Source of the DNA: Aspidiotus rigidus
Taxonomy: Eukaryota > Arthropoda > Insecta > Hemiptera > Diaspididae
Assembly (NCBI GenBank): GCA_035079385.1
Contig: JAVHKY010000054.1
Span: 10,517,501-10,581,500 of the forward strand
Reading direction: 5' to 3'
DNA length: 64,000 nt
Under the pieces are notes generated by a model. It was not told where the DNA came from, made no database searches, and saw only the letters and a program-made list of their open reading frames with translations. Position 1 is the stretch's first letter; each line of letters opens with the position of its first letter. The position numbers were made by a program, and so were the translations under genes. This document shows, one piece after another, positions 1-64,000 of this stretch.

Positions 1-1161
1 TTCTCGAAACCTAAAATCTCGCGGATTAACAATCCGGGTCACCCTTGCCTTAAACTCGTTATAATTGCTGTTATCATGGCTTTTCAACACATCATGCTTT
101 GGGATTGGCATTTTATTGATCAATTTATTAATGATATCATTTTGAGATAGAGGGACATGAGAGAGGGAAGATAATCTGTTATACCACGTGTCTAACTGCT
201 GTACAAACGTGGCGACGTTTTCATATTTGAATCGGGTTTCATCAAACTCGCGCATGATAGCTTCCTGCGTCGCCCGGTTCCAAAATTGTTCCAGAAATTT
301 ATGTTGGTATTGCTCAAGATTATGATATAACATGTTCAACTCTGCATCCCATGGCGGTTCATTCACTCGTACTAACCGCTTGAAAAGACGAACCTTTTCC
401 CCATCGTTCAACCCCAACCCCATAATGGCTTGATTGAAATTTTGGATGAATCGGTTTGGCGCTATAGACCCATCTCCCATGAACGGTGGACAAATCGGAT
501 AGGGCGAGTTTAACCCCAGTGATATCTCAGCGTCTCGTAAACGTTCACTGGAGTGAATACTACCTTCCGACCATCCGTTAATTCCTCTTTCTCTTCTGTC
601 AGGCGTCACACGCTCCTGCCTGCCCCCGTAACTTCCGGGTGAAACTCTATGCGCAGGCTGATAGGCGGATCGATTAGACTGGGGAAACTGTCGAGTATTA
701 GGGCGAGGTTGATTGTGGGAGAGGTGATCTTGAGCGGGTAAACGTGATGATCGCGCCGGACTACTGTGTTCGGGTACGCTCGGTACCTCGGGAAGAATAG
801 CAGAGGGCGCTGGATGTGAGGCCCTGACACTAGCTTGAGCCGTGAGTGCAGTAAGAGCCTGTGCAATATTCCCTAATTGGGTATTGAGGTTAGCTTGGGT
901 CTCAAGTTGCGCCTCTAAGAGTTGCCCCAACAGATTGCGTACTTCATTTCCGCGCTCACCCGGGCCATTTCCCTCCACCGACTGATCAATCTGATCGTTA
1001 TTGGGAAGCTCTCCTTCCCCGCCATTCTCGACACCTTGCTCATTCGGAACGTTATCTTGCTCTTCCCCATTCTGTTCTTCGAGCTGATCGATGCGGTCTA
1101 AATTATCCTGGTTCGAAAACTCTCCGGCTGCTTTTTTGCTATTTTTGGTATTTCGCGTCAT
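1..1161 (-). CDS. Gag-like polyprotein of an LTR retrotransposon (partial, runs off window)
   Basis: The minus strand is open without a stop for 387 codons from an ATG at 1161 to the window edge, so the C-terminus is missing. Residues 1-70 are acidic and rich in Asn, Gln and Glu. Residues 75-110 are a Leu/Gln-rich stretch likely to form a coiled coil. Residues 110-200 are a Pro/Ser/Arg/Gln-rich linker. From about residue 225 to the edge lies a helical, Trp/Tyr-containing region (FMGDGSIAPNRFIQNF, then PPWDAELNMLYHNLEQY) of the kind found in Ty3/gypsy-type capsid domains. Gag forms the particle that packages element RNA. Zinc knuckles and pol would lie beyond the left edge. The frame is intact, which suggests a fairly young copy. 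The gag assignment is by resemblance; the element family is not identified. Confidence 0.6.
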   Translation of the reverse strand, partial: MTRNTKNSKKAAGEFSNQDNLDRIDQLEEQNGEEQDNVPNEQGVENGGEGELPNNDQIDQSVEGNGPGERGNEVRNLLGQLLEAQLETQANLNTQLGNIAQALTALTAQASVRASHPAPSAILPEVPSVPEHSSPARSSRLPAQDHLSHNQPRPNTRQFPQSNRSAYQPAHRVSPGSYGGRQERVTPDRRERGINGWSEGSIHSSERLRDAEISLGLNSPYPICPPFMGDGSIAPNRFIQNFNQAIMGLGLNDGEKVRLFKRLVRVNEPPWDAELNMLYHNLEQYQHKFLEQFWNRATQEAIMREFDETRFKYENVATFVQQLDTWYNRLSSLSHVPLSQNDIINKLINKMPIPKHDVLKSHDNSNYNEFKARVTRIVNPRDFRFRE

Positions 1162-1463
1162 TATTATTCTCAAGAACTGATAAGCTAACGAAAACTAAAA
1201 CTACGAAAGAAAATATGCTCTTTGCACGATAAAAGAAAATTTCAATAAAAGTAAATCACATTAAAATAAGTGGGTCACCATCTCTCATCCCACGTCACGC
1301 TGTCTTTCTTTAAAATCACTGAACTCCGCTGCCTCGATATGTATTTATTCATTTGTCATCTCAATCTTTTAGAAAATGTAATTAAATAATAATGCTAACG
1401 CTATAAAGTAATAATAATAACTAAAAAAAAACAAATCCACTCAGACCACTCCAGATTGCTGGA
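1162..1463. other. Spacer between two minus-strand ORFs
   Basis: This 302-bp AT-rich spacer separates the gag-like ORF from the acidic ORF upstream of it. No further ORF or motif is recognisable. It would be the leader of the gag frame if both ORFs belong to one element. Confidence 0.4.
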
Positions 1464-2195
1464 TTATGGCTCGGGGGCGTGACTCCCCTCCTCACTACTT
1501 GACGATTGAAACGGGACAAGATAGACTGCTACACTAATGTCGTAATGCTGCCCGCCGCAGACATTCTCTTCACCTATTCCTGTCGGGCTATGCTCGCGAC
1601 TCTCAAACTTAATTCCTGGCGACTCGCGCCCCTCGCATGCAAAGAAATCGTCATAGTCGTCCTCATTCTCATTCTCATTCTCGAGCTCGTTCCCAGAAAG
1701 AAACCCGGGCGCGTCTGTCTGATCTCCTTCGAGAGGGTCAGTATCATCCTCGTGCTGAAGTGGCTCTATCTCTACCCTCTCGACTGCAGCATTCCTCAAC
1801 CGACATTGCATTCCAAGATAGGCGGACATAGCGACTAACACCTCCGGAGTCGGGGGAGAGTGGATGTATGTGAGTTTACTGACCACATTGGTTTGCATCC
1901 TCACTTCGTCGTTGTTATATCGCAATACCTCCACTCGACCGACCCTTTCGTGCCCCTCGACTATTTCCGCCATCTCGTTCAACATGTCGATGTCGGATCT
2001 CAGTTTGCCATCCGGCTGGGCAAGTTCGGAGGCCCCTAAGTCCCACGGCTCCCATCTCGCGCTTTGCGTTAGGGCCTTGCGACACCTGTTCCTCACGAAC
2101 CCCAAGTCCGGAAGGCAACCGAATACCGCGAGCTCCCTGTGCGTCCGATGGACACCCCGTACGCTCTTACTCATCTTCTCTGGTACGAACAACAA
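1464..2195 (-). CDS. Unknown acidic ORF upstream of the gag-like ORF
   Basis: This is an intact 243-codon frame on the same strand as the gag-like ORF and 302 bp upstream of it. I do not recognise the family. The N-terminal half is mixed and contains several Arg and Trp residues (RWEPWDLG). The middle has a segment that could fold (VLVAMSAYLGMQCRLRNA). The C-terminal third is strongly acidic, with an Asn-Glu repeat (NENENE) encoded by a short direct repeat near 1663-1683, followed by DDYDD and many Ser/Glu residues. There is no signal peptide or membrane segment. ATG codons at 2195 and 2174 are both possible starts. It could be an accessory ORF of the same retrotransposon or an exon of a host gene. 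Its intact frame within otherwise degenerate surroundings argues that it is, or recently was, coding. Confidence 0.4.
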   Translation of the reverse strand: MLFVPEKMSKSVRGVHRTHRELAVFGCLPDLGFVRNRCRKALTQSARWEPWDLGASELAQPDGKLRSDIDMLNEMAEIVEGHERVGRVEVLRYNNDEVRMQTNVVSKLTYIHSPPTPEVLVAMSAYLGMQCRLRNAAVERVEIEPLQHEDDTDPLEGDQTDAPGFLSGNELENENENEDDYDDFFACEGRESPGIKFESREHSPTGIGEENVCGGQHYDISVAVYLVPFQSSSSEEGSHAPEP

Positions 2196-5100
2196 AAAAA
2201 ATCACTCGATCCCTACTCACACGGAATATCTTCAAAACAAGGATTAAAGAAAATCAACTCGAAACCAGGATTAAAGAAAATCAACTAAGATTATGACAAA
2301 CGCGCTAATATACTTTCAATTACGTGGGCGCCATCTCTCTCTCTTTATTATATCACACCGTTTTTCGATCAGAATCTTTACATTACGCTGCCTGTACACC
2401 CATCTTCACTTACTTCAAAAAAGAGAAATATATATTATTTTGTCAAACACACCTTAATGCTAGATTAAATAATTCTACAAGTAGACAATACAAATAGTAG
2501 TCTTAGTTAAAGATCCCGATAGTTCGAGAAAGGCGTAATTGATGGTAAAACGCTACGATACCCTCGGAGTCTTGAAAGTGAATTTAGAAACGGTGGACAA
2601 AATAAAATAAAATATGTATGCATATACAAGAACGACCCGCTAACTATGAATAGAACGACACCCTCCTAGAGGTTCTACGGACCGGCGCGGCACTGCGACC
2701 ATATTAAATTAATTCTCAAACAACTGTGTCAACGTACGCACACCAATTCACCCTAACTCGGCGAGTTCATCGCCTTCTTGAACCAGTTTCACGAAGGGTC
2801 ACTCATGTAGACGAGAATAACGATCTGTTACGTACCAAAGCGCGTATGCGCCTTCGAAATGCATGGCAAACCCTTTTAGCGGACTACTATTAATACTACG
2901 ATATGATAACATAACAACAAAAAAAAACATAATAAACGAAGATAATAAGTATGGTCATCTTCCTGAATGCCCCTAGCATATCATTGGTGGTGGAGAAAAA
3001 AAAAATATATGCCAGACAGTGACACGTTACATCGCAAGTCTACCGGTCGAATATGCGCCTCGAAGATTCCAAAAAAAAAACAAATCAGACTATCCGTCTG
3101 AGGACTCGAATCGCTAAAAACTGTGCCTTCCTCGACAAACTAACACAATAGGAATAGCAGCGGACGTCCACGCCGTGGGAATGGCTAACTCGAACGAAAA
3201 AGAACTCACGAAGAGAACGCTCAAGAACGTAATTAAAAAAAATGATCAGTGTTTCAGAGTTGTCCAACGAATTTTTTACGTTAACATATCGATGACATTA
3301 TTGATAGTAACTGTCAAGACGATGCCATCGAACGAAGAATTTTAGACGAGATAAAAAACAAAACAGATAAGGGAGACGTAAAAAAAAAAAAAACAATTTT
3401 ATTTTCTCCTTTTTTTTTGACAAAATTTTGCGGTCACTGCGATTGATAAATCTAATCCAAAAGCTTATTATCGGTCCCCACCAGGGATGCCAGAAAAAAC
3501 TGCGGTATCTTTTTTCGAGACGTCTTCTCAAATTTTAGTGAAATTAATATCGTAGAAAAGAAAGATCGGAAAACAAGACAGAAAGAAATTTGGTCCAGGG
3601 ATGCCACGATGTTTTTATAGGGAAACACCGAAACCTGTCGCTACTAATTTGAGGAAGAGCGCAGTTTTTATTTAAATTTTAAGAAAAGAGACCCCGCCCC
3701 CCAATATTAGACGGCGATCTTTTCCGAGTCGGATTTTAGTTGAAGTACAGCGAACATATCCGACCGACGCTTGCGTTTGTTGAGCTTAAAAAAAAAGAAA
3801 TTCAGAAATCGACGGTAAACATGTGTATTAGATGATCAAAAAAAACAAACAAAAAATGTCACAGAAATAAAACAAAAAAAGAAAAAATTGAAAAAACACT
3901 GGGAACTAGCAAAAAAAAAAAAAACAATAAATAAATAAATTATAATATAATCGGAATGTGAAAGAGATCAGGGACTGAGTGACCTGGCCAACAATTTTTT
4001 TTTTTTTAAACAATCATTTTTAAACATTACTTTTTTACAAAAGCCCCCCCCCCTACTTTTTGGGCACAGAGACACATCGTTTAAATTAAGAGGAAAACAG
4101 TGGAGGAAAAGTCATTGCGCGAATCGAATCAAAATATAATGTATAACTATGGGAGAAATTTAGCCAAAAAAAAACAAAACAAAAGAAAGAGAGTGTCAAA
4201 TTGGAAGAAGAGAAAAAAAAAATAAAAAAAATTGAATTTCGAAAAAGAAGAGGGGACATAAAAAGGTGGAATACTCGAGGGGGATCGCTAGCCTCTCACG
4301 TGTGCGTCAGATCCCTGAAGGAAATTCTCCTTGACATAGTATATTCCCCTCAGGGACGTGAGCCTCTACGGGTGCCCCGCTGACCTTACCCCGAGCATCC
4401 AAAAAAAAAAAACTAGACGCGGAATACCTAGGGGGACAACTATCCTATTCGTCGGACTCGCTTCCTGAACCTAGGTACCCGGAGTGGACTATTCGGGGGG
4501 ACAACTATCCAACAACTTAGGACTCGCCTCCGTGACCCGTCACCACCCATAAAAAGGAATAACTAAAACTAAAATTCGCTACAATGAAGGGAATCGCAAG
4601 AACTCGACTTTAGCGCAGGGCCGTGGCACACCCACACTTTAAAGACGCGAATCTTGGATATAGGAACCGATATAGGGCCGAGGCTCTCCCATATCTTGGA
4701 AACGACAAGGGACTTTTATGGAGAAGACCGATATCTCTGTGCCCCTGACTTTCGAATAATTTAGAGAACTTAACTTTAGAAGAAACCACCCTTCCCAGAA
4801 ATATTAATTAAATCCAAATTACAAAACACAAAAAATTATTACGAACAAAAAAAATCCCGCCCCAAAGACACAAACGCATAATAAAAAAAATTACAAACTT
4901 TCGGTTACGTACCGTGTTATGTAGACTCGTTGGTAGAGATGTGCACATTCCACCGCAGATCTGTGAATAATTTCCTGAAAAGTTCTAAAAGAAAAAGTAC
5001 GTGCAAATATATGAATTTATAGTGTTGTGACCCCTGGCTAGTGACACCCCCCCCCCATTTTTCTCTTTTGCTAACGAGATTACTACTGTCTTACACGGAT

Positions 5101-6854
5101 AACTAATCAGACTTTCATGAGTGAAATTTCGAAGAGGAAAGAGGAAAATGAAATTTGCAACGACAAAAAAAAATAAAAATGTGTGGTATTGAACTCTAAT
5201 CTGCATGAGTGCTCGACGAACAAAAATAAGAAATAAATAAAAATAATACGAACAAGATATAAAAAAAAATAAAATGAAACGGTAAGTAAAAAAATTGAGA
5301 AAAAGATTAAATTAGGAGATGACATGACGATTTTTTGAAGTTGACTGGTTTGGAACCCTGGTGGCAGATGGAGACGAACTGATGGTTGACTGGTGGACAG
5401 CATCGCGAAAAGGTGGAAGTGTTCGCCGAAAAAGTGCGCATTCCTTGGCCGGATAAAACACATGACCCGCGCGTGATGGAAAATTTTAACACGTGGACAT
5501 GACGGTCGAGAGAGATGGGGCCCACTAATGGGGCTTAGGCGGCCATCAGGCCAGCGTTACACATAGCACCAAACCAATTAACAATTTGAGGTAACAATGC
5601 AATACGAGCACCGAGTAACGTGTGGGATCACACACCCGAATTTAAATTCTTTTTTAATAATAAAAAAAAACTCGAGTTTTTCGAAACTTTCGAATTATCG
5701 GCGAGGTGGGTTCGGTAGCCGACGCCTTTTTCGAACAACGACGCGCAATAGAGCGAATGTTTCAATTTCAAGATGCGAACTAGCGCGAGTGCTCTTGAAT
5801 AAGATAAGATTTAAACTTGGAAATAATGTGATTAGATCTTAGAAGAATTCGGCGCACGAAGTCGACATCGATCCGGTAGCATAGATTCGAACATCAGTGA
5901 TTTCGCGCCGCGTTCCACATAGCCGCCTTAAAATCTTTTAGAAGTCTGACCCGCCGAAACTTCCCCCGACTTTCTCATTTCCGAAAGACTCCAGCGAATC
6001 CAAAAACTGGAATCTTACGTAATTGACCGCCTACTCGTTCTTACCCTTCCAATTGGTCCAGAGAGCCGTGATGTCAACCGTCTCTTAGTACCCTCGAGGA
6101 TATGTCGAGATGGACGGCTCGACGACACCGCACAAGTAGTGAACTGTTCATCTCCCCGAGAACCCCGACTAATCCTATGATTTACGAGGGCTTGCATCGC
6201 CTCCGTCGACATTAACTAAGATCGGCTAACACACGTGCAAAGTCAGGACACGCTGCCCATCAAGAGGACCCCCAGAGTCAGGATGAGCTTGCGCGTATTG
6301 ACACTGCACCCTCTAACCTATAAAAGAGAAAGAACGAGAGAAACAAAGAAAGAGCTGGGATCGAAACTACAAATTTCCGTGTCTGCAGCCTTTTTTTTAC
6401 GACTTACATCCGCGGATGACACTGCAGACAAAGACCGAAACATTAAAATTCAAAACTCTTCCTTTCGGTCAATCGAATTTTTTGAAATAACATCTGCGTC
6501 TTCCAAAATCTCCGTCTAAATATGCCAGATGTAGGCTCGCATCACCCCAATGTCTAATTCCTAAAGAAACTGAAACCTCCCGCACAAATTATTTTATTGC
6601 TTTTACGCAGTTTCTCCGAGACATCAGAGTATAGAACAAAGGAGTGTTGCAAGCTCGGCCGAATAAGACACAGGAAGACCGTCGGATGAAAATAGAGGGA
6701 GAGAGAATGGAAGAAGACGAGCGAGACAGCGAGAAAGACCACCAGCGGCCACGCAACGCGCTCGCCACCCGATGAAATATCTTCGAATCTATGCTTAACC
6801 GAAGAAGCGTCAATCTATCTGTGTTTTGAATTTACATATTTTTTGTGACACTAC
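2196..6854. other. Gene-free AT-rich stretch with homopolymer runs
   Basis: No ORF here has recognisable protein content. The stretch is full of A and T runs at 3060-4160. Short direct repeats occur near 4280, 4431 and 4495, where a GGGGGACAACTATCC-like motif recurs. A slightly more GC-balanced part lies at 5820-6310. If the gag-like element starts to the right of 2195, its 5' LTR and leader could lie here, but the partner LTR is outside the window and I could not define it. Confidence 0.35.
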
Positions 6855-8323
6855 AGAGGGACACCCCGATGCGGCCGGTCGTTTCTTTTGTGTCTTCCTC
6901 CACGTGCTTCTTGGCGAAATTTTTGGACCTTTGGTTCAAATCTAGAGTGGAATTTGAGTCATCCTACTCTGTGAAGAATTCGGTCTCTTTGGCTAATAAG
7001 CTTAAGGATGACATTCTTCCGCCTGATTCAACCCTATGCTCCTTTGACGTTGTCGGCTTATTTCCGAGTGTCCCTAGAGCTACTGCCAGGCAACATATGG
7101 GAGACCTTTTGATCCAATCTAGTATCTGTCACGAAGAGTTGGCAGAATTTTTTAATTTACTCAATATTTGTTGGTCTCACAACTTTTGCAAATTTGATGG
7201 CAAACTTTTCGAATTTCCTGAGGAGGTAGGTATTCCTATTGGCTCTTCTCTGGGTTCCCTCATTTCGGAGGTTTTCATGTCTAAATTTGAGCTTGATCTC
7301 TTTTCCTCTGGTCAGGGGTTTTTGGGTCATATATATTATTGGCACAGGTACGTCGACGATGTGTTGTGTTTGTGGACCGGTCAACGGGATCTCCTTTTGG
7401 AGTTTCTCAGGTATCTTAACAGTTTATACCCATCCATCAAATTCACGTTGGAAGTAGGCGGTTCATCTATAAATTTTTTGGAACTTACTATCTCTAATAG
7501 AGAATGTGCCCACGAATTCGCCATATATAGAAAATATACCTCGACCGATATTACTGTCCACGGCAGATCTTTCTGCCCTGTTGCTCGCAAATATGCCGGT
7601 TTTAATAGTTATATCCACCGGTTGACGAGTATTCCATTAGGTCAGCTCGCTTTTCAACAGGAGCTTTCGACTATAAAGCACTTGGCCAGAGTGAACGAGA
7701 TCAGCTTGGATATTGACTTGATGGTCCATAGGAAATTGACTCGGAAATGCCTTGATTTAACTACCTCCCTCCCCCGTAATCCAGCGTCAGATAGTAGGAA
7801 ACGTTGGATTAGGCTTCCGTTTTTGGGGAAATTTTCTTCCCAATTAGGTCGTTTCCTCCGCCCATTTGGGTTTCGGCCAGTGTTTTACAATCTTAACACT
7901 GTAAAAAGCTTGTTCGTTAAGTTAAAGGACCCCATCCCACTGGTCGAAAGAAGCGGGGTTTACAAAATTGAGTGTAATGATTGTAATGGAATCTATATAG
8001 GCGAGACTGGACGTCAGCTCAAAATTAGAATAGATGAGCATAGGAAGGCGTGGGAAAAGAAGAAATTGGGTGATTCGGTATTTGCGGACCATCTTATTAC
8101 CACTGGCCATGGTTTCATAGAGGGATCTGAGTCCCTCCTCCACAGAGAGTCCTCGGCTTTCAAACGTACCGCGCTAGAACACATCGAAATTATTCGCCAT
8201 CTGAATAACGATAACCTAAATGTGCTCAACAGGTACATACCTGATGAGGGTTTGATTGAATTAGTTTACGAGTATGATTCACATTGTGATGACTCGCTAG
8301 TTCAGTCATGTCCTCCTCGGTAG
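6845..8323 (+). CDS. Penelope-like reverse transcriptase / GIY-YIG endonuclease (N-terminally truncated)
   Basis: The open frame encodes most of the RT and all of the C-terminal endonuclease. RT motif A is CSFDVVGLFPSVP, motif B is IGSSLGSLISEVFM, and the catalytic motif C is YWHRYVDDVLC, with the two Asp residues kept. After a linker comes the GIY-YIG domain (SGVYKIECNDCNGIYIGET, then GRQLKIRIDEHRKAW), including the paired Cys just before the GIY strand that is common in this class. Penelope-like elements use the endonuclease to nick DNA and the RT to copy their RNA at the nick. The N-terminal DKG-containing region is absent and the first few codons derive from flanking DNA, so this frame is not functional alone. 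The RT-to-stop part has no frameshift. Confidence 0.88.
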   Translation: MTLQRDTPMRPVVSFVSSSTCFLAKFLDLWFKSRVEFESSYSVKNSVSLANKLKDDILPPDSTLCSFDVVGLFPSVPRATARQHMGDLLIQSSICHEELAEFFNLLNICWSHNFCKFDGKLFEFPEEVGIPIGSSLGSLISEVFMSKFELDLFSSGQGFLGHIYYWHRYVDDVLCLWTGQRDLLLEFLRYLNSLYPSIKFTLEVGGSSINFLELTISNRECAHEFAIYRKYTSTDITVHGRSFCPVARKYAGFNSYIHRLTSIPLGQLAFQQELSTIKHLARVNEISLDIDLMVHRKLTRKCLDLTTSLPRNPASDSRKRWIRLPFLGKFSSQLGRFLRPFGFRPVFYNLNTVKSLFVKLKDPIPLVERSGVYKIECNDCNGIYIGETGRQLKIRIDEHRKAWEKKKLGDSVFADHLITTGHGFIEGSESLLHRESSAFKRTALEHIEIIRHLNNDNLNVLNRYIPDEGLIELVYEYDSHCDDSLVQSCPPR

Positions 8324-8474
8324 TTCTTGTTGCTGGCCGGAGTTGGTTCAGTTGCTTTCACGTCCCCGTTGACAATGGTTTTTTAATCGAAAGCGCTCCA
8401 GTGTATTTTCATTTCTGTGGCTGTATTCAAATTATTCCGTACGTTGTAATCGTTGAGTATGTCGTCGTTAGATT
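6855..8474 (+). mobile_element. Penelope-like element, copy 1 (5'-truncated)
   Basis: The copy begins abruptly inside the reverse-transcriptase region at the point equivalent to about 44678 of copy 3, and ends in the same 3' tail that copy 3 has, to about 8474. Such 5' truncation is typical of target-primed retroelements. It is nearly identical to copy 3 over its length, so both inserted recently. The tail carries the AATCGAAAGCGCTCC motif that forms one arm of the inverted repeat in copy 3. Confidence 0.85.
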
Positions 8475-11400
8475 AGAAGCTTTTCTTTGTTTTGAAACAA
8501 AAGGTATGCATTGGGCCATTTTCCTCTGAATTTCAGTCTGATTAGGATGACAGAAATTTCATTCACATATTTCAGAAGCGTTTCTATCGAGAGTGCTTCA
8601 AGCTATCCCACTAGGAAGCTGTTCGAAAGTCATATTTTTATATTTAAAAAGTCACTTCATTTGCGTTCATACTATCAAAATTAATCAGCTATACTTTCCT
8701 ACGGTCCGAAAATAAAAGCTAAAATTAGAATCAACGTCAATGCAACGGACGAGAGGTCTTGACCGACCCACGTCTCTTGTGGTGCTCTGTAATCAACTCA
8801 GACTTTCAAAAGCGGCGTAACGAACGTCGAGATACCAAAATGAAGCCTCTTATTTCCACGAACGTATATTTAACAAGACGCCTTACAAAATCATTTTCCT
8901 TTTTCGTTCCCTTGTTCCGGAGTTTCTTTACAACACGTCAGGCCTACCAAGTGGTGAAAGATGTTCAAATTTTAGACCCATTTTTTAACGAGGAAGAAAG
9001 GAACATTAAAATTGAAAACTATATGAGGATCGATATCGTTGATTTCCTGACATCATCAGACGTTAAGTGAGGAAAATACTTAGCGATCTTTTTTCAAATA
9101 ATGGATGAGAAACAAAAAGGGAAAAAAAGGGTAAATCCATAATTTCGACAGTACCTGTATAGCAGCCGGCTATCGCGAAATGTGCGGTACGATTGTTCTT
9201 ATTCGGCTGTCGAACCCTTTCACGTATAAGCCTTTCGCATTACTTTCCTCAGAAGTGGCTAATTTCAATGAGTTAAAACGGTCTCGGGCGACTGCGTTCT
9301 GTGTTTCTTCGACATTACAAATGAACGGAATCGGAACATTTTTTTATTCGATTCTTTGTGGAAAAAAAAGCACGTGTAAATTGATACTCGCAAAATAGAG
9401 TGAGGAAATGAATGAAGCGATTGCACGTAATCGAATACTATTCACGTCTTTCATCATTCGGGATTGATTTTTTTTAATTTTCGCTTTTTCGTACAAATTT
9501 TTCATTATTTTTTCCAAATTTAGTGTGGTCTTACGACTGAAGGAATATAACCCTTTCGTCGTGCGTTTAGGTGTTTTCTACTTTACATTAGAAGCCTGGG
9601 AATGTCAACCCTTTTTTTTTTTTTTAAAGGTCAACCTTCAAATTTATTGTTTCTTCGGTGCATTGACAACCCTTTCTCTGACCAAGTACGCACGTTTAAA
9701 AAGCGAAATGTACAAGAAAATGAAAACTTGGTCGGGTTTAAGAGACGTTTTTCGCTCTCACGGTATACAGTAAGTACCGACATTTACATAACGGAAAAAA
9801 AACATGTTCAATTAGCATCGTCGTTAAATGTCGAGAAATAACCGAAATTTCTTGGAATTAAATATCGTTGTGTTCAACTGTTCACCGATTGATAAACGAA
9901 TAAAATAAGAGAGAGCGAATACGGAAGTGTAGCTACTCTTTTAATATTTTCAAGTATTAGGAAGTCTGATGCGACCTCCTACCCACACAGCCATCGGAAG
10001 TCTAGTCAATTCGTTTTCCAGAACAATTTTTTTTCAAGTCCAACTCCTTTGACGGTTAAAATTTCTCAAGTCACTCACCTGTCATACATTTTATATCGAA
10101 ACTCGAAATTTCTTCGAGTCCTCTGCCCCTATATAGCTCTTCTACAATTGAAAAACAACGGAAAAAGAAGTAAAAATCTCAGTCACAACTATCCGGACGG
10201 AGCCAGGCTCTAGGAAATACCCTTTTGTGACTCATCAGGTGTCCTTTAGTCTATAGTTTCTAGTAGAATTACCACGTGTAAGGAGTATGCCGGGCTAAGT
10301 AACTGAAGAATTCTCTCCACCAGTATGTCTTAGCCTGATAAGCCTTGTATGGACTACACTTTCAATGTAAGCTGTTATCCTCTATAACACTTCCTGAAGT
10401 AAGTAAGTCAAGGTCACTTATGACGTTATACTATGCATTGGGTGCAAGTTTTCCAATCCTCAAATTTGGTCAAGTTCATTGGTGAAATCATCGGTGACGT
10501 CATGTGTCTCGTAAATTTTCAGAAGTTTTTTTTTTTCAAGCCTAATTAAATCGAAGTAGGCCAGGTTTAGCCGGCCGGCAAAGCTGGCGACGCCAAACGA
10601 CAAAAACAGTCATTGGAACTCATTAACCTAATACTCATACGTATTTATGGAAGTCAACTCCTCTACAAACTTATCTGCAATGCATCCTGAACACAAATCT
10701 AAATCTATGACCCATTCACATCATCTACCTATCTGCCTATCTGTTTACATCTACAATTGTCGCCTTCCGGTGATTGTCCTCTATTTTCTTTGGTCCACTC
10801 ACAGACCTTCTAGTAAATTCTGTCGCTGCTTCTTTAGAGGTCCAGCTCTTCTTGGAGCGTCCTCTCCTACTTCATGGGATGCGAAACCATAGATAAATTT
10901 TTTTGAGAGTCGTTTTTTCAGCATTCTGTACTCTGTACCTCCAGTGTCTCCGTAATATCTGTTCCGCTGAGGGAGGGGATATCATGAAAAAATATCCTGG
11001 TCGGACTTTTGTGACCTCAGGTCTCATGTAGGACTTGGAAAAATTTCGAGTTCCGATTCTCAATAGAGAAGACTCAAGAGAAAAGTTCGAGCTATTAAAC
11101 CTTTAGAAAAAAAATTTTAGCTTGAACTTCTATAGATGTGGATGAATTTCAAGCTAGAAGCCAATGAGCTGTGTCATGACTAGGGAATTTTAGGCTGGAG
11201 TGGAATCTCAAACAGAACATAAGCTAGGTTCAGGGTAGTGGGTTACATACTTAAAAAAACGTTCGTGTCCGACTTTAGTGACGTCATTAATGACTTTGAC
11301 CTAATTTGGAGTCTTCAAAAAATTTTGACGTGCGATACTTTCTAGAGGGAGGACTTGAAATAATTTTGAATATGAACTTCTAAACAGGTGAGCTTAGAAT

Positions 11401-11477
11401 AAGGTTGAGCTCCTAACTTTAAAGCTAAGCGATAAGTATGGAACCTAGCGCTGAATTCTTCTTTCGGGTATAAAAAC
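8475..11477. other. Intergenic, no recognised gene
   Basis: The short ORFs lack any recognisable domain. From about 10380 to 11420 there are degenerate dispersed repeats containing CRE-like GTGACGTCA/TGACGTCATTAATGAC motifs followed by a GACCTA stretch. Related text occurs at 33605 and 53990, so this is probably old transposon debris. Confidence 0.35.
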
Positions 11478-11604
11478 TATACTCTGTTCACATTAAGGAA
11501 GGATAGAAATATGACCTTGAGAACGGAACGGTAGATTAAAATTACCCGGAGCGTTCCGTTCTCGAGGTCATATTTCTATCCTTCCTTAACGTGAACGGAG
11601 TATA
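11478..11604. repeat. Near-perfect long hairpin (53-bp arms)
   Basis: The left arm (11478-11531) and right arm (11552-11604) are reverse complements with only a few mismatches, separated by about 20 bp. It is either a tiny foldback MITE or a sequence able to form a long double-stranded RNA. No target duplication is obvious. Confidence 0.75.
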
Positions 11605-12165
11605 GGCTACAACTAACACAAGCTAGGTCCAGAGAAGGGTTGTAAACAGAGGCTTCTCAAGTATAAAGACTCCTCAGTATGAACTAACTCCAAGTTTGGT
11701 CGATCAATCGTCGAGAAAAGATACGAGTTTGAGAAGTGCGTGACGTCATTAACCCACTTAGGTGGTGTAGAGGAAGAAGTTGACAAATAAGAAATCATTT
11801 ATTGATAGAAAAATTGATTATCGATAGGTATTTTAAACAAAGTTTCCAATAAAATAGGATGATTGATTGAATTAGGAATTGAAAAAAAAAAAACGATAAA
11901 ATGAAAATTAGATTATTCATAACTGAATTACCATCATCATTTAAAATCATATTTGAAATTGATATAATATGAAGATAATAAACTCACGACTTGAAAATCA
12001 AAATTCTAAATTAAAAAGAAATATCAAGAAATTTAATTTTAAAATTTTTCTCATTATTCAAATCAATAAATTGATAAATAAATAAACATAGTTATTCTAC
12101 TTATCATAAAAATATTGGGTATAATTTTAAAAATAAGAATTTTAGTTGTAATATTGTTATTATTA

Positions 12166-12502
12166 TGGACCGTATTATCCGTGCTGGCAAAATTTGCGAT
12201 ATTTTACCTTATTTGTTCAAACCTACTATCGATTCCCATAAGAAATACATAGGAACGTTTCGATCATAAATCATTATTTGAATGTAAGGAAGAAATAAGA
12301 AATTTGAAGTTTATATTCAGAATCTGGAAGTTATAAAGCATTTGCAAATGTTCCTCTGGTTTCTTATTTATTTATGGTTTTCGAATAATAACTAATGATC
12401 GAAACGTCCCTATGTATTTCTTATGGAGTAAAATTTTTGTTTTGAAAACGGTAAACTGGGGTAGGACTGTTTTAAGGTGGGGTTTTGAAAAAATACGGTC
12501 CA
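12166..12502. mobile_element. PIF/Harbinger-like MITE with an inner palindromic cassette
   Basis: The ends are TGGACCGTATT and AATACGGTCCA, each next to TTA, which fits the 3-bp TTA target duplication of PIF/Harbinger elements. Inside, 12236-12426 is itself palindromic (CCATAAGAAATACATAGG at one end and its complement at the other, with ACGTTTCGATCAT inside). The same cassette recurs in inverted orientation at 57097-57287, and flanking text (around CTATCGATTCCCATAAG) is shared too, so the two are one family with different outer ends. Confidence 0.55.
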
Positions 12503-13305
12503 TTATTTCATCAATATTTGAAGGTACCTATTCTAGTAATTATTTATTTTTCAAAAATAATTATATTTAATTATGATGATTATGATATTAGTCTTTTGAA
12601 TATACTTCTTATAGATAATATAGTTGATAAATTTATTTTTATAATTTTAATAGGTAATTTTATTACAAAATTAATATGATACGAAAATAAAGCTAAAGCC
12701 GTTGAACTCTTTAAAAAGAATCAAATTCTTCATTTAAAAAACGAATTATAAAAAATTCATTTCAAATTTAAGAATAAAATATTCGCAATATTTGGACCAA
12801 TATTGGTAAAATGAACATAATGAACCTACTAAAAGATTTTCAAAATGAGAATTTTTGTTATAATAATACTATTTAATCGATTTAAAGGTATTTTGATTTT
12901 TATCATCATTTTTATTATTTTATTTTTCAAAAAATAATTACATTTAGTTATGATGTTAATTATTTTTTTATTATATTTTTTCATGAAAATAATGGTTTGT
13001 AAATTCATATTCATGGTTGATAATTATTTTATTAATGATTTACAAAATCATTTATTTATTATTCACAGTCACAGCGTTTCACTCACTATTCTGGAAGTTA
13101 TTTTCTTATCTAATATAAATGAAAACAATTTTAATAAAGTATTTGAATGAACCTTTATTCGTTGCACACCGCAAAGTTTTGAAAATAATTGCGCCTAAAA
13201 TTCTCAGGATTGAAAAATTGTATTTGCATTCAAGAAAATCAGTGTTCCCTCTTCAGGAAACATGTTGGATTTTAGAGAATTCCAGATGCATTTCATTTAT
13301 AAATA
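12503..13305. other. Very AT-rich gene-free stretch
   Basis: The stretch is mostly A and T with short meaningless ORFs. It lies between two MITEs and nothing else is visible. Confidence 0.4.
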
Positions 13306-13821
13306 CAGTGGAAACTCTCTATAACGAATCTGAAGGGACCGCCAAAAAAATTCGTTATAATAGAAAATTCGTTATATAGAAATTTTATTTTTTCATTCTG
13401 TTTTACAGTAAATTTAAAGCACATACAGTATGTAATGAGCAAAACTTAGTTTTCATTACTTTTGTTACCTTTAGATGATAATAATCCCCACAGCCCTCGC
13501 TCAGTGTGTTTTTTATTGAACATGCGGTGGGTTAAATTTTTAATTTTTGTTAAATGTCGATATAAAAATGATTACAATCAAGAAAGAAGGGAAAAAAGTT
13601 GGTCAAATAACACGTTACCATTTTTCTTAGCCTCATTTAGTGTCAAAAATACGCAATTTTTCTTCGAAATCTCGAAAAAAAATTCGTTATTAAAGAGTAA
13701 TTTGTTCGTTATAAAGAGATTTTTTCATAGGTAAAACTCGTTGAAGGGGGAGGGACCACGGAAAAATTCGTAAAATAGAGGAATTCGTTATATAGGAGTT
13801 CGTTATAGAGAGTTTCCACTG
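13306..13821. mobile_element. Tc1/pogo (Tigger)-like MITE, TA target
   Basis: The element starts CAGTGGAAACTCTCTATAAC and ends with the reverse complement, and is bordered by TA on both sides (13304-13305 and 13822-13823). The ends contain repeated ATTCGTTATA motifs, as in Tigger-type elements. It carries no transposase, so it is non-autonomous. Confidence 0.85.
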
Positions 13822-14181
13822 TATATAAATAAATTAAGACAAGGAAACAGATGTTTCTCTATAAATAAAATTAATCCATCAGTCAGTTTAAATAGAAATA
13901 AAATAATAATATTTTTTCTGAATAGTTAATCAATTATAAAAATGAAATTTAAATAAATAAATAAATAGATAAATAATATTGTTCAAGAAATATTTTTTTG
14001 GAAATAAATTATTCAAATAGTCAGTGGATACGTGTCGGCTCAAAACGAAGTTTTTTCAAATCCTTACAATAGGTCAAGACTTAGTCTACTACATTATGTT
14101 AATATTTTGATTACAAAATTCAAATACTCGATTTGAGCGAGTAGGAGGGTATTTCACAGGTCAATCATTGAAGTGGAAAAA

Positions 14182-14475
14182 CGACGGCTTCCTTAACGAA
14201 GTTAAACGAGGAACGCAGGGAACCTGTTTTATGAGTCAAATAGGATTTGGTATTGAAAATTCAAGGAAGCCTGGACCTGCTTCAGATTCGAAATTTTTTC
14301 TAAGTCCCTCTCCTATCATATATGGCGCGAGAGTCGAATTTTTTCCAAGTCCCCCTCCTATCATATATTCTCGAGAGTCGAAATTTTTCCAAGTTTTTCG
14401 CTGGACGGCGCACGGCGGACGGCGCACAGCGCACGCCAGATTTCTCAAATAGCCCCCCATAAAACAGGTTCCCTG
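14182..14475 (+). mobile_element. CAGGGAACCTG-family MITE (piggyBac-like), copy P1
   Basis: It begins CGACGGCTTCCTTAACGAAG, then CAGGGAACCTGTTTTAT about 35 bp in, and ends ATAAAACAGGTTCCCTG followed by TTAA. The inverted repeat is therefore terminal on one side and subterminal on the other. Other copies are at 23361-24130, 53831-54253, 62453-62747 and, degenerate, 28107-29613. A GC-rich stretch near the end repeats the unit CGGCGGACGGCGCACGG. Confidence 0.75.
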
Positions 14476-17400
14476 TTAAAAAGTTGATACATAAAGAAAG
14501 AGAATATGCATTCAATCTGTTTGAAAATTAAGTGCTATACGGTAATTATATTGAGAAAGGTCTGAATTGTATGTTCATATCAAGCAAAGACTATTTTTAT
14601 CACGAAAGTGCTTTATTACTTGTTTCTAGGTAGTCAATGATTTTAATTTTGAAAGAAAAAAAATGAAAATCCCGAAAACCTAAGAGGATTTTGCGAAAAA
14701 CGGCTAATGATATTGTGTTTAGCTCATAAAGTACTTCTAGAAACACCATCACCTGTTCATGTTTATTGGACGCAATTAATGGGCATAAAATCTTCGCGGG
14801 GACGAACCTCTTTCAAAATACCTAAAGACGAGAAAGTACTCGTATGAGAAAGAGAGAGTGATATAATTAGAGGAAGACTTTTGGTTTAAATCCTCAAAGA
14901 GGAGGAGCTACAAAAACTTGAGCAAGATGTCTATACATACAGGAAGGAAAGTTACGTAATTTCCAAAAATTTCAACAGTTATAAAAAGGAGAGTAATTCA
15001 TGTCTGATGAATAAAGTCAGCAAAGATTGCAGAAACGGCAATGGTTGTTTGTTTTTATTCCAAAATTTTTTTTTCAGCTTCGACCTTTTTTTTTTTTTCT
15101 TCTAAAAATTTACTCCATCGATAAAAGAAGACTCTCTGTCCACATTTCACGATTATATGTATCTCACAATATCTTTTCACAATTTGGCTTTGCTGATTCG
15201 TCGGTACACCAAAAATGAATACTTGTATCATTGTTATCGCTCTTCCACACTCGATTCCAGTCTCTGATATCAGGTACTCTTGTGGCAACTCTCGATGGCC
15301 AGTTCAATATCCTGTTGACCACCTTCAATACATAGATTTTCGGTCTTCATATTCACTATTGAAGCCCATTGTCGATATTTTCCCGTGCCATTTATATTTC
15401 AGGATGGTCCTACAAAGTATGTATACCACTTTCGTCTGTCGACAGAATCACAACCTTGATATTTCCATCGGTTGATTAGTTACGACAATTTCATCTCAGT
15501 CCTTTCGCTTATTCTCGTTGTACAACTGTTCTGAAGTTTCAATCACAACAACGCTGAGCGGCTAAAGCGCATTCTGACGATTTCCTGCGATCATTACACA
15601 TTTTTTCTGTGCTATCTGAACTTTCGATCTTCCATGTACATGCATTCTTGTAGTTGTAGGTAGGTATTTCAGAACTAATTTTCATCAAATTTGTAATCAA
15701 CGTTGCACTAGGATTCGTAAAAGTTTCGGTACGAGCCGAGCCACCTATAGACCTACCCCATTTTACCTGTAGATGGATGATAACCCAGACGTCGATGGTA
15801 GGACGCACACGGTCGTCGTGGTCCAGTCGAATGCTCGTCGATACGACTTGCGTGATTTCCAATCGTACATTTCAATCACGAACCGGCAACGTTTTACAAA
15901 TCACCCGGAACGCGAGGCTCATTCCCTCTTGTTTATTATCTTGTTTATTATATTAACAAATTTGTCAGTATAGAAAATAAAATAAAGCGGTAGAACGATC
16001 ATCTATCAGTCAGTGGTCCTGGTTTTATTACTGCGCGTATATACGCCGTGACCATGTTTGTGTTGTACGCTGCGAACCCCGTTTGTATTCTACATTCAAT
16101 CGGTCTCGATAATACAGTACTAAAGGACCCCCTAGCGGCACGATGTTCACTTTCTTAGAATAATGACAGAACTGAACTACTCGCGTGTGACCGTTTCCTC
16201 AGTCGACACTTTAACTGATTACAAAGATAAGAGCAGCCAGTTAAGAGGCGACGTTTAATATTTAACGCGATCTGCATTTATTGGTTGGCCGTCAAATGAG
16301 GTAAAAAAACGAAAGAAAGTGGAAGAGAAAAAAATAGTTGGGTATTTCTAGAGGAGATGTAGTCTTCCAGTGCCCGAGAGTGCCACACACATAGGCGCAC
16401 GGCCGTATACCGTATGGCATATCGCTCCATCTTAACGCGATCTCCGGCTTGTTGTACCGAGTATAAAATCCAGTCTCGTGCTCGAGCACACCGAGCAAAT
16501 AAATTACAATGACAAATTGAATTTAAAATGAGAACTCGACATGCTTGGTATTTTAGCGAACGAAAATAAATACAACGTCGAGCCTCGTAATGGACGAAAA
16601 AAATGACGTCGCGCGCAGGAGAGAGAAAGTAATGCTAAAAAATTATGAAAAATTATTTCGGCGGCGAAAATTATGTTCGAACGTTGCAACAAAGTACATA
16701 AAATGCACTAACGCGAGTGACGGGTGGCGGTGCGGTGGCGGTCGCGATCGAGAAGTCACGTACTAAAATGTTAGTTTAGGCGTTAACGAGGTTACCCTAT
16801 ATTTTGTCGATAGGGCGTGTATTCGTGAAGCAGAGGGTAAGTGTCATTTCCGCGTTGATTTATCGGATATCCAAATTACAGGCTATGTTTCACATTCGTC
16901 ATAGGACCATCGGCCTTTTCTCGCCCGTTGTCAACGACCCGATCGCGATCGCACCCTTTTCCTCGCTACCATCAGCGTTACATATCGATAATAGCCTTTT
17001 TTTTTCTCTCTCTCTGTCAAGTAACTCGCGTTTTGTCTTCGCGATCGGTGCAAGACTTTACATTAATTTCGCAACGTACGTCGTCTACGCGGACTCGACT
17101 TTTGGGAGAAGCGCTCGTGTTTTAACGAATTAATTTAAGTCAACTATCCTGCGTAATAGTTAAAATACGACGCTGGTTATCCAATTACACCCTCGTTCTC
17201 GGCACGCTTTCTACCATATTTAATGATGCGTTTTCACAAAGGCGACTTGTTGAAATTTCGTTGAACGCGGAAGTGCGATAATTATCGGTAGGATATGAAT
17301 TAATATGCGATGTGAAAAAGCAGTCGAAAATATGTCTTGGAGGAATACGGCCGAGGAATTAAGAGAGCCTTACCAGTCGTGTCTCCCGCAGGATGTTCGG

Positions 17401-17905
17401 GTAAATGACGCTATTATCTGTAGGTAGTGTGTGCGAGTCGAGTACATCAGGAAATGGTGTGTACATTTACTGTCTATTCTCAAAATTGAAGGAGCTACAA
17501 CCAATAATATGGCGTTTGCTGCAATCGCTGATGATTCTTCATTCTGTTCTTCTGCGCTCTATGCCATCCTTCGCGGCAAGTGACGGATAAAGCAAGGGCA
17601 CAGTTTTTCATGAAAACCTTCGTTCCATCGGAGCTCATGTTTGCATTTATGATTAATTTGGTATTTCTAAATAACACAAATATGTGCGGAAAATTTTAAG
17701 TCGATATGTTAAGCAGTTCTCAAATTATATGAGGACTGACAGATAGACAAACTTTCACAGCAACGTTTGAGAGACCAACTAAGAGAAACTAAGCTGTCAA
17801 AACTGAAAAGCCTAACTGACAGACAGAATTCCGTCCATCGACTACAGACACCAACGATCACCTCAGATACTCATGCGAATCAAGAGAAAGGCTCTAGCGG
17901 CGAGG
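14476..17905. other. Intergenic, no recognised gene
   Basis: No ORF here shows a domain. The part at 16600-17400 is less AT-rich than its surroundings and contains plausible splice-donor text near 16836, so it could hold a promoter or leader exon of a host gene, but nothing confirms that. The last part (17767-17905) contains a Lys/Arg-rich frame (LRETKLSKLKSL) resembling the region upstream of Penelope ORFs; see the entry at 24583. Confidence 0.3.
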
Positions 17906-17984
17906 GGGGGGACGGCCTTCGTCGGAAAATGTTTAAAATGTGTGTCAAAATGTTGTCCCCAATGAGAAAACTCGAAATCTAAAC

Positions 17985-18663
17985 AATTGGACCCATCCGC
18001 TCACCAACATGGGCAGCAGAGTCCTTTTTAGGCCTAAAATCAGAATGGCTGTATCTCAGGCAATAATGATTGCACATCGATGAAACTTGGGGACATTTTA
18101 GTATGTGTGAACGTTCATCCATGGTATTTTATTCAAAGAAAATCATTCATATTTTCCCTAGTTTCTAGCAATAACAAAACTTCAAACTCGAATAAAAAAA
18201 AATCTTGGGGGGAGGCACCTGGGGAAAATCATTCATTTGAAGCGCCATACCCTCCACTACAACATACATGAGTACCATAGTCCACGGTGAGGTGGAACAT
18301 TCCCCAAAAAATCAATATTATATTTTCAATGAATTTCTGTAACTTTTTCATGAATAGCGGGGTGAATTATGACTGCTACCGCAATAGACCGCGAGAAATC
18401 AATAGTCAATGATCGAGCTGAAAAATACGCACTCCTCCGTGGGATGAAATGGGAATGTTGATAGACCAAAAATATATTTTTAGTATTTCGTTCATCGATT
18501 TGGTCAATTCTTATGTAAACACGTCCACCGATTAGGTGGAGTACGTTAGATTGAGAAAAATAGTTAAGAAATTCTCCAGTCGCTGGAACAGTCTGAAAAT
18601 AGAAGAGAAGTGAGAAAATCCACTTTTTCAACCTGGAGAACTGTGATTTTTCATATTTCATTC
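17985..18663 (+). repeat. Left inverted arm of FB-1, inner part
   Basis: About 680 bp are reverse-complementary to 21095-21745 with a few percent mismatch. Both arms can be translated into near-identical 111-residue frames (18326-18661 minus, 21096-21431 plus). These frames are the same DNA seen twice rather than evidence for a gene, since they run across a subrepeat into arm sequence. Confidence 0.85.
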
Positions 18664-19300
18664 ATCAATTAGGTCAATTCTTAAGTAAGCATATCCGCCG
18701 AGTTTGAAAAAAATAGTCAAAAATTTCTCCAGTCGCTGGAACGTTTTGGAAATGACAAATAATCGAGAAAATCCATTTTTTCTCCCTGGAGTACCGTGAG
18801 TTTTGGTATTTCATTCATCAATTAGGTCAATTCTTAAATAAACATGTACGCCGAGTTTGAAAAAAATAGTTAAAAAATTCTCCAGGCGCTGGAACGTTCT
18901 GAAAATGACGAAAAATCGAAAAAACACTCTTTCAACCTGGAGAACTGCAATTTTTCATATTTCATTCATCAATTAGGTCAATTCCTAAGTAAACATGTAC
19001 GCCGAGTTTGAAAAAAATAGTCAAAAAAATCTCCAGTCGCTGGGATAGTCTGAAAATTAAAAATTGAAAATATCTACTTTTTGAACTTGGAGAATCGTGA
19101 TTTTTATATTCTTTTTATCAATAAGGTAAATTTTTAAGTAAACATATCCCTATTTCGAAAAAAATAGTCAATAAATTTCTCAGACGCTCATTGGTGTGGT
19201 CACTTCTTATAAGAACACTTACGCCGAGTTTTAAAAAAATTGAAAAAAATTCTCTAGTCGTTGGGACGCCCTGGAAATATTAAAAAATCAAAGATACACA
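18480..19300 (-). repeat. FB-1 left tandem array (~152-bp repeat, inverted)
   Basis: About five degenerate copies of a unit lie in minus orientation. Constant parts are the end of CTCCAGTCGCTGGAACG, the text GCCGAGTTTGAAAAAAATAG and ATTAGGTCAATTCTTAAG. It overlaps the inner end of the arm. Confidence 0.8.
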
Positions 19301-19309
19301 CCCGCCACT

Positions 19310-19582
19310 ATGATTCATGTGTCACTTTTTTCCCCTCGAGTTGCAGCGGTACAAATTGTGTTACTGGTAGCCGTGCACTCGCATGATGTGGAGGAATCCT
19401 TTCCCGAGACACAACCATCTCCTTTGTATTGTCATGCTCATCAATTCCAATATTTGAAGAATTGTCACCTCAAGTCGAGAGAAGATTCCTGCACTTCATG
19501 CGAGTGCACGACTTCTAGTAACAAAGTTTGTACCATTATGACTTCAGGGGAACAAAACTTAACATTCCACACTTTGAAGTAA
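19310..19582 (+). CDS. Small secreted Cys-rich protein, pacifastin-like, at centre of FB-1
   Basis: This complete 90-codon ORF (ATG to TAA) fills the only unique DNA between the two inverted arrays. Residues 1-10 (MIHVSLFSPR) and 11-22 (VAAVQIVLLVAV) look like a signal peptide. The mature part has six Cys; the core reads C-x8-CTSCEC-x7-CT, close to the pacifastin light-chain inhibitor pattern C-x(9-12)-C-N-x-C-x-C-...-C-T-x3-C known from locusts and wasps. The last Cys of that pattern is replaced (TIMTS) and there is one extra upstream Cys, so it may be degenerate or a divergent relative. Pacifastins inhibit serine proteases outside the cell. There is a possible splice acceptor (TCGAGTTGCAG) just inside the frame, so it may derive from a captured last exon. 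An alternative is a chance ORF. Confidence 0.4.
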   Translation: MIHVSLFSPRVAAVQIVLLVAVHSHDVEESFPETQPSPLYCHAHQFQYLKNCHLKSREDSCTSCECTTSSNKVCTIMTSGEQNLTFHTLK

Positions 19583-19599
19583 AGGAAATGATCTTAGGG

Positions 19600-21100
19600 G
19601 TGGGTGTGTATCCTGGGTTTTTTACTATTTCCAGAGCGTCCTAGCGCCTGGAGAATTTATTGACTATTTTCGTCCAACTCGTAAGACATATTAACGTAAG
19701 ATTTGACCTCATTGATGTACAACATACCAAAAATCAGGGCTCTCCATGTTGAAGAAGTGGATATTCTGGACTTGGTACTATTTCTAGACCGTTCCAGCGA
19801 CTGAAGAATTTATTGACTATTTTTTTCCAACTCGGCGGACATGTTTACTTAAGAATTGACCTAATTGATAAACAGAATATGAAAAATCACGGTTTTCCAT
19901 ATTAGAAAAGTGGATTACCTAGAGTTTTTACCATTTCCAGGGCATCCCAGAAACTGGAGAATTTTTTGATTATTTGTTCCCAACTCGGCGGATATATTTA
20001 CATAAGATTCGACATAATCGATGAACATAATACCAAAAATCACGGTCCTCCAGTGTGAAAAAGTGGATTTCCTCGATTTCTTGCCATTTCCAGAACATTC
20101 CAGTAACTGGAGAATTTTTTGACTATTGTTTTCAAACTTGGCGTACATGTTTACTTAAGAATTGACCTAATTGATGAATGAAATACCAAAACTCACGGTC
20201 CTCCAGGGTGAAAATTTGGATTTTCTCGATTATTTGTCCTTTCCAGACCATTACAGCGGCTGGAGAATTTTTTGACTATTTTTTTGAAGGTCGGTGGACG
20301 TGTTTACATTATAATCGACTTAATTGATGAACAAAATACCAAAACTCATGGTCCTCCAGGTTGAAAAAGTGGATTATCTCGATTTTTTGTCACGTCCAGA
20401 ACGTTCCAGTGTTTGCAGAATTTTTTGACTACTCTTTTCGAACTCGGTGGATGTGTTTACATGAGAACTGACCTATTTGATGAATGAAATACCTAAACTA
20501 ACGGCCCTCTAGGGTGAAATAGTGGATTTTCTCGATTATTTGTCATTTCCAGAAGGTTCCAACAGCTGGAGAATTTTTTGACTCTTTTTTTCCAACTCGG
20601 CGTACATGTTTTCTTAAGAATTCAACGAATTGATGATTGAAATACCAAAACTTACGGTTCTCCAGGGTGAAAAAGGGAATTTTTTCGATTTTTTGTGATT
20701 TCCAGAACGTTCCAGCGACTGGAGAATTTTTTGATTACTCTTTTCGAACTCGGTGGATGTGTTTACATGAGAACTGACCTATTTGATGATTGAAATACCT
20801 AAACTAAAGGCCCTCTAGGGTGAAAAAGTGGATTTTCTCGATTATTTGTCATTTCCAAAACGTTCCAGCGCCTGGAGAATTTTTTGACTATTTTTTTGAA
20901 GGTCGGTGGACGTGTTTACATTATAGTCGACCTAATTGATGAACAAAAGACCAAAACTCATGGTCCTCCAGGTTGAAAAAGTGGATTTTGTCGATTATTT
21001 GTCATTTCCAAAACGTTCCAGCGACTGGAGAAATTTTTGACTATTTTTTTCAAACTCGGCGGATATGCTTACTTAAGAATTGACCTAATTGATGAATGAA
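19600..21100 (+). repeat. FB-1 right tandem array (~152-bp repeat)
   Basis: About ten copies of a unit containing CTCCAGGGTGAAAAAGTGGA, TTTCCAGAACGTTCCAG, GACTGGAGAATTTTTTGACT and GACCTAATTGATGAATGAA. Boundaries recur near 20201, 20352, 20503, 20656, 20810, 20965 and 21115, which gives the period. Orientation is opposite to the left array. Confidence 0.85.
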
Positions 21101-21747
21101 ATATGAAAAATCACAGTTCTCCAGGTTGAAAAAGTGGATTTTCTCACTTCTCTTCTATTTTCAGACTGTTCCAGCGACTGGAGAATTTCTTAACTATTTT
21201 TCTCAATCTAACGTACTCCACCTAATCGGTGAACGTGTTTACATAAGAATTGACCAAATCGATAAACGAAATACTAAAAATATATTTTCGGTCTATCAAC
21301 ATTCCCATTTCATCCCACGGAGGAGTGCGTATTTTTCAGATCGATCATTGACCATTGATTTCTCGCGGTCTATTGCGGTAGCAGTCATAGTTCACCCCGC
21401 TATTCATGAAAAAATCACAGAAATTCATTAAAAATATAAAATTTATTTTTTTGGGAATGTTCCACCTCACCGAGGACTATGGTACTCATGTATGTTGTAG
21501 TTGAAGATATGGCGTTTCAAATGAATGATTTCCCCAGGTGCCTCCCCCCCGTTTTTTTATTCGAGTTTGAAATTTTGTTATTGCTAGAAACTAGGGAAAA
21601 TAATACCATGGATGAACGTTCACATATGCTAAAATGTCTCCAAGTTTCATCGTTGTGCGATCATTATTGCCTGAGATACAGCCATTTGGATTTTAGGCCT
21701 GAAAATGACTCTGCAGCCCATGTGTGTGAGCGGATGGGTCCAATTTT
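21095..21747 (-). repeat. Right inverted arm of FB-1, inner part
   Basis: This stretch is the reverse complement of 17985-18663. It stops at a junction with GACATGTTCC, the start of the inserted Q element; the continuation of the arm reappears at 24491. Confidence 0.85.
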
Positions 21748-21885
21748 GACATGTTCCATGTCTTTTCTCTCGCCCGACCCCGATTTTGAAACTCGCGAGT
21801 ACACTCCCCCCCCCCCCCCCCCGTCAAGAGGAATCTCTACCCCGTGGGTGATTCAGAAATTCGCGAGTAAACCCCGCGTAATAAA

Positions 21886-21933
21886 AATAATAATTAATAA
21901 TAAATAAATAAAATAAATAAATAGATAAATGAA

Positions 21934-21978
<45 letters not shown>

Positions 21979-22590
21979 AAATAATTAAGTAAATAAATAA
22001 TTAAATAATTAATATGATTAATAATTAGAAAATCTCTACCCCGTGGGTGATTCAGAAATTCGCGAGTACACCCCGCGTAATAATAATAATTAATTAATTA
22101 ATTAATAATTAAATAATTAAATAATTAAAGTACACTTCCGATTATCCGACGTCCGATTATCCGACCAGCCGTATTATTCGACCTCAAAAATTTGCTCCCG
22201 ATTATCCGATCTCTCGATTAACCGAATTTTTCCGTATTATCCGAACCGTAATTTTTCCAACCTCCGTATTATCTGAACTCTCTCCGCGTTATCCGAACCG
22301 GATTTTTATCCGAACTTTTTATTATCCGAACCACCCATTACCCCAGTTAGGTCGGATAATCGGAAGTGTACTGTAAATAAATAATTATTTAATCAAATAA
22401 TTAAATAAATAAATAATTAATTAATAATTAAATAATTAAATAAATAAATAATTAATTAATTAATTAAATAATTAATAATTATATAATTAAATAAATAAAT
22501 AAATAAATAATTAATATAATTAAATAATTAAATAAATAAATAAATAATTAATTAAATAATTATTATAATTAATAATTAGAAAATTTTCTA
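21886..22590. repeat. AATA / AATTA microsatellite tracts
   Basis: Long runs of AAATA and AATTAAAT units occupy 21886-22128 and 22374-22590, on both sides of the nested MITE. Further tracts of the same kind lie at 22840-23030, 24134-24210, 61495-61635 and 61890-61990, always inside Q copies. Confidence 0.85.
22129..22373. mobile_element. pogo/Tigger-like MITE nested in Q
   Basis: The ends are AGTACACTTCCGATTATCCG and its complement ending GGAAGTGTACTG, embedded in AAT-rich microsatellite. Internally the motif CCGTATTATCCGAAC and variants are repeated. There is no transposase. Confidence 0.8.
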
Positions 22591-23360
22591 AGTCCCTCTT
22601 CCTATCATATGTGGCTGGATAGTCGAAATTTTTCCAAGTCCCCTAGACTTGAATTGTCTCATACCTTTCCAATACAACAGCGAGATCGCTCGTTCGCCCC
22701 ACGAAAGTTGATACCTCAAAATATAGAACACCCACAATTACCTCAAAATACTTCTCATACAAGACTTATACGACGCCAAGATAGGTAAAGGGGTAAACGA
22801 ATAATATCTCACGAACACTTGACCTAGTAGAAGAATTAATAATAAATAAATAAATGAATGAATGAATGAATAACTAAATAAATAAATAAATAATAATAAA
22901 TAATTAAATAATAAAATAATTAAATAAATAAATAAATAAATAAATAATTAAATAAATAAATAATTAAATAATTAAATAATTAAATAAATGAATAATTAAA
23001 TAATTAAATAATTAAATAAATAAAGGCTGAATAGTCGAAATTTTTCCAAGTCCCCTAGACTTGAATTGTCTCATACCATTCCAATACAATAGTGAGACAG
23101 GGGGCGAACGAGCGGAGCGAGTTCGCGCTACCTCATATTTCTCAAAAAAGACTTGAATTTTCTCATACCATTCCAATACAACAGCGAGATCGCTCGTTCG
23201 CCCCACCGAAAGTTGATACCTCAAAATATAGAACACCCACAATTACCTCAAAATATTTCTCATACAAGACTTATACGATGCCAAGATAGGTAAAGGGGTA
23301 AACGAATAATATCTCACGAACACTTGACCTAGTATAAGAATTAATAATAAATAAATAAAT

Positions 23361-24130
23361 GACGGCTTCCTTAACGAAGTTAAACGAGGAACGCAGGGAA
23401 CCTGTTTTATGATTCGAATGAGATTTGGTATTGAAAATTCAAGGAAGCCTAGATTTGGAGAAAGGTAGTAAAAAGAAGGCCTAGACCAACTCCAAATTTT
23501 TCTAAGTCCTCCTCCTATCATATATGGCTCGAGAGTCGAAATTTTTTCTAAGTCCCCCTTCTATCATATATAGCTCGAAAGTCGAAATTTTTCTAAGTCC
23601 TTCTCCTATCATATATGGCTCGAGAGTCGAAATTTTTCTAAGTCCCCCTTCTATCATATATGGCTCGAGAGTCGAAATTTTTTCTAAGTCCCCCTTCTAT
23701 CATATATAGCTCGAAAGTCGAAATTTTTCTAAGTCCTTCTCCTATCATATATGGCTCGAGAGTCGAAATTTTTCTAAGTCCCCCTTCTATCATATATGGC
23801 TCGAGAGTCGAAATTCTTCTAAGTCCCCCTCGTATCATATATAGCTCGAGAGTCGAAATTTTTCTAAGTCCTTCTCCTATCATATATGGCTCGAGAGTCG
23901 AAATTTTTCTAAGTCTTCCTCCTATCATATATAGCTCGAGAGTCGAAATTTTTCTAAGTCCCCCTTCTATCATATATAGCTCGAAAGTCGAAATTTTTCT
24001 AAGTCCTTCTCCTATCATATATGGCTCGAGGGTCGAAATTTTTCCAAGTTTTTCGCTGGACGGCGGACGGCGGACGGCGCACGGCGCACGGCAGATTTCT
24101 CAAATAGCCCCCCATAAAACAGGTTCCCTG
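23361..24130 (+). mobile_element. CAGGGAACCTG-family MITE, copy P2, with expanded minisatellite
   Basis: The ends match P1 (GACGGCTTCCTTAACGAAG at the left, CAGGTTCCCTG then TTAA at the right). It is longer than P1 because a 45-bp internal unit is amplified. Confidence 0.75.
23505..24045. repeat. 45-bp minisatellite (about 11-12 units)
   Basis: The unit reads roughly CTCGAGAGTCGAAATTTTTC followed by TAAGTCCCCCTTCTATCATA and TATGG. Two alternating variants (GGCTCGAGAG and AGCTCGAAAG; CCCTTCT and CTTCTCC) show higher-order duplication. Because 45 is divisible by three, both strands give long open frames (126 and 159 codons) that are artefacts. P1 has two units only. Confidence 0.9.
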
Positions 24131-24582
24131 TTAAGATAAATAAATAAATAAATAATATTAAATAATTAAATAATTAAATAATTGAATAATTAAATAATTA
24201 AATAAATAAAGGCTGGATAGTCGAAATTTTTCCAAGTCCCCTAGATTTGAATTGTCACATACTATTCCAATACAACAGCGAGACAGGGGGCGAACGAGCG
24301 GAGCGAGTTCGCGCTACCTCGTATTTCTCATAGAAGACTTATAGGACGCCAAGATAGGTAAAGGGGTAAACGAATAATATCTCACGAACACTTGACCTAG
24401 TAGAAGCCTAGACTGAACTATTTCAAGATGACTGATAAAATATAAAAGACATGGAACATGATTTTCATTTATTTGGCTATGCCAGAAAATGTTTTTAGAT
24501 TTCGAATTTTCTCATTGGGGACAGTAATTATTTTGACGGACATTTGAAACATTTTCCGACCAAGGCCATTCCCCCCCCCCTT

Positions 24583-25106
24583 ACTCGGCGAGAGTCTTTG
24601 CTCCTCCGGTCGTGACCCTCTCTGATGTAAGTTTCTCACCCGACGAACTCGCTCTTCTCAATAAGGGAGGAAGATTCGCATTGCCTCCTTTTGACCAAAA
24701 AAAGAAACTGGAATCGCTTATCCTTGCCGACCTAGCATCAGGACTACGCTGTGATAATCGACTCAACTGCTCACGCACCTCCCAATCAATCCAATCTATG
24801 ATTTCTGTAGCCTCGCCAACGCCACCTACATCAGCGCGGAGAACTTTCATACAGATAAAAAAAGAACTAAACCAACAAGACCTTGTTCTAGTCAAAGCTG
24901 ACAAGGGTAAATCGCTTGCAATCCTACCTAGCACCGAGTATAACCAGAAAGTGTTGGATCTTCTCTCCACAATGAATGCTGTTCCAATACCAGATTTCAA
25001 CATCGGTCTCCACTGTATTACATTTGGATATGATCCTGAAAAACTTAGTGCTGAAATCCTTCATTTTGCTGTAAGGGTCCCAGACTTAATCGTCTGGAAG
25101 AAATAG
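24583..25106 (+). pseudogene. Divergent Penelope-like ORF, N-terminal part
   Basis: The frame reads VVTLSDVSFSPDELALLNKG, then RFALPP, and later LVLVKADKGKSLAILPS. Both stretches match the conserved region upstream of the RT in the Penelope copies here (FNSDETSLLEKGLKFSMPP and IVTKADKGNAVVVM in copy 2). The RT and endonuclease do not follow, so this is a fragment of another lineage. It begins where the FB-1 arm ends, and the DNA just left of FB-1 (17767-17905) has a Lys/Arg-rich frame resembling the still more N-terminal part, so FB-1 may have inserted into this element. Confidence 0.6.
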
Positions 25107-26640
25107 AAAGCATCAAATCATACAAATCTGATCTATACTACAATCTAAATGACATGGAATCGACACTTTTTAACCCGCCAGTTCGATATATATTGAATCA
25201 TCCGTCTACAGACCTCTGGTAAGATGAATCAACACGATCGAACACGAACAGCTAAACAAAACCTTTCTCTCGCCTATCGCTCTTCCTCTCATTCTTCGCG
25301 GACACCTTATGTCACTGTATCGAAACCGGTCGTGATTCGTAAAATTTAGTTTCGACCTCTAGTTATCATACCTAAAACAATTTTTATTCTGTGTGTTTTT
25401 CTAAATTCAATATGACTCCTCATTTTATTTTACATTTCTCTATCTTTTATTTAATTGAATTTATTCGTTATTTCTCTTTTACTTTTCGACCTCCTTTCTA
25501 ATTCTCTTAAATTAAAAATTTTTTGATTTTTTTTTTCGTTTTTTTCGTTTTCTATTTTATCGTACTCGGGTCTTAAAATTCCGTACTTATTTTATTTTTA
25601 CCATGTTTGTGATTCGATAGTATAAATTGTGATTTCGAAACTATCTTTTTCCTTTTATCGTTACGTGTCCATGTGCTCTAACCTCCAATTACAACCTACA
25701 TCACATATATTTTTTTTGGAATTGCATCTCTGTATGGACGCGAGAACGCACGTTAAAAAGTACGTAAAAAATTTTTTTCACAAAAAATACTGATGAAAAA
25801 ATTTTGAAAAAATCATTACAATTTGAGCGTTAAAAATACCCCCCGCCCACATTGGTAAAGAACACGAAAATCGGATAGCCTAAGATATGAATTTTTTAAG
25901 AATAAACACATTTTTTACCATTTATGTCGGCATATTCTAGGGCTAAAAATCTGAAACTTGGCGAAAAATTCTTTTTTATATTGAGAAACGTTCTCCCGAT
26001 GCTAAATATGAAATTTGGCTCCAGGGTCGATCCGGCTATACCCTTTATTGTTTCTTTCCTGTTCATGGATATGAAACCTAACGAACAAAGATATTATCTT
26101 ACTGAAAAGAGCACAAATTCCAGGAGTATGAAAATGGTTTACTTAGATGAGTGATTTTTACTTTTTCAAATGTTCGACAAAAATTCACCCACACTTTGTG
26201 ACGCTATAAAGGAATACACGAACATGACGCACATGCAGTCAGAAGATCGAAGGTACATGTGAGAGGAAAACTGCGCAGCGAATGGACGAATGAATGACTG
26301 GAGACAGGGTGATGAAAAACTTTTCTCTTCCTCTTTTCAAAGTGTAGAAGATGTTGTAGGAAAGAAAATTTGAAGACCGTCGTAGCCTAACATTTATCCA
26401 AAACTCGCTCGTTTTCTACGAACGAAATTAAGTTGCATGATCATTTTCTTTCTCTTAAAGGTAACTTAGCTTAGTTACCGGTAACGATGATGAATGCGTT
26501 TTATAGCGTCAACTACGCAAACTTTTAATTGGACAAGTCGCGAGCGTGCCGTACACTTTTAAAATAACTTATTATACAAGTGAACGTAGTCTTTGGTCGA
26601 GAATAACGACAAAGAAATTTTTCAAACAAATAAAGGGATT

Positions 26641-26672
<32 letters not shown>

Positions 26673-26805
26673 CGTCACGCTACACGATTGTGAACGAATT
26701 AATTTCAAAATGACACAGAATTGTAATTAGTACGTATATGTACAGTGATAATATGAGACTCAGTCTCCTATTAGTGTAGGCAAATTAGATCCATTATTGA
26801 AAAAA
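25107..26805. other. Intergenic, no recognised gene
   Basis: AT-rich with no domain-bearing ORF. Contains a 30-base T run at 26643-26672. Confidence 0.4.
26643..26672. repeat. T30 homopolymer
   Basis: Thirty consecutive T, the longest single-base run in the window. It could be the A-tail of a minus-strand retroposon, though nothing recognisable lies beside it. Confidence 0.9.
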
Positions 26806-27590
26806 AAAAAAAAACATTTTGCTGGAGCAAACGTTTCTTTGCTGAAAATGATTCAGGATGTGGTTCTGAACAACATACTAAAAATCCCGCGTTTTCCCCC
26901 TGGAGCTTCTTTTTTTAATAGGGTGGGGGTTCGAACCCCCAAAAATTGGTTTTTCGCCTATATCCCGTGAAATTGAAATTTTATTAAATAATGTTTCAGA
27001 CAAAAGTTGTTCCTCGTTAAATTTCCTATCAAATAACGTATTCAATTTTCAGCCTATGTCAATTAGTGCCTTTGCAAAGGGCGTTCAAAAGAGTCCCAAA
27101 ATCAGTTTTTCCATATGTCTCACAAAATTGAAACTATATTAAAAAATGTTTCGAACAAAAGTTATTCCTCGTTAAATTTGCTATAAAATGAGCAATTCAC
27201 TCTTCAGGACGTTCTGTTTTAATAGGGGTTTCTACTTGGTTTCTACCACCCAAGGTTTAGTCTTCGCTTACATCAAGTCCAATAGAAATTTTATTAGAAA
27301 ATGTTTCAAACAAAAGTTGTTCCTCGTTAAATTTCCTACCAAGTAACGTATTCGAGGTCCAGTCTAGGTCAATTAGTGCCTCGTCAGAGCCTTAAAAGGC
27401 CGTTCAAGAGAAGACCAAAATCAGTTTTTCGATATATATCTCACAAAATTGAAATTTTATGAAAAAATGTTTCGAATAAAAGTTGTTCTTCGTTGAATTT
27501 CCTATCGAATGAGCTATTCAGCTTTCAGGATAGAGCAACTATAGTCTGCAAAAAAGGGTTTTCGATATTAAAGATAAAAGGATGTGCTAT
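26806..27590 (+). repeat. D repeat family, copy 1
   Basis: Four tandem blocks of about 160 bp share AAAATTGAAATTTTATTAAA, AATGTTTC and GTTGTTCCTCGTTAAATTTC. The left end reads TTTGCTGGAGCAAACGTT and the right end GGATAGAGCAACTATAGTC. The same order is found in reverse at 51400-52512. Confidence 0.75.
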
Positions 27591-28106
27591 ATTTTTTTTG
27601 CTGATTTATGGAAGTCTTCCATCATTACAGATTGTAAAGATTTTTTTTTCACCAGTGATAGAAATATTGAAAAGTTGGAAATTAAATAAATATTTTTCTC
27701 ATATTCATCACTCACGTGGTAACTAGGTATTGAAATAAAAACAATTAAAGTCGCGTTGTATTAGAGACTCTAAGGCGCAGCTGCAATACTCTCTAATCTA
27801 AGGTAGTACAAGAGACGAGCCATTGAATAAATGTCGGTTTTATGTTTTCGCGAAAAAAGGCCGTCCAAAAGTATTTGACCTCTCTACCTCCTACTGAGGA
27901 CGTTGCACGGTTTCATTTATACAGAGTGCACTACCAAGTACATTTGTGGCTTGGTCATGAAAAATATCCATTAGAATGGAGATGGAACCTAACCTAACCT
28001 AACCTAACCCAAGAGTAGTGCTAGTCAGAAAACCTTTGAAAAAGTACCAAAAAAGGATGTGACGCAGCACAGAAGCTATAACATGTCTGTTATAATGATT
28101 TTCAAA
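27591..28106. other. Intergenic with a telomere-type tract
   Basis: No gene visible. Contains the CCTAA tract listed separately and a short palindromic patch near 27755-27800. Confidence 0.4.
27987..28009 (-). repeat. Interstitial telomeric repeat (TTAGG, about 4 units)
   Basis: CCTAA is repeated four times and followed by CCC. TTAGG is the ancestral arthropod telomere repeat. The tract is far too short for a telomere. Confidence 0.8.
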
Positions 28107-29613
28107 AGGGAACCTGTTTTATTGGGGGGGTCGGAAAAAACGTCTACCGTCCGGCCGGCCGACAATCTCGGAGGTCGAAAATTTCTCAATTCCCAATCCT
28201 ATCATATATGGCTTGGGAGCATGACCTGAGGCTTCACAATCTGATGACGTCATAGATCAGTTTTTTTTTCAAGTTCCCCTCCTATTGTATTTATAGCTCC
28301 AAAGTCCGGGCCTGCGACGTCACAATTTGATGACGTCATAGGTCAGCCTTTTCCAAGTCCCAAGCTCAGTGGTCGGTATGTATAGCCTGAAAGATAGCCC
28401 CTTCGAGTTATGCAATGCTACAGACACAAATTGACTTGGCTCCTTCAATGAGCCAGATATGCAACGCTTCAAACACCATGAGACTCATAATGGCCGTCCA
28501 AGGTATTGTAAGTCCCCTTCCTGTTCTAAATAGAGCTCCAAAGTCCGGATCTGTGACGTCACCACTCTGATGACGTCATAAGTCACCGGACCTGTGACAC
28601 AATCTGATGAGGTCATAGGTTAGCCTTTTCCAAGTCTCAAGCTCAGTGGTCGGATAGCGTGAAAGATAGCCCCTTCAAGTGACGAGATATGGAATGCTTC
28701 ATACACAAATTGACTTGCCCCTTCAATGAGCCAGATATGCAACGCTTCTCGAACACTAGGAGACTGAGAACGGGCTTTCAAGGTATTCTAAGTCCCCCTC
28801 CTAGAGCTCCAAAGTCCGGATCTGTGACGTCACAATTTGATGACGTCATAGGTCCAAGGGTGGTAAGCTTAAGTTTTATTTAAGTTTTAAGCCGTAAATA
28901 AGCTAAAGCGAAACGATTCTTCATTCGCTTAATTAAGCGACTTAATAAGCGAAACGATTTTCCATTTGCTTAATTAAGCGACTTAATAAGCAAAACAAAA
29001 GCTTAAAACTTAAAAAACACAGAAACACATTTTTTCCGACAAAAACATGTTTTTTCCAACAAAAACATGTTTGTTTTTAGAAAAAACATGTTTTTCCTAA
29101 CGAAAACATGTTTTTTCCTTTCAACTTTAGGCTTTAAGCCTAAGTTTTAAGCGGTTCAGCTCAAACTAATCAAGTTTTAAGCTAAAACTCCTAAATCTTG
29201 AATAAGCCTTAAGCTTAAGCAAAAAAAAATTCTATTTCAAGTTTAAGCTTTAAGCTGAAGCCCTAAAATCGAATTGCTTACCACCCGTGCATAGGTCAGC
29301 CATTTTGAGTTCCAAGCTCAGTGGTGAGCCAGAAAGATAGCCCCTTCGAGTGACTAGATACGCAATACTTCATACACAAATTGACTTGGCCCCTTCAATG
29401 AGCGAGATATGCAACGCTTTAAACATCATGAGACTCAGCATGGCCTTCTAAAGCATTCTAAGTTTCCCTCATGTTATACATACAGCTCCAAAGTCCGGAT
29501 CTCTTACGTCACAATTTGATGACGTCGTAGATCTGCTGGTGCATCCACAGTTTTCAGATCTCACGTGACCCATAAAGCAGGTTCCCAACCGCCCCTCGTT
29601 CAACTCCGTTAAA
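28107..29613 (-). mobile_element. Degenerate, enlarged CAGGGAACCTG-family element (P5)
   Basis: The left end reads GGGAACCTGTTTTAT and the right end CAGGTTCCCAACC then CCTCGTTCAACTCCGTTAA, the mirror of P1. Inside are about four copies of a block with GTGACGTCACAATTTGATGA and AGCTCAGTGGTCGG, ATAGCCCCTTCGAGTGA and AATTGACTTGGCCCCTTCAA. A hAT-like MITE is nested in it. Confidence 0.6.
28855..29289. mobile_element. hAT-type MITE with 8-bp target duplication
   Basis: Flanked by the identical 8-mer CATAGGTC (28847-28854 and 29290-29297). The ends are CAAGGGTGGTAAGC and GCTTACCACCCGTG, an inverted repeat with one mismatch. The interior is low-complexity, made of TAAGCTTAAGTTTTA and AAAACATGTTTTTTCC motifs. 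Other copies of the host block show the uninterrupted site. Confidence 0.9.
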
Positions 29614-31097
29614 AAACCCGCGAGTTTTGACCCAAGGAATCTGCTAATTTGGTGATACATATTAAAGAACGCGACGAAGTATGTTTTTCAAATTGCTGGT
29701 CTCGGGTTTCCATTGCAATTTGTCTACCGTGAATCGTCTCGCAGTGCCAATTTTAAGAATTTTTTCGTCCGAGCTGTCCGTGAATCTAGTGTCGCGTCGG
29801 AAGCCATATCAGTTCAATTTTGTCCTGCACTAGGTAAAATTTATTTATCTGAATCTCATCCGTCATTATTATCATAAATGCCAAATTTTCAGAATTGATG
29901 GAATTAGAATAAATTATATTTATTCATTTTATGGAATGAGAAACCGATGCTTTATAATTTGATGAACTCGCTTCAGATGACATCACGATCATAATATCTT
30001 TTCATTTCCAATATTCGTTTTTTTCGACACATTTTTTCCCCGTTTTCACATTGTACCGCGACGCTCGTTACTTTTTTCAGTTTCAACCTCGTCTTTTAGC
30101 TAAAGGAAGGGTGGATTACTGTTTATTCTGGATAATCACCCCTCGACAAAAAAGGGAAAAAAATACATAGGGAAAGAAATTCTTATTTTGCGTGATCAAA
30201 AAACGAGGGATTTCATTGAAAAATGATATCAGTTTCGTTTTTAAAATAAAAATAAAGATGAGAAAAGAGAGAGAGAGGAGAAAAAACGAATATTCCAGTA
30301 TGAGAATGGCGTATGACTCATCGATTGAGACTCATGTAGTTCGAGTATACTAATTTGTGATTCTATTTTGATGCTCGACAGTGTAAAATTAATCAATGAT
30401 CTCTCAATTTTAATTTCTTTTCTTCCCAACCAATGGAGATCAACACGGTTCTAAACAACTTACGCTATAAAGTTTCGAATTGAAGGAATACAGTGAAGAG
30501 ACGATAAATTGCTAGCAAGAAAACAACTTTTCTTGAACTTTGGCTGATTTTTAGAATCCGAAAGTTGTACCTAACTTTCTTCCTTTCCTTCTACGAGTCT
30601 GCTAAGCTGTTTTTTTCGATCAATCGATTACCTTATTATCGAACAAACATATCTCGTTACATCCTATTCAAAACTGGCTAGTCCCAGCCTTCATACATTG
30701 ACACCCCTTCTTCGTGTTTTCAGAATCAACTGAGACACAAAATAGGTATGGTAGAGTTATCTTATTGAGATATAGGCCTATCGTAGTCTTATCCTAGACT
30801 AAAAAAAGCGAGTGCGTTCGTCATCCCTTCAACTGGCTTCCATAACGAACAATATGGCGGAGACAGTGGCGTATCCAGAAAATTTTCTTGGGGAGGTTGA
30901 AGAAAAAGTCAGGAAAAATGAATATTACAAAAAATTTTTGGAAAAAATTATTTAGAGTAGAATGCGTTATTTCGTGTGTCTTGGAAAGGGGGTCGACCCC
31001 TCTAACCTCCCTCTCGCTATGTCACTAGTAGGAGACCCTGACTATTTTTTGTCTGGGGCGACTCATAGGATAATCATCACAAAATACCGTCACGGTT
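29614..31097. other. Intergenic, no recognised gene
   Basis: No ORF with a domain and no clear repeat. Confidence 0.4.
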
Positions 31098-31297
31098 AAA
31101 CAAGAAAGAGGAATACTCCGACGTGGAGTAAAACATGCAAACCGCAGAAAAAATGAAAAAACGACAAGCGCTTTCGGTTAAACAACCATCTTCGAGCCTG
31201 AAATGAAAGCAACTAACGAACAAAAGAGACGAACGAGGTATTAAGATCGTCCAAACGAGAAATCACGGTGTGAGTCATAAACCAGTTCGATCAGGCC
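31098..31297 (+). repeat. Inverted arm of Penelope copy 2 (3' side)
   Basis: Contains AATACTCCGACGTGGAGTAA, AGCGCTTTCGGTTAAACAAC and TCACGGTGTGAGTCATAAAC; the reverse complement of all three is found at 33345-33545. Confidence 0.85.
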
Positions 31298-33372
31298 ATC
31301 TTCCGGAATGTACGAATTGAGTACAGTGATACCGTCAGTGTTGAGATGACGAATTATCTCTATATTCTCGAGGGCGATGCGCTTACGGTAGGAGCTTTTC
31401 GGATCCCTCGCGGAAGCTGTGGCCACTGTTTATTAAGTGATCGGCGAAAGCTGACTCCCCCAAGTGTCCCTTCTTCCAAGACTTCAGGTGCTCAGCTGCT
31501 CGAACTTTCATTTGGCGGCTGGTCTCACCAATATAAAAACCTCCACAATCCTCACACTCCAACTTATACACACCACTCCTCTCATCAACAGGTATGGGGT
31601 CCTTCAGTCTCACAAACAACCTCTTGACTGTGGTAGGGTTGTAAAACGCGGGTCTGAAGCCAAACGGGCGAAGGGCCCGACCCAAATGCTGGGAGAACTT
31701 CCCCAAGAAAGGGAGACTGATCCAACGCAAACAGCGATCACGGATCGTGTCTCGGGGGAGGGAGGTGGTGGAATCAAGAAGGCTCCTCGTAACTTTCCTC
31801 CGAACCATCACGTCAACATCGACATTGACCCCATTCACTCTGGCCAGGTGTTTTATAGTGATTAACTCTTTCTTGAAGGCAGACTGACTCAAAGGAATAC
31901 GAGTCAGTCTGTGAACTAGGCTATGAAAAGCAGCCATCTTGTGAGCAACAGGACCGAACGAACCACCGTGGACTAAAACATCGGTCGTAGTATCTTTCCT
32001 GTAAATTCCAAACTTATGGATACCGTCTATTATAGAGATCGATAAATCCAAAAAGTTAATGGAAAATACCCCTATTTCCAACGTAAATTTGATGGAAGGG
32101 TACCAGGAATTGAGATACCTCAGAAACTCACCAAGGAGATCTGGGTGACCAGTCCAGGTACATAGAACGTCATCAACGTACCTGTGCCAATAATGAATAT
32201 GATTAAGTAACACCTGGTTCGAGGAAAAGAGGTCAAGTTCAAACTTAGACATGAAGATTTCGGATATGAGAGAGCCTAGTGGTGATCCAATGGGGATCCC
32301 TACTTCGTCAGGGAACTCGAAAAATTTCCCTTCAAATTTACAATAGTTAGGGGACCAGCAAGTATTAAGAAGATCGAAGAATTCGTGAAGCTCATTATGA
32401 GGAATGTTGGCTTTGACGAGTAGCTCACCCATACGCTGGATAGTAGCAGCCTTAGGAATATTCGGGAACAAACCAACAACATCAAACGAGCAGATGGTCG
32501 TTCCCGGGGGAAGGCTTACATCCTTGAGGACGTCAGTTAAAGAGGCCGAATTCAAGACCGAATGAGGGGATTCAAAATCAATACGATTTTTGAACCAACG
32601 GTCAAGGAATTTAGCAAGGAGGTAGGTAGGAGAGGAGACGAAAGAAACAACGGGTCTCATCGGGGTATTGTTCTTATGCACTTTAGGCAGCCCGTACAAG
32701 AGGCGGGGTGTGGGGTCAGGAACAAGGAGGGCTTTTTTCAAAGCAGGAGTTTTTGATAACAGCCTCACTCCTGTTGATGACACACCTAACTTCTTTGACG
32801 TGCTTGGGAAAGCTGAAATCCTCACTCTCTTTAGCACCACACTGCCGTAGGACTTCATGGACCTTAGAAGAATAGGCCGATCTCTCCATCACTACAACAG
32901 CGTTGCCCTTGTCAGCCTTAGTGACGATCAAATCTCCCGCTTTCATCTTCCTCCTTAGACCCTGAATCACTCCTCCCAATTTATTACTCATGCGAGGGGG
33001 GGGGGGGGGGTTATTACGGACTAATTCGGCACAGACTTTCTGGGTATTAAAACCAGGACCAATTTTAACCGCAAGATCCGCAACAACATTCGCCAAGGTT
33101 TCATCATTCTTGAGGGGAGGCATACTGAACTTCAAACCTTTCTCAAGGAGGGATGTTTCGTCACTATTGAACACTACCTGACTATTATTTATGAGGGGAG
33201 GATGGAATTTATGAACGACAACACCATCACTCACCCTCTCCTCAACCACCTCCTCATTAACCGTCATTAGGGAGGACAGCTTCTTATTTTTCCTCTCCTT
33301 CAACTTCGCCTCAAACTTCCGACACTTTTCAACCAGTTCGATCAGGCCTGATCGAACTGGTTTATGACTCAC
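31241..33372 (-). pseudogene. Penelope-like RT / GIY-YIG protein, two frame breaks
   Basis: The nearly full-length protein starts near 33372 and is encoded in three frames. The first (33372-32716) has the N-terminal region with IVTKADKGNAVVVM. The second (to 31383) has RT motifs CSFDVVGLFPNIP, IGSPLGSLISEIFM and the catalytic YVDD (YWHRYVDDVLCTW), then SGVYKLECEDCGGFYIGET of the GIY-YIG nuclease. The third (31426-31241) has the C-terminal tail ALENIEIIRHLN. The first break is an extra base in a five-base run at 32750-32754; the second is a short out-of-frame deletion near 31400. A 15-base G run (32996-33010) encodes Pro residues in a variable loop. It is dead as a source of protein. Confidence 0.85.
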
Positions 33373-33545
33373 ACCGTGATTTCTCGTTTGGACGATCTTA
33401 ATACCTCGTTCGTCTCTTTTGTTCGTTAGTTGCTTTCATTTCAGGCTCGAAGATGGTTGTTTAACCGAAAGCGCTCGTCGTTTTTTCATTTTTTCTGCGG
33501 TTTGCATGTTTTACTCCACGTCGGAGTATTCCTCTTTCTTGTTTA
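33345..33545 (-). repeat. Inverted arm of Penelope copy 2 (5' side)
   Basis: Reverse complement of 31098-31297, directly upstream of the coding start of copy 2. Confidence 0.85.
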
Positions 33546-35157
33546 GTATGGATAGCCGTAACTTAAAGGAACGGATTCGTTTAACCGTCACGGTTCTTGT
33601 CCCGCTTGATGAAGTCATCAGTGACCTTGACCTACTTTAGTAACTTGAAAAATTCGCCCAACACTACTTTCAGACTATATTCGCCTTCATTATGCTAGGT
33701 CTAACTTGGGGCTTCATACACTGTACTTTAGCTCGTCCTGTCCCCAATGTTAGTCTTAACTTAGAGTATGCTAGGTTTCACTCTCGGCATTTAAATGAAT
33801 TTCGACCTCTCCTCTAATATACTAGACTAAACTACGCTCAGTTACTCGCCTAACATACTCCTAATAATTAATAATGGATAGTAAACCAGGAGCAGAGATA
33901 GAGAGATAGAAGGCGGGGCGTAGTATGACGTCATAGGTCTACGCTAGGCTGTTTAAATGCGAACGAGTCACCAGAGTGTTTTCAGGAAACCACCTCGAGA
34001 ACCACTCATTTTGAAACGATCTAAAGAGAGACTCTGATAGTCTCATTCATCGAATAGAGAACGCAGAAACTTCTCTGTTTCAATTTTACATTCGAAAAGA
34101 TAGAAAGCTACCAGTGAAAATTTCCCCCAAAATTAATCAAATCTAGAATGTAACTCGATCTTATCATTATTTTCAACGAGTGTAAGGCACAAATGAATAA
34201 TCTGTTTCGATGTGCTCTCCTAATCCTATTATAACATTTTCCTCAGCTGTAAAATCGAAAATTCACATGAATGAAAAAATAAAAATACAGAAAATCGATA
34301 GCGAGACGTAGATTTTCTGAACGAGTAGAATTCAAAAGAATTTAATTCTTTTCTTCCTTTGGAAGAGCAGCCGCCACCATTTACGATTTACTGCATCTAT
34401 ACACAGATACACCTGATGATAATGAATAAAAACAGATAACAGTTTTCGAAGGCGATGCTAGTGGAGCATACGCGAATCTGTAGCCATTGTCGGTATTGAT
34501 GAGCGATTTGAAAATGACGATCGACTAGTTTTTACGTAGGCACTGCCGGGGGCTACGATGACGATGATGGGCGTAAATTTGGGCAGGCTGCATGAGCAGT
34601 AAAGCCTTCGCGTAAACAGAAAACTGACGAAAACGAGTAGGCCTATCAACGAACAAAGTTTCAAAATGAACGCATTTATTAGACTTCTTTTGTGAAAGCT
34701 GACGTGGATTAAAATTTAGACCTGTACACGAGAATCGGACGACGAAAAGAATAGGGATCGACTACGACAATGACAACATCAGTAACAAAAACATCCAAGA
34801 AAATGTCTTCTTTCTTATTCTTTAGAAGGACGAGTATTGGCTTTCAAAACCGTATTCCAAACTATTATATACATATAGATAACATATTTTTTGTAATCGT
34901 AAGGCTTGAACGTATTCTGAAAACGATAGTTTTTTTGTTTTCTTTTCGTTGAAACCTTGTAAAAAAAAGAGAAAACCCTGTCATTATGGTTATTATGTTC
35001 CTCCAAGGTATTCAAAATAGCGATTCGATTTTGTTGTCATCGCGACTTGACTAGACTTTGGACTACATTAAATGTTTGGTAAGCGGCAGCATTATTCCTT
35101 ATGATATAATTCCGTTCCATTCCGTGGCTGAAGATATTGACTATGCTGCAAAACACA
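33546..35157. other. Intergenic, no recognised gene
   Basis: Contains debris with a GATGAAGTCATCAGTGACC motif (33606), also found near 53990. No domain-bearing ORF. Confidence 0.4.
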
Positions 35158-36150
35158 AGAATGTCTGGTTACTTACTAAGAAACTGCAGAGAAGTCGAAG
35201 CAGAAATATCTGCTGGGACAGTGAGAAGATGCGTAACATGCGGTGATTCTCAGGGCCTTGTCTTGGGCTCTATGCATTCAATGGGCTATTCAAAACGAAG
35301 CTACCACCAGGAGTGCAGCTACTCGTATGCTACCCCGACGACATACCGGTGATCGACTCGGCCAGCGCGGTGCCTGAGGTCTAGACAGAGGCTGTGACCC
35401 GTTGAATCGAGGTGGCCGGATTAAGCTTGGCAGTTGACAAGACGAAGGCCATTGTTTTCACGACCCGTCGCGAGTTCAATCCACCCACTTTTCGGACATC
35501 AATACTAAGAAGACACTGAAGTACCGGGGGCTCTGGTTCGACAGCAAGCTCTACTTCCGCCACCATTTTGAGAAAGTGGCGGAGAAAGCTTCCAAGGTGG
35601 TGACATGTTGGTCCCACCTGATGTCGAACTAAGGACGGCCAAGAGAAGCCACAAGAAGACTTTACATGAGCGTAGTAGCAATGTCAGCCCTCCTTTATGG
35701 AGCCCCAGTGTGGTTCGACTCCACAGGGAAATGGGAAGAATCCAACAAAGAGCTGCGCTCACGTGTGTCAGCGGATACCACTCTGTTTCATCTGCTGGCA
35801 GAAGAGCGAGCAATAGTGTTCGAGGCAAAGAAGAAGACAAAGATCATCGGACAAGTCTTGCGGGTCAAGCAGGAGGCCAGGCGCTCCTTGCTTGCCAAGT
35901 GGAAGAGTCGTGTGGACCCGCATGCTAATACATGATCTTGATGAGTGGATGGACTGAGACCATGACGAGCTGAATTTTCATCTCACACGAATGATAAGCG
36001 GCCGTAGGTGTTTCAACAAGTAACTACACAAAATGGGGAAGGTTGAACAACAGTCGAATTAACCACGGTTATTAGGAGCGGGATGATGGACTATGGCACA
36101 CCTTCTTCGAGTGTGAGGCGTGGAGACGTTATTCCATTGCCCTGTAATCA
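35158..36150 (+). pseudogene. R1-like non-LTR retrotransposon remnant
   Basis: Broken frames give pieces of a non-LTR RT and its C-terminus. The catalytic block is recognisable as KLPPGVQLLVY followed by a DDI. Then come a segment equivalent to KYRGLWFDSKLYFRHHFEKV, the stretch LYMSVVAMSALLYGAPVWFD, EARRSLLAKWKSRVD, and near 35972 LNFHLTRMISGRRCFNK with LHKMGKVE and WHTFFECEAW, the eroded zinc-binding tail. These are signatures of the R1/jockey class. Several stops and frame changes make it non-functional. No 5' ORF or poly-A tail was found. Confidence 0.75.
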
Positions 36151-36159
36151 ACCAGTCTG

Positions 36160-37860
36160 TTGCGTCGATCAACAGTGGATTCTTAGTTTTCGAGGAATTT
36201 ACGCGTATTCTTGTCGACTTTAAATCTAAGGCCAAAAACAGCATCCGATGCGAGGTGCGAGAGATTAGATTTAATTCTATTCACTCGCATCTCGTATCGC
36301 TTCTCGCACGTTCCCATTGGCTGCGTACTTTTTCTCGGCACCTCGCATCCACTCTGTTTCTGGCCTAACTCAGATTGACGTCGATCAGTAGTCGATTTAA
36401 AGTCGACTTTTCCAAATTTTTTCGTAGACCTGTAGTCGACTGCTCTGTTGTTTCGATTCAAAGGTAATTTTCCTAGTTTCCTGGTAATGAACGCTGGTTA
36501 ACCTCAAATCGACCCCAAATCAAAATAGAATTAAAGTCGACTTCTCCAAATTTTCTGTCTACCTGCGTATTCAAATGCTGAAAGTTGGTCTTTACTTTTC
36601 GCTGGTGAACTTCAAGTCTATCTCGAATCAACGTCCATATCTGAACTCTTGAGTCGACCCAAAAATTCATATAGATCAAACATTGATCACTCCTTTAAGT
36701 CAATTTCAAGTCGACTTGTTGTTCTTTGGTAGTGGACGATGGTCGATTCCAAATCTACCTCAAATCAACATCGATCTGAAGTCCATTTCGTGTCGACTTC
36801 TTCGAATTTCATATCCACCAAAAATCGACTTCTCCTTTGGGTCGATTTTTACTTCATTAGTAGTTCTCTGGTAATCTACTCTAGTCGACTTGAATTTGAC
36901 CTCGAAGTCGATTCCGGGTCAACTTCTCCAAATTTTAGATCGGCCAAAAATCGACCATTCCAAAGGGTTGATTTCAAGTGGACTTGTAGTTTTCTGGTAA
37001 TGGACAATGATCGACTTCAGATTGACCTGGAATCGATCTATTTTACGTCGACTCTCCAAATTTTTTATCGAACAAAAATCGACACCTCATTTGGGTCTGT
37101 TTCTAGCTTCTTTTTGGCTCTCTGGTAGAGGAGAAAGGTCGACTTCAAATCGACCTCAAAACGACACCGATATGAAGTTGATTTCGTGTCGACCTCTCCA
37201 AATTTCATAGTGGTCAAAAATGGGTCGATTTCAAGTCGACCTCGAATTGATATCAATTTCAAGTCGGCCTCTCCAAATTTTATATCGATCAAAAATCAAT
37301 TACTCCAAAGGATCGATTTCGAGAGGATTTGTAGTTCTCTGGTAATGGAGAGTGGTCGACTTGAAATCGACCTGGAATCGATATCTATTTCAAGTCGCCC
37401 TCTCCAAATTTTATATCGATCAAAAATCGATACCTCATTTGAGTCGCGTTTCCTAGTCTAATTTTGGTTCTCTGGTAATGGATATGGTCGATTTCAAGTC
37501 GACTTCGAATCGATATCGATCTAAAGTCGATTTCTTCAAATTTTATATCGACTTAAAATCGAGTGCTGCATTGCGTCGATTTTTTCTCGATTCTTAGTTC
37601 TAGTCGACTTGAAATTTGACCTCAAATGTAAGTCGATTTCGGGTCGACTTTCGAATTTTTTATCAATCTGTATTCGACTGCTCTGTTGTGTCGATTGAAA
37701 GTCGATTCTTAGTTTTATGGAATCGAGTCAACGTCTCCAAATTCGTTTATCGACCTGAAATCGATTGCTCTATTGCGTCGATTTACAGTCGACTGGTAGT
37801 TTTCCGGGAATATATGTGTATCTTGACGTTTTGAATTCAACCTTAAATTGACGTCGATCT
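36160..37860 (+). repeat. GTCGAC-rich satellite (~130-bp unit)
   Basis: About a dozen degenerate units in one orientation carry GTCGACTTCTCCAAATTTT, ATCGATCAAAAATCGA and TAGTTCTCTGGTAATGGA. Spacing of the last motif (36863, 36988, 37118, 37333, 37468) gives a period of 125-135 bp with one unit disturbed. Open frames across it are by-products of the period. Confidence 0.8.
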
Positions 37861-38459
37861 AGAGTTCGTGTTATAGTCACTCCCTTGTAGACTTTGCTAC
37901 TCGCAGGCAGAATGTGCAGTTATCTTATACAAATATGTCGAACTAGAACTCTTAATTATGGAACTAAGGCCTATGCGAATCTCAATTAGACTCGAGCATT
38001 GTATCAACGGTCGAATGGACGCAATTTCGACGTCCATTGTCAGCCTGCGTTATAAAACTCGTGTCAGAAGTTTACTTATTCAAAGAGGTATCAAATTATG
38101 CGCTTGCCACGTCGACAGTATTTACTTTCATTTGAAAATAAGGTCTTGGGAGTTTGCACTAAATCTGTCGTAGCACGAAAACGCAAAACGTTAGATGTAT
38201 AGTTGAAATGTACGAATTTTGTATCTCAATTTTATCTTTAATTTGAGCCATATCCGAAGTTTCTACGACTTTTTTGAGGCGAGTTATGGACCAAAATGTG
38301 CCGAAAATTCACCAAATCGCCAGGGTTCCCAAAATAGGGCTTGAAAATTAATTAATTTACAGTATTGTGCTGAATTTCTAAAATTTTAATAATCAAATTA
38401 GTGTTTCCTAAGTGAATTTGGACGGGGAAAACGGAGAAAAATAGTAACAAAATCCTAAG

Positions 38460-39990
38460 AAACAACAAAATAGGTTAATAGGCCCAAAAAGGGTCAAAAT
38501 TCCCCCGAGTTGGAAAATCGTTCAAATTTTTGAATTGTATTTCGATTTTTAGGCAGAATTTCGCGCTGAGTTCGAAAAAATGTTTAAAAATTTTTTCGAA
38601 ACACCAACATGGGTTAATGGGCCCAAAAAAGGTCAAAATTTCTCAAAGTTGGAAAATTGTTCAAACTTTCAAATTTTAATTCGATTTTCAAGTGGAATTT
38701 TGCGCCGAGTCCGAAAAAAATGCTTAAACAGTTCTTTGAAGCACGAAAAAAGGGTTAATGGGCCCCAAAAAGGGCCAAAATTTCCCCAAATTGGAAAATC
38801 GTTCAAATTTCTTAATTGTATTTCGATTTTGAAGTAGAATTTCGCGCTGAGTTCGAAAAAAAAGTTTGAAAATTCTCTCGAAGCACCAAAATGGGCCCAA
38901 AAAAGGTCAAAATTTCTCAAAGTTGGAAAATTGTTCAAACTTTCAAATTTTAATTCGATTTTCAAGTGGAATTTTGCGCCGAGTCCGAAAAAAATGCTTA
39001 AACAGTTCTTTGAAGCACGAAAAAAGGGTTAATGGGCCCCAAAAAGGGCCAAAATTTCCCCAAATTGGAAAATCGTTCAAATTTCTTAATTGTATTTCGA
39101 TTTTGAAGTAGAATTTTGCGCTGAGTTCGAAAAAAAAGTTTGAAAATTCTCTCGAAGCACCAAAATGGGCCCAAAAAAGGTCAACATTTCTCAAAGTTTG
39201 AAAATTGTTCAAACTTTCAAATTTTAATTCGATTTTCAAGTAGAATTTTGCGCCGAGTCCGAAATAAATGCTTAAACAGTTCTTTGAAGCACGAACAAAG
39301 GGTTAATGGGCCCCAAAAAGGGCCAAAATTTCCCCAAATTGGAAAATCGTTCAAATCTTTTAATTGTATTTCGATTTTTAAGTAGAATTTCGCGCTGAGT
39401 TCGAAAAAAAAGTTTGAAAATTCTCTCGAAGCACCAAAATGGGCCCAAAAAAGGTCAACATTTCTCAAAGTTGGAAAATTGTTCAAACTTTCAAATTTTA
39501 ATTCGATTTTCAAGTGGAATTTTGCGCCGAGTCCGAAAAAAAATACTTAAACAGTTCTTCGATGCACGAAAAAAGGGTTAATGGGCCCAAAGAGGGCCAA
39601 AATTCCCCCAAATTGGAAAATCGTTCAAATTTTTTAATTGTACATATTTCGATTTTTAAGTAGAATTTTGCGCTAAGTTCGAAAAAAATGTTTAAAAATT
39701 TTTTCGAAGCACCAACATGGGTTAATGGCCCCAAAAAAGGTCAAAATTTATCAAAGTTGGAAAATTGTTCAAACTTTCAAATTTTTATTCGATTTTCAAT
39801 CGCGCCGAGACCGAAAAAAATGCTTAAAAAATACTTCGGAGCACCAAAATGGGATAATGGGCTTAAAGAGAATCAAAATTCCTTCAAGATGAAAAATTGC
39901 GTAATCTTCAAAAGTTCTTTTCAATTCCGAAGTAAAATTTACCGCCGAGTCCGAGAAAAATACTTAAATGACCCTAGATGATCTCCAAAA
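38460..39990 (+). repeat. FB-2 left tandem array (274-bp dimer of ~137-bp units)
   Basis: Units alternate between two variants, one with AAGTGGAATTTTGCGCCGAG and one with GTAGAATTTCGCGCTGAG. The pair repeats every 274 bp, seen for example in identical 98-residue shadow frames beginning 274 bp apart. Common parts are GGGTTAATGGGCCC and CAAATTGGAAAATCGTTC. Confidence 0.9.
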
Positions 39991-40800
39991 TGAAGAATCA
40001 AAAAAAAATTTTCCATTCTGCAGTAAAGTTGTTGATTCAGGGGATGGAAGGAATGTCGAAAAGTTCGTTTGCCGTTGAGTGCTCGCGGAGCGTCGGGTGA
40101 CAGATCCGAAAGAGGAAATTGCAGAAATTCTCCTCACTTGGGGATTGGAGGGAGGCGACACATTGATCTTCCCTTGACGGTTCGCAGTGAGAGGTCGACT
40201 AGGGCTCTGCGTATGATCAAAGCGGGAAAAAGTGGGAAAACTCTCGTTGTTTCAGTCGAAGAACGCAAAGTTGGTCTTCTGTTGCGTGCTTGCGATGAGA
40301 GATCAACTGACGCTCCACCTATGAACGAAGCGGGCCAAAGTGTAAAAACTCCTTTATTCAGGCAATGGGAGAATACCGCAAATTCGGTCTTGCTCGTGAA
40401 GAGCGATCAGCTACAACTTAGTCTTCGATGGAGGCAGACGAAAGCCCGGAATTTCCCGGGGTTTCAACGGAGGAGGGAATGATACCGTCAAGCTCAACCT
40501 TTGTCATGAGCTCGCGGTGAGAGAACGATCAAAACCCCGTGTTTGAAAGAGGCAGGCGAATGATCCCTGGGTTCAACATAGATCGACTGAGGCCCCGTGT
40601 ATGATCAAGAAAAACTCGTGTTGTTTCTTGACAAGAAGAGAATAATACCGCCGACTTCGTTTTCCATTACATGCTTGCGGTAAAAGATCGACTGAGGCCC
40701 CATGTATGATCGAGGCGGGTACTTCCGCAAAAACTCCTGTTGTTTCTTGCCAAGGAGAGTTCAACAGTTTTTTTCACCTCAGCACACAATTTTACCCTAG
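39991..40800 (+). repeat. FB-2 centre, ~110-bp degenerate tandem repeat
   Basis: Repeated text includes GATCGACTGAGGCCC, TGTATGATCAAG/GAGGCGGG and AAAACTCCTGTTGTTTC. One frame (40069-40482 plus, 137 codons, Arg-rich) is open but spans the repeats and resembles no protein I know, so I do not call it a gene. Confidence 0.6.
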
Positions 40801-41230
40801 AATCAAGAAAAACTTTGAAGGTTAGGCGATTTTTTTCGTTTTGAAAAAATGTTTACCCTTTTTGGTCCCATTAACCCATTTTGGTGCTCCGCAGAATTTC
40901 TTAACAATTTTATTCAGATTTAGCGCTAAATTTTGTCTCAGAATCGAGAAAAACTTTGAAGGTTGGGCGATTTTATCATTGTGGGGAAATTTTGACCCTT
41001 TTTTGCCCATAAACCTACTTTGGTGCTTCGCAGAATTTTTTAACAATTTTATTCAGATTCAACGCTAAATTTTATCTTAGAATCGAGAAAAACTTTGAAG
41101 ATTAGGCGGTTTTATCATTTTTGTGAAACTTCGACCTTCTTTTGGCCCATTAACCCATTTTTGTGCTTCGCAGAATTTTTTACCCATCTTATTCGGATTC
41201 AGCGCTAAATTTTACCTCATTACGCGATTC
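40801..41230 (-). repeat. FB-2 right tandem array, inverted
   Basis: Three units of the left-array repeat in opposite orientation, with CCCATTAACCCATTTTGGTG and AATTTTGTCTCAGAATCGAG. Confidence 0.8.
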
Positions 41231-41450
41231 TTTCAATCAGTAAAATTGTTTTTTGATAATTCACAGCTTTGGGAACCCTTGCTGTAAAATTTGGGCAAAT
41301 TTTGGCTCATAACTCGGTTCGGAAAAGTCGTAGAAACTTCGGATATGGCTCAAATTAAAGATAAAAGTGAGATACAAAATTCGTACATTTAAACTATACG
41401 TCTAACGTTTTGCATTTTCGCGCTACGACAGATTCAGCGCAAACTCCCAT

Positions 41451-43880
41451 TTAACTGGTAACATCTTTCTGGTCCACCCTGTGTTTATACTATTTTGTAA
41501 ATTTCTCTCATGAGGGACACTTTCTGGTCATGACTTTGCACTTCAGAACCGTACCATCAGCAGAACGAAGTTGGTCAATCAAAAGTATACAATCTCTTAT
41601 CCATGTTCAAGAGAACGAATTCGATCGAGGTGGTGAACTTTGTTCTATCTATTCCTCTGTTTTTACGTCTGACAGTTTCAATGTGCATCACTTTCTCATT
41701 TTCTTAGCTTTTCCACAAAATCTTTCCGTCCACGTCAAGTTAAAAACTCTTTGAAAATCTGTTAATAATCCATATTCGATCATCTTTTCAAGTTTGATTG
41801 TGCGCGTTAGTTCACCATCACGAAAGGTTATTTGAACGAACGATTATTGAGAAAAATCATATTCATTTCGAACGACGTGTACAAAAACCTCAGTTCAATA
41901 GGAAGACGGTATTTTATTATTTTTTTCCTTGCATTTACGTTCCATAATATGTCATTTTATCTATTATTTATCGAGTACAATTATACTCAAGACACATTAT
42001 AGCACTGTACACAATACGCCCTCTTGTTGGTTTTTGTTGAAAATCTCCCCCTAATGATGTTTTCGTATACCCTCATCGCTTCTGTTGCCGGATAACGGCG
42101 TGTAAAAAAGAAAGAAAATGCCCTCCTACTGATTTAATTGTAGGGTACGTACACCGGTATACCGTATGAGAGAACCTGTTCAGACAGTGGCGTCTTGAAC
42201 GGTGATTGAGATACCTTTAATTTTTCTTTTTAAACAGTAAATTTTCTACGCAATAAATTAAGGGTGACGAGGGGGTCGTAAACTGAGCTCGCGACAACAG
42301 CGATGTCAGCACCGATGGATCGCTAATTACATTAATTACTTCATTTAGCTAATTGAAGCGAATGGTCCGATGTTAGAGAAGACGTTATACGGGTGAAGTT
42401 TCGCCATCTTTTTTTTTTCCAAGTTTTTCCGGCGATGGTGATACAAAGGTAAACAAAAATAGATAAATGGAAAGTTTATAAGTTTTGCCAGTAAAATCGA
42501 TCGCCTCGACGAAGAAACAAGGGAGGAAACTCCCATTAGGCGTTGTTGAGTAAAGTAACTATGGATATCAAATATCAGAAGAAATAATAGCTACTCGAGA
42601 GCGAGAGAGCGGCAACACAATAGCGGCGACGTCAGCGATGGCGGCAGCAAAAGCGTAGCTTAATATCTATCGCGAAGTCTGAAATAAAACGAAGGAAAGG
42701 GTGATGCTTTTACTGCCCTTATATCTTTATCCACTCATCTTTTTCTCTTCTTCTCCTCCTCGTCGCCTTTTTTGCTATTTAGCACTCGACACTCTCTCAC
42801 TCTGCAGCAGCATCAAGCGAGCATTGCGGTTAACGAGTCCGAACGTGTTGATACGTTTCAAGAAAGCTTGTTGAAAATGTCAACGAGAGTGAATTTTTGT
42901 ATACGACGATATGTCAGAAGGAATAATATTATGCGGGAACTTGAAGAGCGCTCATACACGAGGGGGTGGGGGCTCATAATCGTGATTATTAGACGATCGC
43001 GACCTGCATAATATTCCAACGATCACTGAATAGTGACGATGATGCCTCAGAGATCAGATCGACCTCGTTAAAATACAGTCGCTGTCATCCGAGGCGCTCG
43101 TATTTATTAGGTTGCATCTGGTGCAGGTTCGAGTACGATTTTTACACGTGTTCTTTTTAATTCCTAGACGAACACATTCTTTTCAGTTGTACACACGGTA
43201 TGAGAGTCCGCGCGACCCGCAACCAGTTATGCGTGATGTAGAGACCGCCGAGAGATTTATCTCTTTCTCTCGCCGTCTTCGAACTATAACCGAGTTCCTT
43301 CACTTCATATAATTTTTCGCAGCGATATCTGAAAGAGGGTTAAAGAAAACATTCTGTTTCCACAAATTTTGTAGGTGGAGTGTATCGTCCCTAATGAATA
43401 TGTGCAACTGTCAGTAGTAATAATCGTTTCGAGGAATATTTCGAGCTAATTTTGAGGAATAGGTGCAGTCGAACAAGAGACGCCCGTGAGAAAACAAGAA
43501 AACGGAACGAACGAAGAGGAAAGGAAAAAAGTTGAAAATGATGTAAAAAATTGATGTCGGTGACTGCGCATACGTCATGGAGGGTGTACTTGATCATTCT
43601 TGTATTCGTTCGGGTATAGGGTAAGGCAAAATGATAAATTCTCAGAGACTGTGCTGTGATGTGGAATTCCAAGGCTGGATATAGATTCGAACCGATACGA
43701 TCTACTGTCACGATAATTTGTATTTAGAAAAAGATAGATACGAGAAAGAAATAGAGAGAAACGTACGAGTTTACGTGCACATCAGCGATGTATAATGATG
43801 ATTAAATCTAGGGTATTATTCGGCTTTGACAAATTTCTGGTATTGATCGTTGTTCTGCTTTTCTTTCTTTTTTTTTTCAG
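41451..43880. other. Intergenic or intronic, no recognised gene
   Basis: Less repeat-like than its surroundings, with moderate GC around 42600-43300. No ORF has a domain. It is directly upstream of the candidate 47-nt exon and could hold 5' parts of the host gene. Confidence 0.35.
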
Positions 43881-43927
43881 CCGAAGAGATTGAAGGGGAA
43901 TTCGCCGGTAGCGCCGAAATTGTTACG
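43881..43927 (+). CDS. Candidate 47-nt exon of the Ser/Tyr/Asn-rich host gene
   Basis: A long T-rich tract ending TTTTTTTTCAG precedes the segment and GTAAGA follows it, which are strong splice signals. Read in frame 1 it gives PKRLKGNSPVAPKLL plus two bases. Joined to the exon at 57999 the split codon becomes CGA (Arg) and the frame continues into SETASPV, whereas another frame stops. That phase agreement is the only link between them, and the implied intron is about 14 kb. It could instead belong to another gene or be chance. Confidence 0.45.
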
Positions 43928-44147
43928 GTAAGATTATTATTTTATTTTTCTCGCGTCAATTATTATATTATCGCATCGAACTTGACGTCCCCCTCTAAAA
44001 TAAATTAGAAAAAAGAAAATTTCCGGTCAAAATCATTCATTCAATGTGACGTAGGCATATCTTTGATAGGATCCCAATGAACCATGGTGACACCACGTTG
44101 AATAGCTACTTCGAATAAAAGTCGAATTGAAATCGACTGAGTCTATC

Positions 44148-46293
44148 TAACGACGACATACTCAACGATTGAAACGTACGGAGTAATTTGAATAGAGCCA
44201 AAGAAATGAAAATACACCGGAGCGCTTTCGGGTTACCCCCTCTTAATAATGCTAACACTTTCGCCAATGTTGTTGCGGACCTCGAAATAAAAATTGGGCC
44301 TGGGGTTAATACTCAGAAAGCGTGTGCCGCCTTTGTCCGCGATACCCCCTTCCCTCGTATAAATGATTTGGCTTTTGAGGTGATTAAGTGGATCAAGAGG
44401 AAGGTCAGGGAGGAGGGCTTAACCATTACTAAGGCTGATAAAGGGAATGCCATAGTCGTTATGGATAAGTCCTCTTACGTCTCCAAGGTCTATGACGTTC
44501 TCGACCAGTGTGGCGCCAAGGAAAATGCGGATTTCAATTTTCCAAATCACGTCAAAGAAGTTAGGCGTGTTATAAACACTTGTGAATTCATTATTAAGAC
44601 CCCTAAGCTTAAAAGAATGCTTCTTGAGCCCAATCCAGTGCCGCCCCTCTTGTACGGGCTACCTAAGGTTCATAAGAGGGACACCCCGATGCGGCCGGTC
44701 ATTTCTTTCGTGTCTTCCCCCACGTACTTCTTGGCGAAATTTTTGGACCGTTGGTTCAAATCTAGAGTGGAATTTGAGTCATCCTACTCTGTGAAGAATT
44801 CGTTCTCTTTGGCTAATAAGCTTAAGGATGACATTCTTCCGCCTGATTCAACCCTATGCTCCTTTGACGTTGTCGGCTTATTTCCGAGTATCCCTAGAGC
44901 TACTGCCATGCAACATATGGGAGACCTTTTGATCCAATCTAATATTTGTCACGAAGAGTTGACAGAATTTTTTAATTTACTCAATATTTGTTGGTCTCCC
45001 AACTTTTGCAAATTTGAAGGCAAATTTTTCGAATTTACTCAGGAGGTAGGTATCCCTATTGGCTCTCCTCTGGGTTCCCTCATTTCGGAGGTTTTCATGT
45101 CTAAATTTGAGCTTGATCTCTTTTCCTCTGGTCAGGGGTTTTTGGGTCATATATATTATTGGCACAGGTACGTCGACGATGTGTTGTGTTTGTGGACCGG
45201 TCAACGGGATCTCCTTTTGGAGTTTCTCAGGTATCTTAACAGTTTATACCCATCCATCAAATTCACTTGGAAGTAGGCGGTTCATCTATAAATTTTTTGG
45301 ACCTTACTATCTCTAATAGAGAAGGTGCCCACGAATTCGCCATGTATAGAAAAGATACCTCGACCGATATTACTGTCCACGGCAGATCTTTCTGCCCTGT
45401 TGCTCACAAATATGCCGGTTTTAATAGTTATATTCACCGGTTGACGAGTATCCCATTAGGTCAGCTCGCTTTTCAACAGGAGCTTTCGACTATAAAGCAC
45501 TTGGCCAGAGTGAACGAGATCAGCTTGGATATTGACTTGATGGTCCATAGGAAATTGACTCGGAAATGCCTTGATTCCACTACCTCCCTCCCCCGTAATC
45601 CAGCGTCAGATAGTAGGAAACGTTGGATTAGGCTTCCGTTTTTGGGGAAATTTTCTTCCCAATTAGGTCGTGTCCTCCGCCCATTTGGGTTTCGGCCAGT
45701 GTTTTACAATCTGAACACTGTAAAAAGTTTGTTCGTTAAGTTAAAGGACCCCATCCCACTGGTCGAAAGAAGCGGGGTTTACAAAATTGAGTGTAATGAT
45801 TGTAATGGAATTTATATAGGCGAGACTGGACGTCAGCTCAAAATTAGAATAGATAAGCATAGGAAGGCGTGGGAAAAGAAGAAATTGGGTGATTCGGCAT
45901 TTGCGGACCATCTTATCACCACTGGCCGTGGTTTCATAGAGTGATCTGAGTCCCTCCTCCATAGAGAGTCCTCGGCTTTCAAACGTACCGCGCTAGAACA
46001 CATCGAAATTATTCGCCATCTGAATAACGATAACCTAATTGTGCTCAACAGGTACATACCTGATGAGGGTTTGATTGAATTAGTTTACGAGTATGATTCA
46101 CATTGTGATGACTCGCTAGTTCAGTCATGTCCTCCTCGGTAGTTCTTGTTGCCGGCCGGAGTTGGTTCAGTTGCTTTCACGTCCCCGTTGACAATGGTTT
46201 TTTAATCGAAAGCGCTCCGGTGTATTTTCATTTCTGTGGTTCTATTCAAATTACTCCGTACGTTTTAATGGTTGAGTATGTCGTCGTTGGATT
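44148..46293 (+). mobile_element. Penelope-like element, copy 3, between ~85-bp inverted arms
   Basis: 44148-44231 is the reverse complement of 46207-46291, sharing ACGACGACATACTCAAC, ACGTACGGAGTAATTTGAAT and GAAAATACACCGGAGCGC. Directly after the left arm the sequence enters the coding region about 100 codons into the ORF, so the 5' part is missing. It is nearly identical to copy 1 where they overlap. Confidence 0.85.
44188..46142 (+). pseudogene. Penelope-like RT / GIY-YIG protein, frameshift plus stop
   Basis: The conserved protein begins near 44236 (LPPLNNANTFANVVADLEIK) and includes the DKG region (TITKADKGNAIVVM), the RT with CSFDVVGLFPSIP, IGSPLGSLISEVFM and YWHRYVDDVLC, and the GIY-YIG nuclease (SGVYKIECNDCNGIYIGET). 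A one-base deletion near 45267 (ATTCACTTGG against ATTCACGTTGG in copy 1) shifts the frame. A G-to-T change at 45942 turns a Gly codon into TGA inside the nuclease tail, where copy 1 reads through. Otherwise it is almost identical to copy 1. The first six codons lie in the inverted arm. Not functional. Confidence 0.88.
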
Positions 46294-46439
46294 GATGACT
46301 GTCATTGCCATATTTGGCTGATCGGTGAACTGAGATTTTCCTTTTTGTCGGTTAATTAAAGGTTCGAGATTATTCAATTCAAATATTAAGTCTGCCTGAG
46401 TTCCTGTTTGACTTGTTCAACCTGTTCTTTACAAAATTT

Positions 46440-46860
46440 AGATGGCCTGCGACTGCAAAATTAATACGAGAGGTAACGGAAAGGGTCGAATCGGCATTAA
46501 GTAATAAATTAATTTTCTTGAACGCGAATTCGGAAAGGGAACCAGAATAATCTCTAAACGTATACGCATACTAAGTAACATCCGACCAACCTTTAAAAAT
46601 TCCAATCTCCAGTTGTCCCATGGTTGGGTGAGTCCTATCAGTTTTAGACTCATGGCATACCAGTCCAAGGCACCACCTTCGACGAATAGGTTCAATGCTT
46701 CGGCGAATTGGGATTGTTTAACACCAAGCCGTAGGCACTCACTTTCAAATGTTGTGAGTCATACATCTGCATTTTGGTCCTTGCTGCCGCAGAATTTTTC
46801 AATGACCATGTCCTTGGTCAAAGGTTTTGAGACTCGTTTTCTCCACGTTAACTGATTGGT
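46440..46860 (-). pseudogene. Gag remnant of an LTR retrotransposon
   Basis: The minus strand gives MVIEKFCGSKDQNADV, then FESECLRLGV, ALNLFVEGGALDWYAMSLKL and PWDNWRLEFLKV, the arrangement of Ty3/gypsy-type capsid domains. After a frame change come EFAFKKINLLLNADSTL and related residues. There is an in-frame stop and at least one frameshift. It differs from the gag-like ORF at 1-1161. Confidence 0.65.
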
Positions 46861-47533
46861 TTTGTTTCAGTTGTGATTGTGAATAGACCAATTCTTCGAA
46901 TCATTCGTAAAATACGTACGCGTTATTTTTCATACATACCTGTGACGAGAATTTGGCATATCTCGTCACGAACCTTCAGTATCACAAAACGTGACTGAAG
47001 ATGAACATAACGTAAGTAAAAACAAACAAGCGATGATTCGGTGTTTAAAAGAAAGACGCGTACGAACTCAATAATTAAGCTCTGGGAAAACATGGCAAGG
47101 GTCGAAGTCGCAGCTACTGAATTTCATGCTGATCACCTCAGCTCGACTGAGCTCGTTCATGAGTAGATATATGTGTACTCACATGTGATCGTCATTATAC
47201 GGTCTTACATATATGTAGTTGTCATTCTTACGTCGGTGTGTACATAGCCCACGTCGTAATACCTAATCATAATTACAAATGTCCAAAAAAATTTTCATTT
47301 GACTACAGAATTAACAAAAGAGCTAAAAATCCCCCTTTCGTAAATGGTTCATAATTTTTCGTGAATATATTTCTTTGTTATATCCGCATTGAGAAACAGT
47401 TTCTGTCGTTGTAAAACCACTGGCGGCAGTGATTAACCTCTTTAATAACATTTGATCACATTTGCTAAAGAAGTTATTGAACTTTTATCTTTGACAGTCG
47501 TGCTCAGTGTTCAATATTTTGCTGTTTTTCAAA
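46861..47533. other. 5' flank of the arginine decarboxylase gene
   Basis: No gene visible. A pyrimidine-rich acceptor-like sequence (TTTTATCTTTGACAG, about 47482-47496) lies just upstream of the coding start, so a short non-coding leader exon further up is possible. I saw no TATA box that I would defend. Confidence 0.35.
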
Positions 47534-49750
47534 ATGAATAACATACTAATAGTCGAAAGCTTGGAATTCGAATTCAGTCGAGTTGTGGTGAGAGACATTA
47601 AAAAATTGTTGGGATCTTTTTATAACGTTATCACCTGCAGTACCCTGTCAGAAGCGGAGCTGATTGCTAAGTCGAACATTCCCTTGTGTTCATTACTGTT
47701 TTCGAAATCTTTGGGTCATGCACCCAGCGATTCATCGGATATACCTCCAACGCCGGATTTGTTCGAGTCCAACGTAGTAGATATTCTACATGCCCGACAG
47801 CCAGGAGTGCCGACATTTTATCTCAATGAGGCCACAGAAGTCGACGACGTGGCCACTACACTCTTCACGAAAATCAAAGAAATTCTCTTCGTAAGTCAGG
47901 ACAACGCGGAATTCATCCATGGAAGAATCGTTCGTTCTGCTCAAAGGTATTTGGAAAATTTGTTACCAACTTTCACGGACGATCTGCGCAAATTCGCGGA
48001 TACGTACGAGTATTCTTGGACTATACCAGGCCACCAAGGGGTTGGTATGAAGAAAAGTCCCATCGGTAAAGCTTTTCTCGACCTTGTCGGGGAAGGTGTC
48101 TTCAAATTGGATTTGAGTAGTTCAAGATCCGATTTGGGATCTCTGTTGGGCCGTTCTGGGCCGTTTTTAGAATCGGAAAAAGAGATTGCCAAAATTTTCG
48201 GAGCAGAGTTATCGTACACTGGAGTTGTAGGCGGTTCTGGATCGAATCGAACGATTATGCAGTATTGCATCAGAGACAAGGACGTTGTTGTTGTCGATCG
48301 CAATTGTCACAAATCCATCGCAAACGGTCTCATATTGACGGGAGCAATAGCCGAGTTTGTGAAACCGAGAAGGAACGAGTACGGCATAATCGGTCCTTTC
48401 AAAATCTCTGAATTAAACGAAATTATGCAGGATCGGATGATAAGATACTTCGTCATGACGAATTGCACCTTCGATGGGCTTTGTTACTTTGTTGATGAAG
48501 CTAAAGATGCTTTATCAAAGGTCAAGTACGTCCATTATGACGAGGCGTGGTTTGCTTATGCGAAATTTCACCCCCTATACGAGGGCACGTATGCTATGCA
48601 AGGGGATTATAAAAATTATACGGGCGAATCAACAGTATTTGCGACTCATTCTTCACACAAGATGCTGAATGCTTTCGGACAAGGGTCATTCATCCATGTG
48701 AGGAGCGGTCGGGGTGATGATGCCAAAGTAATCCCAGATGATTTCAATCAGTCCTATATGATGCACACGACTACGTCTCCTTCTTATATTCTTGCAGCTT
48801 CGAACGATGTCTCTGCAAGCATGATGGAAGGTGATATGGGCAAGTCGCTGGTGCAGGAGTCTCTTATTGAAGCTATCCATTTCAGGAAAACGCTTTCGAA
48901 ACTTTACTCCGACCACACATCAAAAAAGGATCCACCTGGTTGGTTCTTCAAACCGTGGAATGCCGAGAAAATAGGTGACAAATCATTCCACGAGATGAAA
49001 ACAAAATGTCTAATCGACCAGAAGAATTGGATTTTGAGCCCGAAAGATCTATGGCATGGGTTTGACGAAATGGAGGAATCGTGGTGCATGTTGGATCCGC
49101 TCAAAGTAACCATAATAACGAAGTTTGAAAATGTTCAAATTCCAGCTCCTCTGGTTTGTGTTTGGCTGGCTAGCAAAGGTGTTACTATTTGTCGGTTCAC
49201 GGAATGTACAATCATGTTCTTGTTTTCGATGGGAGTGACGAAAGGAAAATGGATCACACTAGTGCAGTATCTATCGGAGTTCAAAGAGTTCTACGACAAG
49301 GATCGTTGCTTACAAGAAATATCACCCGAACTCGTAACAAAATATCCGCAATATGCCAACGAAGGACTGAAAAGTTTAGGAGATAGGATGATCAAATTCT
49401 TGGAAATTAACGATTTGACCAGTCTTTCGAATGGAGCAGCCTCATATTTGCCGGCGAAGAGCGAGATGTCTTGTCGGGAAGCTTTCCAGCAAATACCCCG
49501 TTCGACCGAATTCCTCCCACTCGAACAGCTTTACAATCGTGTTTCAGCTTCGTTCATCATTCCATTTCCACCTGGAATTCCCATAATAATTTCTGGCGAA
49601 AGATTCGGAGAGAAGGACAAGTGTCCGATCGTAAAGTACTTGCTGGGACTCGAACTTTGGGATCAAACATTCCCTGGATTTGGTCACGAGACGACCGGAG
49701 TGAAGAAGGACGAGAACTCGGGGAAGTTTCTGGTTTGTGTCACGCAATGA
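47534..49750 (+). CDS. Bacterial-type (AdiA-family) arginine decarboxylase, intronless
   Basis: This 738-codon frame is a complete group III (fold type I) PLP decarboxylase and resembles E. coli AdiA (about 755 residues) more than the lysine or ornithine enzymes. AdiA converts arginine to agmatine plus CO2 and consumes a proton. Residues 1-125 are the wing domain, starting NNILIVES like AdiA. The core has PGHQGVGMKKSPIGKAF, the GSGSNRTIMQY phosphate loop, DRNCHKS with the His stacking on PLP (residue 259), HYDEAWFAYAKFHPLY with the Asp binding the PLP nitrogen (336), and ATHSSHKMLNAF with the Schiff-base Lys (376). The C-terminus has MFLFSMGVTKGKW and FPGFGHETTG. I chose the ATG at 47534, although the frame extends 9 codons upstream. 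No signal peptide, so probably cytosolic. Two loops are shorter than I recall in AdiA. No introns, no frame damage. Confidence 0.93.
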   Translation: MNNILIVESLEFEFSRVVVRDIKKLLGSFYNVITCSTLSEAELIAKSNIPLCSLLFSKSLGHAPSDSSDIPPTPDLFESNVVDILHARQPGVPTFYLNEATEVDDVATTLFTKIKEILFVSQDNAEFIHGRIVRSAQRYLENLLPTFTDDLRKFADTYEYSWTIPGHQGVGMKKSPIGKAFLDLVGEGVFKLDLSSSRSDLGSLLGRSGPFLESEKEIAKIFGAELSYTGVVGGSGSNRTIMQYCIRDKDVVVVDRNCHKSIANGLILTGAIAEFVKPRRNEYGIIGPFKISELNEIMQDRMIRYFVMTNCTFDGLCYFVDEAKDALSKVKYVHYDEAWFAYAKFHPLYEGTYAMQGDYKNYTGESTVFATHSSHKMLNAFGQGSFIHVRSGRGDDAKVIPDDFNQSYMMHTTTSPSYILAASNDVSASMMEGDMGKSLVQESLIEAIHFRKTLSKLYSDHTSKKDPPGWFFKPWNAEKIGDKSFHEMKTKCLIDQKNWILSPKDLWHGFDEMEESWCMLDPLKVTIITKFENVQIPAPLVCVWLASKGVTICRFTECTIMFLFSMGVTKGKWITLVQYLSEFKEFYDKDRCLQEISPELVTKYPQYANEGLKSLGDRMIKFLEINDLTSLSNGAASYLPAKSEMSCREAFQQIPRSTEFLPLEQLYNRVSASFIIPFPPGIPIIISGERFGEKDKCPIVKYLLGLELWDQTFPGFGHETTGVKKDENSGKFLVCVTQ

Positions 49751-49752
49751 AG

Positions 49753-49758
49753 AATAAA
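49753..49758 (+). terminator. Polyadenylation signal AATAAA
   Basis: The canonical hexamer lies two bases after the stop of the decarboxylase gene, a eukaryotic feature showing adaptation to nuclear expression. The 3' UTR would be very short. Confidence 0.6.
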
Positions 49759-50488
49759 TGCAGTAAATGCCCGGTTTTCTTATTAAACATTCTAGCAGAT
49801 TTAATGTTTGTACGTAGGTAATTATGTTTTAAACGTTCTGTAAGAAAGTGCAATATTGCTTGCCTAGGTACGCTCTATTAGTATTCTTTTTGAAAGTACG
49901 TGGCCCAAATTGAAAGAAATATTTTAGATCTGATTGAGGCTCAGAACCTTCGACGAACTTCAGAGGGAAGGGTAAGGTTGCCCATCTAGGAAACGTTTTA
50001 TCAATAGAGCTCTCAATTCTTCGAGATATTTGCATCAACTTTAGGCTGAAGATTGGATTCACAAAAAATTTAAATCAGATTTCACGAGGGACATTTTTCG
50101 TTTGAAAATCTATTTCATCATCAGAGCCCAATTTTTCGAAATATTTGCCTAGGATTGACTTCTAAGGGTCAAAACGTGCCGCAAAAAAAATTCAGTATAC
50201 GACTTGGGGAGCGGGACTTTCGGGACACCGAACCCAAAATGTTTGCAAAATCATTTTCGTGAGTCTCCATCGCATACACACTAAGGCTTCAAAAGACCGA
50301 GTCATGTTTTAACATGACATCAAATAAGTTCTCTTTCGTAGAGGGTGGAATACATTATACGAACCAAAAACTAATTTTTACGCGCCTGTAGTTTTCCCCC
50401 CTCTATTTTTCTTTGTAACATTACGATGATAATTTTCAAGAAGAAAACCAGGAAAGTTTGCTACCAGTTTTGATCATTATCGGATGAA
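49759..50488. other. 3' flank of the decarboxylase gene
   Basis: No gene or clear repeat visible. Confidence 0.4.
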
Positions 50489-51245
50489 ATGAGCTTAGCC
50501 TGTTCTCTGGGCTGGTTTTGCACATCCTGCAAGTCGTCGTCAATGTCGTCTACTACGTCTAATACTCCACCAGCATTGAGGCAAGTCTACCCAAGATACA
50601 TTGGTGAGCATTTTAATCCTAGGAAGAAAAAAAAACTATTTTCAGCGAAAATTCAAACAATAGGTCTTATTTGAGAAGTATAGTGTTGACCGTAAAACAC
50701 TATAAGTAAAGAATAACAGATGTGACTTTGGCTCTTCCGTTGATGAAAAAACTGACCAATGTTTTGAACATTAGCTCTTCATCATCGAGGTCGGATGACT
50801 AAAGTGCCAAGTTACCCTTTTATCTATGGAATATCTATTGTTCATTTGCTTTTCGGCAGCTGCAAGCATTTCTACATCCCTGGGCGCACCCACTAGAAAT
50901 GAGTTGTAGGAGGTGGGTCTGACGCGGCGTTGGGGCTTCGGGAATTGTTATAGGCTCCAACATCGCATCGATTCGCTTCCATCCCCATTCTAATGCATAT
51001 TTTTTAAGACAAAGCCACAATTGTACCTGGTGGTCCACTCTAGCTGTATAAATGAAACCGTGCAGCGTCTTCAGTGGATGGTAGAGAGGCCAAGTCTACT
51101 TTCCGGCGGATATTTTTCGCCAAAGCTTCAAAGTGACATTTGTTCAATGGATTGTCTTTTGTACTATCGAAGATCAGAGAGTATTGCGGCTCCTGTAGAG
51201 TCTTTAACACGACGCGACTTTAATTATTTTTATTTCAACACCTAG
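50489..51245 (-). pseudogene. Remnant of a repeat-associated Cys-rich protein
   Basis: The minus strand gives DHQVQLWLCLKKYALEWGWK, then SGCAQGCRNACSCRKANEQ, followed after stops by a short acidic tail (DDIDDDLQDV). A WGW segment, a Leu-rich stretch and a C-x3-C-x3-C-x-CRK cluster are typical of a protein type often seen in insect repeats, usually with more Cys following. It is broken by several stops. Confidence 0.4.
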
Positions 51246-51399
51246 ATGAATCATGACTATAAGAAAAATATTTATTTAATTTCCATCTTTTCAATATTTC
51301 GATCACTAGTAAAAATAAAAGTCCTTACGATCTGTAGTAATGATGCAAGACTTTCATAAATCAGCACCAAAACTATCTGAATATGAGAAAAATATAGCA

Positions 51400-52512
51400 T
51401 ACCCTTATGTTTTCAACGTCGAAAGCCCTTTTTTGCGGACTAGTTGCTCCATCCTGAAAGTTGAATAGCTCGTTTGATAGGAAATTCAACGAGGAACAAC
51501 TTTTATTTCAAACATTTTTTAATAAAATAATTTCAATTCTGGGAGGTACACGGAAAAACTGATTTTAGTCCACATCACCGACAGGAAAGTTCATCCCGAT
51601 TTTTTGAGTTCACCGACACCGACGACGAAATTCACCATTTTCAATCAGCCTTTTGATTTTCATTTGCCGCTTTGATATACCAAATTTTATTTATAAAATT
51701 ATTTAGATAAAATAATGATTTAATAAAGAAAATTTATTTAATTAAAATATTGATATTTATAAATCAAATTAATTAAATTAATAAATTATATTTTATTATT
51801 TATAATTATAATTTTTAATTTATTAAATCAATTTATGGATAATTTTTATTTCAATAAATGATTATTTAAAAATTATATTAGGTAATTCAAATTATTTTAT
51901 TTTATTTCTTTTTTTTTTTTTTAATTAAATTTCATTAAAGTATAAAAATAAATAATACTTGAAAATAATGAAAAATATTATAAAATTTAATTTTATTACA
52001 TAAAATATCGAAAATAAAATTATTAAATTAATTTTTTGTTATTATTAAACTTAAATTAAACTGATTAATTAACTTCATTAATAAAAATATAATCGAATTT
52101 TGTCGGTGAACTTTCATCACGGTGAACTTACAATGTGGTGTACCACTACTTCTATCAGGTGAATTATCTGTAGGTGAACCTTAATCGGTGAATTTTTTTA
52201 GGTGATAAATCTTTCGGTGAAATACCCTAATGCCCTTTTGAACGGCCTTTGCAGGATTTTCCGGGGTACTATATGACCTAGGCTGAACATTGAATACGTT
52301 ATTTGGTAGGAAATTTAACGAGGAACAATTTTTGTTTGAAACATTTTTTAATAAAATTTCAATTTTGCGCAATATAGGCGAATAACTAATTTTTTGGGGG
52401 TTCGAACCACCATAAAAAAACAAGCTCCACGGGGAAAACGCGGGATTTTTAGTGTGTTTTTCAGAAGCACGTTCTGAACCATTTCCTGCAAAGTAACGTT
52501 TGCTCCAGCAAA
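51400..52512 (-). repeat. D repeat family, copy 2 (inverted, interrupted)
   Basis: Reversed copy of the blocks at 26806-27590, including GCGGGATTTTTAGTGTG and CGTTTGCTCCAGCAAA at its right end. It is interrupted by a 670-bp AT-rich insertion at 51563-52232. Its right end sits inside the copia remnant. Confidence 0.75.
51563..52232. mobile_element. AT-rich insertion with TTCACCGA-type ends
   Basis: It splits D copy 2, and copy 1 shows the uninterrupted order. TTCACCGA/TCGGTGAA motifs recur near both ends in inverted orientation, and 51690-52100 is nearly all A and T. No coding content. The exact class is unknown. Confidence 0.5.
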
Positions 52513-53090
52513 TTGTTTTACTTGTCAGAATTATTTCCGAGAAGCACGGTGTCATCAACGTAAAATCCCAGAAGAACGACTGCCGATTGCCCATTTTGCG
52601 TACATTTCCACTCGAAATTAGAAGGTTTAAATACGGAGGATTTGAATCCCATACCTTCAAGGGTATTGCGGAAACCGAAACGCTTATACCAATGCTCAAG
52701 TCTAACTTTTAGACCGTACAGTGATTGTAGGATTTTCGTTAGGTATGTAAGTAGATCGAAGTCCATCTTCGACGCCATAACTTTGTGGCAAAAGCATGTT
52801 AACAGGCACATCAAGGACCCCGTTAAGAGAGGCTACTTTTCCATCGAGCTGCTGCGTATCTTAACTTCTCCTGAACTGCCATACAGAGTACGGCACGGAT
52901 ATTATTAACATTGCCCACAGGTGCCCAAGTGTCAGTAGTATGATAAGGATTTAGGTCTTTGAATTGACGAACTACGACCCTAGATTGATTCCGAGTATCT
53001 CCGAGTTCGACTTCATTGTCATCGCTTTTAGTTCCTCAGTGATCGCTTGTTTCCAAACTTGGATTGACGTGACTTGCAAGCTTCCGTATG
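52513..53090 (-). pseudogene. Ty1/copia pol remnant
   Basis: Reading the minus strand gives VVRQFKDLNPYHTTDTWAPV then GNVNNIRAVL, matching the start of copia-type RT, and after stops LQSLYGLKVRLEHWYKRFGF and LLGFYVDDTVLLGNNSD with the catalytic YVDD. There are several in-frame stops and a large loss between blocks. D copy 2 is inserted at its downstream end. Confidence 0.8.
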
Positions 53091-53830
53091 AGAAAACGGG
53101 AAGAATTGCCTAACATATGTTTTTTTTTTCTCACGAAGACTCTGATTCTCTCTTTAGAGCTCAATCTTCTGAGACTCATAATTTCCACATCTCTTACTCT
53201 TCAAGAATCTTGACGACTGTCACCGGAGGGTCTGGGTACTTGTTCCCATCCCCCCTAGCGGCGATATTATCATATGAGACATGAAACGTGATCTAAAACT
53301 CTTTCTTCCAAAACTAAGGATAGGTCATTTTGAAGAGAAGGATTTATGGAATGATTTTCATGATCTTAGATTTAAGACCTGAAAACATTAGTCCCTCTCC
53401 GGAAAATCTCTTTCCTTAGGATTCTCATATCGGAGGGGGGGGAGGGGGAGGGAAGTTCGGTAAATATATGAGGTCAATATCATTCCCCCCTTCTCAGCCT
53501 GGTATAAGCCTGCGATGCCACAGAAAACACGAACGTTATTTTGTTCACATCATCAACAACTAAAATCCAGAATATAATTTATATAGATACGTACGTATCT
53601 TAATGATGCGAGTCGTAAAGATCATATCGTCTCCTTCATTAATACGAGTAGGAAGCGATCGAAAAATACATTAATTCTCTTTTCGATTTGTGATCAACTA
53701 TATAAAGTGTTCGTCCCTACTTTCTTTGTGCGAGGTCATATAAATATGGATTATGATTCGCAAATAGGAAATGCGAATGTTCGGACCAGGAAATTCACCT
53801 GTGAAAAAATGGGCGGACAGAAAGAAAAAA
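53091..53830. other. Intergenic, no recognised gene
   Basis: No recognised ORF. A purine-rich G tract lies near 53436-53455. Confidence 0.4.
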
Positions 53831-54253
53831 GACGCCTTCCTTAACGAAGTTGAACGAGGAACGCAGGGAACCTGTTTCTATGAGTCAACTTGGTTTTGGT
53901 ATTGAGAATTCAAGCAAGCCTAGACCTAGTTTAAAGCTAGTATGAAGAAGGCCTAGACCTACTATGAACCTAGTACAAAATAGGACGTCATCAGTGACCT
54001 GGACCTACTTTAGGGACTTCGAAATATATATGTGAACTGCGATGAGAAAAGGATGCTCATTGCCCATTGGCGCAAAAACACCATTTCTCTCTGATTGGAC
54101 ATCTAATCAGAGAGAAATGGTGTTCCTGTCCGGGGCTATGAGCAACCTTTTCTCATCACAGGTCACATATCTCGAGAGTTGAAATTTTTTCAAGTTTTTC
54201 GTCGGATGGCGTACGGCGCACGTCAAAATAAGAAACCTCCATCAGGTTCTCTG
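53831..54253 (+). mobile_element. CAGGGAACCTG-family MITE, copy P3 (diverged)
   Basis: Begins GACGCCTTCCTTAACGAAG, with CGCAGGGAACCTGTTTCTAT following, and ends CAGGTTCTCTG. A long hairpin is inserted in or evolved within it. Confidence 0.65.
54029..54170. repeat. Long hairpin inside P3 (arms ~65 bp)
   Basis: Left arm 54029-54095 and right arm 54105-54170 pair through TATATGTGA...CTGATGAGAAAAGG-type text and ACACCATTTCTCTCTGATT, with a short loop and some bulges. It may be a separate foldback MITE. Confidence 0.7.
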
Positions 54254-54309
54254 TTGAAAAGCCAAAAAGTGACCTAGAGAAAAAATTCACTTGAGATATT
54301 AATCAGTAT

Positions 54310-54752
54310 GGAAATTACCTGCGCGAAAAGTACTATCGAGGCTATATCGATAGTTCCGATAGTTTTCTTGAAACTACCGGTACCATCGGTAGTTTGGATG
54401 AAAAATGTCGATTAAAAGAAAAGTACCTACAGTACATGTAGGATAGATACTTTTCTCCTGATCGTTATTTTTTTGAAAAGCATGAAATGCATTTCAGTGT
54501 TTACCACATGATGGACGCGCCTAGAAAAAATCAAAAAAACATGATGTTGTGCTTATTGCGCAACTGGTACCACCTTACTGATCTTACTTCATTGAACTAA
54601 TGAACTGGCGCACATCTTTTCTTAATTTTCACCTGTCATTCCGCACCAATATTTTATGATTTTGATGAGAAAAGGTAAAATTTTCCAACTGTTGTTTTTT
54701 TTAAACAAAACTGTCAATAGTATCGATAATCTACCGATAGTTCCCAACGCTA
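54310..54752 (-). mobile_element. hAT-like repeat R, copy 1 (minus)
   Basis: Inverted relative to 56840-57734, sharing the ends around CGATAGTTCCCAAC and an inner block with GTGCGCCAGTTC and TGACAGGTGAAAATT in reverse. It provides the empty site for the S element nested in the other copy. Left boundary approximate. Confidence 0.6.
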
Positions 54753-55153
54753 ATCACCACCCATGACGTCATCATTAATTTGTGATGTTATCAACTTGAA
54801 TTTACCTGTGACGTCATCAACATTTCTCTCTTTTTCTCTTTCAAACGTGGAGATTTGTGGATTAAGTTGCGAGTATACTGCATACGAAGCCTATTATAGC
54901 TTAGTATAGCCCAGTATGGGAGGCAACTCGGCCTCGCGGATTTCCAATAGTGGCCTAGCTTAAAACTAATGTAGCCTAATATACTATAATATTTTTCGGT
55001 TGTGTAACTAAACTCAGTTACTATAGACTAAGAATGAAGGCAAATGAGCGGAGCAAGATGAGCCCGTGAATTTACCAACCAGAATGGAAGTAACTAGGTC
55101 AATTCTTTAAATCGATTATATCGATATGTCGGAAATAATCAATTGATTTAGTA

Positions 55154-55875
55154 AGGTCAAACCGTCTAATTGTGAACACGGGGTAATTGTGAACAATGTC
55201 AGCCTGCAGCTTGCAGTTGCAGTTTCGAGTGTGCTGATGACGCCATCTTGTAGGCCAATCCTACAACTTCACAGTCCACAGAAAAAAAAGTGCAGAATTG
55301 ACATACCAGAGCAGGAAAAACGTTATCATTTTTATCTCTCAAAAATCAAAATATTTCTTGTTCTTCAATTTCCACATTTGAGATTCTAACATTCCTTCAA
55401 ATTAATGTTTCAATTTTGTTCCAAGTTTATGGTGTTCAGGTACATTTTATGATGACTGTAATTAAAATTCCAAAAACATATAATCTTATGCGTCTCCTTA
55501 GATGAGTGTTCACAATTAGACGACCGTATTTTTAGTTCTAGGGGTAATTGTGAACATACATGTTTTGAATGTATTTTTAGATTTAGGGGTAATTGTGGAC
55601 ATCCCATACATCCCATAAGAAATACACTATGTTCACAATTATCCAGAATTGGGGGCGTAATTGTGAATATTGGGTGTCTAATGGTGAACATACTGTAGCC
55701 TTTGACCTATTGACTCAAAAGTAATGTTCTGGTCATATATCAGTAGTTGAGAGTATTACCTTTCAATCCATACCAAGAAATCTTGAATCGCATCTCAGTG
55801 AGGCGCACAATATTACTTCAAAAAAATGCAATTTTCAAAAAGTTGATTTTTGTTCACAATTTGCCGGTTTGACCT
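55154..55875. mobile_element. TA-flanked MITE with internal TAATTGTGAACA repeats
   Basis: The ends AGGTCAAACCG and CGGTTTGACCT are inverted repeats, continuing as CTAATTGTGAACA and TTGTTCACAATT. TA lies on both sides (55152-55153 and 55876-55877), as for Tc1/mariner-type elements. About eight copies of TAATTGTGAACA lie inside near both ends. Confidence 0.75.
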
Positions 55876-55962
55876 TATATTGAAGGCCAGAGATGTAGGT
55901 CTCATCCAGTTTACTTACCAAATGTAGAACTTTTCCAAGTTCGTATGACATCATTGACTACT

Positions 55963-56094
55963 GTCTGTTCCACGAGAGTTTGGTATTATAAATCACGGGG
56001 AACCCGCACTCCATTTGCATTCCGTAATGTAAAATAAGCGTGAGTGACGTGGGTTGCCTATCCTCTATAATACCAAACTCTCGTGGAACAGACT
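55963..56094. mobile_element. 132-bp MITE with 28-bp inverted ends
   Basis: GTCTGTTCCACGAGAGTTTG (55963 onward) is mirrored exactly at the end as CAAACTCTCGTGGAACAGAC (56094), continuing through GTATTATA. The small internal part has no coding content. Confidence 0.8.
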
Positions 56095-56986
56095 GTATAT
56101 AGGGCGCGTAAGCGACCGTTTAAGTATCTGATACTATCCCGCAATACGCAAATACGTGATTCTGATTGGTTCGTTGAAGACTTCTGATTGGTCTAGAAAT
56201 GTCTGGTTCATAAAATATTTTTTTCCTATATAAATTAACATTGGAACTATTTTGATTTGCAAATAAATCTAAAACTGTGCATATTTAACGACAAAAAAAT
56301 TATTGGAAGAGAAAGCTAGAACATTGTAGATTATAAATATTACATTTTCATCTCTTAAATATCTTTATTTTCAATTTACTGAATAATTTTTCGAACCAAC
56401 TTTTTTCCTTATGGGAATTTACATGTATTTTGGTTTGTTTACATTTTTCTGTGAACCATGACGCGTATTTGTGAGCTCACAGTATACAGCGTGTGAGCCC
56501 GTCAATTGTCCAATAAAACGGAAGTTGATAAGTTGGTAATATAGAATCGATTACTTTCGATATATCAACACAGTCGAGTTATAGGGACTTCCACTACTTT
56601 GGGATTTATATCTGTAACTTTCATTATACTAGGCCTAAAAACTAAAAAGAGCCTTCATTATATACTTAATCGATTATATTTGCTATATCGATACAGTCGA
56701 TTTGTAAAATCGATTATTTGATGTACGAATATGGCTGATATGTTGTATCAATGTCAATGTATCTTAGCCGAACCTCATTGACATTAGGGGTAAGTAGGTG
56801 TAGTGTGGAACTAAATTTGCTGGTGATGTCATGCACGATCAGTGTTGGGAACTATTGATAGACTATCGATAGTTTTTGGAAAATATTATCGATATTGACG
56901 ATAATTTTGTTTGAAAACAAAAACGGCGATAGTATCGTCGTCGATAGTTTGAAAATTTTTCCTTTTCTTATCAAAATCACGAAATA

Positions 56987-57386
56987 GACTAAATCGCCGT
57001 GACGTCATTCACGGACATTCACTGATAACAAGGCGATGTTTGCTCCGCAATGACTTACCCCAACTTACGCGTAAGTTCAAAACAAAAAAAAATGCTCCAT
57101 AAGAAATACACGGGAACGTTTCGATCTTACGTTCAGATTTGAAAACAAGAAATAAGTTAAGAACCGCAGGTACATTTTCAAAGACATGAGAACTTCCTGA
57201 TTCTAAATATAAACACGTAACTGCTTACTTATTTCCAATTTTTTAATGTGAGCGTATGATCGAAATGATCCCTGTGTATTCTTATGGGAATCGATATCCT
57301 ACTTTGAACTGATACAGTATACTATCGCATTCTCTCGATTCCTGTTATCAGTAAATGTTCATGAATGACGTCACGGCGATTTAGTC
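56987..57386. mobile_element. S element, TA-flanked MITE nested in R
   Basis: The ends GACTAAATCGCCGTGACGTC and its complement are followed by TA on each side. R copy 1 lacks it and reads straight through a single TA, giving an empty site. Its inside holds the cassette 57097-57287 also found at 12236-12426. Confidence 0.85.
57097..57287 (-). repeat. Palindromic cassette shared with 12236-12426
   Basis: Ends CCATAAGAAATACACGGGAA and the near-complement; inverted relative to the copy at 12 kb. A more degenerate relative, with ACATGATCGAAATGTTCATG, lies at about 60375-60535. Confidence 0.75.
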
Positions 57387-57998
57387 TATTGGTGTAAACT
57401 GACAAGTGAAAATTGAAAATGTGCGCCAGCTCAATGAATCAAGAATCAAGATCAATGAGGCGGTATCAGTTGTGCAGTGGGCATGGCACCACGTTTTTAT
57501 GATTTTTTCAAGTCCTGTCCATGTATTCCTTGACAGCCCTCTCAAACAGATAACGATCAGGAAAAAGGTATCTATCGAGCTTATAGTAGAATCACTTTTC
57601 TCTTGATCAATATTTTTTATTCAAACTATCGGCAGTATCGACAGTTTTAAGAAAGACTACCGGGCTCGAGCACCTTGGAAAAAATATTTTGGAACTATCG
57701 ACAGCATGAAAATATCGACTATCGCCCATCACTAGTCACGATTTGATGCCATTGCGTACGATCATTTGGAAAATTTTCGAGTAACCACGTTGTTGTGGGC
57801 AAAGCACTGCGAGTGTCCAGATTGCCTCATTCAACAAGTGAAAAGACATTAAAAACGACCTTCATATTTATTTGGCTCCACCAGAAATTTTCTGATCAAT
57901 TTTTCTAAAAAATTTAATAAGAATAATTAATTGAAAAAAAATTTGAAATTCGATCCTTTAAATGTACATTGATTGATTTGTTTGTTGTGCTTTGCAAG

Positions 57999-58198
57999 AT
58001 CAGAGACTGCATCACCGGTAACAAGCGCCAATAAATTAGAAGATTTACCCCCGCATACTGCGATACGTGCGACCACCACAAGCGGGACGAGGGTCCCCGA
58101 TACAATTGATGCTACAGTTAGTCAAGCAAATTCAAGCAGTGCGGAAACATCACCGTCTCCTGAAGCGAAACCCGTGAAATTATCCTCCAATTTACCAG
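57999..58198 (+). CDS. Exon of Ser/Tyr/Asn-rich host protein
   Basis: Acceptor TTGTGCTTTGCAAG and donor GTAAAT flank it. It begins with one base completing a codon, then encodes SETASPVTSANKLEDLPPHT and a Thr/Ser-rich stretch ending VKLSSNLP, leaving one base. The phase fits the next exon (G plus AT gives Asp). No fold is recognised; the composition is that of a disordered regulatory region. Confidence 0.7.
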
Positions 58199-58590
58199 GT
58201 AAATATGCTATATTATAGAACTGGCGACGTTTCAAGAGCCAATTGATTTTTTCTTGGTAAATAGTATGCAGATAGTTTCTCTAAATTCTCGCAAAAATGA
58301 TATTACTGGTTAATATTGATCACATATGAGAATAAAGTACCTCCGTAGGCTTTATTTAGGAAGGAAAATTGTCTTGCTTTCATTTTCACTGACAGTAAAA
58401 CAAAAGAAAGTATTGCTCGTCATCATTGACTACCGTAAACGACACTTCATCATAAGTACATTTTTGTCGAATGTGCCAAAAAATTACGTAGTGACGCTAT
58501 TGCCTATTCATTGTGACGTTGTCCTCCTTTCCACGAATAGATACGTTTCGAATATAAATTAGCGAACTGTTTTATTTTCCATTTCTGTAG

Positions 58591-58746
58591 ATTCATCGGA
58601 CAGCAAAAATAGCAGCGATAGGGCTGAACATGAAAATAAGTCGGAAACAAATACCAAAGGATCAGCATCGCCGCTTTATTTGGATAATAATAACACGACT
58701 CCAGAGACCGTTCCCGAACCTTGGTCTGCCAGTGTTCCTTCTGAAG
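58591..58746 (+). CDS. Exon of Ser/Tyr/Asn-rich host protein
   Basis: Acceptor CCATTTCTGTAG and strong donor GTACGT. Encodes SSDSKNSSDRAEHENKSETN and then SPLYLDNNNTTPETVPEPWS, and ends one base into a codon. Continuous in phase with neighbours; low-complexity and acidic to polar. Confidence 0.75.
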
Positions 58747-59454
58747 GTACGTATGTTCGTTATTAACAATTTGTCTCTCAAGCCCTGGAAAAAATGGGTA
58801 AATTACCCCTTTGAACCTCATTTGAAGCTCCCGTTTTTTTCCCAGTTTCAAGCCCTTCACATCACCGGGCTCTATTTGGAAAAAACTACCCATTTAATTC
58901 CCACTTTAGGCCCTGTATCCTCTTCGGAATCGCTAACGCCCCTTGCATTTGACGGCTTCAAATGAGAACCATATTTACCGGGATATTGGAGCACTCAAAA
59001 TACACGAAGAATATTTTTTGAGAAAAATTTTGAGTATTTTTCTTACCCGAATCGGCCGAATCAATGTTGCAACTGGGTTTTATCATATTCGATTAATTAA
59101 GATATTATTAATAAATCGATTACCTCAAATTAAATATGTTGAATTATTTCTAATTAATGGAATAACAGCAATAAAATTGGTACGAACTATTTTTGCTCAA
59201 TCTAACATCCTAAAGAAATCTTCATGACTTCTCTTTTGTTTCTCACAATCGTTATAGCTTCGCATTTGTTCTACACTGGAATAAAAAGGCTCTTCTATGC
59301 AATTAATTCATCGATTAACTGCGAAAATTAAGAAGATCTAAATTTAAAGTACCGATTCTCGACTAAAATGATTCGAATGTAGTTAGTTGACTTCCTGATG
59401 TAACGGGTATCGACCAAGTTTCGCCTTACACTAATCGTAATACAACTCTTTCAG

Positions 59455-59578
59455 CAATATCGAAACGGCAGTCTCCGGTCGGAGTAAGATCTTGTTATTC
59501 TTCGACCCACGCAATTAATAATTCTCCTGAGAACTATCGTGATCAATATCAGTATTATTCTCAACAGTATTATGCAAG
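59455..59578 (+). CDS. Exon of Ser/Tyr/Asn-rich host protein
   Basis: Acceptor ACAACTCTTTCAG and donor GTGAGT. Encodes ISKRQSPVGVRSCYSSTHAI and the Tyr/Gln-rich ENYRDQYQYYSQQYYA, and ends two bases into a codon. Tyr-Gln stretches like this occur in transactivation regions such as that of Eyes absent, but the likeness is weak. Confidence 0.75.
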
Positions 59579-59656
59579 GTGAGTATTTTACTTGAATTTC
59601 GAATTTGTATCATTTGATAAATAAATTCAATGTAGTGTCTGATTACATTTTTGCAG

Positions 59657-59772
59657 TATGCAGCATGCTTATGTTAATAACGAGAGTACTTCCGGCTCGA
59701 ATTACATCAATCCGTGTAATTTTTACAATTCGCAGATGTATCAGTCGTCAACATCGTTGTACCCTCCAACAG
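59657..59772 (+). CDS. Exon of Ser/Tyr/Asn-rich host protein
   Basis: Acceptor TTTTTGCAG and donor GTAGAT. The first base completes Ser; then MQHAYVNNESTSGSNYINPC and NSQMYQSSTSLYPPT follow, leaving one base. A second AG lies a few bases in, so the acceptor could shift slightly. Confidence 0.7.
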
Positions 59773-59853
59773 GTAGATATCTCGTGGCTTCTCACCGCAC
59801 TTTCCTTTCAAACCGTATTAAATAATATCGAGAAAAATATCTTATCTTCGCAG

Positions 59854-60113
59854 ATGAAAATAGAGAGCAAAATGGAAAAATGTTACCAAATATTAGCAAT
59901 AATACTTGTAATGAAAACGAAAGCAGTCCTACCGAATTAGTTTCAGTGAACGGCAGTTCAAGTACTAGCAGCAATAATAGCAATTATTACTCCGTGTACA
60001 GCGGTTCTACTCATTTACCTAATAGTGTAAATTCTACTTCCGGCGTCGGCATGTCGTCGTGCTATTCATCCTATCCATCCAACTACAGTTCGCAACAGTT
60101 ATACTCATCGCAG
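59854..60113 (+). CDS. Exon of Ser/Tyr/Asn-rich host protein
   Basis: Acceptor CTTATCTTCGCAG and strong donor GTAAGA. It encodes 86 codons plus the shared Asp: ENREQNGKMLPNISNNTCNE, then a Ser/Asn/Tyr-rich stretch ending SSYPSNYSSQQLYSSQ, with the exon ending at a codon boundary. The five exons here plus the candidate at 43881 total 301 codons with no stop at any junction, which is hard to get by chance. The rest of the gene must lie beyond 60.1 kb or out of the window. The product is unidentified; it is likely a disordered part of a nuclear regulator. Confidence 0.75.
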
Positions 60114-61432
60114 GTAAGATGATAGTTTCTTCTTAATGAGAGAAAAATTCAATTTTTAAAAGATCAGATGAGAAAGAGGATCAAAGTTATATGTAACTTA
60201 AGCAAACTTTTTTGTAAGCTAATTTTTTGCCATCTGTCCGAATCCTCTTCGTTCACGCCTACGTCACAGCATCGTTGTATTCAAAATAATTTCGAGATTT
60301 GTGATCGATGGTACTTAGGGGAAGTAAACAAACTTTTTTTACACGGACTTTTCCATAAGAAGAAAAATTGAATTCGATCATTTGCTCATATTTGAATAGA
60401 AGAATAAAGTGAGAAACGAAAAATACATTCTCAAATACCTGGGATCTTCCAAATCTTGATTATCAACGTTGAATTCCTTATTTATTTCTCATTTTGAAAT
60501 ACTAACACATGATCGAAATGTTCATGGGAGTCGATAATGTTCTAAGCACCATCGAATGATACTATTGCAAAATTCTACGATATTATCGCAGAATATCGCG
60601 CACTATCGATCAAAATTGCTCGATGTTAGCAGTTAGTGACGTCACGTGAATGAAGAGGATTTCGATTACGTGATTGGGAGCGGGGGAGGGAGGGACTGTG
60701 TGACTTTGAAAATATTCTAAATGTGAGCTCCATAGAAATGATAGAATTGAAAGAATATGACGTAGGTATGTGACAAAAGAGTTTTCAAGACAAACACAGA
60801 ATTTCCTAGCTGAGGTGGAGGAAGACTTGCGTTGGGAAGGTTCAACAGTCCTTTTCTGGGCAAATATTAAACAATTTAGGCTGCAGTCGAAGGAAGAGTA
60901 AACTAAGTAGTATCCTAAAAGAATTTTGAACTTCAAACCTCAATTAATACAAGAACTCTAATAACAACCAACAATAGAGGAGAACGCCTTATTTTATTGT
61001 TTTTTACTTTTTATCAATATTATAATCTTTCTAATCGATCAACAAATTTCTTGAAGCCTCCTGCTCCTGAAATAGCTCCTTCTTCAACTTAATTGACATA
61101 GCGACGGTCCTCTTCTTACCACTTGTGCATACCTATTTAGGCCGTTCATCCGTCAGAGCGCGCTGTGATCATACAATGTTGAAAAGGAAGGAAAGGTGGA
61201 CATTACTTTTACAACAGTTCCAATGGAAAGGAAATAATTTCCAGCACATGAGTCATGACGTCATCACTTGCCGCTTTTGTACCTATGGCGGAAGACACTG
61301 ATGGAAATACCTATTTCTTTGTTTTTTGTCAACCTGTAATATTTTCCAATTCTTGGACTTGGAAATATTTTCATATTCTCGAACTTGAAAATACCTTCGG
61401 AGTTAAGAATGTTAATATTTTCATATTCTTTT
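60114..61432. other. Probable intron, no exon recognised
   Basis: Nothing after the donor at 60114 looks like a coding exon. The degenerate cassette at 60375-60535 is here. Confidence 0.4.
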
Positions 61433-62244
61433 GACATGTTCCATGTCTTTTCTCTCGCCGGACCCCGATTTTGAAACTCGCGAGTACACCCCGCGTAATA
61501 ATAATAAATAATTAATTAATTAATAATTAAATAATTAAATAAATAAATAAATGATTAAATAATTAATATAATTAAATTATTAAATTATTAATATAATTAA
61601 ATAATTAAATAATTAATATAATTAATAATTAGAAAATCTTCCAAGTCCCTCTTCCTATCATATATGGCTGGATAGTCGAAATTTTTCCAAGTCCCCTAGA
61701 CTTGAATTGTCTCATACCATTCCAATACAACAGCGAGATCGCTCGTTCGCCCCACGAAAGTTGATACCTCAAAATATAGAACACCCACAATTACCTCAAA
61801 ATATTTCTCATACAAGACTTATACGACGCCAAGATAGGTAAAGGGGTATACGAATAATATCTCACGAACACTTGACCTAGTACAAGAATTAATAATGAAT
61901 AAATAAATAAATAAATAAATGAATAAATAAATAAATAAATAATATTAAATAATTAAATAATTGAATAATTAAATAATTAAATAAATAAAGGCTGGATAGT
62001 CGAAATTTTTCCAAGTCCCCTAGACTCGAATCGTCACATACCATTCCAATACAACAGCGAGTTCGCGCTACCTCATATTTCTCATAGAAGACTTATACGA
62101 CGCCAAGATAGGTAAAGGGGTAAACGAATAATATCTCACGAACACTTGACCTAGTAGAAGCCTAGACTGAAATATTTCAAGATGACTGATAAAATATAAA
62201 AGACATGGAACATGATTTTCATTTATTTGGCTATGCCAGAAAAT
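61433..62244. mobile_element. Q repeat element, copy 2
   Basis: Same ends as 21748-24490 (GACATGTTCCATGTC and GGCTATGCCAGAAAAT), but without the nested MITEs and with shorter microsatellite tracts. It defines the limits of the family. Confidence 0.75.
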
Positions 62245-62452
62245 TTTTTATTATTTTCGAATTCTTAAACTCATAAATATTTTCCGATCGAGAATCCTAT
62301 ATAATAAAGCACACTTTGTAAACTAATTTGGAAATACATATTTCCAAGTTCAAAAATATGAAAATATTTCTAAATTAGAGAATATGAAAATATAATATTA
62401 GGAAGTCCGAGAATATTTCTAAGCCCGAGAAATGGAAAATAATAAATATTAA

Positions 62453-62747
62453 CAGGGAACCTGTTTTATGAGGGGCTTTTTGAGAAATTTTCCGTCCGCC
62501 GTCCAACAAAAAACTTCGAAAAATTTCGACTATCAAGCTATATGTGATATGAGAGGGACTTGAAATAATTTCGACTATCGAGCTATATATGATATGTGAG
62601 GGACTTGGAAAAATTTAGACTCTCAAACTATATTATACTAGTCTTATAGTAGGTCGAGGCTTCCTCGAATTTTCAATACCAAATCCCATTTGAATCATAA
62701 AACAGGTTCCCTGCGTTTTTCGTTTAACTTCGTCAAGGAAGCTGTCG
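62453..62747 (-). mobile_element. CAGGGAACCTG-family MITE, copy P4, with TTAA on both sides
   Basis: TTAA (62449-62452) precedes CAGGGAACCTGTTTTATG and TTAA (62748-62751) follows AGGAAGCTGTCG. This is the best copy, and the TTAA duplication points to the piggyBac superfamily. Near the end CATAAAACAGGTTCCCTG precedes the asymmetric 35-bp tail. Confidence 0.85.
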
Positions 62748-62961
62748 TTAATTTAATAATATTATACACGGTTAGTTCGACAAATAACAAGGAATTCAAA
62801 AGTCATCTGTACAAATGAGGACCTATCTGTAAAAAGGGGGTTCGGGAATAAAAATTCATCACAGAAAAATCAGTTTGAAGTTTCAGCGCACAATATCTTC
62901 GCAACAACGAGTTTAATTAAAAAAATTATAAGAATAAAAATTAAAAGAGCGAATCTTCTTC

Positions 62962-62968
62962 TATATAA
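62962..62968 (+). promoter_or_regulatory. Possible TATA box
   Basis: TATATAA with a purine-rich lead and an initiator-like TTAGTACC about 30 bases on. The following 400 bp are GC-balanced and leader-like, perhaps an LTR or 5' UTR. No second copy was found in the window. Confidence 0.25.
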
Positions 62969-64000
62969 GATCAAGAAAGTGTGTGACTGTCTTAGTACCA
63001 TACATAGTGTCGGAGTCTTCGCGTTAGTCTTCTATCGTTCGTAAGATATTCTCTTAGTGAAGCCAGGTATAGGGAACACACACACACACATTAGCTTCCT
63101 TTACCTTTCTTGTTGGGCTTCCGAACTATAGACGTTAGGACAGTAGGGACTAGGGAAGTGTGCAGCGCGCAGCACAGTAGGTAGCGTTAGCTACCGATAA
63201 CACCCCCTCCCACACTTCGTCCACTTATAGTATTCCTAAAAACTTGCTTATCCTATCAGTGGAGAGACAAGGCGGAGTAGAGGACAAGCTTTCATCGTAC
63301 TAAGACGCTACTGACAAGTCAGAAGAAAAGTTTACTCAGCTAGGGATCATACTAAGACGTCCGATTCTAGCGAGTGAGGAAAAACAGGGGAAGTATGAGT
63401 ACTCATGATATGATACCTAGGATTCCCTATGAACCTTAAGGGCATGCCATACATTAGTTGGAATCTTCGTGTGCACTAGTAATACATCACCGGTAGGAGA
63501 TAAATTTAACTTGGTTTTGATAACCAGTATTATCGTGGATTTTCCAAATATATTCTTTCAAATATATGTCATGTATATCTTCTTTAAGATCATTACAAAG
63601 AGTATTTCATGCAACCAAAAAAAAACGAATCATTTTATTCTTTCAAGAGAAGAACAAAAACAAAAAAAAATGGAAACACTCTATGACACAAAGTCATGAC
63701 TTGTACTTAAGAGAGAAAAAAAAAAAAAAATATAGAAAAATTAAGGAATAATCCGAGCCTTGACTTAGACGATAACAGATTCAGGTACGTATATTTTTTT
63801 TTTTATGGACGTACTTTATGTTTAAGCTTATTTGTCGACATGACTAAATTCGAACATCTGTATCGGTTCTACTTCATTAAGGTAACTGAGTTACACATAG
63901 CAATTAAAGGCACTTGTGAGAAAATTACACAAAAAAATTAAAAATAAAAATAAACTTATACTCTTCTAATTTAAATATAAAGAAACATTGAACTGCAAAT
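62969..64000. other. Unclassified right end of window
   Basis: Contains an (AC)n run near 63078 and leader-like DNA at 63000-63420, then AT-rich sequence. No recognisable ORF. Confidence 0.35.

Follow-up and report, generated by a model that had tools for sequence, protein, structure and literature searches.

A gene for an arginine decarboxylase of the bacterial AdiA type was found in the chromosomes of a scale insect, where it is present in three intact copies. The copy treated here lies in the window, the 64,000-nucleotide stretch of DNA under analysis (C54:10517501-10581500 of a 441.1-Mb genome in 102 contigs), and is named C54 after its contig, as are the copies C23 and C30 after theirs. 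The three copies form one clade inside the bacterial AdiA proteins, and as a family they have been kept by purifying selection. We consider it highly probable that an adiA-type gene was acquired from a bacterium, duplicated and selected in the insect, that its product would convert arginine to agmatine and that C54 is a member under loosened constraint; expression, activity, substrate and the fate of agmatine as an end product are what we infer.

The C54 gene spans positions 47534..49750 of the window on the plus strand, with an ATG start, a TGA stop, 738 codons plus stop (738 aa) and no internal stops. Three Pfam domains follow one another along the chain, all on the plus strand and all above their cut-offs: the N-terminal wing domain OKR_DC_1_N (residues 22-139; 47597..47950; 35.7 bits, cut-off 29.3), the PLP-binding major domain OKR_DC_1 with the PLP lysine in THSSHKM (residues 145-571; 47966..49246; 383.8 bits) and the C-terminal domain OKR_DC_1_C (residues 598-727; 49325..49714; 102 bits). 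Chance likeness was excluded, as C54 matched AdiA proteins at more than 600 bits. Of the NCBIfam models, PRK15029 (arginine decarboxylase) scored best at 730.5 bits, compared to 454 and 395 bits for the lysine models and 280 bits for the ornithine model. This score is below the AdiA equivalog cut-off of 1167, and for this reason the protein is named AdiA-derived and not certified as AdiA. In both sequence and predicted fold, C54 came closest, among solved structures, to the AdiA enzymes of E. coli, Salmonella and Providencia. The predicted model had a mean pLDDT of 83, with values below 50 at residues 62-74, 158-170 and 187-198; the latter two stretches adjoin changes common to the three insect copies, as detailed below. 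Thus, the preliminary description of this DNA as encoding a full-length AdiA-family enzyme was borne out by the domains, the fold and the length of the frame.

The coding part of C54 was found to be intronless, as had also been stated, and the same was observed for C23 and C30. The start context CAAAATG (47530..47536, plus strand) is identical in the three copies and is, we presume, insect-like. An AATAAA had been reported directly after the stop. This hexamer is present from the third base after the C54 stop but does not amount to conserved evidence of polyadenylation, as the homologous site in C23 reads AATAAT; the first AATAAA of C23 is at +140, and those of C30 are at +41 and +90.

A protein search of the genome, in which four candidates were scored, returned three matches, C54, C23 and C30, all with intact frames. 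The C23 copy is 91% and the C30 copy 61% identical to C54. Homology between C54 and C23 is continuous over 47260..50042 (plus strand), so the duplicated unit takes in 274 nt before the frame and 292 nt after it. Further stretches at 53332..54529 (plus strand) are colinear with sequence downstream of C23 at 78-87% identity, which suggests a candidate larger segmental duplication, with the sequence from 50042 to 53332 unmatched. A processed retrocopy was not favoured as the origin of the duplicate, as the homology extends beyond the frame on both sides and resumes further on.

Selection on the family was assessed from pairwise dN/dS (Nei-Gojobori), which was 0.24 for C54 and C23 (dS 0.18), 0.31 for C54 and C30 (dS 0.85) and 0.28 for C23 and C30 (dS 0.90), with all bootstrap intervals below 0.4. 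Gaps between C54 and C23 in the coding region were of 3, 6 and 3 nt, all multiples of three. By contrast, the gaps in the two flanks were of 15, 4, 3, 1 and 2 nt and of 10, 1, 15, 41, 10 and 1 nt, most of them not multiples of three, and identity was 93.2% in the coding region compared to 90.3 and 89.0% in the flanks. In neutral simulations (2000 each), frames were still open in 0.2% at a distance of 0.091 and in none at 0.18 or 0.42. Taken together, the dN/dS values and the coding indel pattern indicate that the duplicated gene was kept by selection. The earlier proposal that the unbroken frame implies selection therefore holds for the family but is weaker for C54, in which constraint is relaxed and histidine 207 is replaced by arginine (H207R).

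C54 was found to keep the PLP lysine (K386 of the Providencia enzyme) and 87 of 98 conserved columns, defined by conservation of 95% or more across 59 AdiA rows and of 92% or more across 23 wider rows (row L024 was excluded from this alignment). All three insect copies are without one glycine of GHQGG and without a loop (PG..DG) conserved in bacteria, and all carry R191K, Y313F and S382G; these common changes could have altered activity or substrate. Among 222 columns with conservation of 98% or more in the 59 AdiA rows, 35 were changed in all three copies. Codon 207 (48152..48154, plus strand), in the LLDHTG segment, specifies arginine in C54 and histidine in C23 and C30. Histidine occupies this position in every one of the 59 bacterial AdiA rows and in 96% of the wider set of 23; of the three insect copies, C54 alone has lost it. 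Every PLP-contact motif had initially been thought present, which is correct for most of them, the PLP lysine included, but not for the GHQGG glycine or His207.

The Adc hairpin is shortened in the insect copies, to 8-9 residues compared to 14. The short hairpin was set aside as evidence of the donor, as it is not clean: in the 59 AdiA rows it is found in protein P0012 besides P0002 and P0003. Among the wider set of 23 rows, a hairpin segment of at most 9 residues is present in 12, and two of the 23, L009 and L012, which are AdiA-type, have 14. Charge gave no information on acid adaptation, the insect copies having pI values of 5.7, 5.8 and 6.2, inside the range of 5.2 to 6.3 of 11 bacterial rows.

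The state of the window copy was examined by assigning changes to lineages with C30 as outgroup (25 differences could not be assigned). By this approach, 37 amino-acid and 25 silent changes were placed on the C54 lineage compared to 22 and 36 on the C23 lineage (Fisher p 0.019). In our reading, C54 is an intact duplicate on which constraint has loosened, and of the close pair it is the one that can less safely be called a working enzyme; it may be weak, or its activity may be lost or changed. A plausible alternative, though not the one we favour, is that C54 is a pseudogene in the making, with its function lost, its frame still open and the function resting in C23 and C30. The lineage counts point in this direction, as do the end branches of the 46-row tree (0.078 for C54 compared to 0.013 for C23) and the private changes at the 222 conserved columns, of which C54 has three, H207R included, and C23 one. 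However, C30 alone has 12 such changes, over far longer time, and the ratio for C54 is still below neutral (37 changes over approximately 1707 amino-acid sites compared to 25 over approximately 498 silent sites). The coding gaps, all multiples of three, and the rarity of open frames in the neutral simulations also argue against decay. We regard it as rather unlikely that C54 has instead been neofunctionalised, its fold unchanged but turned to another substrate or to a role without catalysis, such as one alongside C23 and C30 in mixed oligomers. The C54 protein has changed faster although its frame is intact, and it has lost an almost invariant histidine but kept the PLP lysine. Both points would be consistent with such a role, but relaxed constraint accounts for the same data (pairwise ratios and parsimony counts). 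Loosened constraint on an intact gene is thus the reading we retain for C54, and we expect C23 and C30 to make agmatine.

That the gene resides in an arthropod chromosome, as originally described, agreed with the identity of the host, the three loci and their surroundings. COI (invertebrate mitochondrial code) sets the host among the scale insects: the four best named matches were Didesmococcus, Aclerda, Ceroplastes and Coccus, all scale insects, at 69-70%, followed by a Stellaceae MAG row (48%) and then an aphid (59%), with other rows to 86% over 73% of the query. The C54 gene is approximately 10.5 Mb inside a contig of 19.05 Mb, and the contigs of C23 and C30 are 10.3 and 9.5 Mb. Repeats in the flanks of these two copies also occur in the window, where a block at 38434-41217 matches both C23 flanks at 72-87% and a block at 23354-24137 matches one C30 flank with long matches of 91-95%. 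Bacterial contamination or an assembly chimera would be in keeping with the bacterial character of the protein and with two protein searches in which all named rows, out of 120 listed each time, were bacterial. This explanation is largely contradicted by the presence in a single genome of three copies that have diverged from one another, lie on contigs this long and have common repeats in their flanks, and by the closest listed bacterial relatives, which are at most 48% identical to the insect copies; we judge it very improbable.

For phylogenetic analysis, a usable protein was obtained from 79 of 80 loci; clustering of these 79 together with 171 listed proteins left 43. For the second tree, 59 bacterial rows were picked by hand (52 of the 171 proteins and 7 loci), and 7 of 62 rows were excluded from the careful tree of 55 rows. 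In all three trees the insect copies formed one fully supported clade inside bacterial AdiA, and they were placed with AdiA rather than with the lysine and ornithine decarboxylases, in trees that hold no named E. coli-type lysine decarboxylase row. The next well-supported set in the careful tree (100/100) comprised 16 rows, namely eight named Serratia rows, P0002, P0003, P0011, P0009, P0146 and the three insect copies. The 46-row tree joined a Serratia enzyme to the insect copies (98/86), and in the two larger trees P0003 and then P0002 were nearest to them (74/93 and 74/98). AU tests did not reject a sister relationship with the Serratia type (p 0.38) or a placement just outside the 16-row group (p 0.16). 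The stem of the insect clade measured 1.23 changes per column in the 46-row tree, 2.36 in the tree with 59 bacterial rows and 2.52 in the 55-row tree. Because this stem is very long, the exact donor is uncertain, and an old transfer or rapid early change appears likely. Plasmid records searched with P0002 included none at 60% identity or above (403 of 403 below 60%). The bacterial origin proposed at the outset is thus upheld, with the insect copies near Serratia-type enzymes. An old vertical eukaryotic gene of the AdiA family, for which we found no supporting point, is hardly credible: the copies are nested in bacterial AdiA, and the 120 rows listed per search, many of them without a name, include none named as a eukaryote (approximately 8000 candidates scored in each).

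Bacterial acquisition followed by duplication and selection would have proceeded as follows. The scale insect lineage would have gained an adiA-type gene from a bacterium of the group with Serratia quinivorans/proteamaculans-type enzymes, and the gene would then have duplicated at least twice, to stand now at three chromosomal places. Translation would occur in the insect cytosol; this location is likely because the starts of the insect and bacterial proteins coincide in the alignment, which shows no added leader. The products would act as PLP enzymes that convert arginine to agmatine and CO2, with C54 as an intact but loosened member, its activity perhaps lost or changed. Bacterial AdiA is a PLP-dependent decamer that carries out the conversion of arginine to agmatine. 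We know of no animal that makes agmatine with an AdiA-family enzyme.

The fate of agmatine was addressed by six-frame searches of the genome, exon by exon, which gave no candidates for PF00491 (arginase/agmatinase) or PF04371 (agmatine deiminase), although short exons could escape such searches; the same kind of search found relatives of PF02784, as several partial matches on contig C3. The supply of polyamine precursors, among the roles first suggested, would thus have no partner enzyme among the families searched for. To our knowledge, agmatine is converted to putrescine by two routes only, agmatinase or agmatine deiminase. If the absence of both families is real, agmatine would not be passed to putrescine but would be an end product or exported. 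We tentatively suggest, as a possibility short of our main reading, that in an insect with no detectable arginase, agmatinase or agmatine deiminase the three diverging AdiA-type copies may form an agmatine-making branch, with agmatine as an end product (signal, salivary compound or symbiont supply) and C54 on its way to a new, possibly non-catalytic, subunit.

The insect copies share with AdiA/Adc, the enterobacterial acid-induced arginine decarboxylase (PDB 2VYC, 5XX1, 7P9B), the three-domain chain, the PLP lysine, most core columns and the predicted fold over the whole length. By contrast, they are only 42-45% identical to it in structural alignments, have the shorter hairpin, have lost the PG..DG loop and one glycine of GHQGG, and occur in an animal host. 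Identity to the Serratia quinivorans/proteamaculans-type AdiA, P0002, P0003 and P0011, which are in the same 100/100 clade of the careful tree, is about 42-48%, and P0002 and P0003 have a short hairpin like that of the insect copies. The animal ornithine decarboxylase family (PF02784) has polyamine-side chemistry in common with these proteins and is represented separately, on contig C3; its members are of fold type III, unrelated to AdiA. For the Providencia enzyme, activity measurable at pH 5 only is described (PMC8983666). If C23 and C30 work, they would provide a direct, testable case of an animal adopting an acid-stress enzyme and would show the refitting of a decameric, acid-tuned protein to the insect cell.

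The bacterial genes of scale insects and whiteflies also include lysA. Like the AdiA-type gene, bioB, bioD and lysA are bacterial genes in a sternorrhynchan genome; those described mostly finish vitamin or amino-acid pathways, in which a degradative decarboxylase has no obvious place, whereas the AdiA-type gene would break arginine down. Scale insects and whiteflies are well-known recipients of bacterial genes such as bioB and bioD (PMC10158165). Arginine decarboxylase is mentioned in reports on transfer into early-diverging fungi (PMC11291939) and trypanosomatids (PMC3846528). The open-licence literature that was searched yielded no description of an AdiA-type gene from any animal, scale insects included, and the words 'decarboxylase' and 'arginine' do not occur in the main text of PMC12510726 and PMC10158165. 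Thus, transfer into sap-feeders is of a known kind, and the gene and reaction are new to that kind as far as this literature shows.

Other features were observed in the window and genome. Long frames of the window at 6830-8320 (plus strand), 31386-32888 (minus strand) and 44173-45941 (plus strand) are retroelement-like, and we take them to be of Penelope type; the first two gave weak reverse-transcriptase matches, with GIY-YIG in 6830-8320, and the third is split in two frames and reads much like 6830-8320. A tRNA-Asn (anticodon att) called by ARAGORN at 56862-56949 (plus strand) is probably spurious, as a scan of the window gave no Rfam match at or above the gathering score. An intronless lysA gene for diaminopimelate decarboxylase at L100:1384-2619 (match G000:C20:4393246-4393950; TIGR01048 430 bits, cut-off 298) is a second bacterial-type gene in the same insect genome. 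The ornithine-decarboxylase-type region of contig C3 (G000:C3:18334189-18353540; L101-L107) comprises seven partial matches in approximately 19 kb, some with internal stops, which are either exons that were read beyond their boundaries or copies that have decayed. Four short contigs (C70, C87, C89 and C97; L087-L094) carry full-length COI matches approximately 13,380 bases apart and are probably concatenated mitochondrial genomes of approximately 13.4 kb, a small size for an insect. Large contigs (C3, C25, C4 and others) also carry many fragments of COI, which mostly contain stops and are likely nuclear copies of mitochondrial DNA. Five small-subunit rRNA matches 12,537 bases apart, from the 5 of 2747 candidates that were scored, form a tandem array at G000:C1:34584-85984 (L095-L099), which we take to be host rDNA.
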